A stretch of 57,439 nucleotides of DNA from an uncultured Treponema sp. Lineage in GTDB: Bacteria > Spirochaetota > Spirochaetia > Treponematales > Treponemataceae. Both the position numbers and the translations under genes were made by a program. The notes beneath the pieces are model-generated. The model saw only the letters and a program-made list of their open reading frames with translations, was not told where the DNA came from and ran no database searches. The DNA is taken from contig CAMJZA010000015.1 in assembly GCA_946410085.1 (NCBI GenBank), forward strand, positions 1 through 57,439, given 5' to 3'. How positions within the stretch are numbered: position 1 is the stretch's first letter; each line of letters begins with the position of its first letter. Shown piece by piece: positions 1 to 57,439 of the stretch.

Positions 1-1139
1 CCGCAGGGGTTTACCCTGCGCTGCCAGCTGTATGTCTGCAGTTCCTTCCGTCCGCTGTTGTAGTTGTTCAGGAAGAACATCTTGCTTGCCTGGGAGTAGG
101 GGATGTTGAATGCCGTGACGGAGAATTTTGCCTGCCGCAGGTTGATCCGCGGTTCGAACAGGAAATAGAAGCTGTCCGCAGCCAGCTTTTTGTAGACGGT
201 GTCATCGCTGATCAGGTGCTGCGGGTCCATGATGAGGTCAGTGAAGCCCGTCTGCAGGAATATGTTGAAGACTGACGTCGGTTTTCCGGCAAGCAGGCTC
301 AGCCCGGCCTTAAAGCCGACGAAGTCCCGTCCCAGGATTGCACCGTCATCGTCGTGGAGCGAAATGCCTGCCCGCAGGTCAAAGGTGAGGTAGTCGAATG
401 CGCCGCCGATGCGGAAGTCGGCGCCCGTCACTCCGTTGGGGGTGCGCGTAGTCCTGGACCGTGTCCAGTACAGGTCTTCCCAGAAGTCGTTTTTTTCCCG
501 CCAGTACAGGTCTTTCCATTCCCAGTCTTTCCGTTCCCGGTAGAGGTAGAAGCCTGCTGCGAGCGGCCTTTCAAGGTTGCTTGAGCGGGCGATGTAGGAA
601 ATGCCGCCGCCGTAGCTTTCGTCAATGGCAATCCCGTTGACGCTGTTGAAGCTTGACGTCAGGTCGGAGCGTATGGGGGCAATGCCGAACTGCCGCTGGA
701 GGAATACGTCTGAGCCGATCGGCTCGTATTCGCCGTAAAAGAGGGAAAGGTAGTGGGTCAGGGGATCTGACTGGAGCTTGCAGACGGCGGATGCTTCCTG
801 AATCTGGAAGGTCGAGTTCTTTCTGGCCGGCTTTTCAAACAGGCTCTTTCCCCAGATATCGGGGGCGTCGACGCTGAATTCGCCCCGCAGTATCAGCGTA
901 TCCTGAAACTGCAGCTGGCCGCCGAAATAGCCCTGGGCAGACAGCATGGGGTCTTCGAAGGTCTTTTGTATCTTTTCGGACGTGCTGTAGTCATCGGTGT
1001 CTATCAGATAGTAATTGTTGGGCCGTACTGAGAAGCTGCCGAGAAAACCGGCAAAGCCCTTGAAGCCGGGAGTGGTAAGCGCCTGCAGGCAGGTAAGGGT
1101 TGCGGACAGCAGCACGACATGACATACTAGTTTTCTCAC
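1..1139 (-). CDS. Outer-membrane beta-barrel-like protein (3' end outside window)
   Basis: I read this frame directly from the reverse strand; it is open from a GTG at 1139 to the window edge (379 codons seen). GGAGG lies about 9 bases before the GTG. The N-terminus (VRKLVCHVVLLSATLTCLQA) is a signal peptide with a likely cut after LQA. The rest is rich in aromatic residues and short alternating polar/hydrophobic stretches (GYFGGQLQFQDTLILRGEF, ADFRIGGAFDYLTFDLRAG, SFYFLFEPRINLRQAKFSV), which is how outer-membrane barrel strands look. I do not recognise the family. A run of W/Y/E/D residues (about residues 203-222) is unusual and probably a surface loop. It is divergent from cheA across a 162-bp gap. 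Function unknown; the outer-membrane location is inference. Confidence 0.7.
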   Translation of the reverse strand, partial: MRKLVCHVVLLSATLTCLQALTTPGFKGFAGFLGSFSVRPNNYYLIDTDDYSTSEKIQKTFEDPMLSAQGYFGGQLQFQDTLILRGEFSVDAPDIWGKSLFEKPARKNSTFQIQEASAVCKLQSDPLTHYLSLFYGEYEPIGSDVFLQRQFGIAPIRSDLTSSFNSVNGIAIDESYGGGISYIARSSNLERPLAAGFYLYRERKDWEWKDLYWREKNDFWEDLYWTRSRTTRTPNGVTGADFRIGGAFDYLTFDLRAGISLHDDDGAILGRDFVGFKAGLSLLAGKPTSVFNIFLQTGFTDLIMDPQHLISDDTVYKKLAADSFYFLFEPRINLRQAKFSVTAFNIPYSQASKMFFLNNYNSGRKELQTYSWQRRVNPC

Positions 1140-1267
1140 TCGAGCGTTCCTCCAGATGACTCCCTGTGTAGTTTCGGCAGGAATGCCATATTTCTTTAAA
1201 TAGGAGGAGATTCTGGGCTGACGGTCCTATTTCTGCGTAAAAAAAGCCTTTTTTGTTTTTTTTAGGC

Positions 1268-1295
1268 TTGACTTATATTTGTAACCGATTAAAAT
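1268..1295 (+). promoter_or_regulatory. cheA promoter, leaderless-type
   Basis: TTGACT (1268-1273), 16-base spacer, TAAAAT (1290-1295), then 6 bases to the cheA ATG at 1302. The expected transcription start falls on or next to the A of the start codon, and no Shine-Dalgarno sequence is visible. Upstream (1199-1231) a 7-bp inverted repeat AATAGGA/TCCTATT and an A-run/T-run lie in the divergent gap. Confidence 0.6.
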
Positions 1296-1301
1296 ATAAG
1301 T

Positions 1302-3770
1302 ATGAGTGATTATCTTGATCCAAATAATGAGGAATTGCTGCAGGATTTCTTTGCCGAAGCTGAACAGCAGGTAGAAAACTTAGAGAGCAACATCCTCGTC
1401 ATTGAAAGCGACCCTTCAAACCATGACTCCATAGATGAGATTTTCCGTGCGGCTCACACCCTGAAGGGAGGGTCTGCGACGGTCGAGATGACGGAACTTG
1501 CAACTTTCTGTCACGACGTGGAGGACTTGCTGGATGCAATGCGGAGCAATGCCGTCGAGGTGACGGAGCAGATTGTTGACGTATTGCTTTCTTCCATAGA
1601 CACCATTAAAGTGATGCTGGAAACCCGCAAGAGCGGTTCCGTGTATTCAGAGGATGTGTCACCGCTCGTGGAGAAGATAAAGGCGTTCCTGCCTGCCAAG
1701 GGGGCAAAGAAGAAGGCTCCCGCTGCGGCCCCGAAGGTTGAAAAGAAAGCTGCTCCGGCGCCGAAACCTGCGGTCGTGCAGGCTCCTCCTGCGGCAGCTG
1801 AGTCTTCCGGTGGAATGCCGCCGGTACCTCCGCTGACTGATGATGATTTTAATGAACTGAAGGCTGCTGTTCCCGACGGGGAAAAGCTGTGGTCGGTGAA
1901 CGTTACCTTTGATGAGACGAACCCGATGAACAGCGTCGGCGGCATTCAGGTTTTTGCGGCGCTGAAGAACCATGGATCGGTCCTGAAGACCATTCCTGAT
2001 TTTGAAGCCCTCTATGAGGACACCTTCTATGCGCAGGTCGTCTACTATATGTCGACGGCGGTCAGCGGCTCAGAGCTTGAGGACATAGCCTTCCTTGATG
2101 ACGTGACGCTTGCGACGGATGCCCGCGAAGTTCTTTCTGCGGGTGGCGCTTCCCGCCTCTCTGCGAGCGAAGTTGCCGCTCCTGCTCCGGCAGCGGGCCC
2201 GGCTCCTGCGGCCCCCGTGCAGCAGGCCCCGGCTGTCGAAGAATCTGTTCCCGAGGAAGCAGAAGCGCCCGCAGCTCCGGCTGTTGCAGCGGCTCCTGCC
2301 CCGGAGAACAAGCCTGCCGCAGCGAAGGCGGCTGCTCCTGCGGCGAATACGGCCCACAAGACTGCACCGGCAACGGCTTCCGTCCTGCGCGTTGACTCTC
2401 GCCGCGTCGACAACCTGATGAACCTTGTCAGTGAGACTGTTATCACGAAGGCTGCCTTTAACCAGATCGGCCTGCATACCGCCGACCTGCAGGTGCAGCT
2501 CCAGTCCCTGAATGCAAGCTATAAGGAAAAACAGCATCAGTTGCTTGAAGAACTTCCGAAGATGATTGAGGAAGTGCAGCAGGGTGCTTCCGTCAAGGAT
2601 GTCCGCCAGCGGCTCAACGATGAGTATGCGAGCATGAGCGGATGGTTTGACCTCTTTGAGAATGATTTTAAGGCGACTTCCACGAAACTCCGTTCGTCCA
2701 CCCAGAATCTCGGACGCATTGCGAGTGAACTCCAGGAAGGCGTCATGAAGATCCGCATGGTGCCGATCGGAACGATTTTCAACCGCTTCCCGCGTGTTGT
2801 CCGCGATCTGTGCCGCGATTTGGGCAGGAAAGTCAACCTGGTTATCGAAGGAGAGGATACGGAGCTTGACAAGACGGTCGTCGATGACCTGCTTGATCCG
2901 ATCATGCACTGTGTCAGGAACTCCGTTGACCATGGCATTGAGCCGCCTGAGGAGCGTGCCGCGCTCGGTAAGGATGAAACGGGTACCCTGACGCTGAAGG
3001 CCTCCAACGAAGGCAATATGATTATCATCGACATCATCGATGACGGTCAGGGCATTGAGGTCGAGAAGGTTAAGGCAAAGGCGGTGAGCAAGGGCCTGAT
3101 CAGCCCGAATAAGGTGCTTTCAAATCAGGAAGCCTATAACCTGATCTTCATGGCCGGTTTCTCAACGAGCGACAAGATATCCAGCGTTTCGGGCCGCGGT
3201 GTCGGTCTTGATGTCGTGAAGGATTCTGTTGCGAAGCTCAAGGGCAGCATAACGGTCACGAGTGAGCGGCATAAGGGCTCCAAGTTCAGCATCCGGCTGC
3301 CGCTGACGCTTGCGATTATTCAGGGTCTGCTTGTCCGTGTGGGCAAGGAAACCTACTCCATTCCGATTGCGAACGTCATTGAGAGCCAGCGGGTCAAGAA
3401 GAGCAGCATCAATACGATTGACAGCTATGAGGTCCTGAATGTCCGTAACGAGGTCATCTCGGTGCTCCGCTTGAGCCGCCTGTTCAATATAAAGGATTCC
3501 TCGGACAGCGAATTCTGCTTTATCGTCATTGTCGGTTCTCAGGAAAAGAAAATCGGCGTGATGGTCGATATGCTGGTCGGCGAAGAGGATGTCGTTATTA
3601 AGCCCCTGCGCGATCAGTTTACGAAGTCGCCCGGTATTGCCGGTGCGTCGGTCTTGGGAGACGGTTCCGTTTCTCTGATTATAGATGTAAGCCAACTTCT
3701 CGAGCTTGGCGTGCAGCAGGAAATTAATGCCCAGCAGCTTCGTGAGAAAGAAGCTATAAGGAGAGGTTAG
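1302..3770 (+). CDS. cheA: Chemotaxis histidine kinase CheA
   Basis: 822 residues. This is the cytoplasmic kinase that autophosphorylates and passes phosphate to CheY. Domains in order: P1/HPt (about 1-110; phospho-accepting His52 in AAHTLKGG), Ala/Pro-rich linker, a P2-like domain (about 180-280), a second Ala/Pro linker, dimerisation P3 (about 370-490), HATPase P4 (N-box HCVRNSVDHGIEPPE, G1 DDGQGI, G2 GRGVGLDVV) and the CheW-like P5 (about 665-805). P3 looks longer than in enteric CheA, with an inserted coiled segment rich in Glu/Gln/Lys between its two helices. The stop is 4 bases before the next gene, so it heads the cheA / cheW-cheR / cheX / cheY operon known from treponemes. The start is fixed by the HPt N-terminus and the promoter directly upstream. 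Confidence 0.97.
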   Translation: MSDYLDPNNEELLQDFFAEAEQQVENLESNILVIESDPSNHDSIDEIFRAAHTLKGGSATVEMTELATFCHDVEDLLDAMRSNAVEVTEQIVDVLLSSIDTIKVMLETRKSGSVYSEDVSPLVEKIKAFLPAKGAKKKAPAAAPKVEKKAAPAPKPAVVQAPPAAAESSGGMPPVPPLTDDDFNELKAAVPDGEKLWSVNVTFDETNPMNSVGGIQVFAALKNHGSVLKTIPDFEALYEDTFYAQVVYYMSTAVSGSELEDIAFLDDVTLATDAREVLSAGGASRLSASEVAAPAPAAGPAPAAPVQQAPAVEESVPEEAEAPAAPAVAAAPAPENKPAAAKAAAPAANTAHKTAPATASVLRVDSRRVDNLMNLVSETVITKAAFNQIGLHTADLQVQLQSLNASYKEKQHQLLEELPKMIEEVQQGASVKDVRQRLNDEYASMSGWFDLFENDFKATSTKLRSSTQNLGRIASELQEGVMKIRMVPIGTIFNRFPRVVRDLCRDLGRKVNLVIEGEDTELDKTVVDDLLDPIMHCVRNSVDHGIEPPEERAALGKDETGTLTLKASNEGNMIIIDIIDDGQGIEVEKVKAKAVSKGLISPNKVLSNQEAYNLIFMAGFSTSDKISSVSGRGVGLDVVKDSVAKLKGSITVTSERHKGSKFSIRLPLTLAIIQGLLVRVGKETYSIPIANVIESQRVKKSSINTIDSYEVLNVRNEVISVLRLSRLFNIKDSSDSEFCFIVIVGSQEKKIGVMVDMLVGEEDVVIKPLRDQFTKSPGIAGASVLGDGSVSLIIDVSQLLELGVQQEINAQQLREKEAIRRG

Positions 3771-3774
3771 CAGT

Positions 3775-5268
3775 ATGGCGACGATTCAGGACAAACTCAA
3801 AGCTTTTGCCAGTACGACCGAGCAGGTTGGCGGGCAGGGGGCACTTTCACAGGAAGAGTTGAAGAAGAAGAACGCTGTCGCTGATTACAGTATGGTCGCT
3901 TTTTCGCTTGCCGGTAAGGATTATGCCATAGACATCATGAAGGTTAAGGAGCGTGCAAAGGCGGGGAATTTTACCTATGTCCCGAACAGCCTCCCCTTCG
4001 TGCTGGGTGTCTACAATCTCCGCGGTGACATTATCCCGGTCATTGACCTGCGGCTCTTCTTTAATATCGAGATGCCGCCCCGTGAAGACGGGCATCTGGA
4101 GAATATGCTGATTGTCGTCGTCGGCGAGCAGACGTTTGGCGTCGTCGTTGACGAAATTGACCGTGTCGTCAATATCCAGAAGAGTTCAATACAGCCGCCA
4201 CATCCCCTGTTCGGTGACATCAACATCAAGTATATCTATGGTGTGGTTGAATCTGACAGCAACCTCTACGTCCTTCTGGACATAGACCGGATTTTTGGCG
4301 TCCGTTCTCCCGATGAAGAGAAGGAGCTTGCTGATTCTGCAAAGGCTCAGATGGTACAGCGGCAGATAGAGGAAATGCAGATGAATGTTCCTGCAGCTTC
4401 CGCAGCTCCGAATGTTGTGTCTGAGGGCTCTGCTCCGCTGCCCGCAGCGAAGAAGCCTGCCGCAGCACCGAAACCGGCGCCCGCAGCTGCTCAGAAGCAG
4501 GCAGCTCCTGCGGCTCCAAAGGCGGAGGCTGCATCTGAGGCGGATTTGAAGTTCATTGCCGATTCCCTCCAGTCCCTGACGAAGTTTTCTGCGTCTCCGC
4601 TCAATAGCGGCTGGATGCAGAAGCGCTACACTGAATGGAAGAAGGAGAAGGGGCAGAACAAGACGCAGCTGCAGAATGAAAGCGATGCCCAGAGCTTCCT
4701 GAAGCCGTTCTATTCGGAATGTACGGATGACTGGTGGTCAGAGGACTATGCGGAGGCAATAGGAAAGGCACTGCCGGATAATGCCGCAAAGAACATCGTA
4801 CTCTGGAATCCCGGCTGTGCGAAGGGCTATGAGGCCTATTCCCTTGCCTGTATCCTGAAGAAGCGATATCCCGGTGCCCATATCCGGATTTATGCGCATG
4901 ATACCGACCTCCTGAGCGTTTCGAATGCACCGCTGCTGCCGGTCTCATCTTCCGCCGCGAAGTCTTGGTACGCATCCTATCTTTCAACGACGGTCACCGG
5001 TGAAACGACCTTTGACAAGGATATCAAAGATATGATAATGTTTGAGTATCACGATATCGCAAATACGAACAGTCTGCCGGATATTGACATTATATTTGCC
5101 CGTGATATACTTTCATTCTTACCGGAGGCTTCACAGAAGACGATTATCGGTGATTTCAAGGAGAAGCTGAAAGGAAACGGCATTGTCATTGTTGGTTCTA
5201 ACGAAGATATTTCTTCTTACGGATTTAAGAAAAAATTGCAAGGAAATATTGCAGTTTATGGAAAATAG
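3775..5268 (+). CDS. CheW fused to a CheR-like domain
   Basis: 497 residues. Residues 30-185 are a CheW coupling domain (VLGVYNLRGDIIPVIDLRLFF is the family core) that would link CheA to chemoreceptors. A Pro/Ala/Lys linker (about 205-250) leads to a C-terminal domain resembling the CheR methyltransferase fold. The SAM-binding motif region reads GCAKGYEAYSLA where active CheR enzymes have GC-S-x-GEEPYSLA, and the later conserved segment reads FARDILSFL instead of F-CRN-vliYF, so the acidic and Asn positions expected in the active site are changed. No clear CheR N-terminal helical domain is seen. CheW-CheR-like fusions have been described in Treponema chemoreceptor arrays; a structural rather than catalytic role fits the altered motifs. 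CheW part certain, inactive CheR part inferred. Confidence 0.92.
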   Translation: MATIQDKLKAFASTTEQVGGQGALSQEELKKKNAVADYSMVAFSLAGKDYAIDIMKVKERAKAGNFTYVPNSLPFVLGVYNLRGDIIPVIDLRLFFNIEMPPREDGHLENMLIVVVGEQTFGVVVDEIDRVVNIQKSSIQPPHPLFGDINIKYIYGVVESDSNLYVLLDIDRIFGVRSPDEEKELADSAKAQMVQRQIEEMQMNVPAASAAPNVVSEGSAPLPAAKKPAAAPKPAPAAAQKQAAPAAPKAEAASEADLKFIADSLQSLTKFSASPLNSGWMQKRYTEWKKEKGQNKTQLQNESDAQSFLKPFYSECTDDWWSEDYAEAIGKALPDNAAKNIVLWNPGCAKGYEAYSLACILKKRYPGAHIRIYAHDTDLLSVSNAPLLPVSSSAAKSWYASYLSTTVTGETTFDKDIKDMIMFEYHDIANTNSLPDIDIIFARDILSFLPEASQKTIIGDFKEKLKGNGIVIVGSNEDISSYGFKKKLQGNIAVYGK

Positions 5269-5301
5269 AAGTATACTATAAGAACTTTCTAGGGGGAAAT
5301 A

Positions 5302-5784
5302 ATGAGAGTTGAGTACATTAACCCATTTGTCGAAACTTCGTATAGAGTTTTAAAGGACGTTTTGGGTGGAGCCGATGTAAAGCGAGGTGATCTCTACCTC
5401 AAATCGACAGCTATGCCGGTTATGGGTGTTGCCGCCCTTGTTGGTCTTGCTGGTGATGTAGAAGGGCGCGTCCTCTTTGATATGACAATGGATACTGCGC
5501 TTAATATCGCTTCTAAGATGAATGAAGAGACGCTTCCCGAATTTGATGACCTCGCAAAGGCAACGATTAGTGAGCTTGCGAACATCATTACGGCGCAGGC
5601 TGTAACAAAGCTTCATGAACTTGGTTTCAAATTCGATTTGACTCCGCCGACCCTGTTTGCTGGTGAGAAGATGGAAATCGCCGCATTAGGTGGAACGAAT
5701 GAGAACGTTGAGGCTTTGATAGTTCCTCTTATTACTGAGTTTGGAAAAATTGAAGTCAATGTCGCAATTCGCGAACGCACATGA
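5302..5784 (+). CDS. cheX: CheY-P phosphatase CheX
   Basis: 160 residues. CheX dephosphorylates phospho-CheY and so ends the motor signal; it belongs to the CheC/CheX/FliY group. The catalytic ExxN helix is visible as ISELANIITAQA with Glu91 and Asn94. The opening MRVEYINPFVETSYRVL is typical of CheX. GGGGG about 6 bases before the ATG at 5302 (AGGGGGAAATA) is a strong ribosome site. It lies 33 bases after the cheW-cheR fusion gene and 15 before cheY, in one operon. Length and architecture are normal. Confidence 0.95.
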   Translation: MRVEYINPFVETSYRVLKDVLGGADVKRGDLYLKSTAMPVMGVAALVGLAGDVEGRVLFDMTMDTALNIASKMNEETLPEFDDLAKATISELANIITAQAVTKLHELGFKFDLTPPTLFAGEKMEIAALGGTNENVEALIVPLITEFGKIEVNVAIRERT

Positions 5785-5799
5785 GTAAGGAGATAAAGG

Positions 5800-6216
5800 A
5801 TGAAAACGAAAGATGATGCAGCGACTATAGAACCGAAGCTTGACGGATCAAAGTATCGGGTGCTTGTCGTAGACGATTCTGTTTTTGTTGCGAAGCAGTT
5901 GACGCAGATTTTGTCCAGTGATGGGTTCGAGGTTGTTGCGACGGCTGCCGATGGAAAGGAAGGCGTTGACAAGTATAAGGAACTTTGTCCCAATGTTGAT
6001 CTGGTGACGATGGATATCACGATGCCGCGCATGGACGGAATTACTGCACTTGAGCAGATTGTTGCATTCGACAAGAATGCCCGCGTGGTCATGGTGAGTG
6101 CTCTCGGAAAGGAAGAGCTCGTTAAGAAGTCTCTCCTTGCCGGCGCAAAGAACTACATCGTTAAACCCTTGGATCGCAAGAAAGTCCTGGAAAGGATTTC
6201 TGCATCCCTGAAATAG
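5800..6216 (+). CDS. cheY: Chemotaxis response regulator CheY
   Basis: 138 residues, a single receiver domain. Acidic pocket Asp25/Asp26 (VLVVDDS), phospho-acceptor Asp72 (VTMDITMP), switch Ser in MVSALG and conserved Lys in YIVKPLD. Phospho-CheY binds the flagellar motor switch. It has about 18 extra residues before the fold. AAGGAG precedes the ATG. Last gene of the chemotaxis operon; a hairpin with a T-run follows at 6231-6268. Confidence 0.95.
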   Translation: MKTKDDAATIEPKLDGSKYRVLVVDDSVFVAKQLTQILSSDGFEVVATAADGKEGVDKYKELCPNVDLVTMDITMPRMDGITALEQIVAFDKNARVVMVSALGKEELVKKSLLAGAKNYIVKPLDRKKVLERISASLK

Positions 6217-6230
6217 GAAAGAGTGAAGTG

Positions 6231-6268
6231 GCGGGCAGGAATGACGATATCCTGTCCGTTTCTTTTTA
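6231..6268 (+). terminator. Rho-independent terminator after cheY
   Basis: CGGGCAGGA (6232-6240) pairs with TCCTGTCCG (6250-6258) with one G-T pair and a short loop, followed by TTTCTTTTTAT. Positioned 14 bases after the cheY stop, it would end the chemotaxis operon. Confidence 0.75.
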
Positions 6269-6347
6269 TATTTTTCCCCTGGCATGTGTCGTTTTCTCTT
6301 ACCTGTTCCACGGGTAGGAGTAACTTGCAGAATTTTGTCTCTTGAAT

Positions 6348-6384
6348 AACTCCATAGGTCGCATGAACCTGTGGAGTTTTTTTT
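6348..6384 (+). terminator. Second strong terminator in the cheY-dut gap
   Basis: AACTCCATAGGT (6348-6359) pairs with ACCTGTGGAGTT (6367-6378) over 12 bp with one G-T pair and a 7-base loop; the T-run continues to 6384. It is about 80 bases beyond the first terminator, so it may back it up or end a separate short transcript. Beyond it (6385-6542) I see only the dut leader. Confidence 0.75.
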
Positions 6385-6542
6385 GTGCAGCGCTGCCTCC
6401 ATATTCTGCGCTGCGGGCAGGAGCAGGCGGATCCCGTGTGCGGCGCCGGCGCTTGTGGCAGGAACTGCCGTGCGCTTCTACTGCGAAAATATGTTAAACA
6501 GCAGCTCCGTTTTGCCGAAGTTAGTAATGGGTGGATTATTTC

Positions 6543-7001
6543 ATGAATACTGATGTAAAAATAAAGGTCCTGGCCAAAGAGGGGGCTGCCCTGCCGGTCT
6601 ATAAGACTGCAGGTGCTGCCGGGGCCGATGTTTGTGCCTTCCTTGAACATGATGTTGTCATTGAGCCCCATGAGCGGCAGCTGATTCCGACGGGGCTTTT
6701 TTTTGATATTCCCGATGGATTTGAGGTGCAGGTTCGGCCGCGAAGTGGTCTTGCGTTCAAGAACGGGGTAACAGTCTTTAATACGCCCGGAACGATAGAC
6801 AGTGACTATCGCGGCGAGATCAAGGTTCTGCTCGTCAATTTTTCCCGTGACCCGTATACTGTCCGTTCCGGCGACCGCATCGCGCAGCTGGTCATTGCTC
6901 CCGTAACGCGGGCTGCCTGGGAAAAGACGGATTCACTCTCCGAAAGTGAACGGGGAGCCGGAGGATGGGGGAGTACGGGCGGGTTTGCTGACCGTCCATA
7001 G
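6543..7001 (+). CDS. dut: dUTP diphosphatase (dUTPase)
   Basis: 152 residues from the ATG at 6543. It hydrolyses dUTP to dUMP and PPi, keeping uracil out of DNA and feeding thymidylate synthesis. All five trimeric dUTPase motifs are present: AGAAGADV, RPRSGLA, NTPGTIDSDYRGEI (catalytic Asp), GDRIAQLVI and the C-terminal GGWGSTG P-loop-like tail (usually GGFGSTG). A GTG at 6531 would add four residues, but GGGTGG at 6529-6534 fits the ATG at 6543 better. The LptF-like gene starts 20 bases after it. Confidence 0.95.
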   Translation: MNTDVKIKVLAKEGAALPVYKTAGAAGADVCAFLEHDVVIEPHERQLIPTGLFFDIPDGFEVQVRPRSGLAFKNGVTVFNTPGTIDSDYRGEIKVLLVNFSRDPYTVRSGDRIAQLVIAPVTRAAWEKTDSLSESERGAGGWGSTGGFADRP

Positions 7002-7021
7002 CCGTCCGCGGGAGATGCTCC

Positions 7022-8701
7022 GTGCCGATGGATGTAGATTACCTCGAAGAGATAAAGATAGAAACCCGGCCGAGCTCCCGCCGGGTGCGGTCCGGCCGCA
7101 GCAGCCTTCCTGACCGGACCAGGGGAGGCCGGAAGGCTCACATCTCGCTTGAATCTGTCCGGGACAAAAAACTCTTTATTGAAGGCCTGCGGCAAAAGGA
7201 ACAGGATGAATCCCATGACCTTGGGCTGTCGCTGTCGACCATCGAGCTGCTCAAGAAGCACATGGAGGCGGAACGGAAAAACCGGCCTTCCGCGCTGATC
7301 GCAGAAACGCCCGCAACTGCCGGTCCTGTGCTGCAGGTGGAAGCGGCAGCTGCCGCCCCCACCACCGCCATACCCGTCGATGCCGGGGACCTTGCAGCGG
7401 CACCCGCTGCCCCTGAAACTGCGGCCCCTGAACTTATTGTCCCAGATGCTGCCTCGCCTGAAACTGCCGTTGCCCCTGAAACTGCCGTTGCCGTGCCTGA
7501 TGCAGCTGAAACTGCGGCAAAAGCGCCTGCTTCCGGCGTGGAACCGGCGGAGCGCCAGCCGGGGCGCATGGCTGCATGGAGCAGGGCGCTGGGAAATAGG
7601 GTCCTCCTCCGCTACCTGATAAAAGAGCTTTTCCTCTATTTTGCAATCTGCTTCGCCTTTTTCTTCGTCGTCTTCTTTGTAAACCAAATCCTCCTCATGG
7701 CAGAAACCGTACTCCGGCAGCGGGTGCCCGTCCACAACGTCATCAGGCTGATGCTGTACAGCCTGCCCGCAATCATTGCCCAGTCCGCCCCCTTTGCGAC
7801 CCTGGTCGGCTTCCTGATGTGCGTCGGACGGATGGCGACCGACAACGAAATCCTTATCATGCGGGCGAGCGGACTCCGCTATTCCTTCATTGCCGTCCCG
7901 GTGCTGCTGATGGGCCTGCTCATTTCCTGTGCGGGATTTGCAATGAACGACTATTTCCTCCCCCTCGGAATCCTCAAGTATAACCGGCTTCGCAAGCAGA
8001 TAATCCAGAGCGATCCTGCCGTTGAAATCGAAGCAAATTCCGTCAAGCGGATGAACGGAACGACCTTGGTGATAGGCGGCGTAAACGAAGACGGGAGCAT
8101 CGGGGACCTCGTCATATTCGACAAGGATTCGACCAGCCGGGACCGGGTCATCATAACGGGCAGGAGTGAGGTCGTAAAATCCGATGAGCCGGGCATCCTG
8201 ATGCAGTTCAATATGTCCGGTTCAACCGTACTCGAAGTTGACCGGATGCGCAGGGGGAACTTTGACGTTTTTGAATCCCAGAAGATCCTGCTCAACGTGT
8301 TTGATTCCGTCCTCCTGCCCAATGAAGGCATTCAGCCGCGGGAGATGACCTCGTTCGATTTGTGGAAAATCATACAGGTCATGAAAAAAGATCCGACCGT
8401 CACCCACAAGATGATGAACCGCTACAATCTGGAGTTTGCCAAGAAATTCTCCCTCCCGTTCGGTTCCATTTTCTTTGCGATGCTCGCATTTCCGCTTGCC
8501 CTCATCTTCGGTAAGCGGGACGGGCAGACACTCGGCATGATTTTCGGCATCATCATATCTGTCATCTACTGGGCGGCGACGATACTGGGCCAGATGTTCG
8601 GCGTCCGGAGCGGATGGAACGGCTTCTGGATGATGTGGGGACCGAACTTTTTCATCGGACTTGTCGGCCTTTTGATCTATGCAGCCTTGAGGAAAAAATG
8701 A
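7022..8701 (+). CDS. LptF/LptG-family permease with long N-terminal extension
   Basis: 559 residues. The C-terminal ~360 residues are a YjgP/YjgQ (LptF/G) permease: three N-terminal membrane helices (LYFAICFAFFFVVFFVNQIL, SLPAIIAQSAPFATLVGFL, FIAVPVLLMGLLISCAGFA), a periplasmic beta-jellyroll region and three C-terminal helices. In LPS-makers such proteins pair and, with LptB, pull lipid from the inner membrane. The first ~190 residues are an unusual cytoplasmic extension: basic (RRVRSGRSS), then very rich in Ala, Pro, Glu and Thr with an imperfect PETAV repeat (codons about 7455-7495). Start GTG 7022 has GGGAGA upstream; an ATG at 7028 is the alternative. ATGA overlap with the next permease shows translational coupling. 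Confidence 0.88.
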   Translation: MPMDVDYLEEIKIETRPSSRRVRSGRSSLPDRTRGGRKAHISLESVRDKKLFIEGLRQKEQDESHDLGLSLSTIELLKKHMEAERKNRPSALIAETPATAGPVLQVEAAAAAPTTAIPVDAGDLAAAPAAPETAAPELIVPDAASPETAVAPETAVAVPDAAETAAKAPASGVEPAERQPGRMAAWSRALGNRVLLRYLIKELFLYFAICFAFFFVVFFVNQILLMAETVLRQRVPVHNVIRLMLYSLPAIIAQSAPFATLVGFLMCVGRMATDNEILIMRASGLRYSFIAVPVLLMGLLISCAGFAMNDYFLPLGILKYNRLRKQIIQSDPAVEIEANSVKRMNGTTLVIGGVNEDGSIGDLVIFDKDSTSRDRVIITGRSEVVKSDEPGILMQFNMSGSTVLEVDRMRRGNFDVFESQKILLNVFDSVLLPNEGIQPREMTSFDLWKIIQVMKKDPTVTHKMMNRYNLEFAKKFSLPFGSIFFAMLAFPLALIFGKRDGQTLGMIFGIIISVIYWAATILGQMFGVRSGWNGFWMMWGPNFFIGLVGLLIYAALRKK

Positions 8702-9768
8702 AACTTGCCGTATACATGCTCAGGCGTTTTTTTGCAGTATTCATTGCCTCAATCTTTTTTTTCACCCTGATCCTGCTGCTGACGGACCTCCTGATGAACA
8801 TCTGGGGCTATATCTCGAATGAAGCCCCGCCGTCCCTTATTGCCCGCATTCTCCTGTACTACATTCCGAAAAGCCTCTGGTACTCGATTCCCATTTCCGT
8901 CCTGTTCGCAATCGCCTACATGCTCAGCGACTTTTACGCACGGAACGAACTCCTTGCCCTCTTTGCGTCCGGCATATCCCTGTTCCGCTTTACCTTTCCG
9001 CTCATCATAATCGGTGTCCTGATGAGCATTGCGATGTTCTTCCTGGATGACCGGATCGTTACGAAGACCTATGCCGAAAAAATCCGCCTGCAGGAAACTG
9101 CGCTCCACAAGGAGAAAAACTATAACAATACCGATGTCGTCGTCATCAGTGAAGGCGGCAAGATGGTGTACAAGGCCGAGTTTTTTGACAGCCGGAATAC
9201 CCTGCTCTTTTCCCTGTTTGTCTTGTACCGGGGAAACGGCGGCAGCTTTGACGGCCTGCTGTATACCGACTCTGCCGAATGGCAGTATGACCACTGGAGC
9301 GTCGGACGGAGTGTCTTTTACCGGAAGGAAAACGGCGTCTATACGGCAGGTGATGCGGACTATGACCACCTCTTCCGCCTGACGGAACCGCCGGAGTCAT
9401 TCAAGAATACGGTCATCAATGTTGAGGAGGTCAACGCGGCGGAAGCGCGGAGCTACATACAGCGGCTGGAAAAGGCCGGCCTGCCTTCCAGTGATGCAAA
9501 GGCGGAATACTACAAGAAGTTCTCCTTTCCCATGGTCGTCCTCGTCGTCGTCCTGCTCGCCATTGCACTGAGCGGAAAGACGCGGAAAAATGTCCTGCTG
9601 GTCAGCCTGGGCCTGTGCATCTCGTCGGTCGTCCTCTTCTACGTCATGCAGATGGTAACGATGCTCATGGCGCGGTTCGGGACGCTTCCGCCGCTGTTCG
9701 GCGGCTGGTTCCCCGTCGTGTTCTTTATCTTCCTGAGCATCGGCCTGCTGCGCTACACGAAGACCTGA
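8698..9768 (+). CDS. LptF/LptG-family permease, second subunit
   Basis: 356 residues from the ATG at 8698, which overlaps the previous stop (ATGA). An in-frame ATG upstream at 8614 lies inside the neighbour and lacks a signal-like start, so I reject it. Topology matches LptF/G: helices near residues 10-30, 50-70 and 95-115, a large periplasmic domain (about 120-270) and three C-terminal helices ending in RYTKT. It presumably pairs with the upstream permease, and LptB encoded at 54065 could power both. Treponemes are generally thought to lack classical LPS, so the cargo is unknown; a glycolipid is a reasonable guess. No terminator is obvious after it. Confidence 0.88.
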   Translation: MKLAVYMLRRFFAVFIASIFFFTLILLLTDLLMNIWGYISNEAPPSLIARILLYYIPKSLWYSIPISVLFAIAYMLSDFYARNELLALFASGISLFRFTFPLIIIGVLMSIAMFFLDDRIVTKTYAEKIRLQETALHKEKNYNNTDVVVISEGGKMVYKAEFFDSRNTLLFSLFVLYRGNGGSFDGLLYTDSAEWQYDHWSVGRSVFYRKENGVYTAGDADYDHLFRLTEPPESFKNTVINVEEVNAAEARSYIQRLEKAGLPSSDAKAEYYKKFSFPMVVLVVVLLAIALSGKTRKNVLLVSLGLCISSVVLFYVMQMVTMLMARFGTLPPLFGGWFPVVFFIFLSIGLLRYTKT

Positions 9769-9872
9769 GCCCCGTGTTTCCGGTCCCGTCCGGCAGGCTT
9801 TCATGGCACCCGTACGGTTTCATGGCGTCCGGCAGGCTTTCTTTTTTACTGGAAGAACTTCTGTCTTTTCGC

Positions 9873-9878
9873 TATAAT
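9873..9878 (+). promoter_or_regulatory. TATAAT box of the binding-protein gene
   Basis: Perfect TATAAT at 9873-9878, 6 bases before the ATG at 9885; the predicted start of transcription coincides with the start codon. The -35 region is weak. Just upstream a 15-base direct repeat (GTCCGGCAGGCTTTC at 9787 and 9826) occurs in the gap after the permease gene. Confidence 0.5.
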
Positions 9879-9884
9879 GAAGCC

Positions 9885-10937
9885 ATGCGTGGCCGTCTGT
9901 CCGTTTCAAGCCGTCTTGTTTCCGTTTCAAGCCGTGTTTTCATTGCAGCCGTCTCTCTCCTTGCCCTGACGTCCTGTGCGAAGAAAAGTACTGCCGCCCG
10001 GTCCGGCGGGGAAGCTGCTTCCGACGGGAGCGAGCGGGTTATCGTCGGCTTTTCCCAGATCGGGGCGGAAAGCGCATGGCGGATATACAACAGCAAGGAC
10101 ATGCAGGCGGCTGCCCAGAACGCCGGAATCCAGCTGCTGTACACGAATGCCGAACAGAAGCAGGAAAACCAGATAAAGGCCATCCGGACCTTCATCATGT
10201 ATCAGGTCGACGTGATCGTCTTTGTTCCGATCGTGCAGGACGGCTGGGGAAACGTCCTTGAAGAAGCCCGGGAGGCGGGCATTCCCGTCATTGTCTGCGA
10301 CCGCAAGATTAATGCGGAATACGACGGCCTCTATGCCGGCTATGTGGGGACGGACAGCTGGGAAGAAGGTCGGCAGGCAGCCCGCTTCCTCTTCCGTAAG
10401 TATGAAGGATTTTCGGGGACGGTCAACATCTTTGAGCTCCGCGGAACTGACGGGGCTTCTGCCTCTGACGGCCGCATCGAAGGCTTCCGGGAGCTGCTTG
10501 CGTCAGATCCCCGCTTCCGCATCATCTGTTCGGAAAGCGGTGACTTCATGCGGAGCCGGGGCGAGGAGATTGCCCGGAATATCCTTGCCGGCGGCAGCCG
10601 CTTTGCCGTCAACGGCGAGCATATCGATGCCGTATTCTCCTGCAATGACGGCATGACGCTCGGGCTGCTGGATGCCCTGGACCAGCAGGGGATCCAGACG
10701 GGCACCGGCAGTCCTGTCACGATCGTTACCGTGGACGCCCAGCAGGAGGCGATTGACCGGCTCAAGGCGGGGCGGATAAACTGCGTCGTCGAGTGCAATC
10801 CCGAGCAGGGAGCTGCCGTCATGGACCTGGCAAAGCGGCTTGCGGCAGGGCTTCCCATTCCCCTGACGACGATAGTCAGCGGCAGGGTGTTTACGGAATA
10901 TGATGACCTTTCTGACCTGCCTGAACGGAAATACTAG
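9885..10937 (+). CDS. Sugar-binding lipoprotein (ribose-type periplasmic binding protein)
   Basis: 350 residues. The start is the ATG at 9885, giving a lipoprotein signal with lipobox LTSC (Cys31). The mature part is a Peripla_BP_4 / RbsB-like fold: VIVGFSQIGAESAWR at the start, hinge-region elements VDVIVFVPIVQDGW and GIPVIVCDRKI, and a second lobe with FSCNDGMTLGLLDAL. Such proteins bind sugars outside the inner membrane. No ABC permease or ATPase accompanies it; instead a membrane histidine kinase begins 6 bases later and a response regulator follows. It probably acts as the ligand sensor for that pair, although it could serve a distant transporter. Confidence 0.9.
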   Translation: MRGRLSVSSRLVSVSSRVFIAAVSLLALTSCAKKSTAARSGGEAASDGSERVIVGFSQIGAESAWRIYNSKDMQAAAQNAGIQLLYTNAEQKQENQIKAIRTFIMYQVDVIVFVPIVQDGWGNVLEEAREAGIPVIVCDRKINAEYDGLYAGYVGTDSWEEGRQAARFLFRKYEGFSGTVNIFELRGTDGASASDGRIEGFRELLASDPRFRIICSESGDFMRSRGEEIARNILAGGSRFAVNGEHIDAVFSCNDGMTLGLLDALDQQGIQTGTGSPVTIVTVDAQQEAIDRLKAGRINCVVECNPEQGAAVMDLAKRLAAGLPIPLTTIVSGRVFTEYDDLSDLPERKY

Positions 10938-10943
10938 GCTGCC

Positions 10944-12422
10944 GTGACTGTGATGAAAAAGAAGTCCAAGAGCCTGAAAAAGAGCCTCCGCTTTTCCCTC
11001 GGCATCATCATTCTGATCATGGTGGTGCCGACGGTATATTCAATCGGCGTGTTCCGCTTTTATACGGTCCGCTACGACCGCATCATCATGAACGTCAGTT
11101 CCGCAAATACCCTGAGCAAGGTTGCAAAGGAGGAACTGGAAGGGGAGATGTGGGAAATCGTTTCCGGCCAGAAGACCTTTAATGAAGGCAGGCAGTTCCA
11201 GCTCCTCCGGGAAATCCGCGTCGGCATCATGGACATGCGGGGGGCAACGTCCGAGAACAACATCGAAATACTGGAAGTCGCCAGCCGGACGGAGAAGACG
11301 CTGGAAAAGTATGTCGACCTGCTGGGCAGTCAGATAGAAAATCAGGATCCGGTTTCCCGGAACGAGGAAGTCATGGAGCAGATCCGCGGTGTCTCGTCGG
11401 TCCTCAACGACATCTTTCAGGAGTTCATCGTTGCAGAAATAGAGTCGGCGGAATCGGCAAACCGCAATATCCGCCGCTGGGCATTCAACCTCTTCCTGAT
11501 TCAGCTCGTGATAAGTTCCATTGCATTCCTGATAGCGATGTATGCCTTTTCTAACCTGTCCCGGTCAATCAACCGGCCGGTGCACGATATGGAAATCCTC
11601 TCGTCCCGGATTGCGAGCGGTGACCTGTCGGCCCGGGCCCAGCTGCCCCACGTCAGCGAACTGGACCACCTTGCCGAAAACCTCAATACGATGGCGGGCC
11701 GCATCCAGTCGCTGATAGACGAGAACGTGCGGGAACAGAAGAACCTGCAGAAGGCCGAGATGAAGGCCCTGCAGGCCCAGATAACGCCCCACTTCCTGTA
11801 CAATACCTTTGATACGATCGTCTGGCTTGCCGAGGACAACGATATGGACGAGGTCGTTGAGATTACCAAGGCCTTTTCCGCCTTTTTCCGCATTTCGCTG
11901 AGCCGGGGCCATGAGTGGATTACCCTCGCCCAGGAGATGGAGCATGCGGCGAGTTACCTGAAGATTCAGGGCATCCGCTACCGGGACATACTTGAATACC
12001 AGATCGAATGTGATGAGGGCATTGCGGACGTGCCGGTGCTCAAGCTGCTCCTGCAGCCGCTCGTTGAAAATGCGATTTACCACGGCATCAAGAATAAGCG
12101 GGGGAGGGGCAGGCTCATCGTTTCGGCCCGAAAGGTGGCGGCCTTCGGCGAAGAAGACGGAGGCGTGCGTTTCTGCGTTGAAGATAACGGCATCGGTTTC
12201 AGCGAAGAGCGGATGCAGGAAGTCCAGAAGGAACTTGCGCAGGCCGACGGCGAGGACCTGCAGGCTGTCTACGGCCTGTATAATGTGAACAAGCGGCTCC
12301 GGCTCTACTATGACGGCCGGGTATCCCTGCATATCGAGAGCCGGCAGGGAGAAGGGGCAGCCGTGTCCTTTGTCGTGCCCTGCCGCTTTGAGCCGAATGA
12401 AGTGGAGGAAAAGCGTGTATAG
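10944..12422 (+). CDS. YesM/LytS-like sensor histidine kinase
   Basis: 492 residues. Helix 1 (about 17-40), an extracytoplasmic four-helix-type sensor region (about 41-178), helix 2 (about 179-203), HAMP linker (about 204-260), then His_kinase (phospho-accepting His283 in ITPHFLYNTF) and HATPase (QPLVENAIYHG; VEDNGIGF). Kinases of this class usually pair with AraC-type regulators to control carbohydrate use. GTG 10944 is taken as the start; ATG 10953 is possible. Its last codons overlap the response regulator start by 8 bases. The sugar-binding lipoprotein directly upstream is the likely signal input. Confidence 0.93.
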   Translation: MTVMKKKSKSLKKSLRFSLGIIILIMVVPTVYSIGVFRFYTVRYDRIIMNVSSANTLSKVAKEELEGEMWEIVSGQKTFNEGRQFQLLREIRVGIMDMRGATSENNIEILEVASRTEKTLEKYVDLLGSQIENQDPVSRNEEVMEQIRGVSSVLNDIFQEFIVAEIESAESANRNIRRWAFNLFLIQLVISSIAFLIAMYAFSNLSRSINRPVHDMEILSSRIASGDLSARAQLPHVSELDHLAENLNTMAGRIQSLIDENVREQKNLQKAEMKALQAQITPHFLYNTFDTIVWLAEDNDMDEVVEITKAFSAFFRISLSRGHEWITLAQEMEHAASYLKIQGIRYRDILEYQIECDEGIADVPVLKLLLQPLVENAIYHGIKNKRGRGRLIVSARKVAAFGEEDGGVRFCVEDNGIGFSEERMQEVQKELAQADGEDLQAVYGLYNVNKRLRLYYDGRVSLHIESRQGEGAAVSFVVPCRFEPNEVEEKRV

Positions 12423-14016
12423 TGTCTTTATCGTCGATGACGAAGTTATTGTCCGGGAAGGTCTGCGCAAGCGCATAGACTGGGAGCACTCTGCCTTTTC
12501 TTTTGCCGGCGAGGCGGGCGACGGGGAGATAGCCCTTTCGATGATACAGGACATAAAGCCGGACATCCTGATTACCGACATCCGCATGCCCTTTATGGAC
12601 GGACTTGAACTTGCCCGCGAGGTAAAGAAGATCCAGCCCTGGATAAAGATCCTGATCCTTTCCGGCCATGACGAGTTTGACTACGCAAAGAAGGCGATTT
12701 CCATCGGGGTGGAAGAATACATCCTTAAGCCCTTTACGCCGGATGAAATCCTTGCCAGCCTGACCAAGATCGCAGATGCCCTGGACAAGGAAAGCCGCGA
12801 GTCCAGTGACATAAGCCGGATGAAGCGGGAACTTGAGTCCGGCTACAACCTTGCCCGCGACAAGATGCTGACCGATCTGGTTCTGGGCGCAATGGACTCC
12901 TCCCGTGCAATGGAAAAGGCCGGAGAATTCGGCATAAAGCTCCGGTCCCGCTTCTATATGGTTTCGGTGAGCGAAATCAATTCCAGTGACGACATGGACA
13001 AACTGCTGGAAGCAAAATCCCGCATAAGCTCCTCGTTTGGCGGGGAGGGAATCTGCTTCTTTATTTCGCCCGAAACCCTTGTCGCCATCGTGCAGGGGCA
13101 GACTGCGCAGGCCTGCGAGGATGCGGCATTTTCCTTTGCGGAGTCGGTGAAGCATGAGGGGGAAAAGGTTGAAGGGGTGCGCATCGTGACGGCGATAAGC
13201 AATCCCGTGGAACACATTGCGAGCATAAGCGATGCCTTTAAGGAGGCTTCCCATCTGCTCAAGCGCTGCCGCTTTACCGGCCTGAGCCGCATTGTGAGCT
13301 CGAACGATGTGGGGGAAGATGCCCTTGTTTCTGACGGCGGTTCCCTCGTCCTGCAGGAGAACGACCCCCTCGTGGACCGCCTGAGCTATGCGGGTGAAAG
13401 CGAGATAGACCAGATTGTGTCGGAGTACATTTCCCTGCTCGGCAATAACGGAGGTTCTTTTTCGATCATCGCCTCCTACCTGCTCGTCGACGTGATTATG
13501 GCTGTTTCCAAGGTTATCGAAAGTCTTGGCGGCGACGTAAAGCAGGTGATGCCGGAAATCCTGTCCCGGTCCTTCGTTGAAAACGCGGTGCAGAGCCAGG
13601 AGCGCTTTATCGGTGAGGTAAAGGTAATCCTGCGGAAACTGCTGGACTGGCGGAACAGCCGCTCTTCCGGCCGCTATTCGGACGTCATCCTGCGGGCAAA
13701 GAAGTTCATCGACGAGAACTATGCCGACCCGGACATCTGCCTGCGCTCGGTTGCCCAGGAGGTGAACTTCAGCCCCAACCACTTCAGCACGGTCTTCTCG
13801 CAGGACTGCGGCATGACCTTCATCGAATACCTGACGCAGGTGCGGATTGCCCAGGCAAAGAAGCTCCTGAAGTCCACCGACCGGAAGAGCGCCGACATCG
13901 CCTACGAGGTGGGCTTTAACGATCCGCACTATTTCAGCTTCATCTTTAAGAAGGAAGTCTCCCTCTCGCCCCGCGAGTGGCGGCAGAAGAACAGCCTGTT
14001 TCCTGTAAAATCATAG
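12415..14016 (+). CDS. AraC-type response regulator (YesN-like)
   Basis: 533 residues from GTG 12415 (VYSVFIVDDE), with GGAGG at 12404-12408. The receiver domain has Asp55 (ILITDIRMPF) and KPFTPDE; a ~280-residue middle region of YesN type follows, then two helix-turn-helices of the AraC family at the end (ICLRSVAQEVNFSPNHFSTV and SADIAYEVGFNDPHYFSFIF). Phosphorylation by the preceding kinase would switch DNA binding at sugar-use genes. The targets are not evident in this window. Longer upstream starts would run through the kinase gene and are rejected. Confidence 0.93.
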   Translation: MYSVFIVDDEVIVREGLRKRIDWEHSAFSFAGEAGDGEIALSMIQDIKPDILITDIRMPFMDGLELAREVKKIQPWIKILILSGHDEFDYAKKAISIGVEEYILKPFTPDEILASLTKIADALDKESRESSDISRMKRELESGYNLARDKMLTDLVLGAMDSSRAMEKAGEFGIKLRSRFYMVSVSEINSSDDMDKLLEAKSRISSSFGGEGICFFISPETLVAIVQGQTAQACEDAAFSFAESVKHEGEKVEGVRIVTAISNPVEHIASISDAFKEASHLLKRCRFTGLSRIVSSNDVGEDALVSDGGSLVLQENDPLVDRLSYAGESEIDQIVSEYISLLGNNGGSFSIIASYLLVDVIMAVSKVIESLGGDVKQVMPEILSRSFVENAVQSQERFIGEVKVILRKLLDWRNSRSSGRYSDVILRAKKFIDENYADPDICLRSVAQEVNFSPNHFSTVFSQDCGMTFIEYLTQVRIAQAKKLLKSTDRKSADIAYEVGFNDPHYFSFIFKKEVSLSPREWRQKNSLFPVKS

Positions 14017-14041
14017 ACATTTTTCCTGTTTTTTGCTAGTA

Positions 14042-14058
14042 TATAAAGTAACGTTACT
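14042..14058 (+). promoter_or_regulatory. TATAAA box and 12-bp palindrome (operator candidate)
   Basis: TATAAA at 14042-14047 is followed at once by AGTAACGTTACT (14047-14058), a perfect 12-bp palindrome that spans the expected transcription start of the ClpP-like gene. A repressor bound there would block initiation. The central CG and inverted arms are the kind of site used by LacI/GntR-type regulators. The -35 box is not clear. Confidence 0.45.
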
Positions 14059-14078
14059 GTTTGGAGACGTTTGTATAA

Positions 14079-14699
14079 ATGAATGATGTATTGAAAAAGA
14101 ACTATACGAGGCTGGACGAAGAAGAAGACGAGGAAACGAAGAAGGAGAAGGAAGGTCCGGATCCGCTTGCAGAGAAGTTCCTCAAGACCCGCCAGATTCT
14201 TTTGAGCGGAGAAATCAACGAAGACAATGCCGAAAAGGTCATCCGCCAGCTGTTCATTCTTGAAGCTGACAGCGATAAGCCGATTTACATATTCATTGAC
14301 TCCCCCGGAGGAGATGTCGATGCCGGTTTTGCGATTTTTGATGCAATCCGCTTTGTCAATGCACCGGTCTATACGGTCGGCATGGGTCTGATTGCCAGTG
14401 CGGCAGCCCTGATCCTGCTTGCATCCCCGAAGGAGCGGCGTCTGGGCCTGCCCCACAGCCACTACCTGATTCACCAGCCGTCGAGCGGCATGAAGGGTGT
14501 TGCAACGGACATTGAGATTCACGCAATGGAAATCGCCAAGACGAAGGCAAAGATCAATGAGATTATCGCCGGAGAGACGGGAACGCCCCTGGACAAGGTG
14601 ACGAAAGACACCGACCGGGACTACTGGCTTACGGCGGATGAATCTGTTTCTTACGGCCTTATCAGCAGGGTCATAACACGGCGCGATGAATTGAAGTAG
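14079..14699 (+). CDS. ClpP-like serine protease
   Basis: 206 residues. This is the Clp peptidase fold: TRQILLSGEI, IDSPGGDVDAG, catalytic Ser107 in GLIASAA (usually GQAAS-M/A), His132 in HYLIHQP and Asp181 in DRDYWLTADES. The triad is therefore intact although the Ser loop is atypical. An acidic-basic N-terminal stretch (EEEDEETKKEKEG) is longer than in ClpP1. It would form the proteolytic barrel fed by a Clp ATPase; no ATPase gene is next to it. Treponemes carry more than one ClpP, and the divergent Ser loop suggests this is the non-canonical copy. The ribosome site TTGGAG is about 12 bases upstream. GNAT gene 6 bases downstream. Confidence 0.9.
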   Translation: MNDVLKKNYTRLDEEEDEETKKEKEGPDPLAEKFLKTRQILLSGEINEDNAEKVIRQLFILEADSDKPIYIFIDSPGGDVDAGFAIFDAIRFVNAPVYTVGMGLIASAAALILLASPKERRLGLPHSHYLIHQPSSGMKGVATDIEIHAMEIAKTKAKINEIIAGETGTPLDKVTKDTDRDYWLTADESVSYGLISRVITRRDELK

Positions 14700-14705
14700 C
14701 CGAAG

Positions 14706-15656
14706 ATGACGTTCGAGCTGGCAGACAGCCTCATCGATGAAATCCTTTACTCAATGGAAAACCAGGACGCAGAACTTGTCGTTGATGCGCAGGAGGGCAG
14801 TGTCCTCCCGGTCGACGGCGAATGTGTGTCCTCTGACGATCTTGACGGGGACACCGATGAGCGCTACTACAGTCTGCCGGAGTGGACGAGCGGTGACGGG
14901 TTCGAACTGCTCCGTGATTTTACGAATAATCTGCATTCGCCGCTTGCGAGAGAGGATTTACGACGGGCGATACAAGGCGGAAGGGGGGTGTTCAGGAGAT
15001 TTAAGGATGTAATACGGACCTACCCCGAGGTCGAGCGGAAGTTTTTTGTTTTCAAGGAAAACAGGATGAAAGCCCGGGTCGTGGAGTGGTACAACAGGCT
15101 GCGCGAATCATGGGGAATGGAACGGCTGGCGTTTTCCGAAAGCGATGCGCTGGAAGAAACCGAAGAGCTCGTCCTCAATGATTTTATGTTCCGTGCGTAT
15201 GATTCCGTGAAAGACGGGAATGATATTGGACGCTGCAGCGATTTACTGGCGGAAGAATATGCAAGGCAGTTTTCCCTGGAGCTGGGAGATGCCGTCGCCG
15301 AACTGTGGCGGAGGCTGTCGTCGGCTCAGGGACGTGGGGAAAAGTTCGGTTTTGTATGCCGCTCCCAGTCTGATGAATTCACAGGATGCCTCTTGTTTTC
15401 TTTCTGTCCGCCTTCAGCAAAGACGACGGTTGCTCTTACCGACTTCTTTGTTTTACAGGATTACCGTGGTCTGGGTATCGGTGAAGAGTTGCTTTCAAAG
15501 TGCCTGCCCATGTTGAAGGGCCGCGGAATCCAATGGATTTTAATTTCAAATACAATTATTCCGGATGCCATGGGACAGCTGCTTGAGCGTTTCGGCTTTC
15601 GCAGGCTGGGTTCCGGCTATCTGGCAGATTTGACTGGCGTCAATACAATTGACTAG
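14706..15656 (+). CDS. UPF0158-like domain fused to GNAT acetyltransferase
   Basis: 316 residues. The N-terminal ~140 residues resemble the uncharacterised UPF0158 family (YYSLPEWTSGDGFELL...REDLRRAIQGGRGVFRRFKD...VVEWYNRL). The C-terminal part (about 215-310) is a GNAT N-acetyltransferase: VALTDFFVLQDYRGLGIGEELL holds the acetyl-CoA pyrophosphate loop (Q/R-G-x-G-x) and LERFGFRRLG closes the fold. The substrate is unknown. It lies between the ClpP-like gene and an RNA-binding protein gene, apparently in one operon. The GNAT call is firm, the UPF0158 call moderate. Confidence 0.82.
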   Translation: MTFELADSLIDEILYSMENQDAELVVDAQEGSVLPVDGECVSSDDLDGDTDERYYSLPEWTSGDGFELLRDFTNNLHSPLAREDLRRAIQGGRGVFRRFKDVIRTYPEVERKFFVFKENRMKARVVEWYNRLRESWGMERLAFSESDALEETEELVLNDFMFRAYDSVKDGNDIGRCSDLLAEEYARQFSLELGDAVAELWRRLSSAQGRGEKFGFVCRSQSDEFTGCLLFSFCPPSAKTTVALTDFFVLQDYRGLGIGEELLSKCLPMLKGRGIQWILISNTIIPDAMGQLLERFGFRRLGSGYLADLTGVNTID

Positions 15657-15678
15657 CCAGCAGGTAAGGAGCTTTTTT

Positions 15679-16668
15679 ATGTATAACAGCAATGCAGGTA
15701 CGGTTAGTGAAGAACAGATCAGCGCACTTTTGAAGGATGCGGTTGAACGTGTCGAGGGGGCCAGCGAGTCTGACATCCAGCTTTTTAACACGATTAAGAA
15801 ACTGTACAAGCAGAATGTACCTTTTTCACGCAGAAAGTATGTTGCCGCATATTTGGTCAGGCAGGCTGCCCAATCTTCAGGACGCGGATCTTCCCGCATG
15901 GGACGCGACAGGGACCGCGACCGGTCTGAATTTTCCCGCGGTGAGGGCCGCTATGCTTCTGACCGCTATGAGAACAGGCGGAACGAGCGTTCTGCCCGCT
16001 TTGACAGGGACTCCCGTTCTGAGCGGACCGCATCCGAGCGCAGCGAGCGGCCCCAGCGGGGCGAGCGCGGTGAGCGGCCGCAGCGTGCTCCCCGTGTCCA
16101 GATTGATCCGGCAGTTGCAGATACCATTTTCATTTCCATCGGACGGAACCGGAAGGTCTATCCCCGTGACCTCGTCGGCCTTCTGGTCAGCGTTGCCGGG
16201 CTTGAGCGGGAGCGGATCGGAGACATCCGTGTTCTTGCCAACTACTCCTTTGTCCAGCTCTTCAAGGAAGACTGCGATAAGGTCATCGCTTCCCTGAATG
16301 ACTATGAGTACCGCGGCAGGAAGCTTTCCGTCAGCTTCTCCAAGAAAGGCGAGGGCCTTGACGGTGCTGAGGCATCTGTCGGTTTCCAGAGTGACCGCCC
16401 TGTCGCCGCTGCCTCTTCAGCTGCCCCCGAGCAGCAGGCTCCCCTGTCAGAGGAAAGCTATGAAGCGGAGGAGAAGATTCCCGCCAACGTGACCAACGCT
16501 TCCTACGGCGTTTCCGAGACGAGCGAGTCCGCACGGATCAGTGAGGAGCAGAGTGCCTTTGCTGCCCGCCAGTCTTCCGGCGACTCTTCCGGCATTGCAG
16601 ACCAGTATGCCACGACGACCGAGGACGGACAGGTGACGTCCCACTTCGGAACGGGCGCCGCATATTGA
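15679..16668 (+). CDS. RNA-binding protein with DbpA-type C-terminal domain
   Basis: 329 residues from ATG 15679 (AAGGAG at 15665-15670); a start at 15649 lies inside the previous gene and is rejected. Residues ~10-65 form a helical domain, ~75-140 are an Arg/Asp/Glu/Ser-rich disordered stretch (RDRDRDR, SERSERPQRGERGERPQR), and ~142-220 are the RNA-recognition domain found at the end of DbpA-type DEAD-box helicases (FISIGRNRKVYPRDLVGLL...DIRVLANYSFVQL). There is no helicase core, so this is an isolated RNA-binding module that may assist a helicase or ribosome assembly. The tail is Ala/Ser/Glu-rich. Confidence 0.82.
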   Translation: MYNSNAGTVSEEQISALLKDAVERVEGASESDIQLFNTIKKLYKQNVPFSRRKYVAAYLVRQAAQSSGRGSSRMGRDRDRDRSEFSRGEGRYASDRYENRRNERSARFDRDSRSERTASERSERPQRGERGERPQRAPRVQIDPAVADTIFISIGRNRKVYPRDLVGLLVSVAGLERERIGDIRVLANYSFVQLFKEDCDKVIASLNDYEYRGRKLSVSFSKKGEGLDGAEASVGFQSDRPVAAASSAAPEQQAPLSEESYEAEEKIPANVTNASYGVSETSESARISEEQSAFAARQSSGDSSGIADQYATTTEDGQVTSHFGTGAAY

Positions 16669-16689
16669 TTGCATATTGAGCGTATATTG

Positions 16690-17367
16690 ATGACGCTGTT
16701 ACACACGGGGCCGTTCGGTACGAACAGCCTGCTGGTTCCCCTGGGGGCTTCCCCCGGGGAGGGACCGGGCCGGAAGGTTTTTATCGTTGACCCCGCCTGC
16801 TGTGATTTTTCCCGTGACAGGGAGCTCATATACCGCCGCCTGCAGGAGCAGGAGCTTGAGCCTGTTGCAGTCGTCCTGACGCACGGGCACTTTGACCATG
16901 TGGCAGGCATTGCGTTCCTGAAAAGCCGTTACCCGGCGATGAAAATCTACATCCATGCACGCGACGCATCCTGTATCGGAGAAAAGGGGGCTGAGCGGCA
17001 GGCGCAGCAGCTTTCCCGGATGGGCTTTCTGGACTTCCTGCCCTTTGTCAGCGGCCTTTGCCCGGCGACCGACCTGATTGCAGACGGCGACCTGCTGTTC
17101 GGCGAATACGGCCTGCCCTGGCGCGTCATGCACACGCCAGGACATACCGAGGGGAGCTGCGTCCTGTACTCTGAAGGGGAGAAGACCCTTATCTCCGGCG
17201 ATACCCTCTTTTACCGCTCCTGGGGGCGGACGGACCTGCCCGGCGGCGATGAAGGGCAGATCATGCAGAGCCTGCAGCGCATCTACCGGGAAATCCCGGG
17301 CGACACGCTGGTGTATCCCGGCCATGACCGTGCGGGATTTCGCCTTGCAGATTCCCCCATCCTGTAA
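16690..17367 (+). CDS. Metallo-beta-lactamase fold hydrolase (glyoxalase II-like)
   Basis: 225 residues from ATG 16690 (an in-frame TTG at 16669 is less likely). Metal ligands are visible: THGHFDH (residues 64-70), HTPGHTEG, GDTLFYRSWGRTDL and a final PGHD. The short length and GDTLF-x-x-x-x-GR-x-D pattern match the small glyoxalase II-like hydrolases that cleave thioesters; the actual substrate is unknown. The end of the gene contains the promoter of the following permease. Confidence 0.88.
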   Translation: MTLLHTGPFGTNSLLVPLGASPGEGPGRKVFIVDPACCDFSRDRELIYRRLQEQELEPVAVVLTHGHFDHVAGIAFLKSRYPAMKIYIHARDASCIGEKGAERQAQQLSRMGFLDFLPFVSGLCPATDLIADGDLLFGEYGLPWRVMHTPGHTEGSCVLYSEGEKTLISGDTLFYRSWGRTDLPGGDEGQIMQSLQRIYREIPGDTLVYPGHDRAGFRLADSPIL

Positions 17368-17373
17368 TATAAT
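17345..17373 (+). promoter_or_regulatory. Permease promoter, leaderless-type
   Basis: TTGCAG (17345-17350), 17-base spacer, perfect TATAAT (17368-17373), 7 bases to ATG 17381. It sits in the last codons of the hydrolase gene. No ribosome-binding sequence is possible in so short a leader. Confidence 0.7.
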
Positions 17374-17380
17374 AGCTCGT

Positions 17381-18877
17381 ATGGAAGCAGACGGCCAGAG
17401 CGACATTCCGAACATTCCTGATATTCCGAATATTCCGAAAGAAAAATTTGTCTTTGTCCAGCGGGATAGCCTGCTGGGCGACGAAAAGCTGACGACCAGG
17501 AGCGTGGGCTACATGCAGGACGCCCTTTCCCGCTTCGTCAAGAACCGCGGGTCGGTCATCTGCTTCGGCATCATCCTGCTTCTCTGCCTCTATGCCTTCT
17601 TCGGCCCCCTCTTTTCTTCCTACGGCATGACCGACAAGGACGGCTATTACGCCTATGTAACGCCGAAGAGCAGCTTCTTTTCCCGCTGGGGCTTCTGGGA
17701 CGGCGGCCTTAAGCTGCAGGTCAACGAGGCACGCTGCCAGTACCTGCGTGCGATTCCCGGTGCGGTCATGCAGTCCTACGGAACGGTCGAAAAGGAAGTT
17801 GCGAAGCGGAAGCAGGTCTGGTATTCCCTCAAGGTCGACAGCTATGCCCGGGTCGGCTATGTGAAGCTGCTTCTGTCGCAGGCGGAATGGAACGAGGCCC
17901 GGGCATGGGAGCGGGAGAGCGGCAGGCAGCTGTTCTTTCCCGTGATAGACCAGTCCAGGGTGCAGTTCCAGCCCTATAAAAATGACATGAACGCCTGGTT
18001 CCTGACGGACGGGAAGGGGAAGGCCGTCCTTGACGGCGCGGGCCGGCTGCAGCCTGTCTATGCCGCCGATGCTGCTTCCCCTGACGGGCTTGCCTATTAC
18101 ATCAGCCGGATGAACGGCAGCCAGTATGAGGTGCGGGTCCTGTACCGCGAGTGGTACTACTACCGGCACGGGCACTATGCCTCCTTCCTGTTCGGGGCGG
18201 ATATGTCCGGCTATGACATCTTTACCCGCCTTGCGCACGGTGCACGCCTTTCGCTGGTCCTGTCCATTTCGGTGTCGGCGATAAACCTCCTGCTCGGCAT
18301 TATCATCGGTGCGGCCGAAGGCTACTACGGCGGCGCCTTTGACCTCCTGTTTGAGCGGGTCAAGGATATCATCTATGAGGTGCCGACACAGGTGACGATG
18401 GTGCTCTTTCAGCTCTATCTTGCCAAAAAGCTCGGCCCCATCGCGGCGCTTTTCTTTGCCTTCATCTTCTACGGCTGGATCGGTGTGTCTTCGACGGTCC
18501 GCGCCCAGTTCTACCGCTTTAAGGGGCAGGACTACGTGAACGCCTCCCGGACCCTGGGGGCAGGGGACCGGCGCCTCATTTTCCGCCATATCCTGCCGAA
18601 CGCGGCGGGCTTCATCATTACGGCATCGGTCCTGCGCATTCCAAGCGTGATTTTCAGCGAGGCAAACCTGACCTATCTGGGAATCGTGAATCTTGACAGC
18701 GATGCAATGACGAGCGTGGGCACCATGCTCAACAGCGCAAAGGATGCGCTTGCCTCATATCCGCATACGGTCTTTTTCCCCGGAGCCTTCATCTCCCTCC
18801 TGCTCGTCTGCTTCAACGAGTTCGGGAACGGGCTGCGGGATGCCTTTAACCCGACCCTGCGGGGAACGGACAGCTAG
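17381..18877 (+). CDS. Oligopeptide ABC transporter permease (OppC/DppC/YejE-like)
   Basis: 498 residues from ATG 17381. The inner-membrane permease core is at about 265-490: LAHGARLSLVLSISVSAINLLLG and the coupling-helix motif QDYVNASRTLGAGDRRLIFRHILPNA (EAA-loop type). After helix 1 (about 60-78) there is a ~190-residue extracytoplasmic insertion rich in Tyr/Arg/Lys before the core; ordinary OppC has a much shorter one, while YejE-type permeases have a long one. The N-terminus contains a small IPNIPDIPNIP repeat. Partner OppA, OppB and OppD genes are not in the window; the OppF-like ATPase is next but convergent. Confidence 0.92.
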   Translation: MEADGQSDIPNIPDIPNIPKEKFVFVQRDSLLGDEKLTTRSVGYMQDALSRFVKNRGSVICFGIILLLCLYAFFGPLFSSYGMTDKDGYYAYVTPKSSFFSRWGFWDGGLKLQVNEARCQYLRAIPGAVMQSYGTVEKEVAKRKQVWYSLKVDSYARVGYVKLLLSQAEWNEARAWERESGRQLFFPVIDQSRVQFQPYKNDMNAWFLTDGKGKAVLDGAGRLQPVYAADAASPDGLAYYISRMNGSQYEVRVLYREWYYYRHGHYASFLFGADMSGYDIFTRLAHGARLSLVLSISVSAINLLLGIIIGAAEGYYGGAFDLLFERVKDIIYEVPTQVTMVLFQLYLAKKLGPIAALFFAFIFYGWIGVSSTVRAQFYRFKGQDYVNASRTLGAGDRRLIFRHILPNAAGFIITASVLRIPSVIFSEANLTYLGIVNLDSDAMTSVGTMLNSAKDALASYPHTVFFPGAFISLLLVCFNEFGNGLRDAFNPTLRGTDS

Positions 18878-19653
18878 GAAGGACTGCAGCTCAGCAGCTG
18901 CCGGGTGTATGCATGCTGCGGGTTTGCATATACGGATTCGATGTCGCCGCTTTCCACGATCTTTCCCTGCTGCATGAGCGCAACCCGCGAACAGAGGTAA
19001 TAGACGACATCGAGATTGTGCGAGATGAAGAGGAGGGCGAATTCCATCTGCTCGTGCAGTTCCTGAAAGAGCTTGAGTATCTGCGCGCCGACGCTGACGT
19101 CGAGGGAAGAAATTGCTTCGTCGGCGACGAGCAGCTTGGGCTCCAGCATGAGGGCTGCGGCAATGCAGACACGCTGCCGCTGGCCGCCCGAAAGTTCTGC
19201 CGGCAGGCGCTTCTTATAGGAAGGGTCAAGGCCGACCTTTTCGAGCATTTCATCAACTTTCATGAGCCGCTCTTTTTTTGTCAGGCGGCGGTGGACGGCA
19301 AGCGGTTCTTCAACCGTAAAGCCGACCGTCCGGCGGGGGTCGAGCGCGCTCAGGGGATCCTGGAATACGGCCTGGACGGACGCATAGTATTCGCCCCTGC
19401 GCCGGTGCCCGCATTCCCTGCCGTCCAGCCGTATGCTGCCCGTGTACGGAAGCTGGCCCAGAATGGCCTTTGCGAGCGTCGTCTTGCCGCAGCCGCTTTC
19501 CCCCAGCAGGCCGAAGAACTCGTCCCGCCGTATGTCGAGGTCAATGTCCTTGATGACCGTTCTTGCCTCCCCGCCCCCGGAGAGGGGGGAAGCGGAAGAC
19601 CGGTAACCGGCCGAGAGCTTTCTGATTTCAAGGATATTGTCGTCCATGGGCAC
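18874..19653 (-). CDS. Peptide ABC transporter ATP-binding protein (OppF/DppF-like)
   Basis: 259 residues. Walker A GESGCGKTT, signature LSGGQRQRV, Walker B LLVADEAISSLD (DEA instead of the usual DEP), switch His in FISHNLDVV. Residues near the end (YANPQHAYTRQLL) are typical of the Opp/Dpp ATPase subfamily, although the C-terminal oligopeptide extension is short. Start GTG 19653 has AGGAAG upstream; ATG 19647 is an alternative. Its stop codon overlaps that of the convergent permease inside a single CTAG (18874-18877). It probably energises that permease together with subunits encoded elsewhere. Confidence 0.93.
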   Translation of the reverse strand: MPMDDNILEIRKLSAGYRSSASPLSGGGEARTVIKDIDLDIRRDEFFGLLGESGCGKTTLAKAILGQLPYTGSIRLDGRECGHRRRGEYYASVQAVFQDPLSALDPRRTVGFTVEEPLAVHRRLTKKERLMKVDEMLEKVGLDPSYKKRLPAELSGGQRQRVCIAAALMLEPKLLVADEAISSLDVSVGAQILKLFQELHEQMEFALLFISHNLDVVYYLCSRVALMQQGKIVESGDIESVYANPQHAYTRQLLSCSPS

Positions 19654-19677
19654 GATGCTTCCTCAATTCCTGCCGCC

Positions 19678-19700
19678 GCCGCAGCAGTAGCTGCTGCGGC
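19678..19700. repeat. 10-bp perfect hairpin between serA and the ATPase gene
   Basis: GCCGCAGCAG and CTGCTGCGGC flank a 3-base TAG loop. It lies after the serA stop on the minus strand, with no T-run, so it could be an RNA-stabilising or attenuating stem rather than a full terminator. Confidence 0.5.
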
Positions 19701-19731
19701 AACTGCTCCTGCCGCTTACCGGTCCTGCGGC

Positions 19732-20910
19732 CTAGCGGTAAATCGGACGGACGCTGATGACGCCTTCAATCTTTGAAAGCCTGCCGATGGTCTCGTCATC
19801 GACCTTGCCGTCCACGTCAATCAGGTTGTAGGCGAGGTTCTGTCTGTTCTGGTTTATCATGCTGGCAATGTTGTATTTTGCGTCTCCTAGGACGGAGGTA
19901 AACTTGGAAACCACGCCCGCCACGTTCTGGTTGGCAATGCAGAGCCTCGTTCCGCCTGCCTGAATCGCCCAGTCCATCCTCGTCCGGGGGAAGTTGACGG
20001 AATGCTCGATGTTGCCCGCCTCAAGGAAGTCGCGCAGTTCCCGGACCGCCATGACGGCGCAGTTCTCTTCTGCCTCGGGGGTCGAAGCTCCCAGGTGCGG
20101 CAGGCAGATGACCTTTTCGTTGTCCAGCAGCTCTTCCGCGGCGAAGTCCGTGACCAGCCCGGCGACCTTGCCGGACTTGATTGCCTCGAGCACGTCCTCG
20201 TTGTTGACGAGACCGCCGCGGGCAATGTTGATGATGCGCACGCCGTCCTTCATGTTCTTGATCGTCGTCGTGTTGATCAGGCCCTTGGTGTCCGGGGTTT
20301 CGGGAACGTGGACCGTGATGTAGTCAGACTTGGCAAGCAGGGTGTCAAGGGTTTCCGCATGCTTGACCTGATGGTTCAGGCTCCATGCCGCATCAATCGA
20401 AAGGTAGGGATCGTAGCCGATGACTTCCATGCCCAGTTCCACGGCAATGTTTGCAACCTGGGCACCGATTGCACCCAGTCCGATGACGCCGAGGGTCTTG
20501 CCCTTTATCTCCTGACCGATGTAGTTCTTCTTGCCCTTTTCGGCAAGCCCTGCTATCTCGGCACCCTTGCCCTTGAGCGTGTCGACCCAGCGGTTTGCCG
20601 CAATGACGGGGCGGCTGGCAAGCAGGATGGCGAGCACGACCAGTTCCTTGACCGCGTTCGCATTTGCACCCGGCGTATTAAAGACGACGATGCCCTTCTG
20701 AGCGAGGTCCTTGACGGGAATGTTGTTGACGCCTGCTCCGGCGCGGGCAATCGCCTTGACCGTATCATCGAGCTGCATCGACAGCATGTCGTGCGAGCGC
20801 ACGAGGATGGCGTCCGGCTTTACGATTTCACTTGCAATTTCATAGTCATCGCGGGGAAAGTTGTCCAGTCCCTTCGCGCTTATCCTGTCCAGTGTCTGAA
20901 TCTTGTACAT
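19732..20910 (-). CDS. serA: D-3-phosphoglycerate dehydrogenase
   Basis: 392 residues from ATG 20910, one base after the serC stop; GAAGGAGA is the ribosome site. First step of serine synthesis: 3-phosphoglycerate to 3-phosphohydroxypyruvate with NAD. NAD-binding GLGAIGAQVAN and catalytic Arg/Glu/His regions NIARGGLVNNEDVL, DFAAEEL and CLPHLGASTPEAE are present. The C-terminal ~75 residues form an ACT regulatory domain (YNIASMINQNRQNLAYNLIDVDG), usually the site of serine feedback inhibition. An upstream ATG at 20916 is too close to the ribosome site. Confidence 0.96.
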   Translation of the reverse strand: MYKIQTLDRISAKGLDNFPRDDYEIASEIVKPDAILVRSHDMLSMQLDDTVKAIARAGAGVNNIPVKDLAQKGIVVFNTPGANANAVKELVVLAILLASRPVIAANRWVDTLKGKGAEIAGLAEKGKKNYIGQEIKGKTLGVIGLGAIGAQVANIAVELGMEVIGYDPYLSIDAAWSLNHQVKHAETLDTLLAKSDYITVHVPETPDTKGLINTTTIKNMKDGVRIINIARGGLVNNEDVLEAIKSGKVAGLVTDFAAEELLDNEKVICLPHLGASTPEAEENCAVMAVRELRDFLEAGNIEHSVNFPRTRMDWAIQAGGTRLCIANQNVAGVVSKFTSVLGDAKYNIASMINQNRQNLAYNLIDVDGKVDDETIGRLSKIEGVISVRPIYR

Positions 20911-20911
20911 C

Positions 20912-22033
20912 TTATGCATTCTCCTTCGCAAATTTTTCCATGAAGGCGATGAGGGCCTTTACGCCGTCCAGCGTCATTGCATTGTAAATGGAAGCGCGCA
21001 TGCCGCCGACCAGGCGGTGGCCCTTCAGGTTTACGAGGCCGGCTGCGGTCGCCTCCTTGACGAACTTGTCGTTGATTTCCTTTTCCCTGGCAAGGCTTGC
21101 TTCGTCCTGTGCCCCGGTCGAGTATTTGGTCAGGAAGGGGACGTTCATCAGCGAGCGGCTGCCTTTCTGTGCCGTCGCATGATAGAAGGAACTTGCGTCC
21201 AGATAGTCGTAGAGGAGCTGTGCCTTCTCCATGTTCCGCCTGTACATCCCGGCAGCGCCGCCATTCTTTTCGATCCAGTCAAGCACCTTGCCGAGGACGT
21301 AAATCGTATAGCAGGGCGGCGTATTGTACATGCTGCCCTGGTCTGCGTGGGTCTTGTAGGTGAGCATGGTCGGGGTTCCGGCCCGGGGTGTGTCGGTAAT
21401 GAGGTCCTCGCGGATGATGACGAGGGTGACTCCGGCGGGAGCGAGGTTCTTCTGCGCACCGGCAAAGAGGAGGCCGAAGCGGCTCACGTCAAGCTCTTCG
21501 GACAGGACGCAGCTTGAGATGTCGGCGACGAGCGGGATGCTGCCCGTGTCGGGGATGTACTCGTAGTGGGTTCCCATAATCGTGTTGTTGAAGCAGATGT
21601 AGGCATAGTCGTAGTCGCCGCTTATCTTTTCGACCCTGGGGATGTAGCTGTAGCCCTTGTCTGCGCTCGAAGCAATCGTGTCGACGGTCAGGCCCAGGTG
21701 CTTTGCTTCGGCAGCGGCCTTCTTTGCCCAGACGCCGGTTTCGATGTAGGCTGCCTTGCCCGTATGGATGCCGAGGTTCTGTGCGACCATGGCGAACTGG
21801 GTGCTGCCGCCTCCCTGCAGGAAGAGGACCTTGTAGTTGTCCGGTACCTTCATCAGCTTTCTGACCTGGGCTTCTGCATGCTCGATGATCGGCTTGTAGG
21901 CTGACGAGCGGTGGCTCATCTCCATGACTGACTGGCCGGTGCCTGCGTAGTCAAGCATCTCGGCTGCACATGCCTGTAATACTTCTTCCGGAAGGCAAGA
22001 AGGTCCTGCTGAAAAATTGTACACTCTGCTCAT
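20912..22033 (-). CDS. serC: Phosphoserine aminotransferase
   Basis: 373 residues. PLP enzyme that converts 3-phosphohydroxypyruvate plus glutamate to phosphoserine and 2-oxoglutarate. N-terminal VYNFSAGPSCLPEEVL and the PLP-lysine segment LFAGAQKNLAPAGVTLVI are family signatures; HRLVGGMRASIYNA lies near the end. GAAAGGGG precedes the ATG. It is 57 bases after rex and is followed directly by serA, so rex-serC-serA may be co-transcribed. No phosphoserine phosphatase gene is seen here. Confidence 0.96.
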   Translation of the reverse strand: MSRVYNFSAGPSCLPEEVLQACAAEMLDYAGTGQSVMEMSHRSSAYKPIIEHAEAQVRKLMKVPDNYKVLFLQGGGSTQFAMVAQNLGIHTGKAAYIETGVWAKKAAAEAKHLGLTVDTIASSADKGYSYIPRVEKISGDYDYAYICFNNTIMGTHYEYIPDTGSIPLVADISSCVLSEELDVSRFGLLFAGAQKNLAPAGVTLVIIREDLITDTPRAGTPTMLTYKTHADQGSMYNTPPCYTIYVLGKVLDWIEKNGGAAGMYRRNMEKAQLLYDYLDASSFYHATAQKGSRSLMNVPFLTKYSTGAQDEASLAREKEINDKFVKEATAAGLVNLKGHRLVGGMRASIYNAMTLDGVKALIAFMEKFAKENA

Positions 22034-22090
22034 GGCAAACCCCTTTCAAATCTATTCAAATATATCTGTATAAAACGATAAAACGCCGCA

Positions 22091-22717
22091 TTACCGTTCA
22101 GGTCCCGTGCTGTCCGCCGCCGTCAGGTTTTCCAGCGAGGTCAGCAGGGAAACGTTTTCCACCCGTGTTGCCGGGGAAACCGTCAGCACGCAGGGCGTGT
22201 AGTTGACGATGCCCCTGATGCCGCAGTTTGCCAGGCGGACCGCAATGCTCTGTGCTTCTGCCGGCTCTACGGTCAGCATTGCATAGCGGATTCCCTCTTC
22301 CCTTATAACCTGCTCGAGCATCGTCGTCGGGTGCAGGGGGAAGGCTGACCGCAGGATTTCCGTGCGGTTCACGCTGGAGTCAAAGCCGGCGACAATCTTG
22401 AAGGGAGACTCATACAGCTCCCGGTTGTCAAGCAGGGCCTGTCCCATCCGTCCCAGTCCGACGATGCAGCAGGCGTGCGGCTGTTCCGGCGACAGGTCCA
22501 GCAGCCTGTCCAGTGCCGCCTTGAGCTCTCCCACCTTGTAGCCGTTGCTTGCCCCGAAGTTCAGCTCCAGCAGGGAGATGTCCCTCCTGATGACGGCGGC
22601 AGACCAGCCCGTCAGCTCCTCGATTTTCTGCGAGGTTATGTTCTTCTCTGTATAGGTCGAGAGCAGCCGTTCCAGAAGAACGAGCCGCCGCCTCGATGGT
22701 TCGGGGATAGCTTTCAT
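22091..22717 (-). CDS. rex: Redox-sensing transcriptional repressor Rex
   Basis: 208 residues. N-terminal winged helix (about 5-75; SRRRLVLLERLL...QKIEELTGWSAAVIRRDISLL) and a Rossmann domain (CIVGLGRMGQALL at 84-96). Rex binds DNA when NADH is low and lets go when NADH is high, controlling redox and fermentation genes. A Rex-type operator lies within its own promoter (22748-22767), so it is likely autoregulated. Linkage to serC-serA is notable because SerA makes NADH. The Rossmann Gly-x-Gly reads GLGRMG; length is usual. Confidence 0.93.
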   Translation of the reverse strand: MKAIPEPSRRRLVLLERLLSTYTEKNITSQKIEELTGWSAAVIRRDISLLELNFGASNGYKVGELKAALDRLLDLSPEQPHACCIVGLGRMGQALLDNRELYESPFKIVAGFDSSVNRTEILRSAFPLHPTTMLEQVIREEGIRYAMLTVEPAEAQSIAVRLANCGIRGIVNYTPCVLTVSPATRVENVSLLTSLENLTAADSTGPER

Positions 22718-22741
22718 GCACCTTCTGCCCTGTCGGATGAT

Positions 22742-22776
22742 GCACTTTATGTGAAATATATCACGAAAAAAAGTGC
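22742..22776 (-). promoter_or_regulatory. rex promoter with embedded Rex operator
   Basis: GTGA (22751-22754) and TCAC (22761-22764) flank AATATA, matching the Rex consensus TTGTGA-n6-TCACAA closely. Outer arms GCACTT (22742-22747) and AAGTGC (22771-22776) extend the symmetry. On the minus strand the operator lies between a T-rich -35 region and TAAAGT, so a bound repressor would block RNA polymerase. Confidence 0.65.
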
Positions 22777-22896
22777 GTCACTTTGCTTGATTGTATCTGC
22801 AAACAGAAAAATAGTCAAAGGCTCAGGGGGTCGAAAGCGGGTGTTTGGGACGGATTTTGCCCGAAAAAGGCCTCTTGATCGGTAAAATGCCGTTTT

Positions 22897-22914
22897 TTGT
22901 GAAAAATATTACAG
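22897..22914. promoter_or_regulatory. Second Rex-like site
   Basis: TTGTGA-AAAATA-TTACAG at 22897-22914 matches one half of the Rex consensus perfectly and the other with changes. It is about 140 bases from the first site, in the divergent gap before the lipoprotein genes. Possible second contact point or chance AT-rich match. Confidence 0.35.
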
Positions 22915-22994
22915 TATATGACCGAACTCGGGCATGCGTTTTCCACAGACCCTCACACGGCCATTCCACAGACCCGCACATGGACTGGAGATGG

Positions 22995-23086
22995 TCCATC
23001 TACAGTCCTGTAGATAGTCTCTCTCCAGGACTGGAGACGGTCCCTCTCCAGGACTGGAGACGGTCTCTCTCCAAGACGGGAGATGC
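22995..23086. repeat. Four tandem 23-bp palindromic repeats
   Basis: Units at 22995-23017, 23018-23040, 23041-23063 and 23064-23086. Each carries a palindrome: CTACAG-TC-CTGTAG in unit 1, CTCCAG-GA-CTGGAG in units 2 and 3, CTCC-AAGACG-GGAG in unit 4. Units 1 and 2 differ by paired changes that keep the stem. The unit length is not a multiple of three, so the array is not coding. It stands just before the lipoprotein promoter. The rest of 22777-22994 shows no other feature apart from the Rex-like site. Confidence 0.85.
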
Positions 23087-23106
23087 ACCCCCGCCACTGC
23101 GGTGTC

Positions 23107-23163
23107 TTGACAGAAGGTCGGGAATATGCAAACATAAAAAAGCGGGGATGTGACAGCTGTAAA
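23107..23163 (+). promoter_or_regulatory. Duplicated promoter/leader block, copy 1
   Basis: TTGACA at 23107-23112 followed by an A-rich segment (CATAAAAAAGCGGGG), repeated almost unchanged at 26090-26146 before the second lipoprotein gene. The -10 hexamer is not clean, but conservation between copies argues for a working control region. Confidence 0.5.
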
Positions 23164-23179
23164 GGAAGGCGGGTAACGT

Positions 23180-25978
23180 ATGAAAGCGCGTACGGCACAG
23201 TACAACGATAACGGACTCTTCCATACGATACGCACGATACGTTCTTTTTTTTCCGTCCTGTCCGCCGTCATCCTGCTCGCAGCCTGCCGCGGCAACGGCG
23301 GATCGGCCGACTCCGGCGGTCCGACCTATATCCCGGGCGGCGGAAGCGGCGGCTCTTCCGGCGGAGACACGACCGGAGACTCAACGAACAGCTTTACCGC
23401 CCAAGACCTCCTGAACCTTTCCAATGCGGGCAGCGTTGACCGCATGATCGAACTCTTCCAGACGAATGCCGGCAGTGAAAGCTGTACGGTCGTCATGACC
23501 GCAGAGGCCTTGGGCCTGCCTGCGGGCGGCAGCGTCACGCTGACCATCACGGGCAGCGGCATCAGCTATACAAGGACGGCAAGCGCAGACGCGGACGGGA
23601 ACGTAAGCTTTGAAGTCCCCCTCCTCGAATCGAAAACGACCGTCACGGTTAGTCTGACCGTAAAGGACGCGGACGGCACGGTCTTCTTTGCCGGCAGCGA
23701 GGAGCAGGAAGTAGGCAGCGAAGGCAACCTGCACGTGGGCCTGGTCCGCCAGTTCTGGACCCTGCCCGCAAGCCTGACTGTTACGGCAAGCCCGGCACTC
23801 ATCCTGTATAATCCGGCAAGCTGGACTTCGGACGCTGTTACATTCAGCATTACCAACCTGACCGGTGCACCTGCCGGAGCTGCGATTACCTTTGAATGGA
23901 CCGATGAAGGCGGAAATCCCGTTACGCCGGTTGCCGCAAACGGCAGCATTACCCGGACTGTGTCAGAACTGCTGGGCGGTACGGCACCATCCGTTACGAC
24001 GGCCACAAGCTTTTCCGTTACGGCTTCCTATACCGATGCTTCGGGAACTGCAAAGACAGCGGCCGGAACGGTTTCCGTTACGGTCGCCGTCGGCTTCGCC
24101 GCTGCTGCGGATAAAGCAATTCTGACCGCCGGATCTTCAACAGCGGGTGACAATGCGGCGACAATAACGGCAATCGGTGCACCCGCCGGAAGCATAAGCG
24201 TCACTCCCGTCGGGACGGCGGCATCCCTGCTTACGGTTACGCCGCTGTCGGCATCCAGCTGGAACGTCACCATTGCATCAACCGGCAGCGGTGAAGTCTG
24301 GTTTGCCGACGACACAGCCGCAGACGTTACGGTGACAGACGGAAGCAATACGGAAACCATACACTTTACGCTCAAGAACAAGTACCGCTATACGCTTAAA
24401 AACCATGTAGGTGACGGCGGAACTCTGGTCTATGGGCCTGAAGAGGCAGGCTATGAACTGACTTTTGCGAATGCAAAAAGCATTGTCTCTGCATACTCGA
24501 CCCCCATTCCGGCGGGCCGCGAAATCATCCTCTTTGAGGATACGGTGACAGGAACAGTCTATAAGGAAACAGACTTCCCGATAACGTTCAACAGCACCAA
24601 TTTCAGTACGCGCCTCATTCGGCTCAAAGCAGTGCTTGACTTTGCTATTTCAGCAAAAGATGTGGTCAATACCCCATGGACTGGAGCAACATCGTTTACA
24701 AACGTAAGCAGTCAAACAGGAATGATGTATACGCTCGAAAAGTATTCGAATACGACAAAAAAGCTGAACATCAGCCTGAGCGACTATTCAGACTTGGCAA
24801 ACGTGAGCGGGCCAACAGCATCAGCAGGTGCTTCAACATATCTGGATATTGGCACTCTAAGTGCATCCGGCGGATTTACGGTAAGCCTGAAAGATACCGT
24901 TACGCATGATTCTATACCGGCTACAGGATATACATACACGATAACCATAACAGATAATGGAACAAATGCTACAAAATACATTCATGTAAAGGTTGCGCAG
25001 CCAGGAGAATACAAGTATTCGCTTGTATACGCAAAATCGGATGGTACACTTGTACCAATTCCAGGTTGGCAGAATGTAGACTTTACGCCAGGCAGTGCGC
25101 TTAGGTTTGGTGTTGCAGAAACTGTTTCAACGCTTAAAATGGGAGACCTTGATTCATCTCTTACAGGGCTTGAGGCTTCAATGTCGATAACAGGCTGGAA
25201 AAGCACCAGAGCTTCGTTTCCACCGACATATACGACGCCATTCCCAAATGTAGCTCCTGCCGACTGTGAATCTGACAATACTATTACGCTGATTGCAACG
25301 ACAGATTATAGCTTGCTTATGGATGCCTACCGGCAAGATGAAAACAGCGTCGCAACAGGTGATATCGTACTTTCAAACGGAAAGGTTTTGGACAAAAATA
25401 GTACATTCGCTATAAATCGATCAAGTTTATATAGTTCGTATCGGATAGGAACTGTCTGTGTACGGTCCGGTAACCGGAAATTTGTTGTAGCAAAAAACTT
25501 GTCCTCAAATTATCACATGAAGTGGTCTAATAGTACATCAGATGTTTTATCATTGGGGGTAACGATAAGCGGTACACAAAATTCCGATTATACGGCTGAT
25601 ACACCGGTATATGCTGCAACTTCAGCTTTAACTTTTAGTCCTGATGGTTCCGGTAAAAATTCTGCTAGCAGTGTAAGCATTAATACTTATCCTGCTTTCA
25701 AATTTTGTGCAGATTACGGTTCATCAACCAGTTTGCCTTCTGGAACGATTACAGACTACACGTCCGGCTGGTATCTTCCGTCGATTGCAGAGGCGTATGA
25801 ACTGTATAAACAAGGTGTAATAACCAATGAGTGGATTGTTTCGTCAAGCCAGTTCAATCAAGACAAGTATTGGCTTTTGCTAGGCAATGAAAATAAAGTC
25901 AAAGCATGGCGAAAATCAGATGAAGATAACAGATCAAAAATCTATCCGTGCCACGACTTTACGTTTGTAGAACCGTAA
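23180..25978 (+). CDS. Large surface lipoprotein, DUF1566-like C-terminus
   Basis: 932 residues. Lipoprotein signal with lipobox LLAAC (Cys36), then a Gly/Ser-rich tether (GGGSGGSSGGDTTGDST). Residues ~65-205 are almost identical to the start of the next gene. The middle has Ig-like/beta-sandwich segments rich in Thr, Ala and Gly. The end (about 720-932: GDIVLSNGKVLDKN ... SGWYLPSIAEAYELYK ... WIVSSSQ) resembles DUF1566/Lcl-type domains of Bacteroidetes and Treponema surface proteins. From about 24600 the DNA becomes clearly AT-richer than the first half, suggesting a module of different origin. GGAAGGCGGG lies before the ATG. Surface exposure is inference. Confidence 0.85.
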   Translation: MKARTAQYNDNGLFHTIRTIRSFFSVLSAVILLAACRGNGGSADSGGPTYIPGGGSGGSSGGDTTGDSTNSFTAQDLLNLSNAGSVDRMIELFQTNAGSESCTVVMTAEALGLPAGGSVTLTITGSGISYTRTASADADGNVSFEVPLLESKTTVTVSLTVKDADGTVFFAGSEEQEVGSEGNLHVGLVRQFWTLPASLTVTASPALILYNPASWTSDAVTFSITNLTGAPAGAAITFEWTDEGGNPVTPVAANGSITRTVSELLGGTAPSVTTATSFSVTASYTDASGTAKTAAGTVSVTVAVGFAAAADKAILTAGSSTAGDNAATITAIGAPAGSISVTPVGTAASLLTVTPLSASSWNVTIASTGSGEVWFADDTAADVTVTDGSNTETIHFTLKNKYRYTLKNHVGDGGTLVYGPEEAGYELTFANAKSIVSAYSTPIPAGREIILFEDTVTGTVYKETDFPITFNSTNFSTRLIRLKAVLDFAISAKDVVNTPWTGATSFTNVSSQTGMMYTLEKYSNTTKKLNISLSDYSDLANVSGPTASAGASTYLDIGTLSASGGFTVSLKDTVTHDSIPATGYTYTITITDNGTNATKYIHVKVAQPGEYKYSLVYAKSDGTLVPIPGWQNVDFTPGSALRFGVAETVSTLKMGDLDSSLTGLEASMSITGWKSTRASFPPTYTTPFPNVAPADCESDNTITLIATTDYSLLMDAYRQDENSVATGDIVLSNGKVLDKNSTFAINRSSLYSSYRIGTVCVRSGNRKFVVAKNLSSNYHMKWSNSTSDVLSLGVTISGTQNSDYTADTPVYAATSALTFSPDGSGKNSASSVSINTYPAFKFCADYGSSTSLPSGTITDYTSGWYLPSIAEAYELYKQGVITNEWIVSSSQFNQDKYWLLLGNENKVKAWRKSDEDNRSKIYPCHDFTFVEP

Positions 25979-26089
25979 AGGGGTTGCTTTCTGGATCAAT
26001 GGGCACGGGCATCGTACAGCCCGGCACGCTCCCGTAAGGCTGTCTGCCCCGATGAAGCTCCGCGGACACAGAGCCCCGTGACCGCTCTC

Positions 26090-26146
26090 TTGACAGAGGG
26101 GCGGGAATATGCAAACATAAAAAAGCGGGGATGTGACAGCAATAAA
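26090..26146 (+). promoter_or_regulatory. Duplicated promoter/leader block, copy 2
   Basis: TTGACA at 26090-26095 and the following segment GGGAATATGCAAACATAAAA match copy 1 (23107-23163). Together with the coding start, this forms one arm of a long direct repeat. Confidence 0.5.
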
Positions 26147-26162
26147 GGATGGAGGGCAATGC

Positions 26163-28520
26163 ATGAAAGCGCGTACAACACGGCACAACTATAACCGTCT
26201 CTTCTGCATAATACGCTCTCTTTTCCTCGCCCTGTCCGCCGTCATCCTGCTCGCAGCCTGCCGCGGCAACGGCGGGTCAGCCTATTCCGGTGGTCCGACC
26301 TATGTCCCGGGCGGCGGAAGCGGCGGTTCCTCCGGCGGAGACACGACCGGAGACTCAACGAACAGCTTTACCGCCCAAGACCTCTGGAACCTTTCAAATG
26401 CGGGCAGCGTTGACCGCATCATCGAACTTTTCAAGACAAACGCCGGCAGTGAGACCTGCACGGTCGTCATATCCGCCGCAGCGCTGGGCCTTCCGGCAGG
26501 CGGCAGCGTCACGCTGACCATCACGGGGGCCGGCATCAGCTATACGGCAGACGCCACGGCAGATGCGGACGGGAACGTGTACTTTGAAGTCCCCCTCCTC
26601 GAATCGAAAACGACCGTCACGGTGGGACTTATCGTAAAGGACGCGAACGGCACGGCACTCTACGCCGGCAGCGAGGAGCAGGAAGTAGACAGCACCGGCA
26701 ACCTGCATGTGGGCCTGGTGCGCCAGTTCTGGACCCTGCCCGCAAGCATTACCCTGACGGCGAGCCCCGACGGATTTGCCTACGACAGCACGAAACTTGA
26801 CGAGACGACCACACTGAGCATATCCGGCCTGGAAGACGCGCCTGCCGGGGCCGTGTTCACATACGAGTGGGAACTGGACTCCAGCCCCCTGTCCGACAGC
26901 GGTTCCAGCCTGACCCGGACCTGGAGTGAACTGATCGGGCCTGCAGCCCCGTCAGTCGAACTGACCAAGACCTTCACGGTTACCGTCTCCTACACCGACA
27001 GCACCGGGGAGACCAGGACGGTGAGCGCAAGCACGTCCGTCATCATAGGTCCGCCGGTGACTATCCCGGCCTTCACCGTGCAGATAACCGCGAACAGCAC
27101 GAACAGCGAGAACAGCTCCGGCACAAACTATGCCTTCTACTCCACCTACGGAGGCTCCTTCACCTTCAAGGTTGTGGAACCGGAAAGCTCCTTCCCTGCC
27201 GGAACCAGCTTCTCCTGGTCCATCACGAAGAGCGGCGCCACCAGCCCCGTCACCGCCACCGGCATGAGCGTAACCAAGACGCTGGAAGATCTGGGACTTA
27301 CCACAGCAGGAGTCAGCGCAAGCTGGACGGTCACCTGCACGGCAAGCAATGCCCGCGCGGCAGCCTCCGTGACAGGGGGCGGCGACAGCTCCATGTCCGG
27401 CCGTGCCCTCAAGCTGCCCAAGTTCCACCTGAACGTCAGCGCGACAGGCAGCAACGCGGCGAACAATACTGACAGCAGCTATGCCTTTATCGGCGCCTCG
27501 GGCGAGAAATTCACCGTCACGCCGGAGCTGGACAGCGGGGAGACAGCCGTGACGGGAATGAAATACTACTGGACTGTCGCAGGTACCTCCATCAGCAATG
27601 CGGAAGGGGCAAGCGGCGACGGCCACATCGATGTCGATGTTTCCGCTCTTTCAGGTATCAGCGGCAAGACTTCCGTCAGTCCCGGCGAGTGGAACGTGGG
27701 CTGTAGCCTCAAATACACCGGCCTCAGCAACGAGTCGGCAAGCACGAGCCTGTCCGCCTTCATGCTCAAGATACCGGACTTCACCATCAAAGCCAGTGCC
27801 GGATCCGGCCTGAAAGAATCGCCGTCCTCCAGCGCCATCAGCAGGGTGTTCCTTGTCAGCTCGGCGGCAGACCTGAGCAAAACAATCAAGCTTACAGCGA
27901 CAGCAAAAGCAGGAGAGCCGGACTTCCCCACGGGAACGACGTTCACCTGGTCTCCCGCTCCCGCCAGTCCCACGACGTCATTGTCGTCGAACGCCCAGGT
28001 CAGCGCATTCTGCACCGTCGTCCCAGCAGACCAGACCGACTGCACGGTGTCCTGTACCGCACAATTCACGGGCCTCGCTGACGTAGGCCCCAAAGAGGCG
28101 ACATTTGCCCTGAAGAAGCCCGCCAAGCTCAATCCGCCGAAACCTCGCGCCCCAGAAGTGCGGTTTACGAATGGTCCAGACAGTATTTACAGGAATGCTT
28201 CGGGCAGTGCCGGCTCGTACACGGTCAAGGTCTACAATGGCACAGCTACCTCAAACATCAACATAATGTTCCGCTGGTCTGCTGCCGACACGCAGCCAGA
28301 CTCGGCAGCCGGCAAAACGGTGAAATACAAGATATATAAAAGCTCAGGAACACTTGTTGAGACTGCAAGCGGCACAGACTCCAGATACTACACGCTGAGT
28401 GCTTTGGGAGGGAGCATCGGGAATCCCTGTACAGTCACACTTACATCATATATTGAAGGCGTGGCAGATCCAGAGGAGAGTGACCCGGTGACCGTCACCC
28501 TGACGGTTAGTTATGAATGA
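26163..28520 (+). CDS. Large surface lipoprotein with Ig-like repeats
   Basis: 785 residues from ATG 26163, which aligns exactly with the start of the upstream paralogue (MKARTTRHN versus MKARTAQYN); GGAGGG is 6 bases upstream. Lipobox ends at Cys33. After the shared N-terminal module (to about residue 195) the sequence diverges into about four degenerate ~100-residue beta-sandwich repeats, each opening with a short P-x-F/V-x-V-x-x strand: IPAFTVQITAN, LPKFHLNVSAT, IPDFTIKASAG and APEVRFTNGPD. Composition stays GC-rich throughout, unlike its neighbour. Function unknown; probably an outer-surface protein. Confidence 0.82.
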   Translation: MKARTTRHNYNRLFCIIRSLFLALSAVILLAACRGNGGSAYSGGPTYVPGGGSGGSSGGDTTGDSTNSFTAQDLWNLSNAGSVDRIIELFKTNAGSETCTVVISAAALGLPAGGSVTLTITGAGISYTADATADADGNVYFEVPLLESKTTVTVGLIVKDANGTALYAGSEEQEVDSTGNLHVGLVRQFWTLPASITLTASPDGFAYDSTKLDETTTLSISGLEDAPAGAVFTYEWELDSSPLSDSGSSLTRTWSELIGPAAPSVELTKTFTVTVSYTDSTGETRTVSASTSVIIGPPVTIPAFTVQITANSTNSENSSGTNYAFYSTYGGSFTFKVVEPESSFPAGTSFSWSITKSGATSPVTATGMSVTKTLEDLGLTTAGVSASWTVTCTASNARAAASVTGGGDSSMSGRALKLPKFHLNVSATGSNAANNTDSSYAFIGASGEKFTVTPELDSGETAVTGMKYYWTVAGTSISNAEGASGDGHIDVDVSALSGISGKTSVSPGEWNVGCSLKYTGLSNESASTSLSAFMLKIPDFTIKASAGSGLKESPSSSAISRVFLVSSAADLSKTIKLTATAKAGEPDFPTGTTFTWSPAPASPTTSLSSNAQVSAFCTVVPADQTDCTVSCTAQFTGLADVGPKEATFALKKPAKLNPPKPRAPEVRFTNGPDSIYRNASGSAGSYTVKVYNGTATSNINIMFRWSAADTQPDSAAGKTVKYKIYKSSGTLVETASGTDSRYYTLSALGGSIGNPCTVTLTSYIEGVADPEESDPVTVTLTVSYE

Positions 28521-28888
28521 CTCCGGCAGCTCTGCCCCCATCTTCCAGTGTGACCACTTAAAGACCGTCCGCGTTGGTGTACGAAATGCCTGTCATCGCG
28601 TTGTAAAGCGTCTGGTCAACGGAGAAAAAGGTAAAAAAAGCGAAAAATAAGCTTTGCTCTACCCGCAAGCCCTTGCAACAAAATGCAAAAACGTTAAAGT
28701 ATGCAGGTAAATCATATTTTAACATGCGAGTCCGTTACCGCAAGGGTATAGGGGAAAATCTTTTTAAGGGAACCTTGAAAAATTGCTGCAAGCGAGTTTT
28801 TCGAGATGCCCTTAACACTTTGTTAGTTTTTTCGTTATGCGGTACCTAGGCTTTCATGTGGGCGTGAAAAGCACGCAGGGGAAACATA
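28521..28888 (+). other. Structured intergenic region, possible small RNA
   Basis: No gene is visible. A promoter-like TTGCAA (28673-28678), 16 bases, TAAAGT (28695-28700) is followed by a nested stem: TTAAGGG...CCCTTAA as outer arms (about 28765-28815) enclosing CTTGAAAAA...TTTTTCGAG, then a T-rich tail near 28822-28834. This could be a short transcript with its own terminator. The strand and function are guesses. Confidence 0.35.
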
Positions 28889-29161
28889 ATGGAAGACATT
28901 TCTCTCAACGCTGAGAATTCAGCGGAAGGGGTCGTTTTGTCCGAAGAGACAGCGACCGTCACGGCATCAGAGACATCTGCTGTCCCAATGGAATCAAGCA
29001 CAGAAACACAGGAATCCCAGTCAGGTATGCAGGAATCTGCGGCTCCCCAAGCCACTGCCCAGGCTGATGACCGGGATGCAGGCACAGAGGACGAGGAAGA
29101 AGCTGAGCAGGAGGACGGCGGACAGGGCTGCCGCACAGGAGGAGGAAAGGCATCTGAATAA
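28889..29161 (+). CDS. Small acidic Ser/Glu-rich protein (hypothetical)
   Basis: 90 residues with no recognised domain: strongly acidic, rich in Ser, Thr, Glu and Ala, with an EDEEEAEQEDGG run near the end. AGGGGAAAC about 6 bases before the ATG is a good ribosome site, which is the main support. It has no signal peptide and is probably disordered. The reading frame is convergent with the Rsm22-like gene 66 bases downstream. It could be a real short gene, the start of a broken longer one, or chance. Confidence 0.4.
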   Translation: MEDISLNAENSAEGVVLSEETATVTASETSAVPMESSTETQESQSGMQESAAPQATAQADDRDAGTEDEEEAEQEDGGQGCRTGGGKASE

Positions 29162-29227
29162 TCGGTTTTGCAGTTTCTGCAGCATATCCGGGAACCCTGC
29201 CTGTTCGGCGGTTCTGCGGTTCAGCAT

Positions 29228-30913
29228 TCAGCTGACGGTAAGCATGAGCGCACCGGTCTTTTCGTCGCGCCGGTCGGGCAGGCGGTCCGCCTCTACTTCC
29301 AGCAGGTCTCCCGAATGCAGCTCGCTGTCCGTGACGACGAGCAGGAGCCCGAGGGAGGAGCAGGCGTAGTAGCCGGTCCGGTTGCCCGGCAGGCGGATGG
29401 GGTCGCTGCTGATGCGGAATGTCAGGCGGCTGCTGCTGTTCCTGTCGGTGTCGGTGTTGCCGGTTCCAGCACGGCCGTTGCCGCTTCCTGCTTCTCCGTC
29501 CTGCTGCAGGAGGGCTTCTTCCGCTTCATCCCACTTCTTTTCGAGCGCAAGGAAGGAGAGGACGGCTCGCTCCTTGGGGATGTAGATGCTCCGGGAAAAA
29601 CGCCGCAGGCTTTGGGGGGCGTCTTCGGTGGAAAAGGCATAGTTGCACCACTTGCCGCCGCGCTTTCCTTCCATGGGGCAGGTGCCGCAGTGGGGGCAGG
29701 GGGCTGCGGGGTAGAAGTGCCGCCGCATGAATGCGTCCCGCATGCAGCTGATGAGGCGGCCGCAGGAGGGAACGCCCGGCTCGCTGATGAAGATGCGGGC
29801 GCTGTCGTTTTTCTTTTCGATGTATTTGAGCAGTTCCGTACTGTACTTTTTTGCAAGGAAGTCCGGCGGCTGGCCGCGGTCGCTTTCCTGCATCTGCATG
29901 AGCTCGTTAAAGAGGTTTGCGCTGCACACAAAGTCGGCCTTCTGCTTTATCTGCATGTCGCCGAGCGAACCGCAGACGCGGATGATGTTCCATGCCTCGC
30001 ACTGCATGCGGGCGGCGACTGCCAGAAAGAGGTTTTCGCCTGCCTGCAGGGCCTGGGCGGAAAGGTCCATGCAGTAGAACGTGAGCTTTTTGCTGCGCAG
30101 GTCGGGACGCGACAAAAAGAGGGCGATGGGGACGGTCAGCGGGCCCGAGCCGATGTCCAGGCAGACGGAGCCGTCCGTGAGGTTAAAGAAGCTTTCCGGC
30201 AGGTTTGCAAAGACCCGGGTCAGGCGGACGATGTTCCACCAGAGGTAGTAGTGGATGTAGGCACTGAGGGCGGTCGTCTCGTTCATGTAGCCCATCCGCC
30301 GCTCTTCGCGTTCGTCGGTCAGCTCGTGGCTCAGGGAACGGATCTGAGCGGGGAGCAGGGCGCGCTGCCGGGAGGTGAGGGGGTAGACGGAATTGACGAT
30401 TGCTTCAAAGTCTTCTATAACGCTCACGGCAGATTCGTCCAGCGATGACCGGGCAAAGAGGCTGCCTTTCAGTGCTGCAAGGAGGGCTTCGTCCTGCCTC
30501 CTGCCCTGTCCTGCATGGACCGGCGCTGCGGACGCGTCCCTGCGGCCGCTCATGCGGTCAGGCCTATGGCCGTTGTTCCTGTCGGACGGATTCCTGCTGT
30601 CATGCCTGTGGCCGGGTCTAGGGCCGGGCCTGCGGCCAGGCCTATGGCCGTTGTTCCTGTCCCGGCGCGCTGCCGTTTGTGCGGACAGTGCTGCCGTGCC
30701 GTCGTCATCTTCAAGGGCGGCTTCCGGGTCCTGCTTCCCCTGCCGGCCGTTCCGCTCCCGTTCGCGCCGGGCCTTGCGGTCAAGCTTGCCCTGGCGTTTT
30801 CTGCGTTTGTCGTCAAGGGTCATGCCCTTCTTTTTTTCCCACCACTTGAGCTCAAGGCCGTCTGCTGCCGCTGTCTTTCCGCCGTCATGTCCTGTCGTAT
30901 TCGTCGTTCCCAT
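29228..30913 (-). CDS. Rsm22-like ribosomal small-subunit methyltransferase family protein
   Basis: 561 residues. Residues 1-145 are very basic and disordered with two near-identical DRNNGHRP segments encoded by a DNA repeat. The core is a Rossmann methyltransferase (CLDIGSGPLTVPIALFL for SAM) followed by the cysteine cluster CPHCGTCPMEGK and WCNYAF, as in the Rsm22/METTL17 family, where four cysteines hold an iron-sulphur cluster and the protein assists small-subunit assembly. The C-terminal ~90 residues form a small beta domain. AAAGGA stands before the ATG at 30913, which overlaps the MerR gene by 29 bases. A role in ribosome assembly is inferred from the family. Confidence 0.75.
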   Translation of the reverse strand: MGTTNTTGHDGGKTAAADGLELKWWEKKKGMTLDDKRRKRQGKLDRKARRERERNGRQGKQDPEAALEDDDGTAALSAQTAARRDRNNGHRPGRRPGPRPGHRHDSRNPSDRNNGHRPDRMSGRRDASAAPVHAGQGRRQDEALLAALKGSLFARSSLDESAVSVIEDFEAIVNSVYPLTSRQRALLPAQIRSLSHELTDEREERRMGYMNETTALSAYIHYYLWWNIVRLTRVFANLPESFFNLTDGSVCLDIGSGPLTVPIALFLSRPDLRSKKLTFYCMDLSAQALQAGENLFLAVAARMQCEAWNIIRVCGSLGDMQIKQKADFVCSANLFNELMQMQESDRGQPPDFLAKKYSTELLKYIEKKNDSARIFISEPGVPSCGRLISCMRDAFMRRHFYPAAPCPHCGTCPMEGKRGGKWCNYAFSTEDAPQSLRRFSRSIYIPKERAVLSFLALEKKWDEAEEALLQQDGEAGSGNGRAGTGNTDTDRNSSSRLTFRISSDPIRLPGNRTGYYACSSLGLLLVVTDSELHSGDLLEVEADRLPDRRDEKTGALMLTVS

Positions 30914-31259
30914 CTTGTCCTTTCCTGTCCTGTTCGTTCCTGTGCTGTTTTTTCAGTGCGAGATAGAGCTTTCCCAGTTCTTCCCGTATTTCCCGCAGGG
31001 CAGCAAGCTGTCCGGCGCGTGCCATGCCTGCCCCGGCATCGGCGAGCAGCTGTGCCGCCGCTTCTTCTTCGGAAAAGCCCCGCTCATAGACGAGGTGCTT
31101 CATCCTGACGATGGTCTCCATGTCCCGTTCGCCGTAATAGCGCCGTCCCTGATAGTCTTTTTCGGGGGCGAAGAAGGGCAGCTTTTCTTCCCAGCGGCGG
31201 AGGATATGGCCCTTTACGCCGGTCATCTTTGCTACCTCGCTAATCAGGTATCTTCCCAT
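30885..31259 (-). CDS. MerR-family transcriptional regulator
   Basis: 124 residues. The N-terminal MerR helix-turn-helix and wing are clear: YLISEVAKMTGVKGHILRRWEE followed by QGRRYYGERDMETIVRMKHLV. A short dimerisation helix and a charged tail (HRNEQDRKGQDGNDEYDRT) follow; there is no metal-binding cysteine cluster, so the effector is unknown. It overlaps der by 20 bases and the Rsm22-like gene by 29, so all three appear coupled in translation. Confidence 0.88.
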   Translation of the reverse strand: MGRYLISEVAKMTGVKGHILRRWEEKLPFFAPEKDYQGRRYYGERDMETIVRMKHLVYERGFSEEEAAAQLLADAGAGMARAGQLAALREIREELGKLYLALKKQHRNEQDRKGQDGNDEYDRT

Positions 31260-32814
31260 TGCTTTCCGCGCGCTTTTCCCATTTCTGCCGGCTCGCCTTC
31301 ATTTCAAGCTGGACGGGAATCTGGTCAAATCCCAGATCGGCACGGATCCTGTTCTTGAGGTAGGAGACGTAGCTTTCCGGTACGTTGTCCGGCCGGGTCG
31401 CAAAGATGAGGAATTTGACCGGATTGGTCCCCGTCTGGGTCATGTAGCGGATCTTGAAGTGGATTGCCTTTGTTGCCGGCGGGGGATATTTTGCAATCCA
31501 GTCCCTGAGCGCCTCATTCAGGGCGGCGGTATCGACCCTGCGCGTCAGCTGTCCGTAGAGGGTGAGCGCCGTGTCCATGAGCCGCTTGATGCCGTCCGCA
31601 TTTTTTGCGCTCAGTTCAACGATGGGCGCCCAGTTCATCTGGCCGAACATATCGCGGAAGTATGTTTCAAGTTCCTTCCGTGCCTTGTTGCTCTTGTCTT
31701 CGACCAGATCCCACTTGTTCAGCGCAAAGATGACGCCGCGCCCCCGCTGGTAGGCAAGCTGGGTAATCTTCTTGTCCTGCTCGGAAAGGCCTTCCGTTGC
31801 GTCGAGCATGATGAAGGCAATGTCGCACTCGTCCAGGGTCTTGATGGCGCGGTTGACGGAATAGTATTCGACGTTTTCTTCAACCTTGCTCTTGCGCCGG
31901 ATGCCCGCCGTGTCGAGGATCTGGATGTCCCTGCCGTTGTAGCGGAAGCTGCCTTCGACGACGTCGCGGGTCGTTCCCGCATAGTCGCTGACAATGGAAG
32001 CTTCGGTGTGGGTGAGCACGTTGCTCAGCGTTGATTTGCCGGTGTTCGGCTTGCCCAGAATGGCGATGCGGACGGGCTGCTCTGCCTGCGGTCCGTCCTG
32101 TGTCTCCGCATCGGTGACCCGTGAAAAGTCCAGACCCGCAACCATTGCCCGGGACAGGTCCCTGAGTCCGTCTCCGTGGCTTGCGGAAATGAGGAGCAGT
32201 TCGGAAAATCCGAAGCGGGCGTATTCGTAGGCAAGCGCCTCGTTCCTGCCGCCTTCCGTCTTGTTGACGGCCGCGATGAGCTTGCCCCAGTAGGGGCGCA
32301 TCTGGAGGATGAGCTCCTCGTCTTCTGCGGTCATCTCCCTGGCGTCAAGGAGGAGCAGGATGCGGTCCGCCTTCCGTATCATTTCGACCGTCTTTGCGAC
32401 GACAAGGTCGTCCATTTCGCTTTCCCGGCTCGTGAAGTCCCTGGTGAGCTTGTAGCCGCCGGTGTCCATCAGGTGCACGGGCTTGCCGTCGAGGAAGCAG
32501 TTTCCTTCAACGGGATCCCGGGTGACGCCCGGTGTGGGGTCGGTGATTGCCTTGCGGCTGTGCGTGAGGGCGTTAAAGAGGGTGGATTTACCGACGTTCG
32601 GCCGGCCTGCGATGACGATGAGGGGGAGGTTGTAATAGGTCTTTCCGGTGTCAAAACGCTGTCCGCCGTCAGAGTCCGCTGTGTCCGTGTATGCTGCCCC
32701 TCCGCTTCCTGCGCCGTCCTGCGGCAGTCCTTCCAGCCCCGGCTCTGCCTGTCCGGCAGGAATCTTGACGGGCTTTGGTTTGGAGAAGTCCGGCTTCTTC
32801 TTTTTCTGCTTCAT
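31240..32814 (-). CDS. der: Ribosome-assembly GTPase Der (EngA)
   Basis: 524 residues from ATG 32814; earlier starts run into the promoter. Two tandem GTPase domains needed for 50S assembly: first G1 GRPNVGKST, G3 DTGG, G4 NKTE; second GKPNTGKST, DTAG, NKWD; then the KH-like domain (FKIRYMTQTGTNPVKFLIFATRPDNVPESYVSYL is split over its strands). The first G4 has Glu where NKxD normally has Asp. The N-terminus adds a Lys/Pro-rich ~70-residue tail (MKQKKKKPDFSKPKPVK) not found in most Der proteins. Heads the der-merR-rsm22 unit. Confidence 0.95.
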   Translation of the reverse strand: MKQKKKKPDFSKPKPVKIPAGQAEPGLEGLPQDGAGSGGAAYTDTADSDGGQRFDTGKTYYNLPLIVIAGRPNVGKSTLFNALTHSRKAITDPTPGVTRDPVEGNCFLDGKPVHLMDTGGYKLTRDFTSRESEMDDLVVAKTVEMIRKADRILLLLDAREMTAEDEELILQMRPYWGKLIAAVNKTEGGRNEALAYEYARFGFSELLLISASHGDGLRDLSRAMVAGLDFSRVTDAETQDGPQAEQPVRIAILGKPNTGKSTLSNVLTHTEASIVSDYAGTTRDVVEGSFRYNGRDIQILDTAGIRRKSKVEENVEYYSVNRAIKTLDECDIAFIMLDATEGLSEQDKKITQLAYQRGRGVIFALNKWDLVEDKSNKARKELETYFRDMFGQMNWAPIVELSAKNADGIKRLMDTALTLYGQLTRRVDTAALNEALRDWIAKYPPPATKAIHFKIRYMTQTGTNPVKFLIFATRPDNVPESYVSYLKNRIRADLGFDQIPVQLEMKASRQKWEKRAESNGKIPD

Positions 32815-32826
32815 AGGTATCTGCCT

Positions 32827-32855
32827 ATTGTACACGGAATTGGCAGAATGGTCAA
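32827..32855 (-). promoter_or_regulatory. der promoter
   Basis: On the minus strand: TTGACC (32855-32850), 17-base spacer, TACAAT (32832-32827), 12 bases to ATG 32814. The leader would be about 5 bases, too short for a ribosome site. Confidence 0.65.
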
Positions 32856-32954
32856 CGAAGGAGCCGCGGATTGGGGGGCCTCCGGGGCTGTCTTTGTCAC
32901 TGAACAAAACCGGCACAAGTGACATTTTTGTTCAGTGAGAGGTGGCGTGACTCC

Positions 32955-32983
32955 TTGACACAAACAGTGCATTTTTATAGAAT
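32955..32983 (+). promoter_or_regulatory. rpmB promoter
   Basis: TTGACA (32955-32960), 17-base spacer, TAGAAT (32978-32983). Leader of about 40 bases carries TAGGTAGG before the ATG at 33031, so this is a conventional promoter in contrast to the short-leader ones. Confidence 0.8.
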
Positions 32984-33030
32984 ATCCTACACTCTCGTAC
33001 ATAGAACTAATGATTAGGTAGGTAAACGAT

Positions 33031-33270
33031 ATGTCTAGAACTTGCGACCTTTGTGGCAAACACACTTCTTTCGGAAACACTGTCAGCAAATCATACAATC
33101 ACGTCCGCAGGGCATGGAAGCCGAACCTCTTGAAGATTAAGACTGAAATCGACGGCAGGACCGTGACGCTCCGCATCTGCACCCAGTGCCTCAAGAGCGA
33201 TTTCGTGACCAAGAAGATTAATGTCCATCCTGCAAACAAGCCCGCTCCGGCTGCTGCCGAGGCAAACTAA
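33031..33270 (+). CDS. rpmB: 50S ribosomal protein L28
   Basis: 79 residues. MSRTCDLCGK and the later CTQC give the four-cysteine zinc ribbon of C+ L28 proteins (Cys5, Cys8 and the CTQC pair). NTVSKSYNHVRRAWKPNL is the family core. The C-terminal tail is Ala/Pro-rich. Monocistronic, with its own promoter and a strong terminator. Confidence 0.97.
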   Translation: MSRTCDLCGKHTSFGNTVSKSYNHVRRAWKPNLLKIKTEIDGRTVTLRICTQCLKSDFVTKKINVHPANKPAPAAAEAN

Positions 33271-33313
33271 AATCTGCCTTCGGGCAGAATGATTTCCTCA
33301 CGGACACTGCAGG

Positions 33314-33346
33314 CCGCTCCCTGAAAGGAGCGGTTTTTTTGTTTTT
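33314..33346 (+). terminator. rpmB terminator
   Basis: CCGCTCC (33314-33320) pairs with GGAGCGG (33327-33333) around a short loop, followed by TTTTTTTG TTTTT. A smaller TCTGCC-TTCG-GGCAGA hairpin lies just upstream (about 33272-33288). Confidence 0.9.
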
Positions 33347-33461
33347 GCGTTAGCCTGCCTCTGGTCCGGCTTGTAAGGGACAGGCCGTGCTGCAGCCCTG
33401 TTTTCCCGTTTTTTTCTGCATGAACCTGCCGTTTTTCATACTGTTGTACAGATAACAGGGT

Positions 33462-35105
33462 ATGGAACATGTACATACAGATCCGGCACGGACCGGAATT
33501 CCGCCTGTTTTTCCCGAGGCCCGGTCGGCCTTCCCTGAGGCCCTTTCGGCCTTTCCTGAGGCCCTTTCGGCCTTCCCTGAGGATCCCGTGAGCCGTGCTG
33601 CGGCACGGACGTTCGGCATCCGCTACCTGTACCCGATGCAGCGGCTGGTCATTGCGAACATCCTTGATGCCGCCGCCGGTAGCAGAGGGACGGCTGATGC
33701 CGCAGGGACGGCTGACACCGCTGACGCCGCTGGCGCCGTGGACCCCCACCCCTTTGCCCGCCAGATAGTCCTCCTGCCGACGGGGGCGGGAAAGTCCTTC
33801 TGCTTCCTGGTGCCTGCCCTCCTGCTGGACGGCCCCACCCTGATCATCTATCCCCTGCTGTCGCTGATGGCGGACCAGAAGCGCAGGCTCGATGAGGCAG
33901 GCATTGCGTGCGCCGTCCTTGCCGGAGGACAGGGGCACGGGCTGCGGGAAAAAGCCTTCCGTTCGCTGGAAGCGGGGAAGGTGCGGATTGTCCTTGCAAA
34001 TCCCGAAGTCCTGCTGCAGGAGCAGGTGCTTTCCCGGCTCGCCGCCTGCCGGATTGCCCATGTCGTCGTGGACGAGGCGCACTGTGTCGGTGACTGGGGC
34101 GACAGCTTCCGGCCTGCCTACCTGCGTCTGGGGGCGGTGCTGCAGCGGCTTGCACCCCGGGTTGCGACCGCCTTTACGGCGACGGCATCGGATGCGGTCG
34201 TGTCGCGCATACAGGAGGTCCTCTTCGGCGGGGAGGCATTCCTTGTCCGGGGGAACGTGGACCGGCCGAACATCCGCTATGCCGTCATGCGCTGCCTGCA
34301 CAAGAAGAAAGCGGCCCTCCGCCTTGCCGTCAGCTGTCAGCGGCCCCTGATTATCTTCTGCGGGACGCGCTATAAGGCAGAAGACATGGCGCGGGAAATC
34401 GCCGCCCTGCTGGGCCCCGGGACCGTTCGCTTTTACCATGCAGGCATGGAACGGGAGGAAAAGCGGGCGGTGGAATCCTTTTTCTTTGCGTCTCATGACG
34501 GCATCCTCTGTGCGACCTGCGCCTACGGCATGGGCGTTGACAAGCCGGATGTGCGCACGGTCGTCCATCTGGAAAGCCCTTTGACGGTAGAAGCCTACGT
34601 GCAGGAGTCGGGCCGGGCCGGGCGCGACGGGAAGCCTGCGGATGCCATTTTGCTCTGGAGTCCCGCAGACCGCAGGAAGTTTGCCGCTTTTCCGGCGGCG
34701 GGCCGGGAGCACTGGATGCTGCGCTATGCGGAAGCCGTCAGCTGCCGCCGGCAGGTCCTGCTCAGGGCGCTCGGGTCGGAAGGGCCGGACTCTGACGCAT
34801 CCGGCCTGGAGGCGGCCGCCTGTTCCTCGTGCGATGTCTGCGACCGGGGCGGCGGACCTGCTCCCGCCGCCTATGACGGGAAGCGGGCGCTCGACTTTAT
34901 CCTGCGGCACCGGAAGCTCTATGACTGGGACAGCCTTTCTGCGGAACTGATACGGCAGTTCAACAGGGCTGACCTTCCCCTGTTTCAGCTGAACGTCTGG
35001 GAACACAGCGACATAGCGTGCATCATGGAAGCCCTGCAGGACGAAGGGCTGATCCGCCGCTGTTCCTTCCCCTGGCGGGGCAGGGTGGATTGCAAAGCGC
35101 CCTGA
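33462..35105 (+). CDS. recQ: RecQ-family ATP-dependent DNA helicase
   Basis: 547 residues. Superfamily 2 motifs: PTGAGKSFCF, DEAHCVGDWGDSFRPAY, TATA, and motif VI QESGRAGRDG. The RecQ zinc region follows (CRRQVLL...CSSCDVCD), then a short winged-helix part; no HRDC domain is seen. It unwinds DNA in recombination repair. Two oddities: an N-terminal AFPEALS repeat from three 21-bp DNA repeats (about 33525-33585), and an Ala/Gly/Asp-rich insertion (AAGSRGTADAAGTADTADAAG) just before the Walker A strand. The start is uncertain, since no clear ribosome site precedes ATG 33462. Confidence 0.92.
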   Translation: MEHVHTDPARTGIPPVFPEARSAFPEALSAFPEALSAFPEDPVSRAAARTFGIRYLYPMQRLVIANILDAAAGSRGTADAAGTADTADAAGAVDPHPFARQIVLLPTGAGKSFCFLVPALLLDGPTLIIYPLLSLMADQKRRLDEAGIACAVLAGGQGHGLREKAFRSLEAGKVRIVLANPEVLLQEQVLSRLAACRIAHVVVDEAHCVGDWGDSFRPAYLRLGAVLQRLAPRVATAFTATASDAVVSRIQEVLFGGEAFLVRGNVDRPNIRYAVMRCLHKKKAALRLAVSCQRPLIIFCGTRYKAEDMAREIAALLGPGTVRFYHAGMEREEKRAVESFFFASHDGILCATCAYGMGVDKPDVRTVVHLESPLTVEAYVQESGRAGRDGKPADAILLWSPADRRKFAAFPAAGREHWMLRYAEAVSCRRQVLLRALGSEGPDSDASGLEAAACSSCDVCDRGGGPAPAAYDGKRALDFILRHRKLYDWDSLSAELIRQFNRADLPLFQLNVWEHSDIACIMEALQDEGLIRRCSFPWRGRVDCKAP

Positions 35106-35118
35106 AAGCTGGTAAAAT
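35090..35118 (+). promoter_or_regulatory. aroB promoter, leaderless-type
   Basis: TTGCAA (35090-35095), 17-base spacer, TAAAAT (35113-35118), 6 bases to ATG 35125. The -35 box lies in the last recQ codons. Confidence 0.7.
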
Positions 35119-35124
35119 GGGTCC

Positions 35125-36252
35125 ATGCGTGCTCCCCAGAAAACAACAGAACTGCTTTTTCCCGAAGCCTCCGGGTTCAGCAGGACGGACATCCGCTTCT
35201 TTACGGGTGAGGCGGATCTGTCCGCCCTCTATGCGGATACGGCGGACGAGAACCTGTGCCGCCTCTTTGTGACGGACGAAAGCGTTGCGGCCCTGCCTTC
35301 TGTTGCGCCTTTCATTGCGCAGCTCAAAACGGCTCCCCGGAAGAACGATGCGCTCGTTGTCCTGGGAGCAGGGGAAGCCTATAAGACGATAGAGAGCGTG
35401 CTTGCGATCGTGACGGCGGCCCTTGAGCACAACTTTACCCGCTCTTCCGTATTCATTGCAATCGGCGGCGGGGTCATCACCGACATGACGGGCTTTGCGG
35501 CAGCCATATTCAAGCGGGGCGTGCAGGTGGAATTCGTTCCGACGACCCTGCTCGCCGACGTGGATGCGGCAATCGGCGGCAAGACCGGCTGTGACTTTGC
35601 GAGCTACAAGAACATGATCGGGGCCTTCTATCCGGCTGCCGCCGTCAATATCTGGCCTGCGTTTGCAAAGAGTCTGAGCGGGAGGGAATACCGGTCCGGC
35701 CTTGCCGAAGCAATCAAGACGGCATTCCTGTTTTCCCGCGAACTGCTGGACTATTTCCGCCTGAACCGCGATGCAATCATGCGCCGTGACGATGCGGCGC
35801 TGTTTCATATCGTCAGCGAATGTTCTGCCGCAAAGGCTTCCGTCGTACACCGGGACCTGCGGGAGCAGGGGGAGCGGGCCTTCCTGAACCTGGGGCATAC
35901 CTTCGGCCATGCGCTGGAAAGCGTTGCCGGTCTGGGTGTCGTTACGCACGGCGAGGCGGTCGCCTGGGGCATGGGGCGGGCCCTGGACCTGTCCTGCAGT
36001 CTGGGCTTCTGTCCGCCGGTGTTCCGGGACGAAGGCAAGGCCCTGCTGGCGTCCTTCGGCTACGACACGGGCTGCCTGCCCGAAGCGCTGGCCGGTCAGG
36101 ACGGGGCTGCCCGAAAGTTGCTCGATGCGATGAAGAAGGATAAGAAGAACGTCTCGACGTCACGGATCCGCTTTGTCCTGCAGCACTCCTACTGCGACAG
36201 CTTCGTGACGGAGGTTCCTGACGAAGCCGTGCGGGCAGTCCTCGGCGCCTAG
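35125..36252 (+). CDS. aroB: 3-dehydroquinate synthase
   Basis: 375 residues. Second step of the shikimate pathway: DAHP to 3-dehydroquinate, with NAD and a divalent metal. Signatures: GGGVITDMTGFAAAIFKRG, PTTLLADVDAAIGGKTG, SGLAEAIKTAF and metal-ligand histidines in LGHTFGHALE and THGEAVAWGM. It begins 19 bases after recQ from its own promoter. Other aro genes are not in the window. After it, 36253-36392 holds only short imperfect repeats (TTGAAGGCC twice) and no gene. Confidence 0.96.
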   Translation: MRAPQKTTELLFPEASGFSRTDIRFFTGEADLSALYADTADENLCRLFVTDESVAALPSVAPFIAQLKTAPRKNDALVVLGAGEAYKTIESVLAIVTAALEHNFTRSSVFIAIGGGVITDMTGFAAAIFKRGVQVEFVPTTLLADVDAAIGGKTGCDFASYKNMIGAFYPAAAVNIWPAFAKSLSGREYRSGLAEAIKTAFLFSRELLDYFRLNRDAIMRRDDAALFHIVSECSAAKASVVHRDLREQGERAFLNLGHTFGHALESVAGLGVVTHGEAVAWGMGRALDLSCSLGFCPPVFRDEGKALLASFGYDTGCLPEALAGQDGAARKLLDAMKKDKKNVSTSRIRFVLQHSYCDSFVTEVPDEAVRAVLGA

Positions 36253-36392
36253 TTCCCTGCCGGAGCCACTGCGGCTTAACGGGCGGTTCAGCAAGTGGGC
36301 CTGCACCGGTAGCAATCCGGTTGCTGCCCGACGAGCACCGGCAGCCGGCGTGCTTCTTGAAGGCCGTAGTTTTTGAAGGCCATGATTTTTGA

Positions 36393-36421
36393 TTGAAAAA
36401 AATAGCAATGCCCCTTATAAT
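36393..36421 (+). promoter_or_regulatory. Hybrid-kinase promoter
   Basis: TTGAAA (36393-36398), 17-base spacer, perfect TATAAT (36416-36421), 10 bases to ATG 36432. GGGGG lies between the box and the ATG but would mostly precede the transcript start. Confidence 0.7.
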
Positions 36422-36431
36422 GGGGGAATAG

Positions 36432-39194
36432 ATGAAGCGGCTTTTCCTGTTCCTGTTCACCGGCCTGTTGCTCCTTACCCCTCTTGCTGCCCAGAAAAAA
36501 CTGGTGAAGGTTGCCTATTATCCCGAAAAGGGTTTTCAGGACTATGATCCGGCGACCGGCCTGTATTCGGGATACGGCTATGAATACCTGCTTGCCGTCA
36601 AGCAGTATGCGGACTGGGATTTTGAATTCCTGCGGATGGACGGGGTTGATGAAGCCCTGCGCCTGCTTGCGGAAGGTTCCGCCGACCTTATAGCCGGAGT
36701 GACCTGCAGTGCGCCGCATGATGCCTTCCTTGCGTTTTCGGAGCGGAGCATGATGAGCGCTTCCAGGCAGCTCGTTGCGAATCCTGCCAGAAGCCGCTTT
36801 TCCTACGGAGATTACAAGAGTTTTGCCGGAATGCGGATCGGCATTGCAATTGCCTCGTCCGGGGATGACTGGCTGCAGACGCTCAGGAATTTCCGCGCCT
36901 ATGCGTCCGATCACGGCTTCCACCCGGAAATCGTTTCCTTTCGGACTGAGGAGGACTGTGAAGCAGCCCTGCGTGCGGGCAATGTGGATGCCATACTGAA
37001 GGACAGCTACGAGCGCAACGACTTCTACGTCATCGCCGACTACGAGTTTGAAGACCTGCATTTTGCGGTCCGCCGGGATGACACCGGCCTGCTTGAGGAA
37101 CTTGACAAGGCAATGGCGGAAATCGATAAGGTCATACCGACCTTTCGGGCAAGCCTCCTGCGGCACTACTACAGCAAGGACGTGCAGGTTACCTTTGCCC
37201 CCAGTTTTGACGAAACGGTCTTCCTCTCGTCCTGGAAGTCCTACAAGGTCGGCTGCACCCGCTCCTGGTTCCCGCTGGGCTATTTTGAAGGTGACCGTTT
37301 CTGCGGGCCGCTTGCCGACGTGTACTTCAAGATAAGCCAGCGGACGGGACTCCGCTTTCAGTATGTTCCCTTTGACTCCTATGCCGACATGCTGACAGCC
37401 TTTGCCTACGGCGACGTTGACATCCTGTGCGAGATGCCCTTCGATTTCCGCTATGCGGAACGCTATAAGGCGAGCATTTCGCGGGAAATGGCTTCCATGA
37501 GCATCCTCAAGGTGACCCGCAATTTTTCTTCCGAGCTGGACGGAACCCGTCTGCCGGTCTGCGCGGGGCTTCCGCACACCTACACCGGAGAGCTGGTCCG
37601 CATGACCTACGGCGACAGCTACAGCTATAAAACCTGTCCGGCGGTGAAGGACTGCATTGAAGCCGTCATGTCGGGCGATGCCGACGTTGCCTATCTGACC
37701 GCATATCAGCTTGCCGCCTACCAGTCAAATCCCAAGTACATCTCGCTTTCCTTTACGGTCATGCCGGAACTGCAGTATTCAATCTGCATCGGGGTCAGGA
37801 ATACCTGTGACCCCCGCCTGATTTCCGTCCTCTCCAAGGGACTGGATCTGATAGGGCTTGATCAGATCAATGAGCTGTTCCGCGCTTCCGTGCAGAACGA
37901 AGATTTCAGCATCCTGTCCTTCTTCTACCGCTATCCCGTGCTCTTTGCCATTGTCATCATCATGCTTGCCTTCGTGTTCTTCGGCATTCCGATGACAATC
38001 ATGTACCTGCTGATCCTGAACCGCAAGAACCGGGACCTGTACCGGGCGAACAACGCAAAGTCGGAATTCCTGAGCAAGATGAGCCACGACATCCGTACGC
38101 CGCTCAACGGCATCCTCGGCATGACCTATCTGGCGAAGGCGGAACGGGATCATGCCAAGCTCGGCGAGTATCTGGACAAGATAAGCCTGAGCGGACGCTT
38201 CCTGCTCAGTCTGGTCAACAACATACTGGACATGAGCAAAATCGGCAAGAAGGACTTTGAACTGCATCCTGAGCCGTATCCGGTCGAAGAATTCCGCTCC
38301 TACATCGGGGCGATCATCGGGCCCCTCTGCGCCAAGAAGGGGCTGGCGCTCATCATTGACAACCTTGAGCTGGATGACGCCTTCCTCGTGGACCGGCTCA
38401 GGTTCAATCAGGTGTTCGTCAACCTGCTCTCAAATTCCGTCAAGTACACCGAGTCGGGCGGTCATATCCACCTCTGCTATGCAAATGTGGCTGTCTTTAA
38501 CCACATCTTTATCGGGGACATCATTGTCGAAGACAACGGCATCGGCATGAGCGAGGAATTCCAGAAGAAGATGTTCGAGCCCTTCACGCAGGAAAAGGAT
38601 ACGATGGCGAACATGGGAAGCGGTCTGGGGCTTGCAATCGTTAAGCAGCTGGTCGAGTCCATGGGCGGTTCCATCCGGGTGGAAAGCAAGTCCGGCAAGG
38701 GCTCGCGCTTCATCGTCAGCATGGCGCTGGAGCTGGTGCCCTATGAGAAGCAGCCTGCCGAGCCAGAGCAGAGCGAGGCAGACATACTCAAGGGGCTCCA
38801 CGTCATGATGTGCGAGGACAACGAGATAAATGCCGAAATCGCGGTGGAACTGCTGAAGCGGCGGGAAATAACTGTTGATGTTGCGGAGAACGGTGCGGCC
38901 GGGGTGGAGCTGTTCAGTAAGAGTGAAGTCGGCTACTACGATGCCATCCTTATGGATATCCGCATGCCGGTCATGGACGGCTTTGAAGCCGCTGCGCAGA
39001 TTCAGAAGCTGAACCGCGACGATGCAAAAGTGGTGCCGATTATCGCGCTGACGGCCGACGCCTACCTGCAGGATGAAGAGAAGTCGTCAAGCTGCGGCAT
39101 GGTTGCGCATATCGCCAAGCCCGTCAACGCCGACATCCTGTATGCGACGCTTGCCCGCTGCATCACGAAGCAGAAGCAGCTTTCCGCCCCGTAA
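36432..39194 (+). CDS. Hybrid sensor histidine kinase with two periplasmic binding domains
   Basis: 920 residues. Signal peptide (LFLFLFTGLLLLTPLAAQ), two tandem SBP_bac_3 domains outside the membrane (about 22-255 and 262-490), one helix (about 500-528), HisKA (His552 in KMSHDIRTPLNGILGM), HATPase (NLLSNSVKYTE, GSGLGLAIV) and a receiver domain with Asp842 (ILMDIRMPVMDGFEA). This is BvgS/EvgS-like architecture: amino acids or similar small ligands bound outside would steer an internal phosphorelay. No HPt domain is fused and no partner regulator is adjacent, so the output protein lies elsewhere. Confidence 0.94.
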   Translation: MKRLFLFLFTGLLLLTPLAAQKKLVKVAYYPEKGFQDYDPATGLYSGYGYEYLLAVKQYADWDFEFLRMDGVDEALRLLAEGSADLIAGVTCSAPHDAFLAFSERSMMSASRQLVANPARSRFSYGDYKSFAGMRIGIAIASSGDDWLQTLRNFRAYASDHGFHPEIVSFRTEEDCEAALRAGNVDAILKDSYERNDFYVIADYEFEDLHFAVRRDDTGLLEELDKAMAEIDKVIPTFRASLLRHYYSKDVQVTFAPSFDETVFLSSWKSYKVGCTRSWFPLGYFEGDRFCGPLADVYFKISQRTGLRFQYVPFDSYADMLTAFAYGDVDILCEMPFDFRYAERYKASISREMASMSILKVTRNFSSELDGTRLPVCAGLPHTYTGELVRMTYGDSYSYKTCPAVKDCIEAVMSGDADVAYLTAYQLAAYQSNPKYISLSFTVMPELQYSICIGVRNTCDPRLISVLSKGLDLIGLDQINELFRASVQNEDFSILSFFYRYPVLFAIVIIMLAFVFFGIPMTIMYLLILNRKNRDLYRANNAKSEFLSKMSHDIRTPLNGILGMTYLAKAERDHAKLGEYLDKISLSGRFLLSLVNNILDMSKIGKKDFELHPEPYPVEEFRSYIGAIIGPLCAKKGLALIIDNLELDDAFLVDRLRFNQVFVNLLSNSVKYTESGGHIHLCYANVAVFNHIFIGDIIVEDNGIGMSEEFQKKMFEPFTQEKDTMANMGSGLGLAIVKQLVESMGGSIRVESKSGKGSRFIVSMALELVPYEKQPAEPEQSEADILKGLHVMMCEDNEINAEIAVELLKRREITVDVAENGAAGVELFSKSEVGYYDAILMDIRMPVMDGFEAAAQIQKLNRDDAKVVPIIALTADAYLQDEEKSSSCGMVAHIAKPVNADILYATLARCITKQKQLSAP

Positions 39195-39217
39195 AAATGC
39201 GCAGTGTTCCTGTACGC

Positions 39218-39328
39218 GGCACCTTTAGGTGCCTGCATATAAAACTACTTGCAGTTTTATATGCGATGCATCATCCGCCAGGGTGACAGCATAGAATCTA
39301 AAAATGCGCAGCATTTTTAGATTCTATG
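39218..39328. terminator. Three hairpins between convergent genes
   Basis: GGCACC-TTTA-GGTGCC (39218-39233); CATATAAAACT/AGTTTTATATG (39236-39263); and an 18-bp perfect stem 39290-39307 / 39311-39328 with a 3-base loop. The third overlaps the TAA stop of the minus-strand ACT gene and would end both transcripts. AAAAATGCGCAG occurs at both edges (39193 and 39299). Confidence 0.75.
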
Positions 39329-39586
39329 CATTGCACTGAAGACGTGTTCGTTCATGACGTTGCATTCCACGCCGAGCTCGGCGCAGCGTGCCGTCAGATC
39401 CTTCCGTGCGCTGTCTATGTCTGTATCTGCGTTTTCAAAATCGACCATCATCATCATGACGAAGTTGCCGCTCAGGATGGTCTGCGTGATGTCTACTATA
39501 TTGATGGCATGTCCGGCAAGGTAGGCTGAAACCTTTGCGATGATTCCGACCTTGTCCCCGCCGACAACGGTGATGATTGCTTTCAT
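39317..39586 (-). CDS. ACT-domain protein (UPF0237 family)
   Basis: 89 residues, a single ACT domain: MKAIITVVGGDKVGIIAKVSAYLA then INIVDITQTI, typical of the small UPF0237 proteins, which are thought to bind amino acids and regulate unknown partners. The normal length is about 90. It has its own promoter, with a leader only about 2-3 bases long. It stands apart from the cyclase gene by 110 bases. Confidence 0.9.
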   Translation of the reverse strand: MKAIITVVGGDKVGIIAKVSAYLAGHAINIVDITQTILSGNFVMMMMVDFENADTDIDSARKDLTARCAELGVECNVMNEHVFSAMHRI

Positions 39587-39595
39587 ATACCCGCT

Positions 39596-39624
39596 ATTCT
39601 ACTGAAAAGCACCCGGCGTTGCAA
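39596..39624 (-). promoter_or_regulatory. ACT-gene promoter, short-leader type
   Basis: On the minus strand: TTGCAA (39624-39619), 17-base spacer, TAGAAT (39601-39596), 9 bases to ATG 39586. Confidence 0.65.
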
Positions 39625-39697
39625 GCCGGACGCAACCGCAGACGGCCCGGACGTCCCTCCCCGCAGGCGGTGCAAGCCTGGGAGCGCAGTACCCCTG

Positions 39698-41734
39698 CTA
39701 CTTGGATGTCGCCTTCCACACGCCCTGCCAGTCTGCGGGCGGAGACGCAAGCAGCTCCCCGCACTTTTCCGCGTAGAAAGCGGCGGGCGGGTCCTTTTCT
39801 TTCGTCGACTCAAAGACGGCCTTTGCTTCCGCGAACTTTCCTTCATAGAACAGCTCGCGGCCCCGGTCAAAGTTTTCGATCAGCTCCTTCCTTGCAGCGA
39901 ATGTTTCTTCCGACATCGGTTCAAAGACCGTGACGGCCTCCTTCTTGCCGACGACGGCAACACGGGCGAGTTCGCGGAAGCGGAGCGTGCAGCCGTGGGC
40001 GAGTGCGCTTTCCATCGTCGCCCGGGAACACATCGTATAGGTTCCGAACTGCTTGTTCAGTCCTTCAAGGCGGGACGCGAGGTTGACGCTGTCGCCGAGC
40101 ATCGTGTAGTCAAAGCGGTTGGAAGACCCCATGTTGCCGACGACTGCATGCCCGGTGTTCATGCCGATCCGCTGGTAAAAATGTTTGCCGGTCATCTTGT
40201 GCAGGTCGGTCCGCAGTTCATCGAGCCGCTTCTGGCATTCCATTGCTGCCGCCAGAACCCGGGCGGCATGGTCTTCCTGATCCGCCGGTGCGTTCCAGAA
40301 TGCGATGATCGCATCACCTTCGTATTTGTCAATCGTACCGCCAGACTCAAGGATGATGGAACTCATCTCGGACAGGTAGAGGTTCAGCACCTCGGTCAGT
40401 TTGGTCGGGTTCTTGGCAAGGCTTTCGGAGATGCTCGTAAAGCCCTGTACGTCCGAGAAGAAGATGCTGATTTCCCGCTCTTCGCCGCCGAGCCGCAGGC
40501 TGTCCGGGTTGCTTATCAGCTGGTCAATGACTGCCGGGCTCAGGTACTGGGAGAATGCCGCCTTGATGAAGCGCTTCTGCCGGCCTTCGAGCATGTAGGT
40601 CAGTGCGAGCTGAATCAGAAAGGAGAATGAGAAGCTGGCAAGCGGGGCAACGAGCAGGATGTACCAGCCCGTGACAAAGAGGGCGAAGGAACCGCCCGTT
40701 ATGAGGACCAGCCCCAGCATAATGCTGCCGATTGCGGTCAGGATGTTGCCCAGCGTGCTTTTCCGGGCTTCGGTAACGGCGATGGCAAGGATGCCCAGAA
40801 TGCTTGCCAGCACGATCCATGCGATGGAAAGCGGTTCCGGGACCGTGCGCATGAAGTCGTTTGAAAGGAAGTTGTCAAGTTCGGTGATGTGGACGCCGCA
40901 GCCCGGGTAGACCTGCGAAAGCGGCGACGAACAGATATCGAACAGGCCGGGCGCATAGTAGGCGTAGTAGACGTATGCCCCGGTAAAGCACTCCGGCGGA
41001 ATGAGCGGTTCCCTGCCCGCAATGTAGTCGTAGTAGCTCTGGAGTACGTCCGAAGCCCGGTAGGGATTGTAGACGTCCAGGCTGGACCGGTAGCGCAGGA
41101 GGAAGGTTTCTCCCTTTTCGACGGGGTGGGAAGCCTTTATCTCGTCAATCGTCATGCCGGAGATGACGAGGGGGGCGACACCGAGCGACGGGTACTCGCC
41201 GTCATCGCCCTTAAACGAAATCCTGCCCCGCCGCATGACGTCGTCGCTGTCCTTCGCGCTGACCGTGCTGCCGATGACGCCCGCGCTCCTGCGGATCGGG
41301 TCAACGGGGAAAATCAGGTCGTCCGAGGAAGTGGAAGCATCGTCTGCGTACATGGCATGGACGACCCTGCCGTAGTCTTCGCATGCGGCGGCAAAGGCTT
41401 TGTCGTCGTCGTCTCCGTAGACTGACGGCTCGGTAAAGAGGACATCAAATGCGATCGCTTCGGCTTCGCCGATCTGCATGTACTTTACGATGTCGCCGAG
41501 CGCCGCCCGGGGCCAGGGCCAGCCCCAGCCCATTTCCCGCCGCGCCCAGTTGATGCTTTCCTGATCGACGGTGATGAAGCAGATGTCCTGCGAGGGATAG
41601 CTGTAGGACGAAGCGAACTTGGTCCGGCTGTCAAAGGTCTTGTTTTCCAGGAATGAAAAGAGCCCTGAAAAATGGAGGAGGGTAACGGCAAGGGATACGC
41701 CGGCCACGATCAGGATGGAACGGAGCTGCTTCAT
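39698..41734 (-). CDS. CHASE2-domain adenylate cyclase
   Basis: 678 residues from ATG 41734, just after the protease gene's stop. N-terminal helix, CHASE2 extracytoplasmic sensor (about 30-320), three closely spaced helices (about 322-400) and a class III cyclase catalytic domain (about 440-600). Metal-binding Asp residues are in FFSDVQGFT and YEGDAIIAFW; the ATP-type Lys is in TIDKYEGD; transition-state Asn/Arg are in SVNLASRLEGL. It should make cAMP in response to an unknown external signal. The C-terminal tail contains a TPR-like segment (FDRGRELFYEGKFAEAKAVFE) also found at the end of the symporter-cyclase protein at 44004. Last gene of SH3-M48-cyclase. Confidence 0.94.
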   Translation of the reverse strand: MKQLRSILIVAGVSLAVTLLHFSGLFSFLENKTFDSRTKFASSYSYPSQDICFITVDQESINWARREMGWGWPWPRAALGDIVKYMQIGEAEAIAFDVLFTEPSVYGDDDDKAFAAACEDYGRVVHAMYADDASTSSDDLIFPVDPIRRSAGVIGSTVSAKDSDDVMRRGRISFKGDDGEYPSLGVAPLVISGMTIDEIKASHPVEKGETFLLRYRSSLDVYNPYRASDVLQSYYDYIAGREPLIPPECFTGAYVYYAYYAPGLFDICSSPLSQVYPGCGVHITELDNFLSNDFMRTVPEPLSIAWIVLASILGILAIAVTEARKSTLGNILTAIGSIMLGLVLITGGSFALFVTGWYILLVAPLASFSFSFLIQLALTYMLEGRQKRFIKAAFSQYLSPAVIDQLISNPDSLRLGGEEREISIFFSDVQGFTSISESLAKNPTKLTEVLNLYLSEMSSIILESGGTIDKYEGDAIIAFWNAPADQEDHAARVLAAAMECQKRLDELRTDLHKMTGKHFYQRIGMNTGHAVVGNMGSSNRFDYTMLGDSVNLASRLEGLNKQFGTYTMCSRATMESALAHGCTLRFRELARVAVVGKKEAVTVFEPMSEETFAARKELIENFDRGRELFYEGKFAEAKAVFESTKEKDPPAAFYAEKCGELLASPPADWQGVWKATSK

Positions 41735-41735
41735 C

Positions 41736-42623
41736 TTACAGCTTCCCCTGTACGTCCGTGAAGCGCTTTTCCCGCTCCTGCCGCTCATAGCTGCCCTTGT
41801 ATTTTTTGAGCTCGCCCTTTATGTTCTTCATGCGGGATTCTGCGCTCGGATGGTTTTTGCAGAATCCAGCGGTCTGGCCCGCTTCCTTTTCTTTCAGGAG
41901 GGAAAGCATCTCCTGCATGGCGGCCGGATCGTAGCCTGCGCCGTCCAGCAGCGCGAGGGCCGTCTTGTCTGCCTGAAACTCCTGCGTCTTGGAGTAGCCC
42001 GAGTTGACCAGCTGCTTTACCATGCCGTCAACGTCAACGCCCAGGTCGTTCAGCAGCTGTGAACTGCTGCTGCCGCTGTCTTCAAACGCCTTGACCAGTT
42101 CGCCCGTCGTCCGGCTGGATTTAATGGCCTTGACGCTGTGGCCCAGCTGGATGTGGGCGACCTCGTGGGCGATGACCGCTGCGAGCGCATCCTCGTCTCC
42201 TGCACATTCCAGAAGGCCCCGCGTCACGAGGATGTGGCCGCCCGGCGAGGAAATGGCGTTTACCTCGGGAGTGTCCAGTATGCCGACAAAGTAGCCCTTG
42301 TAGAGCAGGGGCATGTCGGAAGCCTGCGTCAGTGCTGCACAGATTTTGTTCACGTATGCCGTCGCATCCCTGTCTTCATACAGGCGGTAGTGTTCCAGTA
42401 CCGTCCCCGCGACGGCCCGGCCGATGTAGTACTGCTGTTCCGGCGTAATGTCTTCTGCAATGACGGCGATGGAACCGGTGGCCTTGGAAATGCTGCTTTC
42501 CATGCTCTGGGCTGAACCGGCCACCTTCCTGAGCGTGTCGAGTCCTGCCGGGAAGGCCGCCGTCTGGACGAGGGCTGCGAGCAGGGCAGCCCCGATGAAG
42601 CTCTGCCTGCACGTCCGCATCAT
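41736..42623 (-). CDS. M48-family zinc metalloprotease
   Basis: 295 residues. Signal peptide (SFIGAALLAALVQTAAFPAG) and zinc site HEVAHIQLGH with His153, Glu154, His157; a third ligand Glu is likely in QEFQADKTALALL. Similar to BepA/YggG- and LoiP-type periplasmic proteases that degrade damaged outer-membrane proteins. No C-terminal TPR block as in BepA. It overlaps the SH3 gene by 4 bases and is followed by the cyclase gene, so the three are co-expressed. Confidence 0.92.
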   Translation of the reverse strand: MMRTCRQSFIGAALLAALVQTAAFPAGLDTLRKVAGSAQSMESSISKATGSIAVIAEDITPEQQYYIGRAVAGTVLEHYRLYEDRDATAYVNKICAALTQASDMPLLYKGYFVGILDTPEVNAISSPGGHILVTRGLLECAGDEDALAAVIAHEVAHIQLGHSVKAIKSSRTTGELVKAFEDSGSSSSQLLNDLGVDVDGMVKQLVNSGYSKTQEFQADKTALALLDGAGYDPAAMQEMLSLLKEKEAGQTAGFCKNHPSAESRMKNIKGELKKYKGSYERQEREKRFTDVQGKL

Positions 42624-43081
42624 TCAGCCTCCTTGAGCTTGCCTTCCCTGACGAATGCTTCGACGTCGGCCTCCGGGACCGCATTGCCTTCGACGGCGTC
42701 AACGGCCGCAAAGTCCGAGTTCCAGTCATCGGTCTGCCGGGTGTCAAGGCCTTCTGCGAAGCCCTTTCCGGCCAGCGAAATCTCGTTCGCGTCGGTCTTG
42801 ACGGCCTTTCCGGCGACAATCTTGCGCTTGGACAGGGCAGAGGAATTGACCCAGCCCGTGACGGAGGGATTGGATTTGGGAGTAACCTGGGTCCATTTGC
42901 CGGATTCCTTGACGACCGTAAGCTCATCGCCGTAGCTGACCGTCATGAGGGTCCTGGATGTGCCGGATGCCTTTTCCTTGACGGCAAGCGACTGAACTGA
43001 AACGTAGCGTGAGGCCCCGGCCGCAAACGCTGCAAGGGAAAGTCCTGCCAGCAGCAGGAACGTCAAAAACCTTTTTGCCAT
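42620..43081 (-). CDS. Secreted SH3b-domain protein
   Basis: 153 residues. Signal peptide (FLTFLLLAGLSLAAFAAG) and one bacterial SH3 domain (about 25-85: YVSVQSLAVKEKASG...VSYGDELTVVKESGKWTQV...GWVNSSAL). Such domains often bind peptidoglycan or protein stems. The acidic C-terminus has no recognised domain. GGAGG precedes the ATG. Encoded with the M48 protease, it may recruit or regulate it in the periplasm. Confidence 0.88.
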   Translation of the reverse strand: MAKRFLTFLLLAGLSLAAFAAGASRYVSVQSLAVKEKASGTSRTLMTVSYGDELTVVKESGKWTQVTPKSNPSVTGWVNSSALSKRKIVAGKAVKTDANEISLAGKGFAEGLDTRQTDDWNSDFAAVDAVEGNAVPEADVEAFVREGKLKEAE

Positions 43082-43109
43082 AAAAATGCCTCCATATTAC
43101 CTGAAAAGT

Positions 43110-43138
43110 ATTATAGAGGGCTTTTTATCCCTTTGCAA
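43110..43138 (-). promoter_or_regulatory. SH3-M48-cyclase operon promoter
   Basis: On the minus strand: TTGCAA (43138-43133), 17-base spacer, perfect TATAAT (43115-43110). A ~20-base leader with TGGAGG follows, i.e. a normal leader. Confidence 0.8.
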
Positions 43139-43240
43139 GTGTCGGCAGGAAAGCTAAGAAAAGTCTTATGCGGGGGAGGGCAGGGGCGTCCCCTGCTGCA
43201 GCGGCGGTCCGGCACTGAGCCGGAATGCCGTCTGACCGGC

Positions 43241-44023
43241 CTAGTCCTTGAGCTTTTCGGGGCAGACAGCCTTGACGAGGGCGCGGGCGAGGATTTTCGT
43301 GGGGTCAATTTTCGTTATCGGCATGCGGAGGCGGCCCATCGCGAGGGGGATTTCGGTACAGCCCATGATGAAGCTATCGTAGCCCCGGGAGAGCATCTTT
43401 TCCGTTACGAGGCGGAAGTTCTCGACTGCCTGCTCGTGGATCGGGTTGGAAACCGCCTTGATGCCGTATTCCCGGCTGTAGATGGCGTCCCAGATGAGTT
43501 TCTGATCCGCCTCGTCCGGTTCAATGATCTGATATTCGCCGTCAGGGTCAAAAAACGTATGGTAGACGCCCGAGTAGTAGGTTCCCTGGGTCGCATACAG
43601 GACGATTTTTTTTGACGCAACGTTTTCACGCACCCACCTGTAGGTCTCTTCGACGATGTGCATCAGCGTTACGTCCAGCCCGTTGATTTCGATGAAGCGC
43701 CGCACCTGATTCATGATGATCGGGGAGTGGGCGGTGTTGCAGGGAATTGCGATGTGCGTTGCCCCCAGACCGGCAAGCTGCTGTATCACGTGTTCAATGC
43801 CCGTGCAGGGGTTTTCCGAATCGGGGTGCATGATGTAGTAGGTGCGGTCGGGAATCAGGCGGGAGGCCGAAATCATCATGACGTCGGGGTAGTCCTGATC
43901 GCTTGTGGCATTGACGCAGTCAAATACCTTCCGCTCCAGATCCATGCCGGCATAGGGACCCATGCCGCCCACTATGCCGATTGCCTTGCAGCTTTTCAGC
44001 GTACTACTTTTTGTCGAATGCAT
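43241..44023 (-). CDS. Aspartate/glutamate racemase family protein
   Basis: 260 residues from ATG 44023 (GGAA 8 bases upstream; a GTG at 44029 is possible). GIVGGMGPYAG at the start, first catalytic Cys95 in AIPCNTAH and second Cys222 in IMGCTEIPLAM: the two-cysteine, cofactor-free mechanism that interconverts L- and D-aspartate or glutamate. Its 5' end overlaps the end of the symporter-cyclase gene, so they are translated together. D-amino acids could be made for the cell wall or be part of the sensed pool; substrate choice is not decidable from sequence. Confidence 0.92.
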   Translation of the reverse strand: MHSTKSSTLKSCKAIGIVGGMGPYAGMDLERKVFDCVNATSDQDYPDVMMISASRLIPDRTYYIMHPDSENPCTGIEHVIQQLAGLGATHIAIPCNTAHSPIIMNQVRRFIEINGLDVTLMHIVEETYRWVRENVASKKIVLYATQGTYYSGVYHTFFDPDGEYQIIEPDEADQKLIWDAIYSREYGIKAVSNPIHEQAVENFRLVTEKMLSRGYDSFIMGCTEIPLAMGRLRMPITKIDPTKILARALVKAVCPEKLKD

Positions 44024-47000
44024 AGACACCGTTCCAGTTTTCCGGCGGATTGAGCTTAAAGCCTTCCGCCCGTTCCTTGATGACTTCCGCAGCCTTGTCG
44101 TTCAGGCGGCGGATAACTGCGGACATGTACTTGATGCAGTTGTCCCAGTCACCGTCAAAGTAATACTTGAGGCCCTTCTCGTAGCCCCGGTAAACCTTGA
44201 GGATATTCTGGTCCAGCTTGCCCTTTTCGGCGAGCAGTTCATAGATGTAGAGGGGCTGCGTCTTGCCCTTGACCGTAATTTTATCCAGAATGCGGAACTC
44301 AAAGTCCTCCTTGACGAGGTCGTGGGTCACCGCACTGATGATGATTTCCGTACCGTAGTACTTGTTGATTCCTTCCAGACGGCTTGCGAGGTTGACGTTG
44401 TCGCCGAGGACCGTGTAGTTGATTCTCTCATCGGAACCCATGTTGCCCACGACGACCTCGCCCGTATGGATGCCGAAGCGGGTGCGGAACTTGGGCTTGC
44501 CTTCGCGGATCCAGGCGTTGGACAGGTTGAATCCCTGCATCTGGCAGGTGAGGGCAGAGCGGCAGGCGAGGGTGGCGTGCAGCTTCGTGTCCATCTCCAC
44601 TGGTGCGCCCCAGAATGCCATGATCGAGTCGCCGATGTACTTGTCTATCGTACCCCGGTTGCCCGAAATCGTGTGGGCAAAGAGGGAGAAGTAGTCGTAG
44701 AGGCGGTTTACGAGGTCTTCCGGCCTGGTCTTTTCGGAAATGCCCGTGAAGTTTTCGATGTCGGAGAACATGAGGGTGAGGGTCTGCTTCTTGCCGCCGA
44801 TTTCCGCCCGCTGGCTGTTCCGTATGAGCTGGGTAACCAGGTCGGAGGGGACGTATTTCTTGAAGTTCATCAGACCCTGCTTCATGCCCTGGAAGGATTC
44901 GACCATGTTGTCGATTTCCTTGATGCCGGAGTCCGTCATGATGACGCCGTCGTCAATCGCCAGTTCCTTGATGTTGTTCATCTCGGTGGAAAGGGTCTTC
45001 ATGGGCTTGGATATAATCGAAGACACCAGCACGGAGATGATGATTGCCGCGATGATGACGATGAGTGATATGATGAGGACCGTCCGGTTGTTCTTGTACA
45101 CGATGCCCATGATGTCGTTGTCGGGAATGACCATGCCGACGTTCATCGACAGTTCTTCATCGAGCGGCATGGAGTCAATCTTGCTGAAGTAATTCTTGCC
45201 TTCATGCTTGAATGAGTAGATGCCTTCGGTATTCACCTTGCCCCGGCTGTTCTCGAATGCCTCGGCGATGACGGGATCTGCCCGGTCGTCAACCTTCTTC
45301 ATCGTGAAGGTGTTGCTGCCGTCGGCAGAAGGATAGACGTTGAGCAGGATGTCGATCGGGTCTCCCGGCTTGAGCGGCTTGGCGATGATCTGATTGTCCT
45401 GATCATAGATGAAGAGCTTTGAGTTTTCGGTCGTCGAGATGTTTGCCAGATAGAGCGAGAGGTCCCGGATGCCGATGTCAATGCAGGCAACGCCCATCAG
45501 GATGCCGTCTTCATCGTAGATGGGGGAGGCACAGGAGAAGCCCGGCATGTTGTCGGTTGCAAAGATGTAGACGTTCGTCCAGGTGGTCTTCCGTTTTTCA
45601 ACGGCCTTCTTGTACCAGCCGCGCGTGCGGGGGTCATAGCCGCTTTCCAGGCTTTCTTCCGTCGTCGGGAAGGTTGCATTGTACTGCTTGTTCTCGTGGA
45701 CGTAGCGGGTAATGACCGACGAACTGGTCCGGTTGATGTAGCGCCGCGTCAGCGTACCGTCCGGCATGCGGCGGCCCATGATGAGGTTGCCTTCGGTGTC
45801 GCCGAAGTAGACCATGGCGAACTCGCTGTGCGTCTGCAGCAGTTCCATGAAGTAGTCCAGGGCCTTTTCCTTGTCTGCCCTGAAACCGAACTTGTCTTCA
45901 TTCCAGTAGTGGAATGCGATGTTGTGGATTGCCTGATCGGCAGGCGTATAGTAGGCTTCCAGCTTGGTGTCGACCGACTTGAGGATTTCCGTGACGAGCT
46001 TGGTCGAAACGGAATAGACGGAGTCCTGGGTACCGTGCGAGTTTATCCGCATGATGATGGCGGCGGTCGCAACGAGCAGCAGCGTGTTCAGGAGGACGAG
46101 GGCATCCCGGATCCTGATTTTCATGCCCTTGGCATGAGCTGCCGGGGCGGCAGTCTGCTGGCCGCCTGTCCTGACGGGAACCGTCCGCACGGGCTCGCGG
46201 GCCATGACTGCGGCACTGCTTGCGGCGGCCGCTGCCTGCGTGTCGCCGACTGCCTGAGGCAGGACGACCGGTTCCGGACGCTCCTGCTGTGCCGGTTCGA
46301 GGGTAAAGATGTCGCTGCCTTCTGCCGCCGCTTCCCGCAGGCGGGCATTGGCGGCCCGGTCTGCTTCCGTCTCCTTGGGGGCGACGAGGGCCGTCGTTGC
46401 GATGTTCATGTAGACGATCAGCAGGGTCCGCATGGGGTCAATGAGGGAGTCAATCGCCATGAACACGACGAGGATGGATTCAACCGGCAGGCCGATCGGA
46501 TCCAGTATGAGGGAAATCATCGGCAGGGTCAGAAGGCCCGAGGCGCCCGCGGTCGCCGTTCCGGCGAGGAGCGAGCCGATGACGATGAGCAGGAGGGAAG
46601 AGGGCGGCAGGCTTGCATTGTACACCTGAGCGACGAAGCAGGAGGCGAGCGCGAAGTACATGATGTTGCCGAAGCGCAGGACCGTCAGGCCGAGCGGGAA
46701 CACGAGGTCTACCATGTTTTCGCCGAAGCCCAGGCCCTTGAGCGCGGAAATCGATGAGGGCATGGCGGCAAAGCTGTTCCGCGTTGCAAAACAGATGATG
46801 ATCGGATCCATCACCTTTTTCATGACGGCAGCAGGGTTTCTGTTGCCGGACTTTATCCAGATGATGACGGAACAGACGAGCATGGCAACAAGGCCCGCTA
46901 TGTAGAAGATGACGATGAATTTGACCATCGCCAGCAGGATTTCGACGCCGACCTGGGCTATCTGCTTGCCCATCAGGAATACGAGGCCGATGGGAAGTCC

Positions 47001-47627
47001 GTACATCGTCCAGTTTATGAGCTTCTGGAAGGAGTCCTTGAGCGACATGACCCCGTGTATGAGGCTTGCCGACATGTCCTCCTTGAGGAAACCGATGGCA
47101 ATGCCAAATATAATCGAGAAGAAGACGAGCTGCAGGATCGAGCCGTTGCTGAACGAGGTAAAGATATTGGACGGAATGATGTTGACGAAGAAGTCGACGA
47201 GCGATGATTTGCCCGCGCTCTGGTCCTGCGAGGGATCGTACAAGGCCATCTCGTCCTTGCTGGTGTCGGCGGAAGACTTGATTATCTTGTCAAGGACTGC
47301 CGTCGTTGCGTCTCCCAGGTCCTTGCCCGGCCGGGCGAGGGTACCCGCCAGCGTACCGAAGACCGACGTTACGGCGAGCATGATGAGGAAGACGATGAGG
47401 ATTTTCGCGATGTGCGAGCGGGCGTTTGCGTCCTTCATCAGCTGGGCAAGGCTTGCGATGATGGAGGTGACGAGGATCGGAATGACCGTCATCTGAAAGA
47501 GGTTCAGGTAGACGTCGCCGATGATGCCCCAGGAGAGGGCCATGTCTTTCGCATAGAAGCCGAACAGGATGCCGAGGACTACGGAAAAAAGAATGGTGAC
47601 GGGGTTTTTGAGTATCTTGCCAATCAT
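44004..47627 (-). CDS. DAACS symporter fused to Cache-HAMP-adenylate cyclase
   Basis: 1207 residues. Residues 1-420: dicarboxylate/amino acid:cation symporter fold (GltP/DctA family), opening with NPVTILFSVVLGILFGFYAK. Then an Ala/Pro/Glu linker (about 420-500), a helix (about 505-527), a dCache-type sensor (about 530-830; SGYDPRTRGWYKKA, GVACIDIGI), a helix (about 835-860), HAMP (about 862-920) and a class III cyclase (about 935-1110) with metal Asp in FSDIENFT and YIGDSIMAFW, Lys in TIDKYIGD and Asn/Arg in NVNLASRLEG. It should make cAMP. The transporter's sodium-site motifs are changed (LRFGN at 317-321; I404 and N408). An internal ATG at 46124 (codon 502) could give the cyclase alone. It follows the binding-protein gene by 12 bases. 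Confidence 0.93.
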   Translation of the reverse strand: MIGKILKNPVTILFSVVLGILFGFYAKDMALSWGIIGDVYLNLFQMTVIPILVTSIIASLAQLMKDANARSHIAKILIVFLIMLAVTSVFGTLAGTLARPGKDLGDATTAVLDKIIKSSADTSKDEMALYDPSQDQSAGKSSLVDFFVNIIPSNIFTSFSNGSILQLVFFSIIFGIAIGFLKEDMSASLIHGVMSLKDSFQKLINWTMYGLPIGLVFLMGKQIAQVGVEILLAMVKFIVIFYIAGLVAMLVCSVIIWIKSGNRNPAAVMKKVMDPIIICFATRNSFAAMPSSISALKGLGFGENMVDLVFPLGLTVLRFGNIMYFALASCFVAQVYNASLPPSSLLLIVIGSLLAGTATAGASGLLTLPMISLILDPIGLPVESILVVFMAIDSLIDPMRTLLIVYMNIATTALVAPKETEADRAANARLREAAAEGSDIFTLEPAQQERPEPVVLPQAVGDTQAAAAASSAAVMAREPVRTVPVRTGGQQTAAPAAHAKGMKIRIRDALVLLNTLLLVATAAIIMRINSHGTQDSVYSVSTKLVTEILKSVDTKLEAYYTPADQAIHNIAFHYWNEDKFGFRADKEKALDYFMELLQTHSEFAMVYFGDTEGNLIMGRRMPDGTLTRRYINRTSSSVITRYVHENKQYNATFPTTEESLESGYDPRTRGWYKKAVEKRKTTWTNVYIFATDNMPGFSCASPIYDEDGILMGVACIDIGIRDLSLYLANISTTENSKLFIYDQDNQIIAKPLKPGDPIDILLNVYPSADGSNTFTMKKVDDRADPVIAEAFENSRGKVNTEGIYSFKHEGKNYFSKIDSMPLDEELSMNVGMVIPDNDIMGIVYKNNRTVLIISLIVIIAAIIISVLVSSIISKPMKTLSTEMNNIKELAIDDGVIMTDSGIKEIDNMVESFQGMKQGLMNFKKYVPSDLVTQLIRNSQRAEIGGKKQTLTLMFSDIENFTGISEKTRPEDLVNRLYDYFSLFAHTISGNRGTIDKYIGDSIMAFWGAPVEMDTKLHATLACRSALTCQMQGFNLSNAWIREGKPKFRTRFGIHTGEVVVGNMGSDERINYTVLGDNVNLASRLEGINKYYGTEIIISAVTHDLVKEDFEFRILDKITVKGKTQPLYIYELLAEKGKLDQNILKVYRGYEKGLKYYFDGDWDNCIKYMSAVIRRLNDKAAEVIKERAEGFKLNPPENWNGVYAFDKK

Positions 47628-47639
47628 GCTGTTTTTCTC

Positions 47640-48455
47640 CTACTGTCCTGAATACTTTTTGAGCACTTCGTCTGCCGTCATCGTGGGCTGGTGTTCCAGG
47701 AATATGTTGACCCAGTAGAGCAGCTGGGTGTTCTCGGTTTTGACCGCGACGGCAATCGGATCCGTCAGGTCAGTGAAGTAAATGGGCTTGAACAGAAGGG
47801 CGCTGTTGGGGATGGACGCAAGGACTTTCTTGATTTCCAGTTCGTCCCGGTACACGGAGAGGACCTCTCCATTTGTCAGCGCCTGGACGGCTGCGTCCCA
47901 GGTGGGATACTCCTTTATTGTTGCGGCCGGAAAGTTTTCCTTTGCATAGTTTGCGTATGACGAGTTCGCAATGACCCCGAGCGTTCCCGTATAGTTCCTG
48001 ACGAACTTGTTGATTTCTCCTTCGCTTGCAACCTTGGCGAGCTGGAGGCGGTTGAACAGGATGCCCTGCTTGAAGGTCATGTAGGGGGTAGAAAACTTGA
48101 TGAAGCGTGAGCGGGAAAGGGTGCGGCTCAGCTTTGAGACCGCAAGGTCCGCCTTTCCCGTCGAAACGAGCGTAACGAGGTCGTTGAAGGCGGGGGCGTC
48201 GCGGGTAATGACGAGCCTGACGCCGAGTTCTTCGGCCATTTTTGTTGCAAGGTCTATGTCGTAGCCGACAAGTTTTCCTTCCTTATTGACAAAATAGAAG
48301 GGGGGCTGGTCAACGGCCGTGATGGCGACTTTCAGTTCTCCTTTATTGATGATCGTTGCCATGTCGCCCTGTATGCCGTTTCCCTGAGCGGCGGCGGGCA
48401 GAAAAAAAGAGAGCGACAGTAGTAAAACTGCGGTCACGTGGCGCATGAACTTCAT
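47640..48455 (-). CDS. Amino-acid-type periplasmic binding protein (SBP family 3)
   Basis: 271 residues from ATG 48455 with AAGGAG 7-8 bases upstream; upstream in-frame starts are rejected. Signal peptide VTAVLLLSLSFFLPAAAQ, no lipobox, so free in the periplasm. Family 3 solute-binding fold: KGELKVAITAVDQPPFYFVNKEGKLVGYDIDLA is split over the first lobe, with FNDLVTLVSTGKADLAVSKLS. These bind polar amino acids. No ABC permease or ATPase follows; the symporter-cyclase gene comes next, so it may deliver ligand to that sensor. Confidence 0.93.
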   Translation of the reverse strand: MKFMRHVTAVLLLSLSFFLPAAAQGNGIQGDMATIINKGELKVAITAVDQPPFYFVNKEGKLVGYDIDLATKMAEELGVRLVITRDAPAFNDLVTLVSTGKADLAVSKLSRTLSRSRFIKFSTPYMTFKQGILFNRLQLAKVASEGEINKFVRNYTGTLGVIANSSYANYAKENFPAATIKEYPTWDAAVQALTNGEVLSVYRDELEIKKVLASIPNSALLFKPIYFTDLTDPIAVAVKTENTQLLYWVNIFLEHQPTMTADEVLKKYSGQ

Positions 48456-48588
48456 AAGAGACTCCTTATCAAGTTTATCGGCCGTTTTTATGAATTCTAT
48501 GTGAAAATAACATACTGGAACGCTGAGAAGTTTGTCCTGCATGCCGGAAAAGCTGTTTTTGGGGACGGGACAGCTTGTTTGGGACAGC

Positions 48589-48652
48589 AAAATAACTTAT
48601 TTTTGTCAGCAAAATAAGTTATTTTTGCCGGAAAAACAACTTATTTTTGCCG
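48589..48652. repeat. AT-rich palindromic repeats (three units)
   Basis: AAAATAACTTATTTT (48589-48603) and AAAATAAGTTATTTT (48611-48625) are complementary over 15 bp and each is itself near-palindromic; a third variant (AACAACTTATTTTT) ends near 48648. They lie between two minus-strand genes in a GC-rich genome. The long stem plus T-runs could terminate the TPM gene transcript. Confidence 0.75.
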
Positions 48653-48699
48653 GCCGGACAGCTTTCTGCTGTTTTGTTCTGTCTGGCCGGCTGTTTTTG

Positions 48700-49641
48700 T
48701 CAGAAACCGTGGCCGCCGCCGCCGCCGGAATGGCCGCCGCCACCGCCTGAGTGATGGCTGCCGCCGCTGCCCCGGGAGGAACTTTCGATAATTCGCTTGG
48801 TGAGCCTGCCGGGCGTAACGGAAATGCCTGCGAGCGTCCCCTTAAAGACCGGATCGGCCTTGGGCTGTCCCTTTTCGTCGTCGGTCTTGGGGCTGCGCTC
48901 CATGTAGATGTAGCAGATGAGGAGGGCGAGCGTGAGGGCGAGCAGGTAGTTGCTTGCGTGCTTCATCGGCTGCCGTATTTTCCCGCCGGCGAGCAGGGTG
49001 TTCATCTGCCTGAATGCTTCGACTGCACAGCTATAGTAGTCCCCGCTGCCTGCCATCCGGTAGATGTTGTCCGTAATGCTCTGGGCATAGTCTGCCGTGA
49101 TGGTCTGGTATACGGTTCCGTCGCTGTGGATTTCCAGCCTGCGCCGGTACATGTCTATGAGGAAGATGCTGCCGCTTGCCCCGTGGCCGAAGAGCTCTTC
49201 GTAGATGGTCGCCGCAAGGTCTTGGGCAGAGGAGCCCCGGTCCGTATTGCTGGAGCAGAAGATGGCGTTTCCCCATTCCGTTAGGGGAAGCATCTCGTCC
49301 AGAAGGAGCTGCTCATCCGCATCGGTCAGGAGGTCTGCCTGGTCGAGCACGGCAGCGGTGTAGCCGGTCTCTTCGTTCGTGTAGCCGTTGACGGCGGACA
49401 GTGATGCCGCTTCTGTCTGGGCAGGACCGGCGTCCCCGCCTGCAAGATAGCCGGATCCGGCCGCATCGTAGTCAGCTTCATAGTAATCGTCTGCTTCTTC
49501 GCCGGAGCCGTCTCCCATCGGGATAAGCGCATCGTCCTGCGCCGCAAGGGGGGCAAGGGCCAGGCAGAGTGCTGCAAGCAGGATGCCGCTTTTCTGCAGT
49601 ATGTTCATCAATCGCATTGCTTTCGTCCGTATCACTTTCAT
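48700..49641 (-). CDS. TPM-domain membrane protein (YgcG-like)
   Basis: 313 residues. Signal peptide (ILLAALCLALAPLAAQ), acidic/Gly/Tyr-rich segment (about 35-85), TPM domain (about 90-215: VLDQADLLTDADEQLLLDEM...IFLIDMYRRRLEIHSDG), one helix (about 232-250), then a cytoplasmic tail ending in a Gly/His/Ser-rich stretch (SGGSHHSGGGGGHSGGGGGHGF). This layout is typical of bacterial TPM/YgcG proteins, of unknown function, some proposed to assist membrane-protein turnover. ATG 49641 is 2 bases after the zinc-ribbon gene; the two form an operon. Confidence 0.88.
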   Translation of the reverse strand: MKVIRTKAMRLMNILQKSGILLAALCLALAPLAAQDDALIPMGDGSGEEADDYYEADYDAAGSGYLAGGDAGPAQTEAASLSAVNGYTNEETGYTAAVLDQADLLTDADEQLLLDEMLPLTEWGNAIFCSSNTDRGSSAQDLAATIYEELFGHGASGSIFLIDMYRRRLEIHSDGTVYQTITADYAQSITDNIYRMAGSGDYYSCAVEAFRQMNTLLAGGKIRQPMKHASNYLLALTLALLICYIYMERSPKTDDEKGQPKADPVFKGTLAGISVTPGRLTKRIIESSSRGSGGSHHSGGGGGHSGGGGGHGF

Positions 49642-49643
49642 CG

Positions 49644-51080
49644 TTATGCCCCCTTCTTCCGGTCAAAGAAATGCGGAATGGGCCGCGAACAGCTCAAATT
49701 GTGGGCCTTGACCATCGAGGCGATCGAGATGAAGGTTCCGATGATGCACAGGATGGCTCCGCCGTAGTAGGGCAGGTCGTTGGGCTGGTCCAGGTAGATG
49801 AGGCCTGCTGCCACTGCAAGGGCGAGCAGGGAGCTCAGGGCAGATCCGCCTGCCTTGGGTTCCTGCTTCTGCCCGGCAAAGACTTTCTGGTAGCCCTTGT
49901 CGTCCGTCCGGTTGTCCTGCCGCTTTATCTTCCTGCTGACGGACCACTTGCGCAGGAGAATCAGGAATGTCATGACTGCCGTTATGATGAGCAGGGTCTT
50001 GGGCATGAAGGTAAAGAAGCATTCCATGCCCACAAAAAGCGGGATGGAAAGCAGGAATGAAACGAAGGTGTATTTCTTGAGGTCGGCAGGAATTTCGGTG
50101 AACATCTTGCCGGTATTGCCGTTGACGACGGCGTAGCAGAGCCTGTTCCCGCTCCTGCGGGTCATGAACCAGACCGGCAGCATGGCGATCTTTGCTTCCG
50201 TCGTGCAGCAGTCCTGCAGGTCCTCCTGGGCGGAAAACGGTCTGAGCGCACCCGTACTGTGCACGGAACCCGCCGGAATATTTGAACGGGCTTCCCGGGT
50301 GAGGACTTTTTCCCCCTGTTCACAGGCGTCGTCCGTGTAGACCTCCTTGTCTACGTCCGCCACGTCTGCGTATGAACCTGCCATGAGCGAGCTGTTGTAG
50401 GGCTGCAGGGCGTCCGGCGAAAAGTTACCTACCTGTGCGCTGATGCGGTCGTCGAGGGTTGCCGATGCGTCATGGAAGATGCCGTCCATTGTCCCTTCCG
50501 GCTTCGCATGTATGGTGTATTCCTGCGTGTACTCCGTATTGCCGCGGGTCCAGCTTTCGCTCGTCTTAAAGCTGAGCGTTGCGTTCCGGTCAAAGTGCAG
50601 CCGGTAGACCCAGAAGGGAATGTAGATGCTGCGCAGGGTGTTCTGGGCTTTTTCTACCTTCATGTCCCGGGGCAGGAAGTGGGCTTTCTTGAGCTTTTCC
50701 CCGTACAGCTCCAGGCATTTTTCCTTGGTAACCGTAAAGGGCACTATATAGGAAGGTTTCTGCAGTCTGGCAAGCCTGCTTTCCAGGGTGACGAACGTGC
50801 CGCAGTAGGAGCAGTACTCGACTGCGTCCAGATCGGTCGCAAAAACCTCTCCGCCGCAGTTGGGGCAGGTGAATATCTTGCCGTCAATGGTCTCACCGGC
50901 CGTTTCCCCGTTCCCGGTGTTTTGCCCGGCTTCCTGTCCGAATGCCTGACTTTCTGCAGCCCCGCCCATCTGGGCGATGCTGTCCGGGTCAAACTCGCTT
51001 TCGCAGTATTCGCAGACGAGCTTCTGCTTTTTGATATCAAAGCGGAGCGTTCCTCCGCAACTGGGACATCTGTTTGCCAT
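49644..51080 (-). CDS. Zinc-ribbon membrane protein
   Basis: 478 residues. Two N-terminal zinc ribbons: CPSCGG/CEYC at 5-35 and CPNCGG/CSYC at about 70-95, i.e. eight cysteines in CxxC pairs. A long soluble domain (about 110-320) follows, then four hydrophobic helices (about 335-375 and 415-455). No catalytic motif seen. Proteins with zinc ribbons and membrane helices often sit beside TPM-domain genes, as here, which suggests they act together. AGAGG stands before the ATG. Specific function unknown. Confidence 0.8.
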   Translation of the reverse strand: MANRCPSCGGTLRFDIKKQKLVCEYCESEFDPDSIAQMGGAAESQAFGQEAGQNTGNGETAGETIDGKIFTCPNCGGEVFATDLDAVEYCSYCGTFVTLESRLARLQKPSYIVPFTVTKEKCLELYGEKLKKAHFLPRDMKVEKAQNTLRSIYIPFWVYRLHFDRNATLSFKTSESWTRGNTEYTQEYTIHAKPEGTMDGIFHDASATLDDRISAQVGNFSPDALQPYNSSLMAGSYADVADVDKEVYTDDACEQGEKVLTREARSNIPAGSVHSTGALRPFSAQEDLQDCCTTEAKIAMLPVWFMTRRSGNRLCYAVVNGNTGKMFTEIPADLKKYTFVSFLLSIPLFVGMECFFTFMPKTLLIITAVMTFLILLRKWSVSRKIKRQDNRTDDKGYQKVFAGQKQEPKAGGSALSSLLALAVAAGLIYLDQPNDLPYYGGAILCIIGTFISIASMVKAHNLSCSRPIPHFFDRKKGA

Positions 51081-51122
51081 ACTTTCGAACCTCTGTTGTA
51101 TTGCGGTTTTATACCTGCTTCT

Positions 51123-51151
51123 AGCCTAGCAGAAAGAAGGGCTTTTTGCAA
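51123..51151 (-). promoter_or_regulatory. Zinc-ribbon/TPM operon promoter candidate
   Basis: On the minus strand: TTGCAA (51151-51146), 17-base spacer, TAGGCT (51128-51123), about 42 bases to ATG 51080. Confidence 0.45.
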
Positions 51152-51196
51152 GTTTTCTGGCAGGCGGGGCCAGGGCTCCTGCCCTGCTGCCAGTCC

Positions 51197-51225
51197 TTGA
51201 CCAAAAGGGCGAATAATGTGAGAAT
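51197..51225 (+). promoter_or_regulatory. pyrG-lpt operon promoter, short-leader type
   Basis: TTGACC (51197-51202), 17-base spacer, GAGAAT (51220-51225), 9 bases to ATG 51235. Confidence 0.5.
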
Positions 51226-51234
51226 ACAGGGGAA

Positions 51235-52863
51235 ATGAGTAAATACATCCTTGTCACCAGCGGAGTTTGTTCCAGTTTGGGCAAAGGAGTCGCTTCCAGT
51301 ACGATCGGAAGCCTCCTTGAGTGCAGTTCCCTCAAGATTTCAATGCTGAAGTGTGACCCCTACATCAATGTCGATGCGGGTAACATCAGCCCCTACCAGC
51401 ACGGGGAAGTCTACGTGACCGAAGACGGGGCGGAAACCGACCTGGACCTCGGCAACTTCAGCCGCTTCACGAGCGTCAACCTGACGAACGAAAACTGCAT
51501 CTCAATCGGCAAGGTCTATGAGAACGTCATCAAGAATGAGCGGGCCGGCCGCTATAACGGGCGGACGGTGCAGGTCATTCCCCACATAACCGACGAGATA
51601 AAGCGCTGCATCCGCCACCTGGGTGAAAAATCCAAGGCGGACGTGGTAATCGTCGAAATCGGCGGAACGGTCGGCGACATCGAGGCCGTTCCCTATCTGG
51701 AGGCGGCCCGCCAGCTTATCCGTGAGCTGGGGCGGGAAAACGCCATCAGCGTACACCTGACCCTCATTCCCGTGATTACCGGCGGGGAACTCAAGTCCAA
51801 GCCCACCCAGCACTCGGTCAAGCAGCTGCAGGAAGTCGGCATTCAGCCGGATATCCTCCTCTGCCGCTGCGAGGCACCCGTTGACGAGGGGCTCAAGAAG
51901 AAGATCGCCCTTTTCTGCAACGTCGCCCCTGATGCGGTGTTCGTTTCGCCCGACGTGCAGAAGTCCATTTACGAGCTGCCCCGGATGTTCCATGAACAGG
52001 GCCTGGACAAGCTCCTGCTGGACAAGCTTTCCCTCGGCAACCGGACGACGGACATCCGCCAGTGGCTGTCCTTCGTTGACCGGCTCAACAATCCGGCAAA
52101 GAAGGTCTGCATCGGCATGGTCGGCAAGAAGGACTATCTGGACAACTGCTACAAGTCCGTGCAGGAGTCCCTCTTCCACGCGGCGGTTACGGGCAACGAT
52201 GCGGAGATACAGATACGCAAGATTGACGCGGAAACGCTGGAGAACGCGAATACCGACGATGTTTCTTCCTTCTTTACCGGGGTGGACGGCATTGTCATAC
52301 CGGGCAACTACGGGCAGCGGGGCTTTCTGGGCCTCCTTGCGACCGTCCGCTATGCCCGCAGGAATAAAATTCCCTACCTGGGCATTGACCTGGGCATGCA
52401 GCTCATGGCAATCGATACGGCCCGCGACCTCTGCGGCTGGGAAGACGCCGACACGACCGAGTTCATCCAGAACTCCCGGCACCCGGTCATCAGCCTTCCC
52501 GAAGAGCAGTCCGGCCCGTCCTCCAACGTGATGAAGCTGGGGGCGAGCGGCATCAGCATCCGCAAGAACACGAAACTGTATTCCATATATAATGCCGATG
52601 AAATCGTTGAACGGCACCGGTCCAAGTACTGCTTTGACCGCCGCTATACGAAGGACATGGAAGAGCACGGGCTGACCGTTTCTGCCAGCTCAAGCGAGGA
52701 CTCCCAGGCGGAGGCCTTTGAGTGGACCGATCATCCCTGGGGAATCGGCGTGCAGTACCATCCCGAATTCGTCAGCCGCCCGACCAAGCCTCATCCCCTC
52801 TTTGATTCATTCATACAGGCGGCGATCGTGAACAGGGAGAAAGATGGAAGCCTTTTCAGCTAA
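51235..52863 (+). CDS. pyrG: CTP synthase with altered glutaminase active site
   Basis: 542 residues. UTP + ATP + NH3 to CTP. The N-terminal amidoligase domain is intact (SGVCSSLGKGVASSTIGSLL, DPYINVDAGN, VTEDGAETDLDLGNF, GGTVGDIE). The C-terminal class I glutaminase domain is recognisable but its nucleophile is lost: GIDLGMQ at 383-389 where active enzymes have GICLGMQ, so Asp385 replaces the catalytic Cys; the oxyanion segment reads IPGNYG rather than VPGGFG. His509 and Glu511 (QYHPEF) remain. Cys to Asp needs two base changes, so a read error is unlikely. The enzyme should depend on free ammonia. Its end overlaps lptC by 20 bases. Confidence 0.96.
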   Translation: MSKYILVTSGVCSSLGKGVASSTIGSLLECSSLKISMLKCDPYINVDAGNISPYQHGEVYVTEDGAETDLDLGNFSRFTSVNLTNENCISIGKVYENVIKNERAGRYNGRTVQVIPHITDEIKRCIRHLGEKSKADVVIVEIGGTVGDIEAVPYLEAARQLIRELGRENAISVHLTLIPVITGGELKSKPTQHSVKQLQEVGIQPDILLCRCEAPVDEGLKKKIALFCNVAPDAVFVSPDVQKSIYELPRMFHEQGLDKLLLDKLSLGNRTTDIRQWLSFVDRLNNPAKKVCIGMVGKKDYLDNCYKSVQESLFHAAVTGNDAEIQIRKIDAETLENANTDDVSSFFTGVDGIVIPGNYGQRGFLGLLATVRYARRNKIPYLGIDLGMQLMAIDTARDLCGWEDADTTEFIQNSRHPVISLPEEQSGPSSNVMKLGASGISIRKNTKLYSIYNADEIVERHRSKYCFDRRYTKDMEEHGLTVSASSSEDSQAEAFEWTDHPWGIGVQYHPEFVSRPTKPHPLFDSFIQAAIVNREKDGSLFS

Positions 52864-53434
52864 AGCCGCTTTCCGGCTTCTGCTCACCCTGCTGCTTCCT
52901 CCGCTTGCTTCCTGCTCCCTCAATTATGCGCAGAACCAGCCGGAGTCATCCTCGTCCCCTGAGTTTACGCTCAGGACGGCGTCTTTTTTCCGCTACGAGG
53001 ACAATGCCATTTCCTTTTCCCTCGACTCCCCCCGCATTGAACAGTATTCCTCCCCTTCCGTCACGTTTGTCGAGGACGCCGTATTCGCTTCCTATTCAAG
53101 GGACGGGGTAGTGGAAACGAAGGGCCGCTGCAGCCTGCTGGGGATTTCCCAGCCGGACAGCCTGCAGGACGAGTCGGAACTGACCTTTTACGGCGATGTC
53201 TTTCTGGAACAGCTGGAAGACGGCCTGACGCTGGAAGGCGATGCGCTCAAGTGGCATACGGGGACCGGCAGGGTTGCCGCTCCTGCCGAAGGCGTCGTTA
53301 CGCTGACAAAGGGAGATCTGACGCTGGAAGGCGAGGGCTTTTCGGCACAGGAAAAGGGGACGGCCTTTTCTTTTGCGTCAAATGTCTCCGGCTTTATCAT
53401 CACCGCTGATGACGGGGAAGGAGCTGCCGAATGA
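52844..53434 (+). CDS. lptC: LptC-like lipoprotein
   Basis: 196 residues. Lipoprotein signal ending LASC (Cys24), then a beta-jellyroll like the OstA/LptC fold (FFRYEDNAISFSLDSPRIEQYSSP...SYSRDGVVETKGRC...LTLEGDALKWHTGTGRV...GDLTLEGEGFSAQ). In LPS bacteria LptC passes lipid from the LptBFG complex to LptA. The ATG overlaps pyrG and the stop overlaps lptA (ATGA). The identification rests on the fold pattern and on the LptA and LptB neighbours; classical LptC is membrane-anchored rather than lipidated. Confidence 0.78.
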   Translation: MEAFSAKAAFRLLLTLLLPPLASCSLNYAQNQPESSSSPEFTLRTASFFRYEDNAISFSLDSPRIEQYSSPSVTFVEDAVFASYSRDGVVETKGRCSLLGISQPDSLQDESELTFYGDVFLEQLEDGLTLEGDALKWHTGTGRVAAPAEGVVTLTKGDLTLEGEGFSAQEKGTAFSFASNVSGFIITADDGEGAAE

Positions 53435-54072
53435 AGCATGTCCGTGCCGTGACAGCCCTGCTGTGTTCCCTGTGCCTGTCTGCCGGGAGGGGTGCCTCGC
53501 CTGCCCGGGCGGAAACCGTGATGTTCCGTGCGGACAGCATGACGGGCAATTCCGGCAGGGAATCGGAGTTTGCCCGGCTGACGGGACACGCGAGCATTAC
53601 GACGGAAAGCGTTGAAATTTTTGCGGACACGATAGAACTGTCCGGGACGGACTACCGCTACATCAAGGCAAGCGGCAACGTGAGCGGTACGAACATAAAG
53701 GAAAAAATCGACTTTACCTGCGCAGAAATGCTCTATGACCGCCAGCTCAAGCTGTCGAGCATGCAGGATACGGTGCACCTCGTTGACCGGGCGAACGAGA
53801 CGGTCGCCAATGCGCAGCTGATGGAATACGATGAGAAAACCGGGGCGGTCGTCATGCAGATTTCCGTTGCGATGCAGCAGAAGGACAATGTCTGTACCGG
53901 TTCCTACGCCATCTATAATACGCAGACCCGGAAGCTTTTTTTGAGCGGCAACCCGCAGATCGTACAGGGGGAAGACACCTTCCGTGCGCAGGAAATCGTG
54001 CTGGATCTGGATACGAACGAGGTGACGCTCGACGGACGCGTGCGGGGGGCGGTAAAACGAAACGATGAGTAG
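53431..54072 (+). CDS. lptA: LptA/OstA-like periplasmic bridge protein
   Basis: 213 residues. Signal peptide (AVTALLCSLCLSAGRGASPARA) and an OstA-type beta-jellyroll: VMFRADSMTGNSGRESEFARL... followed by regular strands with G-x-x-x-x strand ends (TGHASITTESVEIFADTIEL, KASGNVSGTN, FRAQEIVLDLDTNEVTL). LptA units polymerise across the periplasm to move lipid to the outer membrane. It overlaps lptC by 4 bases and lptB by 8. Confidence 0.85.
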   Translation: MKHVRAVTALLCSLCLSAGRGASPARAETVMFRADSMTGNSGRESEFARLTGHASITTESVEIFADTIELSGTDYRYIKASGNVSGTNIKEKIDFTCAEMLYDRQLKLSSMQDTVHLVDRANETVANAQLMEYDEKTGAVVMQISVAMQQKDNVCTGSYAIYNTQTRKLFLSGNPQIVQGEDTFRAQEIVLDLDTNEVTLDGRVRGAVKRNDE

Positions 54073-54802
54073 CGATGTCCATACGCTTGAAATAAACTCC
54101 CTCTATAAGTCCTTCGGTAAGAAGGAGGTCGTCAAGGGCGTCGGCTTTTCCATGACGACGGGGGAAGTCCTGGGCCTTCTGGGACCGAACGGGTCGGGCA
54201 AGACGACGACCTTCTATATGATCGTGGGCTTCTACAAGCCGACGCGCGGCACCGTCATTCTGGACGGGGCGGACATTACGAAGCTGCCGATGTACAGGCG
54301 GGCGTCGCTCGGCATTTCCTACCTGCCGCAGGAGCCGTCCGTGTTCCGCAAGCTGACTGTGGAAGAGAACATCTGGTCCATTCTGGAAACGCGCCGGGAC
54401 CTGACGAACAGCCAGCGGAAGGACCGGCTTGAGGAGCTCATAGAGGAGTTTTCGATCGGGAGAATCCGCAAGCAGATGGCCTTTACCCTTTCCGGCGGTG
54501 AGCGGCGGCGGACGGAAATAGCCCGCTCGCTCGCCATAGAGCCCAAGTTCCTCCTGCTCGATGAGCCTTTTGCCGGCATTGACCCCATCGCCGTTGCCGA
54601 CATCAAGAAGCTGGTCAAGATGCTCTCCCGGCGGAAGATCGGCGTGCTCATCACTGACCACAACGTCCGCGATACGCTGGAAATCACTGACCGCGCAATC
54701 ATCATCTCGCAGGGCCAGGTGATGATTTCCGGCAGCAGGCAGGAGATACTCGATTCCCCCCTTGCCCGCGACATCTATCTGGGCAAGGACTTTTCCATGT
54801 AA
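54065..54802 (+). CDS. lptB: LptB ATP-binding protein
   Basis: 245 residues. ABC ATPase: Walker A GPNGSGKTT, Q-loop FYKP...YLPQEPSVFRKLTVEENI, signature LSGGERRRTEIARSL, Walker B LLLDEPFAGIDP, switch His in ITDHNVRDTL. The whole sequence is typical LptB, which powers LptF/LptG; candidates for these are the permeases at 7022 and 8698. Cytoplasmic face of the inner membrane. Last gene of the pyrG-lptCAB operon. No terminator is obvious. Confidence 0.95.
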   Translation: MSSDVHTLEINSLYKSFGKKEVVKGVGFSMTTGEVLGLLGPNGSGKTTTFYMIVGFYKPTRGTVILDGADITKLPMYRRASLGISYLPQEPSVFRKLTVEENIWSILETRRDLTNSQRKDRLEELIEEFSIGRIRKQMAFTLSGGERRRTEIARSLAIEPKFLLLDEPFAGIDPIAVADIKKLVKMLSRRKIGVLITDHNVRDTLEITDRAIIISQGQVMISGSRQEILDSPLARDIYLGKDFSM

Positions 54803-54917
54803 AGGTGGGGCAAGGCTGCATGTGCTTTAGGCGGTGGAATGTATCATGCGGGGAATCCAAACAGATGGAGAGGCTGATACCGGAATAGTAAATGCAAGTG
54901 ATAGAGGTATTAATATT

Positions 54918-55295
54918 ATGTGGAAATCTGTGTTACAATTTTTTGTATGTTTTTTGTTAGTAAGCAATGTAAGAGCTGATTCAATAGGGGAAATAATGAA
55001 TTGTCATTTTAAGGAACACCAATATGATTCTAAAGCTGTCGATTCTATTATTTCCAAATTGGGAATTCCAACATATGATGGTGTTAATACCATACATAGA
55101 GGGTACGAATTTTTGACAGAAGCCGAACTGGATTATTCGCGTTACTTTGATAAATCAGAATGGGAATGTGGCGTAAGAATAAGGCATGTTGGTTGGGATT
55201 CAGAAGACAGCCATACAGAACTTTGGGCAAAATTTGAAAACGAAAAGTGGGTTGTTTTTTACTCGTGCTGGCATGATGACAGTGTTCGGTTTTAG
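54918..55295 (+). CDS. Small secreted protein, possible orphan immunity protein
   Basis: 125 residues from ATG 54918 (a longer frame from 54834 would hide the signal peptide). Signal peptide SVLQFFVCFLLVSNVRA. The mature part is rich in Trp, Asp, Glu, Ser and Tyr, with no family I recognise (FDKSEWECGVRIRHVGW). The DNA is markedly AT-rich compared with lptB just before it, suggesting transfer. Small, periplasmic and beside an Rhs tip, it resembles immunity proteins left behind by exchanged toxin cassettes; that role is inference only. Confidence 0.6.
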   Translation: MWKSVLQFFVCFLLVSNVRADSIGEIMNCHFKEHQYDSKAVDSIISKLGIPTYDGVNTIHRGYEFLTEAELDYSRYFDKSEWECGVRIRHVGWDSEDSHTELWAKFENEKWVVFYSCWHDDSVRF

Positions 55296-55616
55296 TTCAA
55301 CAGAGATTCTTTTGCTACGGCACGACCGGTCCAGCGGACGTGGCACCTGCTATGGTCGTGTGTAGACGGAAATCTACAAACGGGATGCTCCATTCGTGTG
55401 TATACTTGGGGAGGTCCTGCGGAAACAGGTCCGTCAGCGTCCGCACTAGGCAGGGCAGCCCGGTGCGTGCTATGATGGACCTGCAGGCGGCGTGCAAAAG
55501 CTTTTTGCAGGTTTTTGGAGATGCCGCCTACCCAGGGGAGCCTTTCGCCATCGGGGAAGGTCACGGTGTTTTTTGACATGACGAAGCGGCACGTGCATGA
55601 GGGGTGATGGTCCTTC
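55296..55616. other. GC-rich stretch without a convincing gene
   Basis: No frame here carries Rhs core motifs or other known domains, and an in-frame stop (55605-55607) precedes the Rhs-tip ORF. It probably represents remodelled or decayed DNA between cassettes; a minus-strand open frame exists but looks like a compositional shadow. Confidence 0.4.
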
Positions 55617-56378
55617 ATGGCACGGACAGGAAGCATGCGGTACGGTGTTCCGGGTGCTTCCCGTCCGTGTATGGTCGCGGCAGGGTATGGACGGGAAAGT
55701 AGCGGGATTTCCGCAGGGCTTGCCCCCGGCATGGGCGGGGTGTTTAACACGACAAACTGCCATTTGTACCACTACGCGGGCAACAACCCGGTCAGGTACG
55801 TTGACCCGGAGGGGAGGGTGCTTGAGTTGTATTTAAATAAGCAAAGGCAGACCTTGACTATTATGTATAAAGACAATAAAAAAACTTATATATGTGTTTG
55901 GAATTCATCTAGCATAACGACAAGAGTTGCATACGGGGCTGAGAACAGAAATTTGCTAGAAAAAACTTCTGTACTCCAAGGCAATAATACTCATCCTACA
56001 CAGTTCCCAAATGGGGTTTGGAATATAGATGGCATAGGTAAGACTTCTGATGCGAAGAAATATGGGGTTTACTGGTTAACGACCGATGCATCACAAATGC
56101 TGGATGTATATGATTCCGAATGGAATCCTGTGCCGGATGAAGACGGCAATAAAATTCAAACAAGAGATTCTGGGTATTTTATTCATTTTACAGGTACAAA
56201 TACTCATGGATGCTTGGGGATTTTGGACAAAACGAAGATGAAAATACTGTTGACAATGTATAAAATGAATCTCAAAACATCTGACCCAACTGCCAGAATA
56301 TATGTTTTTGGTGATCCTACATTATATGCTCCAACTGACGAAGATGGCGAAAGTTATACTTCGATTCGAAATGAATAA
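55617..56378 (+). CDS. Truncated Rhs tip with YkuD-like toxin domain
   Basis: 253 codons. Residues ~30-67 match the very end of treponemal Rhs cores (APGMGGVFN...YHYAGNNPVRYVDPEGR), the fixed junction after which variable toxins start. The ~2-kb YD-repeat core that should precede it is missing; a stop lies just upstream of the ATG. The variable part (68-253) is AT-rich and looks like an L,D-transpeptidase/Tlde1-type domain: PNGVWNI, YWLTTD, then GYFIHFTGTNTHGCLGI with His190, His197 and Cys199. Such toxins attack peptidoglycan. It may be an orphan Rhs-CT module that can recombine onto a full Rhs gene, or be a remnant. The start codon is uncertain. Confidence 0.72.
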   Translation: MARTGSMRYGVPGASRPCMVAAGYGRESSGISAGLAPGMGGVFNTTNCHLYHYAGNNPVRYVDPEGRVLELYLNKQRQTLTIMYKDNKKTYICVWNSSSITTRVAYGAENRNLLEKTSVLQGNNTHPTQFPNGVWNIDGIGKTSDAKKYGVYWLTTDASQMLDVYDSEWNPVPDEDGNKIQTRDSGYFIHFTGTNTHGCLGILDKTKMKILLTMYKMNLKTSDPTARIYVFGDPTLYAPTDEDGESYTSIRNE

Positions 56379-57420
56379 CAGAAGAAGCCTTATGATTCGG
56401 ATGTATTATATTATATTGCTCTCTTTGTTTGTTTGTTCAGAAGCTTGGTCGGGTGAGGTCAAACAACTTTTATCTGTAAGGGGGCATTCCTCTGATGACT
56501 TTGAGCTGGAATACGATGCTTCGGGACTTATTACCCACTTCGTCTATTATAACTGCGAGCTAAGGCTTTCAAACGTGAAAGTTTCTGATTCTTCCATATC
56601 AGCGACAGTGAGCAGCAGGAAATATGAAAATGACGTAAAAGAAAGCCTCTTGAATTTAAGCATCTCTGATAACAAGCTTTCTTTTAACCAAGACTTTTCG
56701 CTCCCCGGCTCACGCACGACTAGTTTGGATGCCGCACGGTTTTCTAATGACGAGTTTTCGTGTGGCAATTTTTATTTGAGCTGTGACCTCTCTAATCTGG
56801 TTTATGACAACGGACGGAATCATTTCGTCCTTCTTGGGGACACGATATATGACTGTTCCGAAAAAGGTATATTCAGCAGGCACTTTGAAAAGCAAGCCCA
56901 GAAAGTTCAGGTTATAGCCCAGGATGGGGAAATGAGGATAGAGGTTTTCTCTCTCCATGATTATGAAAAAACAGGTGAATTTTGCTATGTCAATGAGAAA
57001 AGCATTACATTTGTACCTATGGACTCATTTTCGTTCCCTCTTATACGTTTCCTGAATTTCTTCTTGGTTAGCAGTTTGCTCACTAATGTGGAAGAGCTTC
57101 TGCCTGTGTTCCTGCTCCCTTCGGCACACAGAGAACATGCAAGAAACGTTATTGTAAATTACGATTGCACAAATTTCTTGGAAGAAGGTGATGCTAGTTA
57201 CTCTTCCAGAAATTTAGGGGATGTAGACGGGCTACCGTGGGCATCTGCAAATGGCTACGGAATAGGAGACAGCCTGTATCTGTTCGCGGATATCGAAGGG
57301 AATGATTTTTGCGTTGATTTTTATAATGGTTTTCAAAGTAAAAACAGACCTCATTTGTATGCCCAAAATTCTCGCATAAAGGAACTCATTACTGTCCAAA
57401 ATGAATTAGGTACAGTTTAA
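56371..57420 (+). CDS. Periplasmic protein overlapping the toxin gene, candidate immunity protein
   Basis: 349 residues from ATG 56371 (overlaps the toxin stop by 8 bases) or 342 from ATG 56392. A signal peptide (MYYIILLSLFVCSEAWS) sends it to the periplasm, which is where a peptidoglycan-attacking toxin would have to be neutralised. No recognised domain; mostly beta-rich with a hydrophobic stretch near the middle (FPLIRFLNFFLVSSLL). AT-rich like the toxin. Overlapping gene order toxin then immunity is standard for Rhs/CDI modules, but it is larger than most immunity proteins. Confidence 0.65.
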   Translation: MNNRRSLMIRMYYIILLSLFVCSEAWSGEVKQLLSVRGHSSDDFELEYDASGLITHFVYYNCELRLSNVKVSDSSISATVSSRKYENDVKESLLNLSISDNKLSFNQDFSLPGSRTTSLDAARFSNDEFSCGNFYLSCDLSNLVYDNGRNHFVLLGDTIYDCSEKGIFSRHFEKQAQKVQVIAQDGEMRIEVFSLHDYEKTGEFCYVNEKSITFVPMDSFSFPLIRFLNFFLVSSLLTNVEELLPVFLLPSAHREHARNVIVNYDCTNFLEEGDASYSSRNLGDVDGLPWASANGYGIGDSLYLFADIEGNDFCVDFYNGFQSKNRPHLYAQNSRIKELITVQNELGTV

Positions 57421-57439
57421 AGTCTGTAATTCGTGATAT

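Follow-up and report, generated by a model that had tools for sequence, protein, structure and literature searches.

Two kinds of protein that combine transport with signalling are already known, namely transporters that act as co-sensors and transceptors. In the DctA-DctB-DctS system of Bacillus subtilis and the DctA-DcuS pair of E. coli, a DAACS/SDF transporter, an accessory receptor and a membrane sensor cooperate, the transporter being a co-sensor, and DctA has been proposed as the activity switch of DcuS (PMC6978683). Fusions of a transporter with a receptor are rare, and the worked examples, such as Pseudomonas CbrA (SLC5-STAC-histidine kinase; PMC13022988) and Ks-Amt5 (PMC5764959), join other folds (SLC5, Amt) to kinases.

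We have analyzed a stretch of 57,439 nucleotides from an uncultured Treponema sp. (contig CAMJZA010000015.1; hereafter, the window), in which a single gene encodes an SDF domain, a Cache sensor and a class III cyclase. The sequence-only reading that pointed to this gene knew of no described cyclase of the GltP/DctA type, and our search of the open-access literature likewise retrieved no described SDF-cyclase. As far as that search reached, neither an SDF-Cache-cyclase protein nor a subfamily-wide loss of the Na+ motif nor the conserved operon of four modules has been described. If the interpretation given below is true, the glutamate-transporter fold joins the list of transporter-receptors, with cAMP as the output.

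The fusion gene and its operon

The gene is the middle one of a tight operon, whose order is SBP, SDF-Cache-cyclase, racemase:

47640..48455, minus strand: amino-acid-type solute-binding protein, SBP_bac_3 (Pfam E 3e-22; PDB matches)
44004..47627, minus strand: SDF-dCache-HAMP-like-class III cyclase fusion gene, 1207 aa (Pfam; genus survey)
43241..44029, minus strand: Asp/Glu-family racemase (Pfam PF01177; PDB 1jfl; NCBIfam TIGR00035 above cut-off)

The fusion is read as one stop-free frame of 1207 codons from position 47627 down to 44004, and stops are present when 44004-47627 is read on the plus strand. The uninterrupted frame reported in the sequence-only reading, which left the strand unstated, is thus borne out on the minus strand. 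The fusion is encoded in 20 of the 196 genomes of the genus (67-94% identity); 15 of these 20 carry it whole, in one stop-free frame, and the others end at contig ends. A scan of the contigs of close relatives gave 22 named fusion loci, all independent assemblies (Treponema, Spirochaetaceae and Spirochaetales MAGs) and, by their titles, mostly of rumen origin. Whole-genome searches, which covered Spirochaetota, revealed that SDF and cyclase are also fused in a second genus of the same family (G224, G245 and G257). How widely this exact architecture occurs had been left to a survey; besides the genus, it is now found in further Spirochaetota lineages. No NCBIfam equivalog matched the fusion above its cut-off.

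An assembly error or a frameshift at the junction had been named as the finding that would undo the fusion. Since at least 15 genomes, assembled independently, carry full-length stop-free frames, both are ruled out, and we conclude that the fusion is real, due neither to chance nor to misassembly. Read from the most similar pairs (dS is saturated at larger distances), dN/dS is 0.05-0.07 for the SDF half and ca. 0.045 for the HAMP-cyclase half, indicating strong purifying selection on both.

The SBP gene lies on the same strand, 12 nt upstream of the fusion gene. Its product matches amino-acid binding proteins, and the usual Arg and Asp positions, which we take to be those with a role in such proteins, are visible in the alignment. 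The fusion gene overlaps at its 3′ end with the racemase gene. The racemase, whose closest solved relative is the aspartate racemase 1jfl, has the two catalytic cysteine motifs (PCNTAH and GCTE); the NCBIfam model for cysteate racemase matched it below cut-off. In relatives, a binding-protein gene stands beside the SDF gene wherever the contig reaches. Where the two halves are unfused, a separate Cache-cyclase gene is located directly downstream of the SDF gene in most cases, and a racemase gene is nearby in most. Conservation of the operon reaches across the order and into a second class of Spirochaetota. What is observed, then, is a conserved SBP/SDF/Cache-cyclase/racemase system and not a single odd gene, and the operon partners and separate-gene relatives, which the sequence-only reading missed, argue most strongly for a joint function of the parts. 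Scanning positions 43000-49000 for promoters and terminators gave counts within the range of shuffled sequences and set no operon limits.

Further genes of interest are found around the operon. It is followed by CHASE2-cyclase, M48 peptidase and SH3 genes (window 39698-43081), in an order shared with locus L056, and a hybrid histidine kinase with a periplasmic SBP_bac_3-type sensor region is encoded near it (window 36432-39194). At another locus, L172:3-3924 (plus strand), a dCache-HAMP-histidine kinase and a response-regulator-like frame directly precede a canonical SDF gene, forming a kinase version of the SDF/sensor arrangement.

Domains of the fusion protein

The N-terminal half contains the following features:

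46380..47597, minus strand: SDF (GltPh/DctA-fold) domain, residues 11-416 (Pfam PF00375, E 1e-71; PDB; AlphaFold/Foldseek)
46665..46679, minus strand: TM7 motif L317-R-F-G-N321, in place of the NMDGT Na+ motif (Arg318, Gly320 and Asn321 invariant in 22 of 22)
46404..46451, minus strand: TM8 stretch D393...D397-P-M-R400-T401...I404...N408 (residues mapped to GltPh)

The Pfam SDF match scores 242 bits against a cut-off of 27.9, and sequence matches in the PDB are GltPh, GltTk and 9bgz. The family's hairpins and broken TM7 are seen in an AlphaFold model of the domain (mean pLDDT 74); Foldseek aligns this model to the same three structures with TM-scores of 0.7-0.8, the top PDB matches being 9bgz, 9bgy and GltPh. 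The best match by both sequence and fold is 9bgz, an ancestral uncoupled aspartate transporter.

In the GltPh family, Na+ is coordinated by N310, D312, T92, S93 and D405, M311 ligates Na2, and the amino group and side-chain carboxylate of aspartate are bound by D394 and R397 (PMC5110648, PMC8431971, PMC12668577). Using the PDB alignment to transfer GltPh numbering, we compared these positions in 22 aligned members of the SDF subfamily. In all 22, M311 is replaced by Arg, T314 by Asn and D405 by Asn. D312 is replaced by Phe (Ile in one member), T92 by Met or other non-Thr residues (Ser in one), S93 by hydrophobic residues, N310 by Leu, Gly or Ala, and N401 by Ile or Leu (Asn is kept in one). 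The equivalents of D390, D394, R397 and T398 are invariant in all 22; the TM8 stretch of our protein accordingly keeps these four and lacks those of N401 and D405. Canonical SDF proteins readable from related genomes retain NMDGT, with one exception, NMDGV; several control rows read in a wrong frame were left out of this comparison. One canonical SDF that keeps NMDG, L174:2313-3959 (plus strand), has an extra N-terminal domain of ca. 135 aa without a Pfam match.

Judged by this mapping, the cation-binding side chains are lost, the substrate site is partly kept, and an invariant Arg would lie near both the substrate and Na2. Since the Na+-binding side chains are replaced throughout the subfamily, cation-coupled uptake of the kind known for GltPh, EAATs and GltP is not to be assumed. 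The DAACS-family fold assigned in the sequence-only reading holds, with an SDF match above the family cut-off and a GltPh-like model; its label "symporter" does not, NMDGT and the Na+-ligating residues being replaced in 22 of 22 members (the sole exception is the one Ser at T92). Na+-coupled symport by the SDF half is unlikely, and a receptor for acidic amino acids, or a Na+-independent transporter acting as a co-sensor, appears likelier to fit these residues than a Na+ symporter. The TM7 Arg may substitute for a cation, by analogy with the Lys in the Na2 site of CbrA (PMC13022988). An invariant Met-to-Arg change within a Na+-coupling motif would be a direct case of the loss of ion coupling.

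CbrA lacks a Na+ site and yet transports, so the loss of the site is no proof that transport is lost. The SDF half could be a working Na+-independent transporter, proton-coupled or uncoupled, that reports its turnover or occupancy to the built-in cyclase, a possibility that we consider real but rather doubtful. It would account for a full fold under purifying selection, it has a precedent in CbrA, where Lys fills the Na2 site of an active transporter, and it agrees with the best structural match being an uncoupled aspartate transporter and with the downstream racemase, which suggests that an amino acid enters the cell. It fits poorly with the loss of N401, which ranks among the best-conserved substrate residues, with Asn at T314, and with the absence of both acidic residues, D312 and D405. 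Because the substrate pocket is altered (T314 to Asn, N401 to Ile or Leu), the ligand might be something other than Asp or Glu.

The C-terminal half contains four features:

45081..46049, minus strand: periplasmic dCache sensor, approximately residues 527-849, between two TM helices (Pfam, PDB, AlphaFold)
45477..45638, minus strand: Cache amino-acid motif Y664, R669, W671, Y672, Y687, D717 (alignment to the PctA motif)
44853..45008, minus strand: HAMP-like helical segment after TM2, approximately residues 874-925 (AlphaFold helices; Pfam HAMP in 6 of 26 homologues)
44226..44792, minus strand: class III (IIIb-like) nucleotidyl cyclase domain, residues 946-1134 (Pfam, PDB, motif residues)

In the GltPh topology the C-terminus of the SDF domain is cytoplasmic. 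This places the linker in the cytoplasm, the Cache domain in the periplasm and the cyclase in the cytoplasm, which is a consistent arrangement. Pfam matches to dCache_1 (residues 656-760) and MCP-like_PDC_1 (642-723) are above the gathering score. The motif of amino-acid-binding dCache_1AA domains (Y121, R126, W128, Y129, Y144 and D173 in PctA; PMC10104139) is present in full and conserved in homologues; its second aromatic residue is Phe in one fusion from family f5 (see below). Solved relatives of the domain are amino-acid chemoreceptors, and we predict that it is an amino-acid sensor. A GepA match (NCBIfam) to the Cache half was below cut-off.

An AlphaFold model of residues 497-1207 (mean pLDDT 81) consists of a helix shared by the first TM segment and the Cache domain, the Cache strands, TM2, helices at the HAMP position, the cyclase fold and, at the C-terminus, a helical tail. 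The Guanylate_cyc match (residues 947-1124) is above the gathering score, and the closest solved relatives of the domain are CyaB and CyaC. Residues D956, K996, D1000, T1072, N1079 and R1083 are present and are invariant in 26 homologues. In this family, a Lys/Thr pair is characteristic of class IIIb and of specificity for adenylate, and cyclic AMP is therefore the predicted product of the enzyme half. With ten matches to the cNMP_binding domain, the genome plausibly encodes cAMP effectors as well.

Much of the domain assignment made from the sequence is upheld. Pfam finds SDF, dCache_1 and Guanylate_cyc above gathering score; the Cache sensor has, in addition, its full motif, and the cyclase residues claimed (two Asp for the metals, Lys and Thr for the substrate, Asn and Arg for the transition state) are in place. 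The proposed link to amino acids is strengthened by the neighbouring SBP and racemase and by the Cache motif. HAMP is weakly supported: helices are modelled where it is expected, and Pfam HAMP is undetected in this protein.

Linker, and separate or fused genes in relatives

The two halves are joined by a segment with little conservation of either sequence or length:

46119..46373, minus strand: variable cytoplasmic linker, residues 419-503, including Met502 (alignment of homologues)

In the nearest genomes, the separate cyclase genes start at the position of Met502; their products begin MKIKIRDAL, compared with MKIRIRDAL at residue 502 of the fusion. This match raises the question of whether a separate cyclase is made from an internal start at Met502. 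No Shine-Dalgarno-like sequence was seen by eye before this codon, several fused homologues have Ile or Phe in place of Met502, and an internal start was rejected on these grounds. Given also the full-length stop-free frames in at least 15 genomes, we consider it very improbable that the gene reflects an assembly error or yields two proteins.

Other genomes present the modules in several states of separation. G227 and G272 have separate SDF and cyclase genes that overlap by 4 nt. In f5, another family of the order, many genomes carry SBP, SDF, Cache-cyclase and racemase genes side by side, and in two (G393 and G414) SDF and cyclase are fused; in another class of Spirochaetota (G470 and G480) the modules are separate genes. 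L115 and L117 have the cyclase within the cluster without adjoining the SDF gene, and L091, L114 and L116 have SBP and SDF genes with no cyclase nearby. A separate-gene version of this SDF subfamily was not found among the sampled genomes of the genus.

On the SDF tree, which includes the diverged G656 row as a very long branch, the fused state requires three changes, also when only the starred branches are trusted, and lineages with adjacent but separate SDF and cyclase genes flank the fused ones. The simplest reading is three independent gains of the fusion; one gain with two losses is an alternative that the same count formally permits. Such a natural series of separate, overlapping and fused genes is suited to asking how the occupancy of a transporter by its ligand is conveyed to an enzyme.

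Most separate SDF proteins of f5 have a C-terminal extension of ca. 100-200 aa (among others, L112:7323-9083, minus strand; L120:6167-7972, plus; L109:4422-6290, plus). It is predicted to be cytoplasmic and, in the three tested, resembles one half of SBP_bac_3, at Pfam E values (2e-4 to 2e-3) that fall short of the gathering score. In L117:5459-7192 (minus strand), the SDF extension instead aligns with the C-terminal region of the cyclase protein at 38% identity over 109 aa and is perhaps a relic of an earlier fusion.

G656 encodes an intact SDF of the subfamily near a 1235-aa protein composed of a strongly diverged SDF-like domain (Pfam E 2e-16), Cache and cyclase. A fusion of this kind close to an intact SDF gene (L157:2772-6479, minus strand) suggests a heteromeric assembly or a duplicated docking module. 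The SDF domain might be a membrane docking or assembly module only, with Cache as the sole sensor and contact with SDF setting the basal state of the cyclase, much as proposed for DctA and DcuS. The second, strongly diverged SDF-like domain in G656 speaks for this, as does the finding that DcuS switching is independent of the transport activity of DctA (PMC6978683); a pure scaffold, however, has no need of invariant D390, D394, R397 and T398 equivalents, and we regard this explanation as improbable.

Proposed working and known systems

We favour, with a probability of about 0.5, a fused receptor cyclase resembling DctA-DctB-DctS, in which SDF is a co-sensor and cAMP the output. Its computed basis is the fusion and its repeated occurrence, the conserved operon, the residues lost and retained in SDF, the cyclase residues, the Cache motif and the cNMP-binding proteins. 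The SBP would capture an amino acid, probably an acidic one (Asp, Glu or an analogue) and perhaps both stereoisomers, given the racemase, and hand it over to the SDF module. SDF would bind the ligand through the kept TM8 Asp and Arg without Na+, the invariant TM7 Arg standing where the canonical family has the Na2-ligating Met, and would serve mainly as a co-sensor, not a pump. The dCache domain would independently bind an amino acid through its Y-R-W-Y-Y-D motif. TM2 and the HAMP-like helices would relay both inputs to the class IIIb cyclase, setting how it dimerises and how active it is. Finally, cAMP would act through the cNMP-binding proteins of the cell, and the racemase would handle the amino acid. 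The identity of the ligand, docking of the SBP, independence of Na+, loss of net transport and the direction of the cAMP response are the steps of this scheme that we infer. The scheme suggests signalling from amino acids to cAMP in abundant, mostly uncultured rumen spirochaetes.

We propose more tentatively that the protein represents a new class of receptor, an SLC1 fold without cation coupling or net transport, fed by an SBP and with an invariant Arg replacing Na+, that controls a cyclase together with a second sensor. Against a receptor stand the weakly supported HAMP, the loci that have SBP and SDF without a nearby cyclase, and the mismatch in symmetry between an SDF fold that forms trimers and a cyclase that forms dimers. 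The mismatch is a real puzzle, one that has been noted for Ks-Amt5 too (PMC5764959).

Compared with GltPh, GltTk and 9bgz/9bh0 (PMC12668577), the Treponema SDF shares the fold from end to end and the equivalents of D390, D394, R397 and T398; it differs in lacking NMDGT and the equivalents of T92, S93, N310, D312, D405 and N401, in having Arg at the position of Met311, and in its fused sensor and cyclase. With PctA-type dCache receptors it has in common the amino-acid motif Y, R, W, Y, Y, D, whereas its output is a cyclase and an SDF domain precedes the N-terminal TM.

As in CbrA and Ks-Amt5, a transporter domain and a signalling output reside in a single polypeptide. CbrA is similar in that its transporter is N-terminal and has a basic residue at the Na2 site; it differs in its LeuT fold, kinase output, lack of a periplasmic Cache domain and proven transport of histidine (PMC13022988). 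In Ks-Amt5, too, a trimeric transporter fold has become a sensor and is joined to an output domain that is normally a dimer, but this protein has the Amt fold and a kinase, and is an ammonium sensor with a measured loss of transport (PMC5764959). As in DctA-DctB-DctS, a DAACS protein, an accessory receptor and a membrane sensor are encoded together. In Treponema, however, sensor and SDF domain form one polypeptide, the binding protein is of the SBP_bac_3 type, the SDF lacks the Na+ motif, and the output is a cyclase in place of a histidine kinase.
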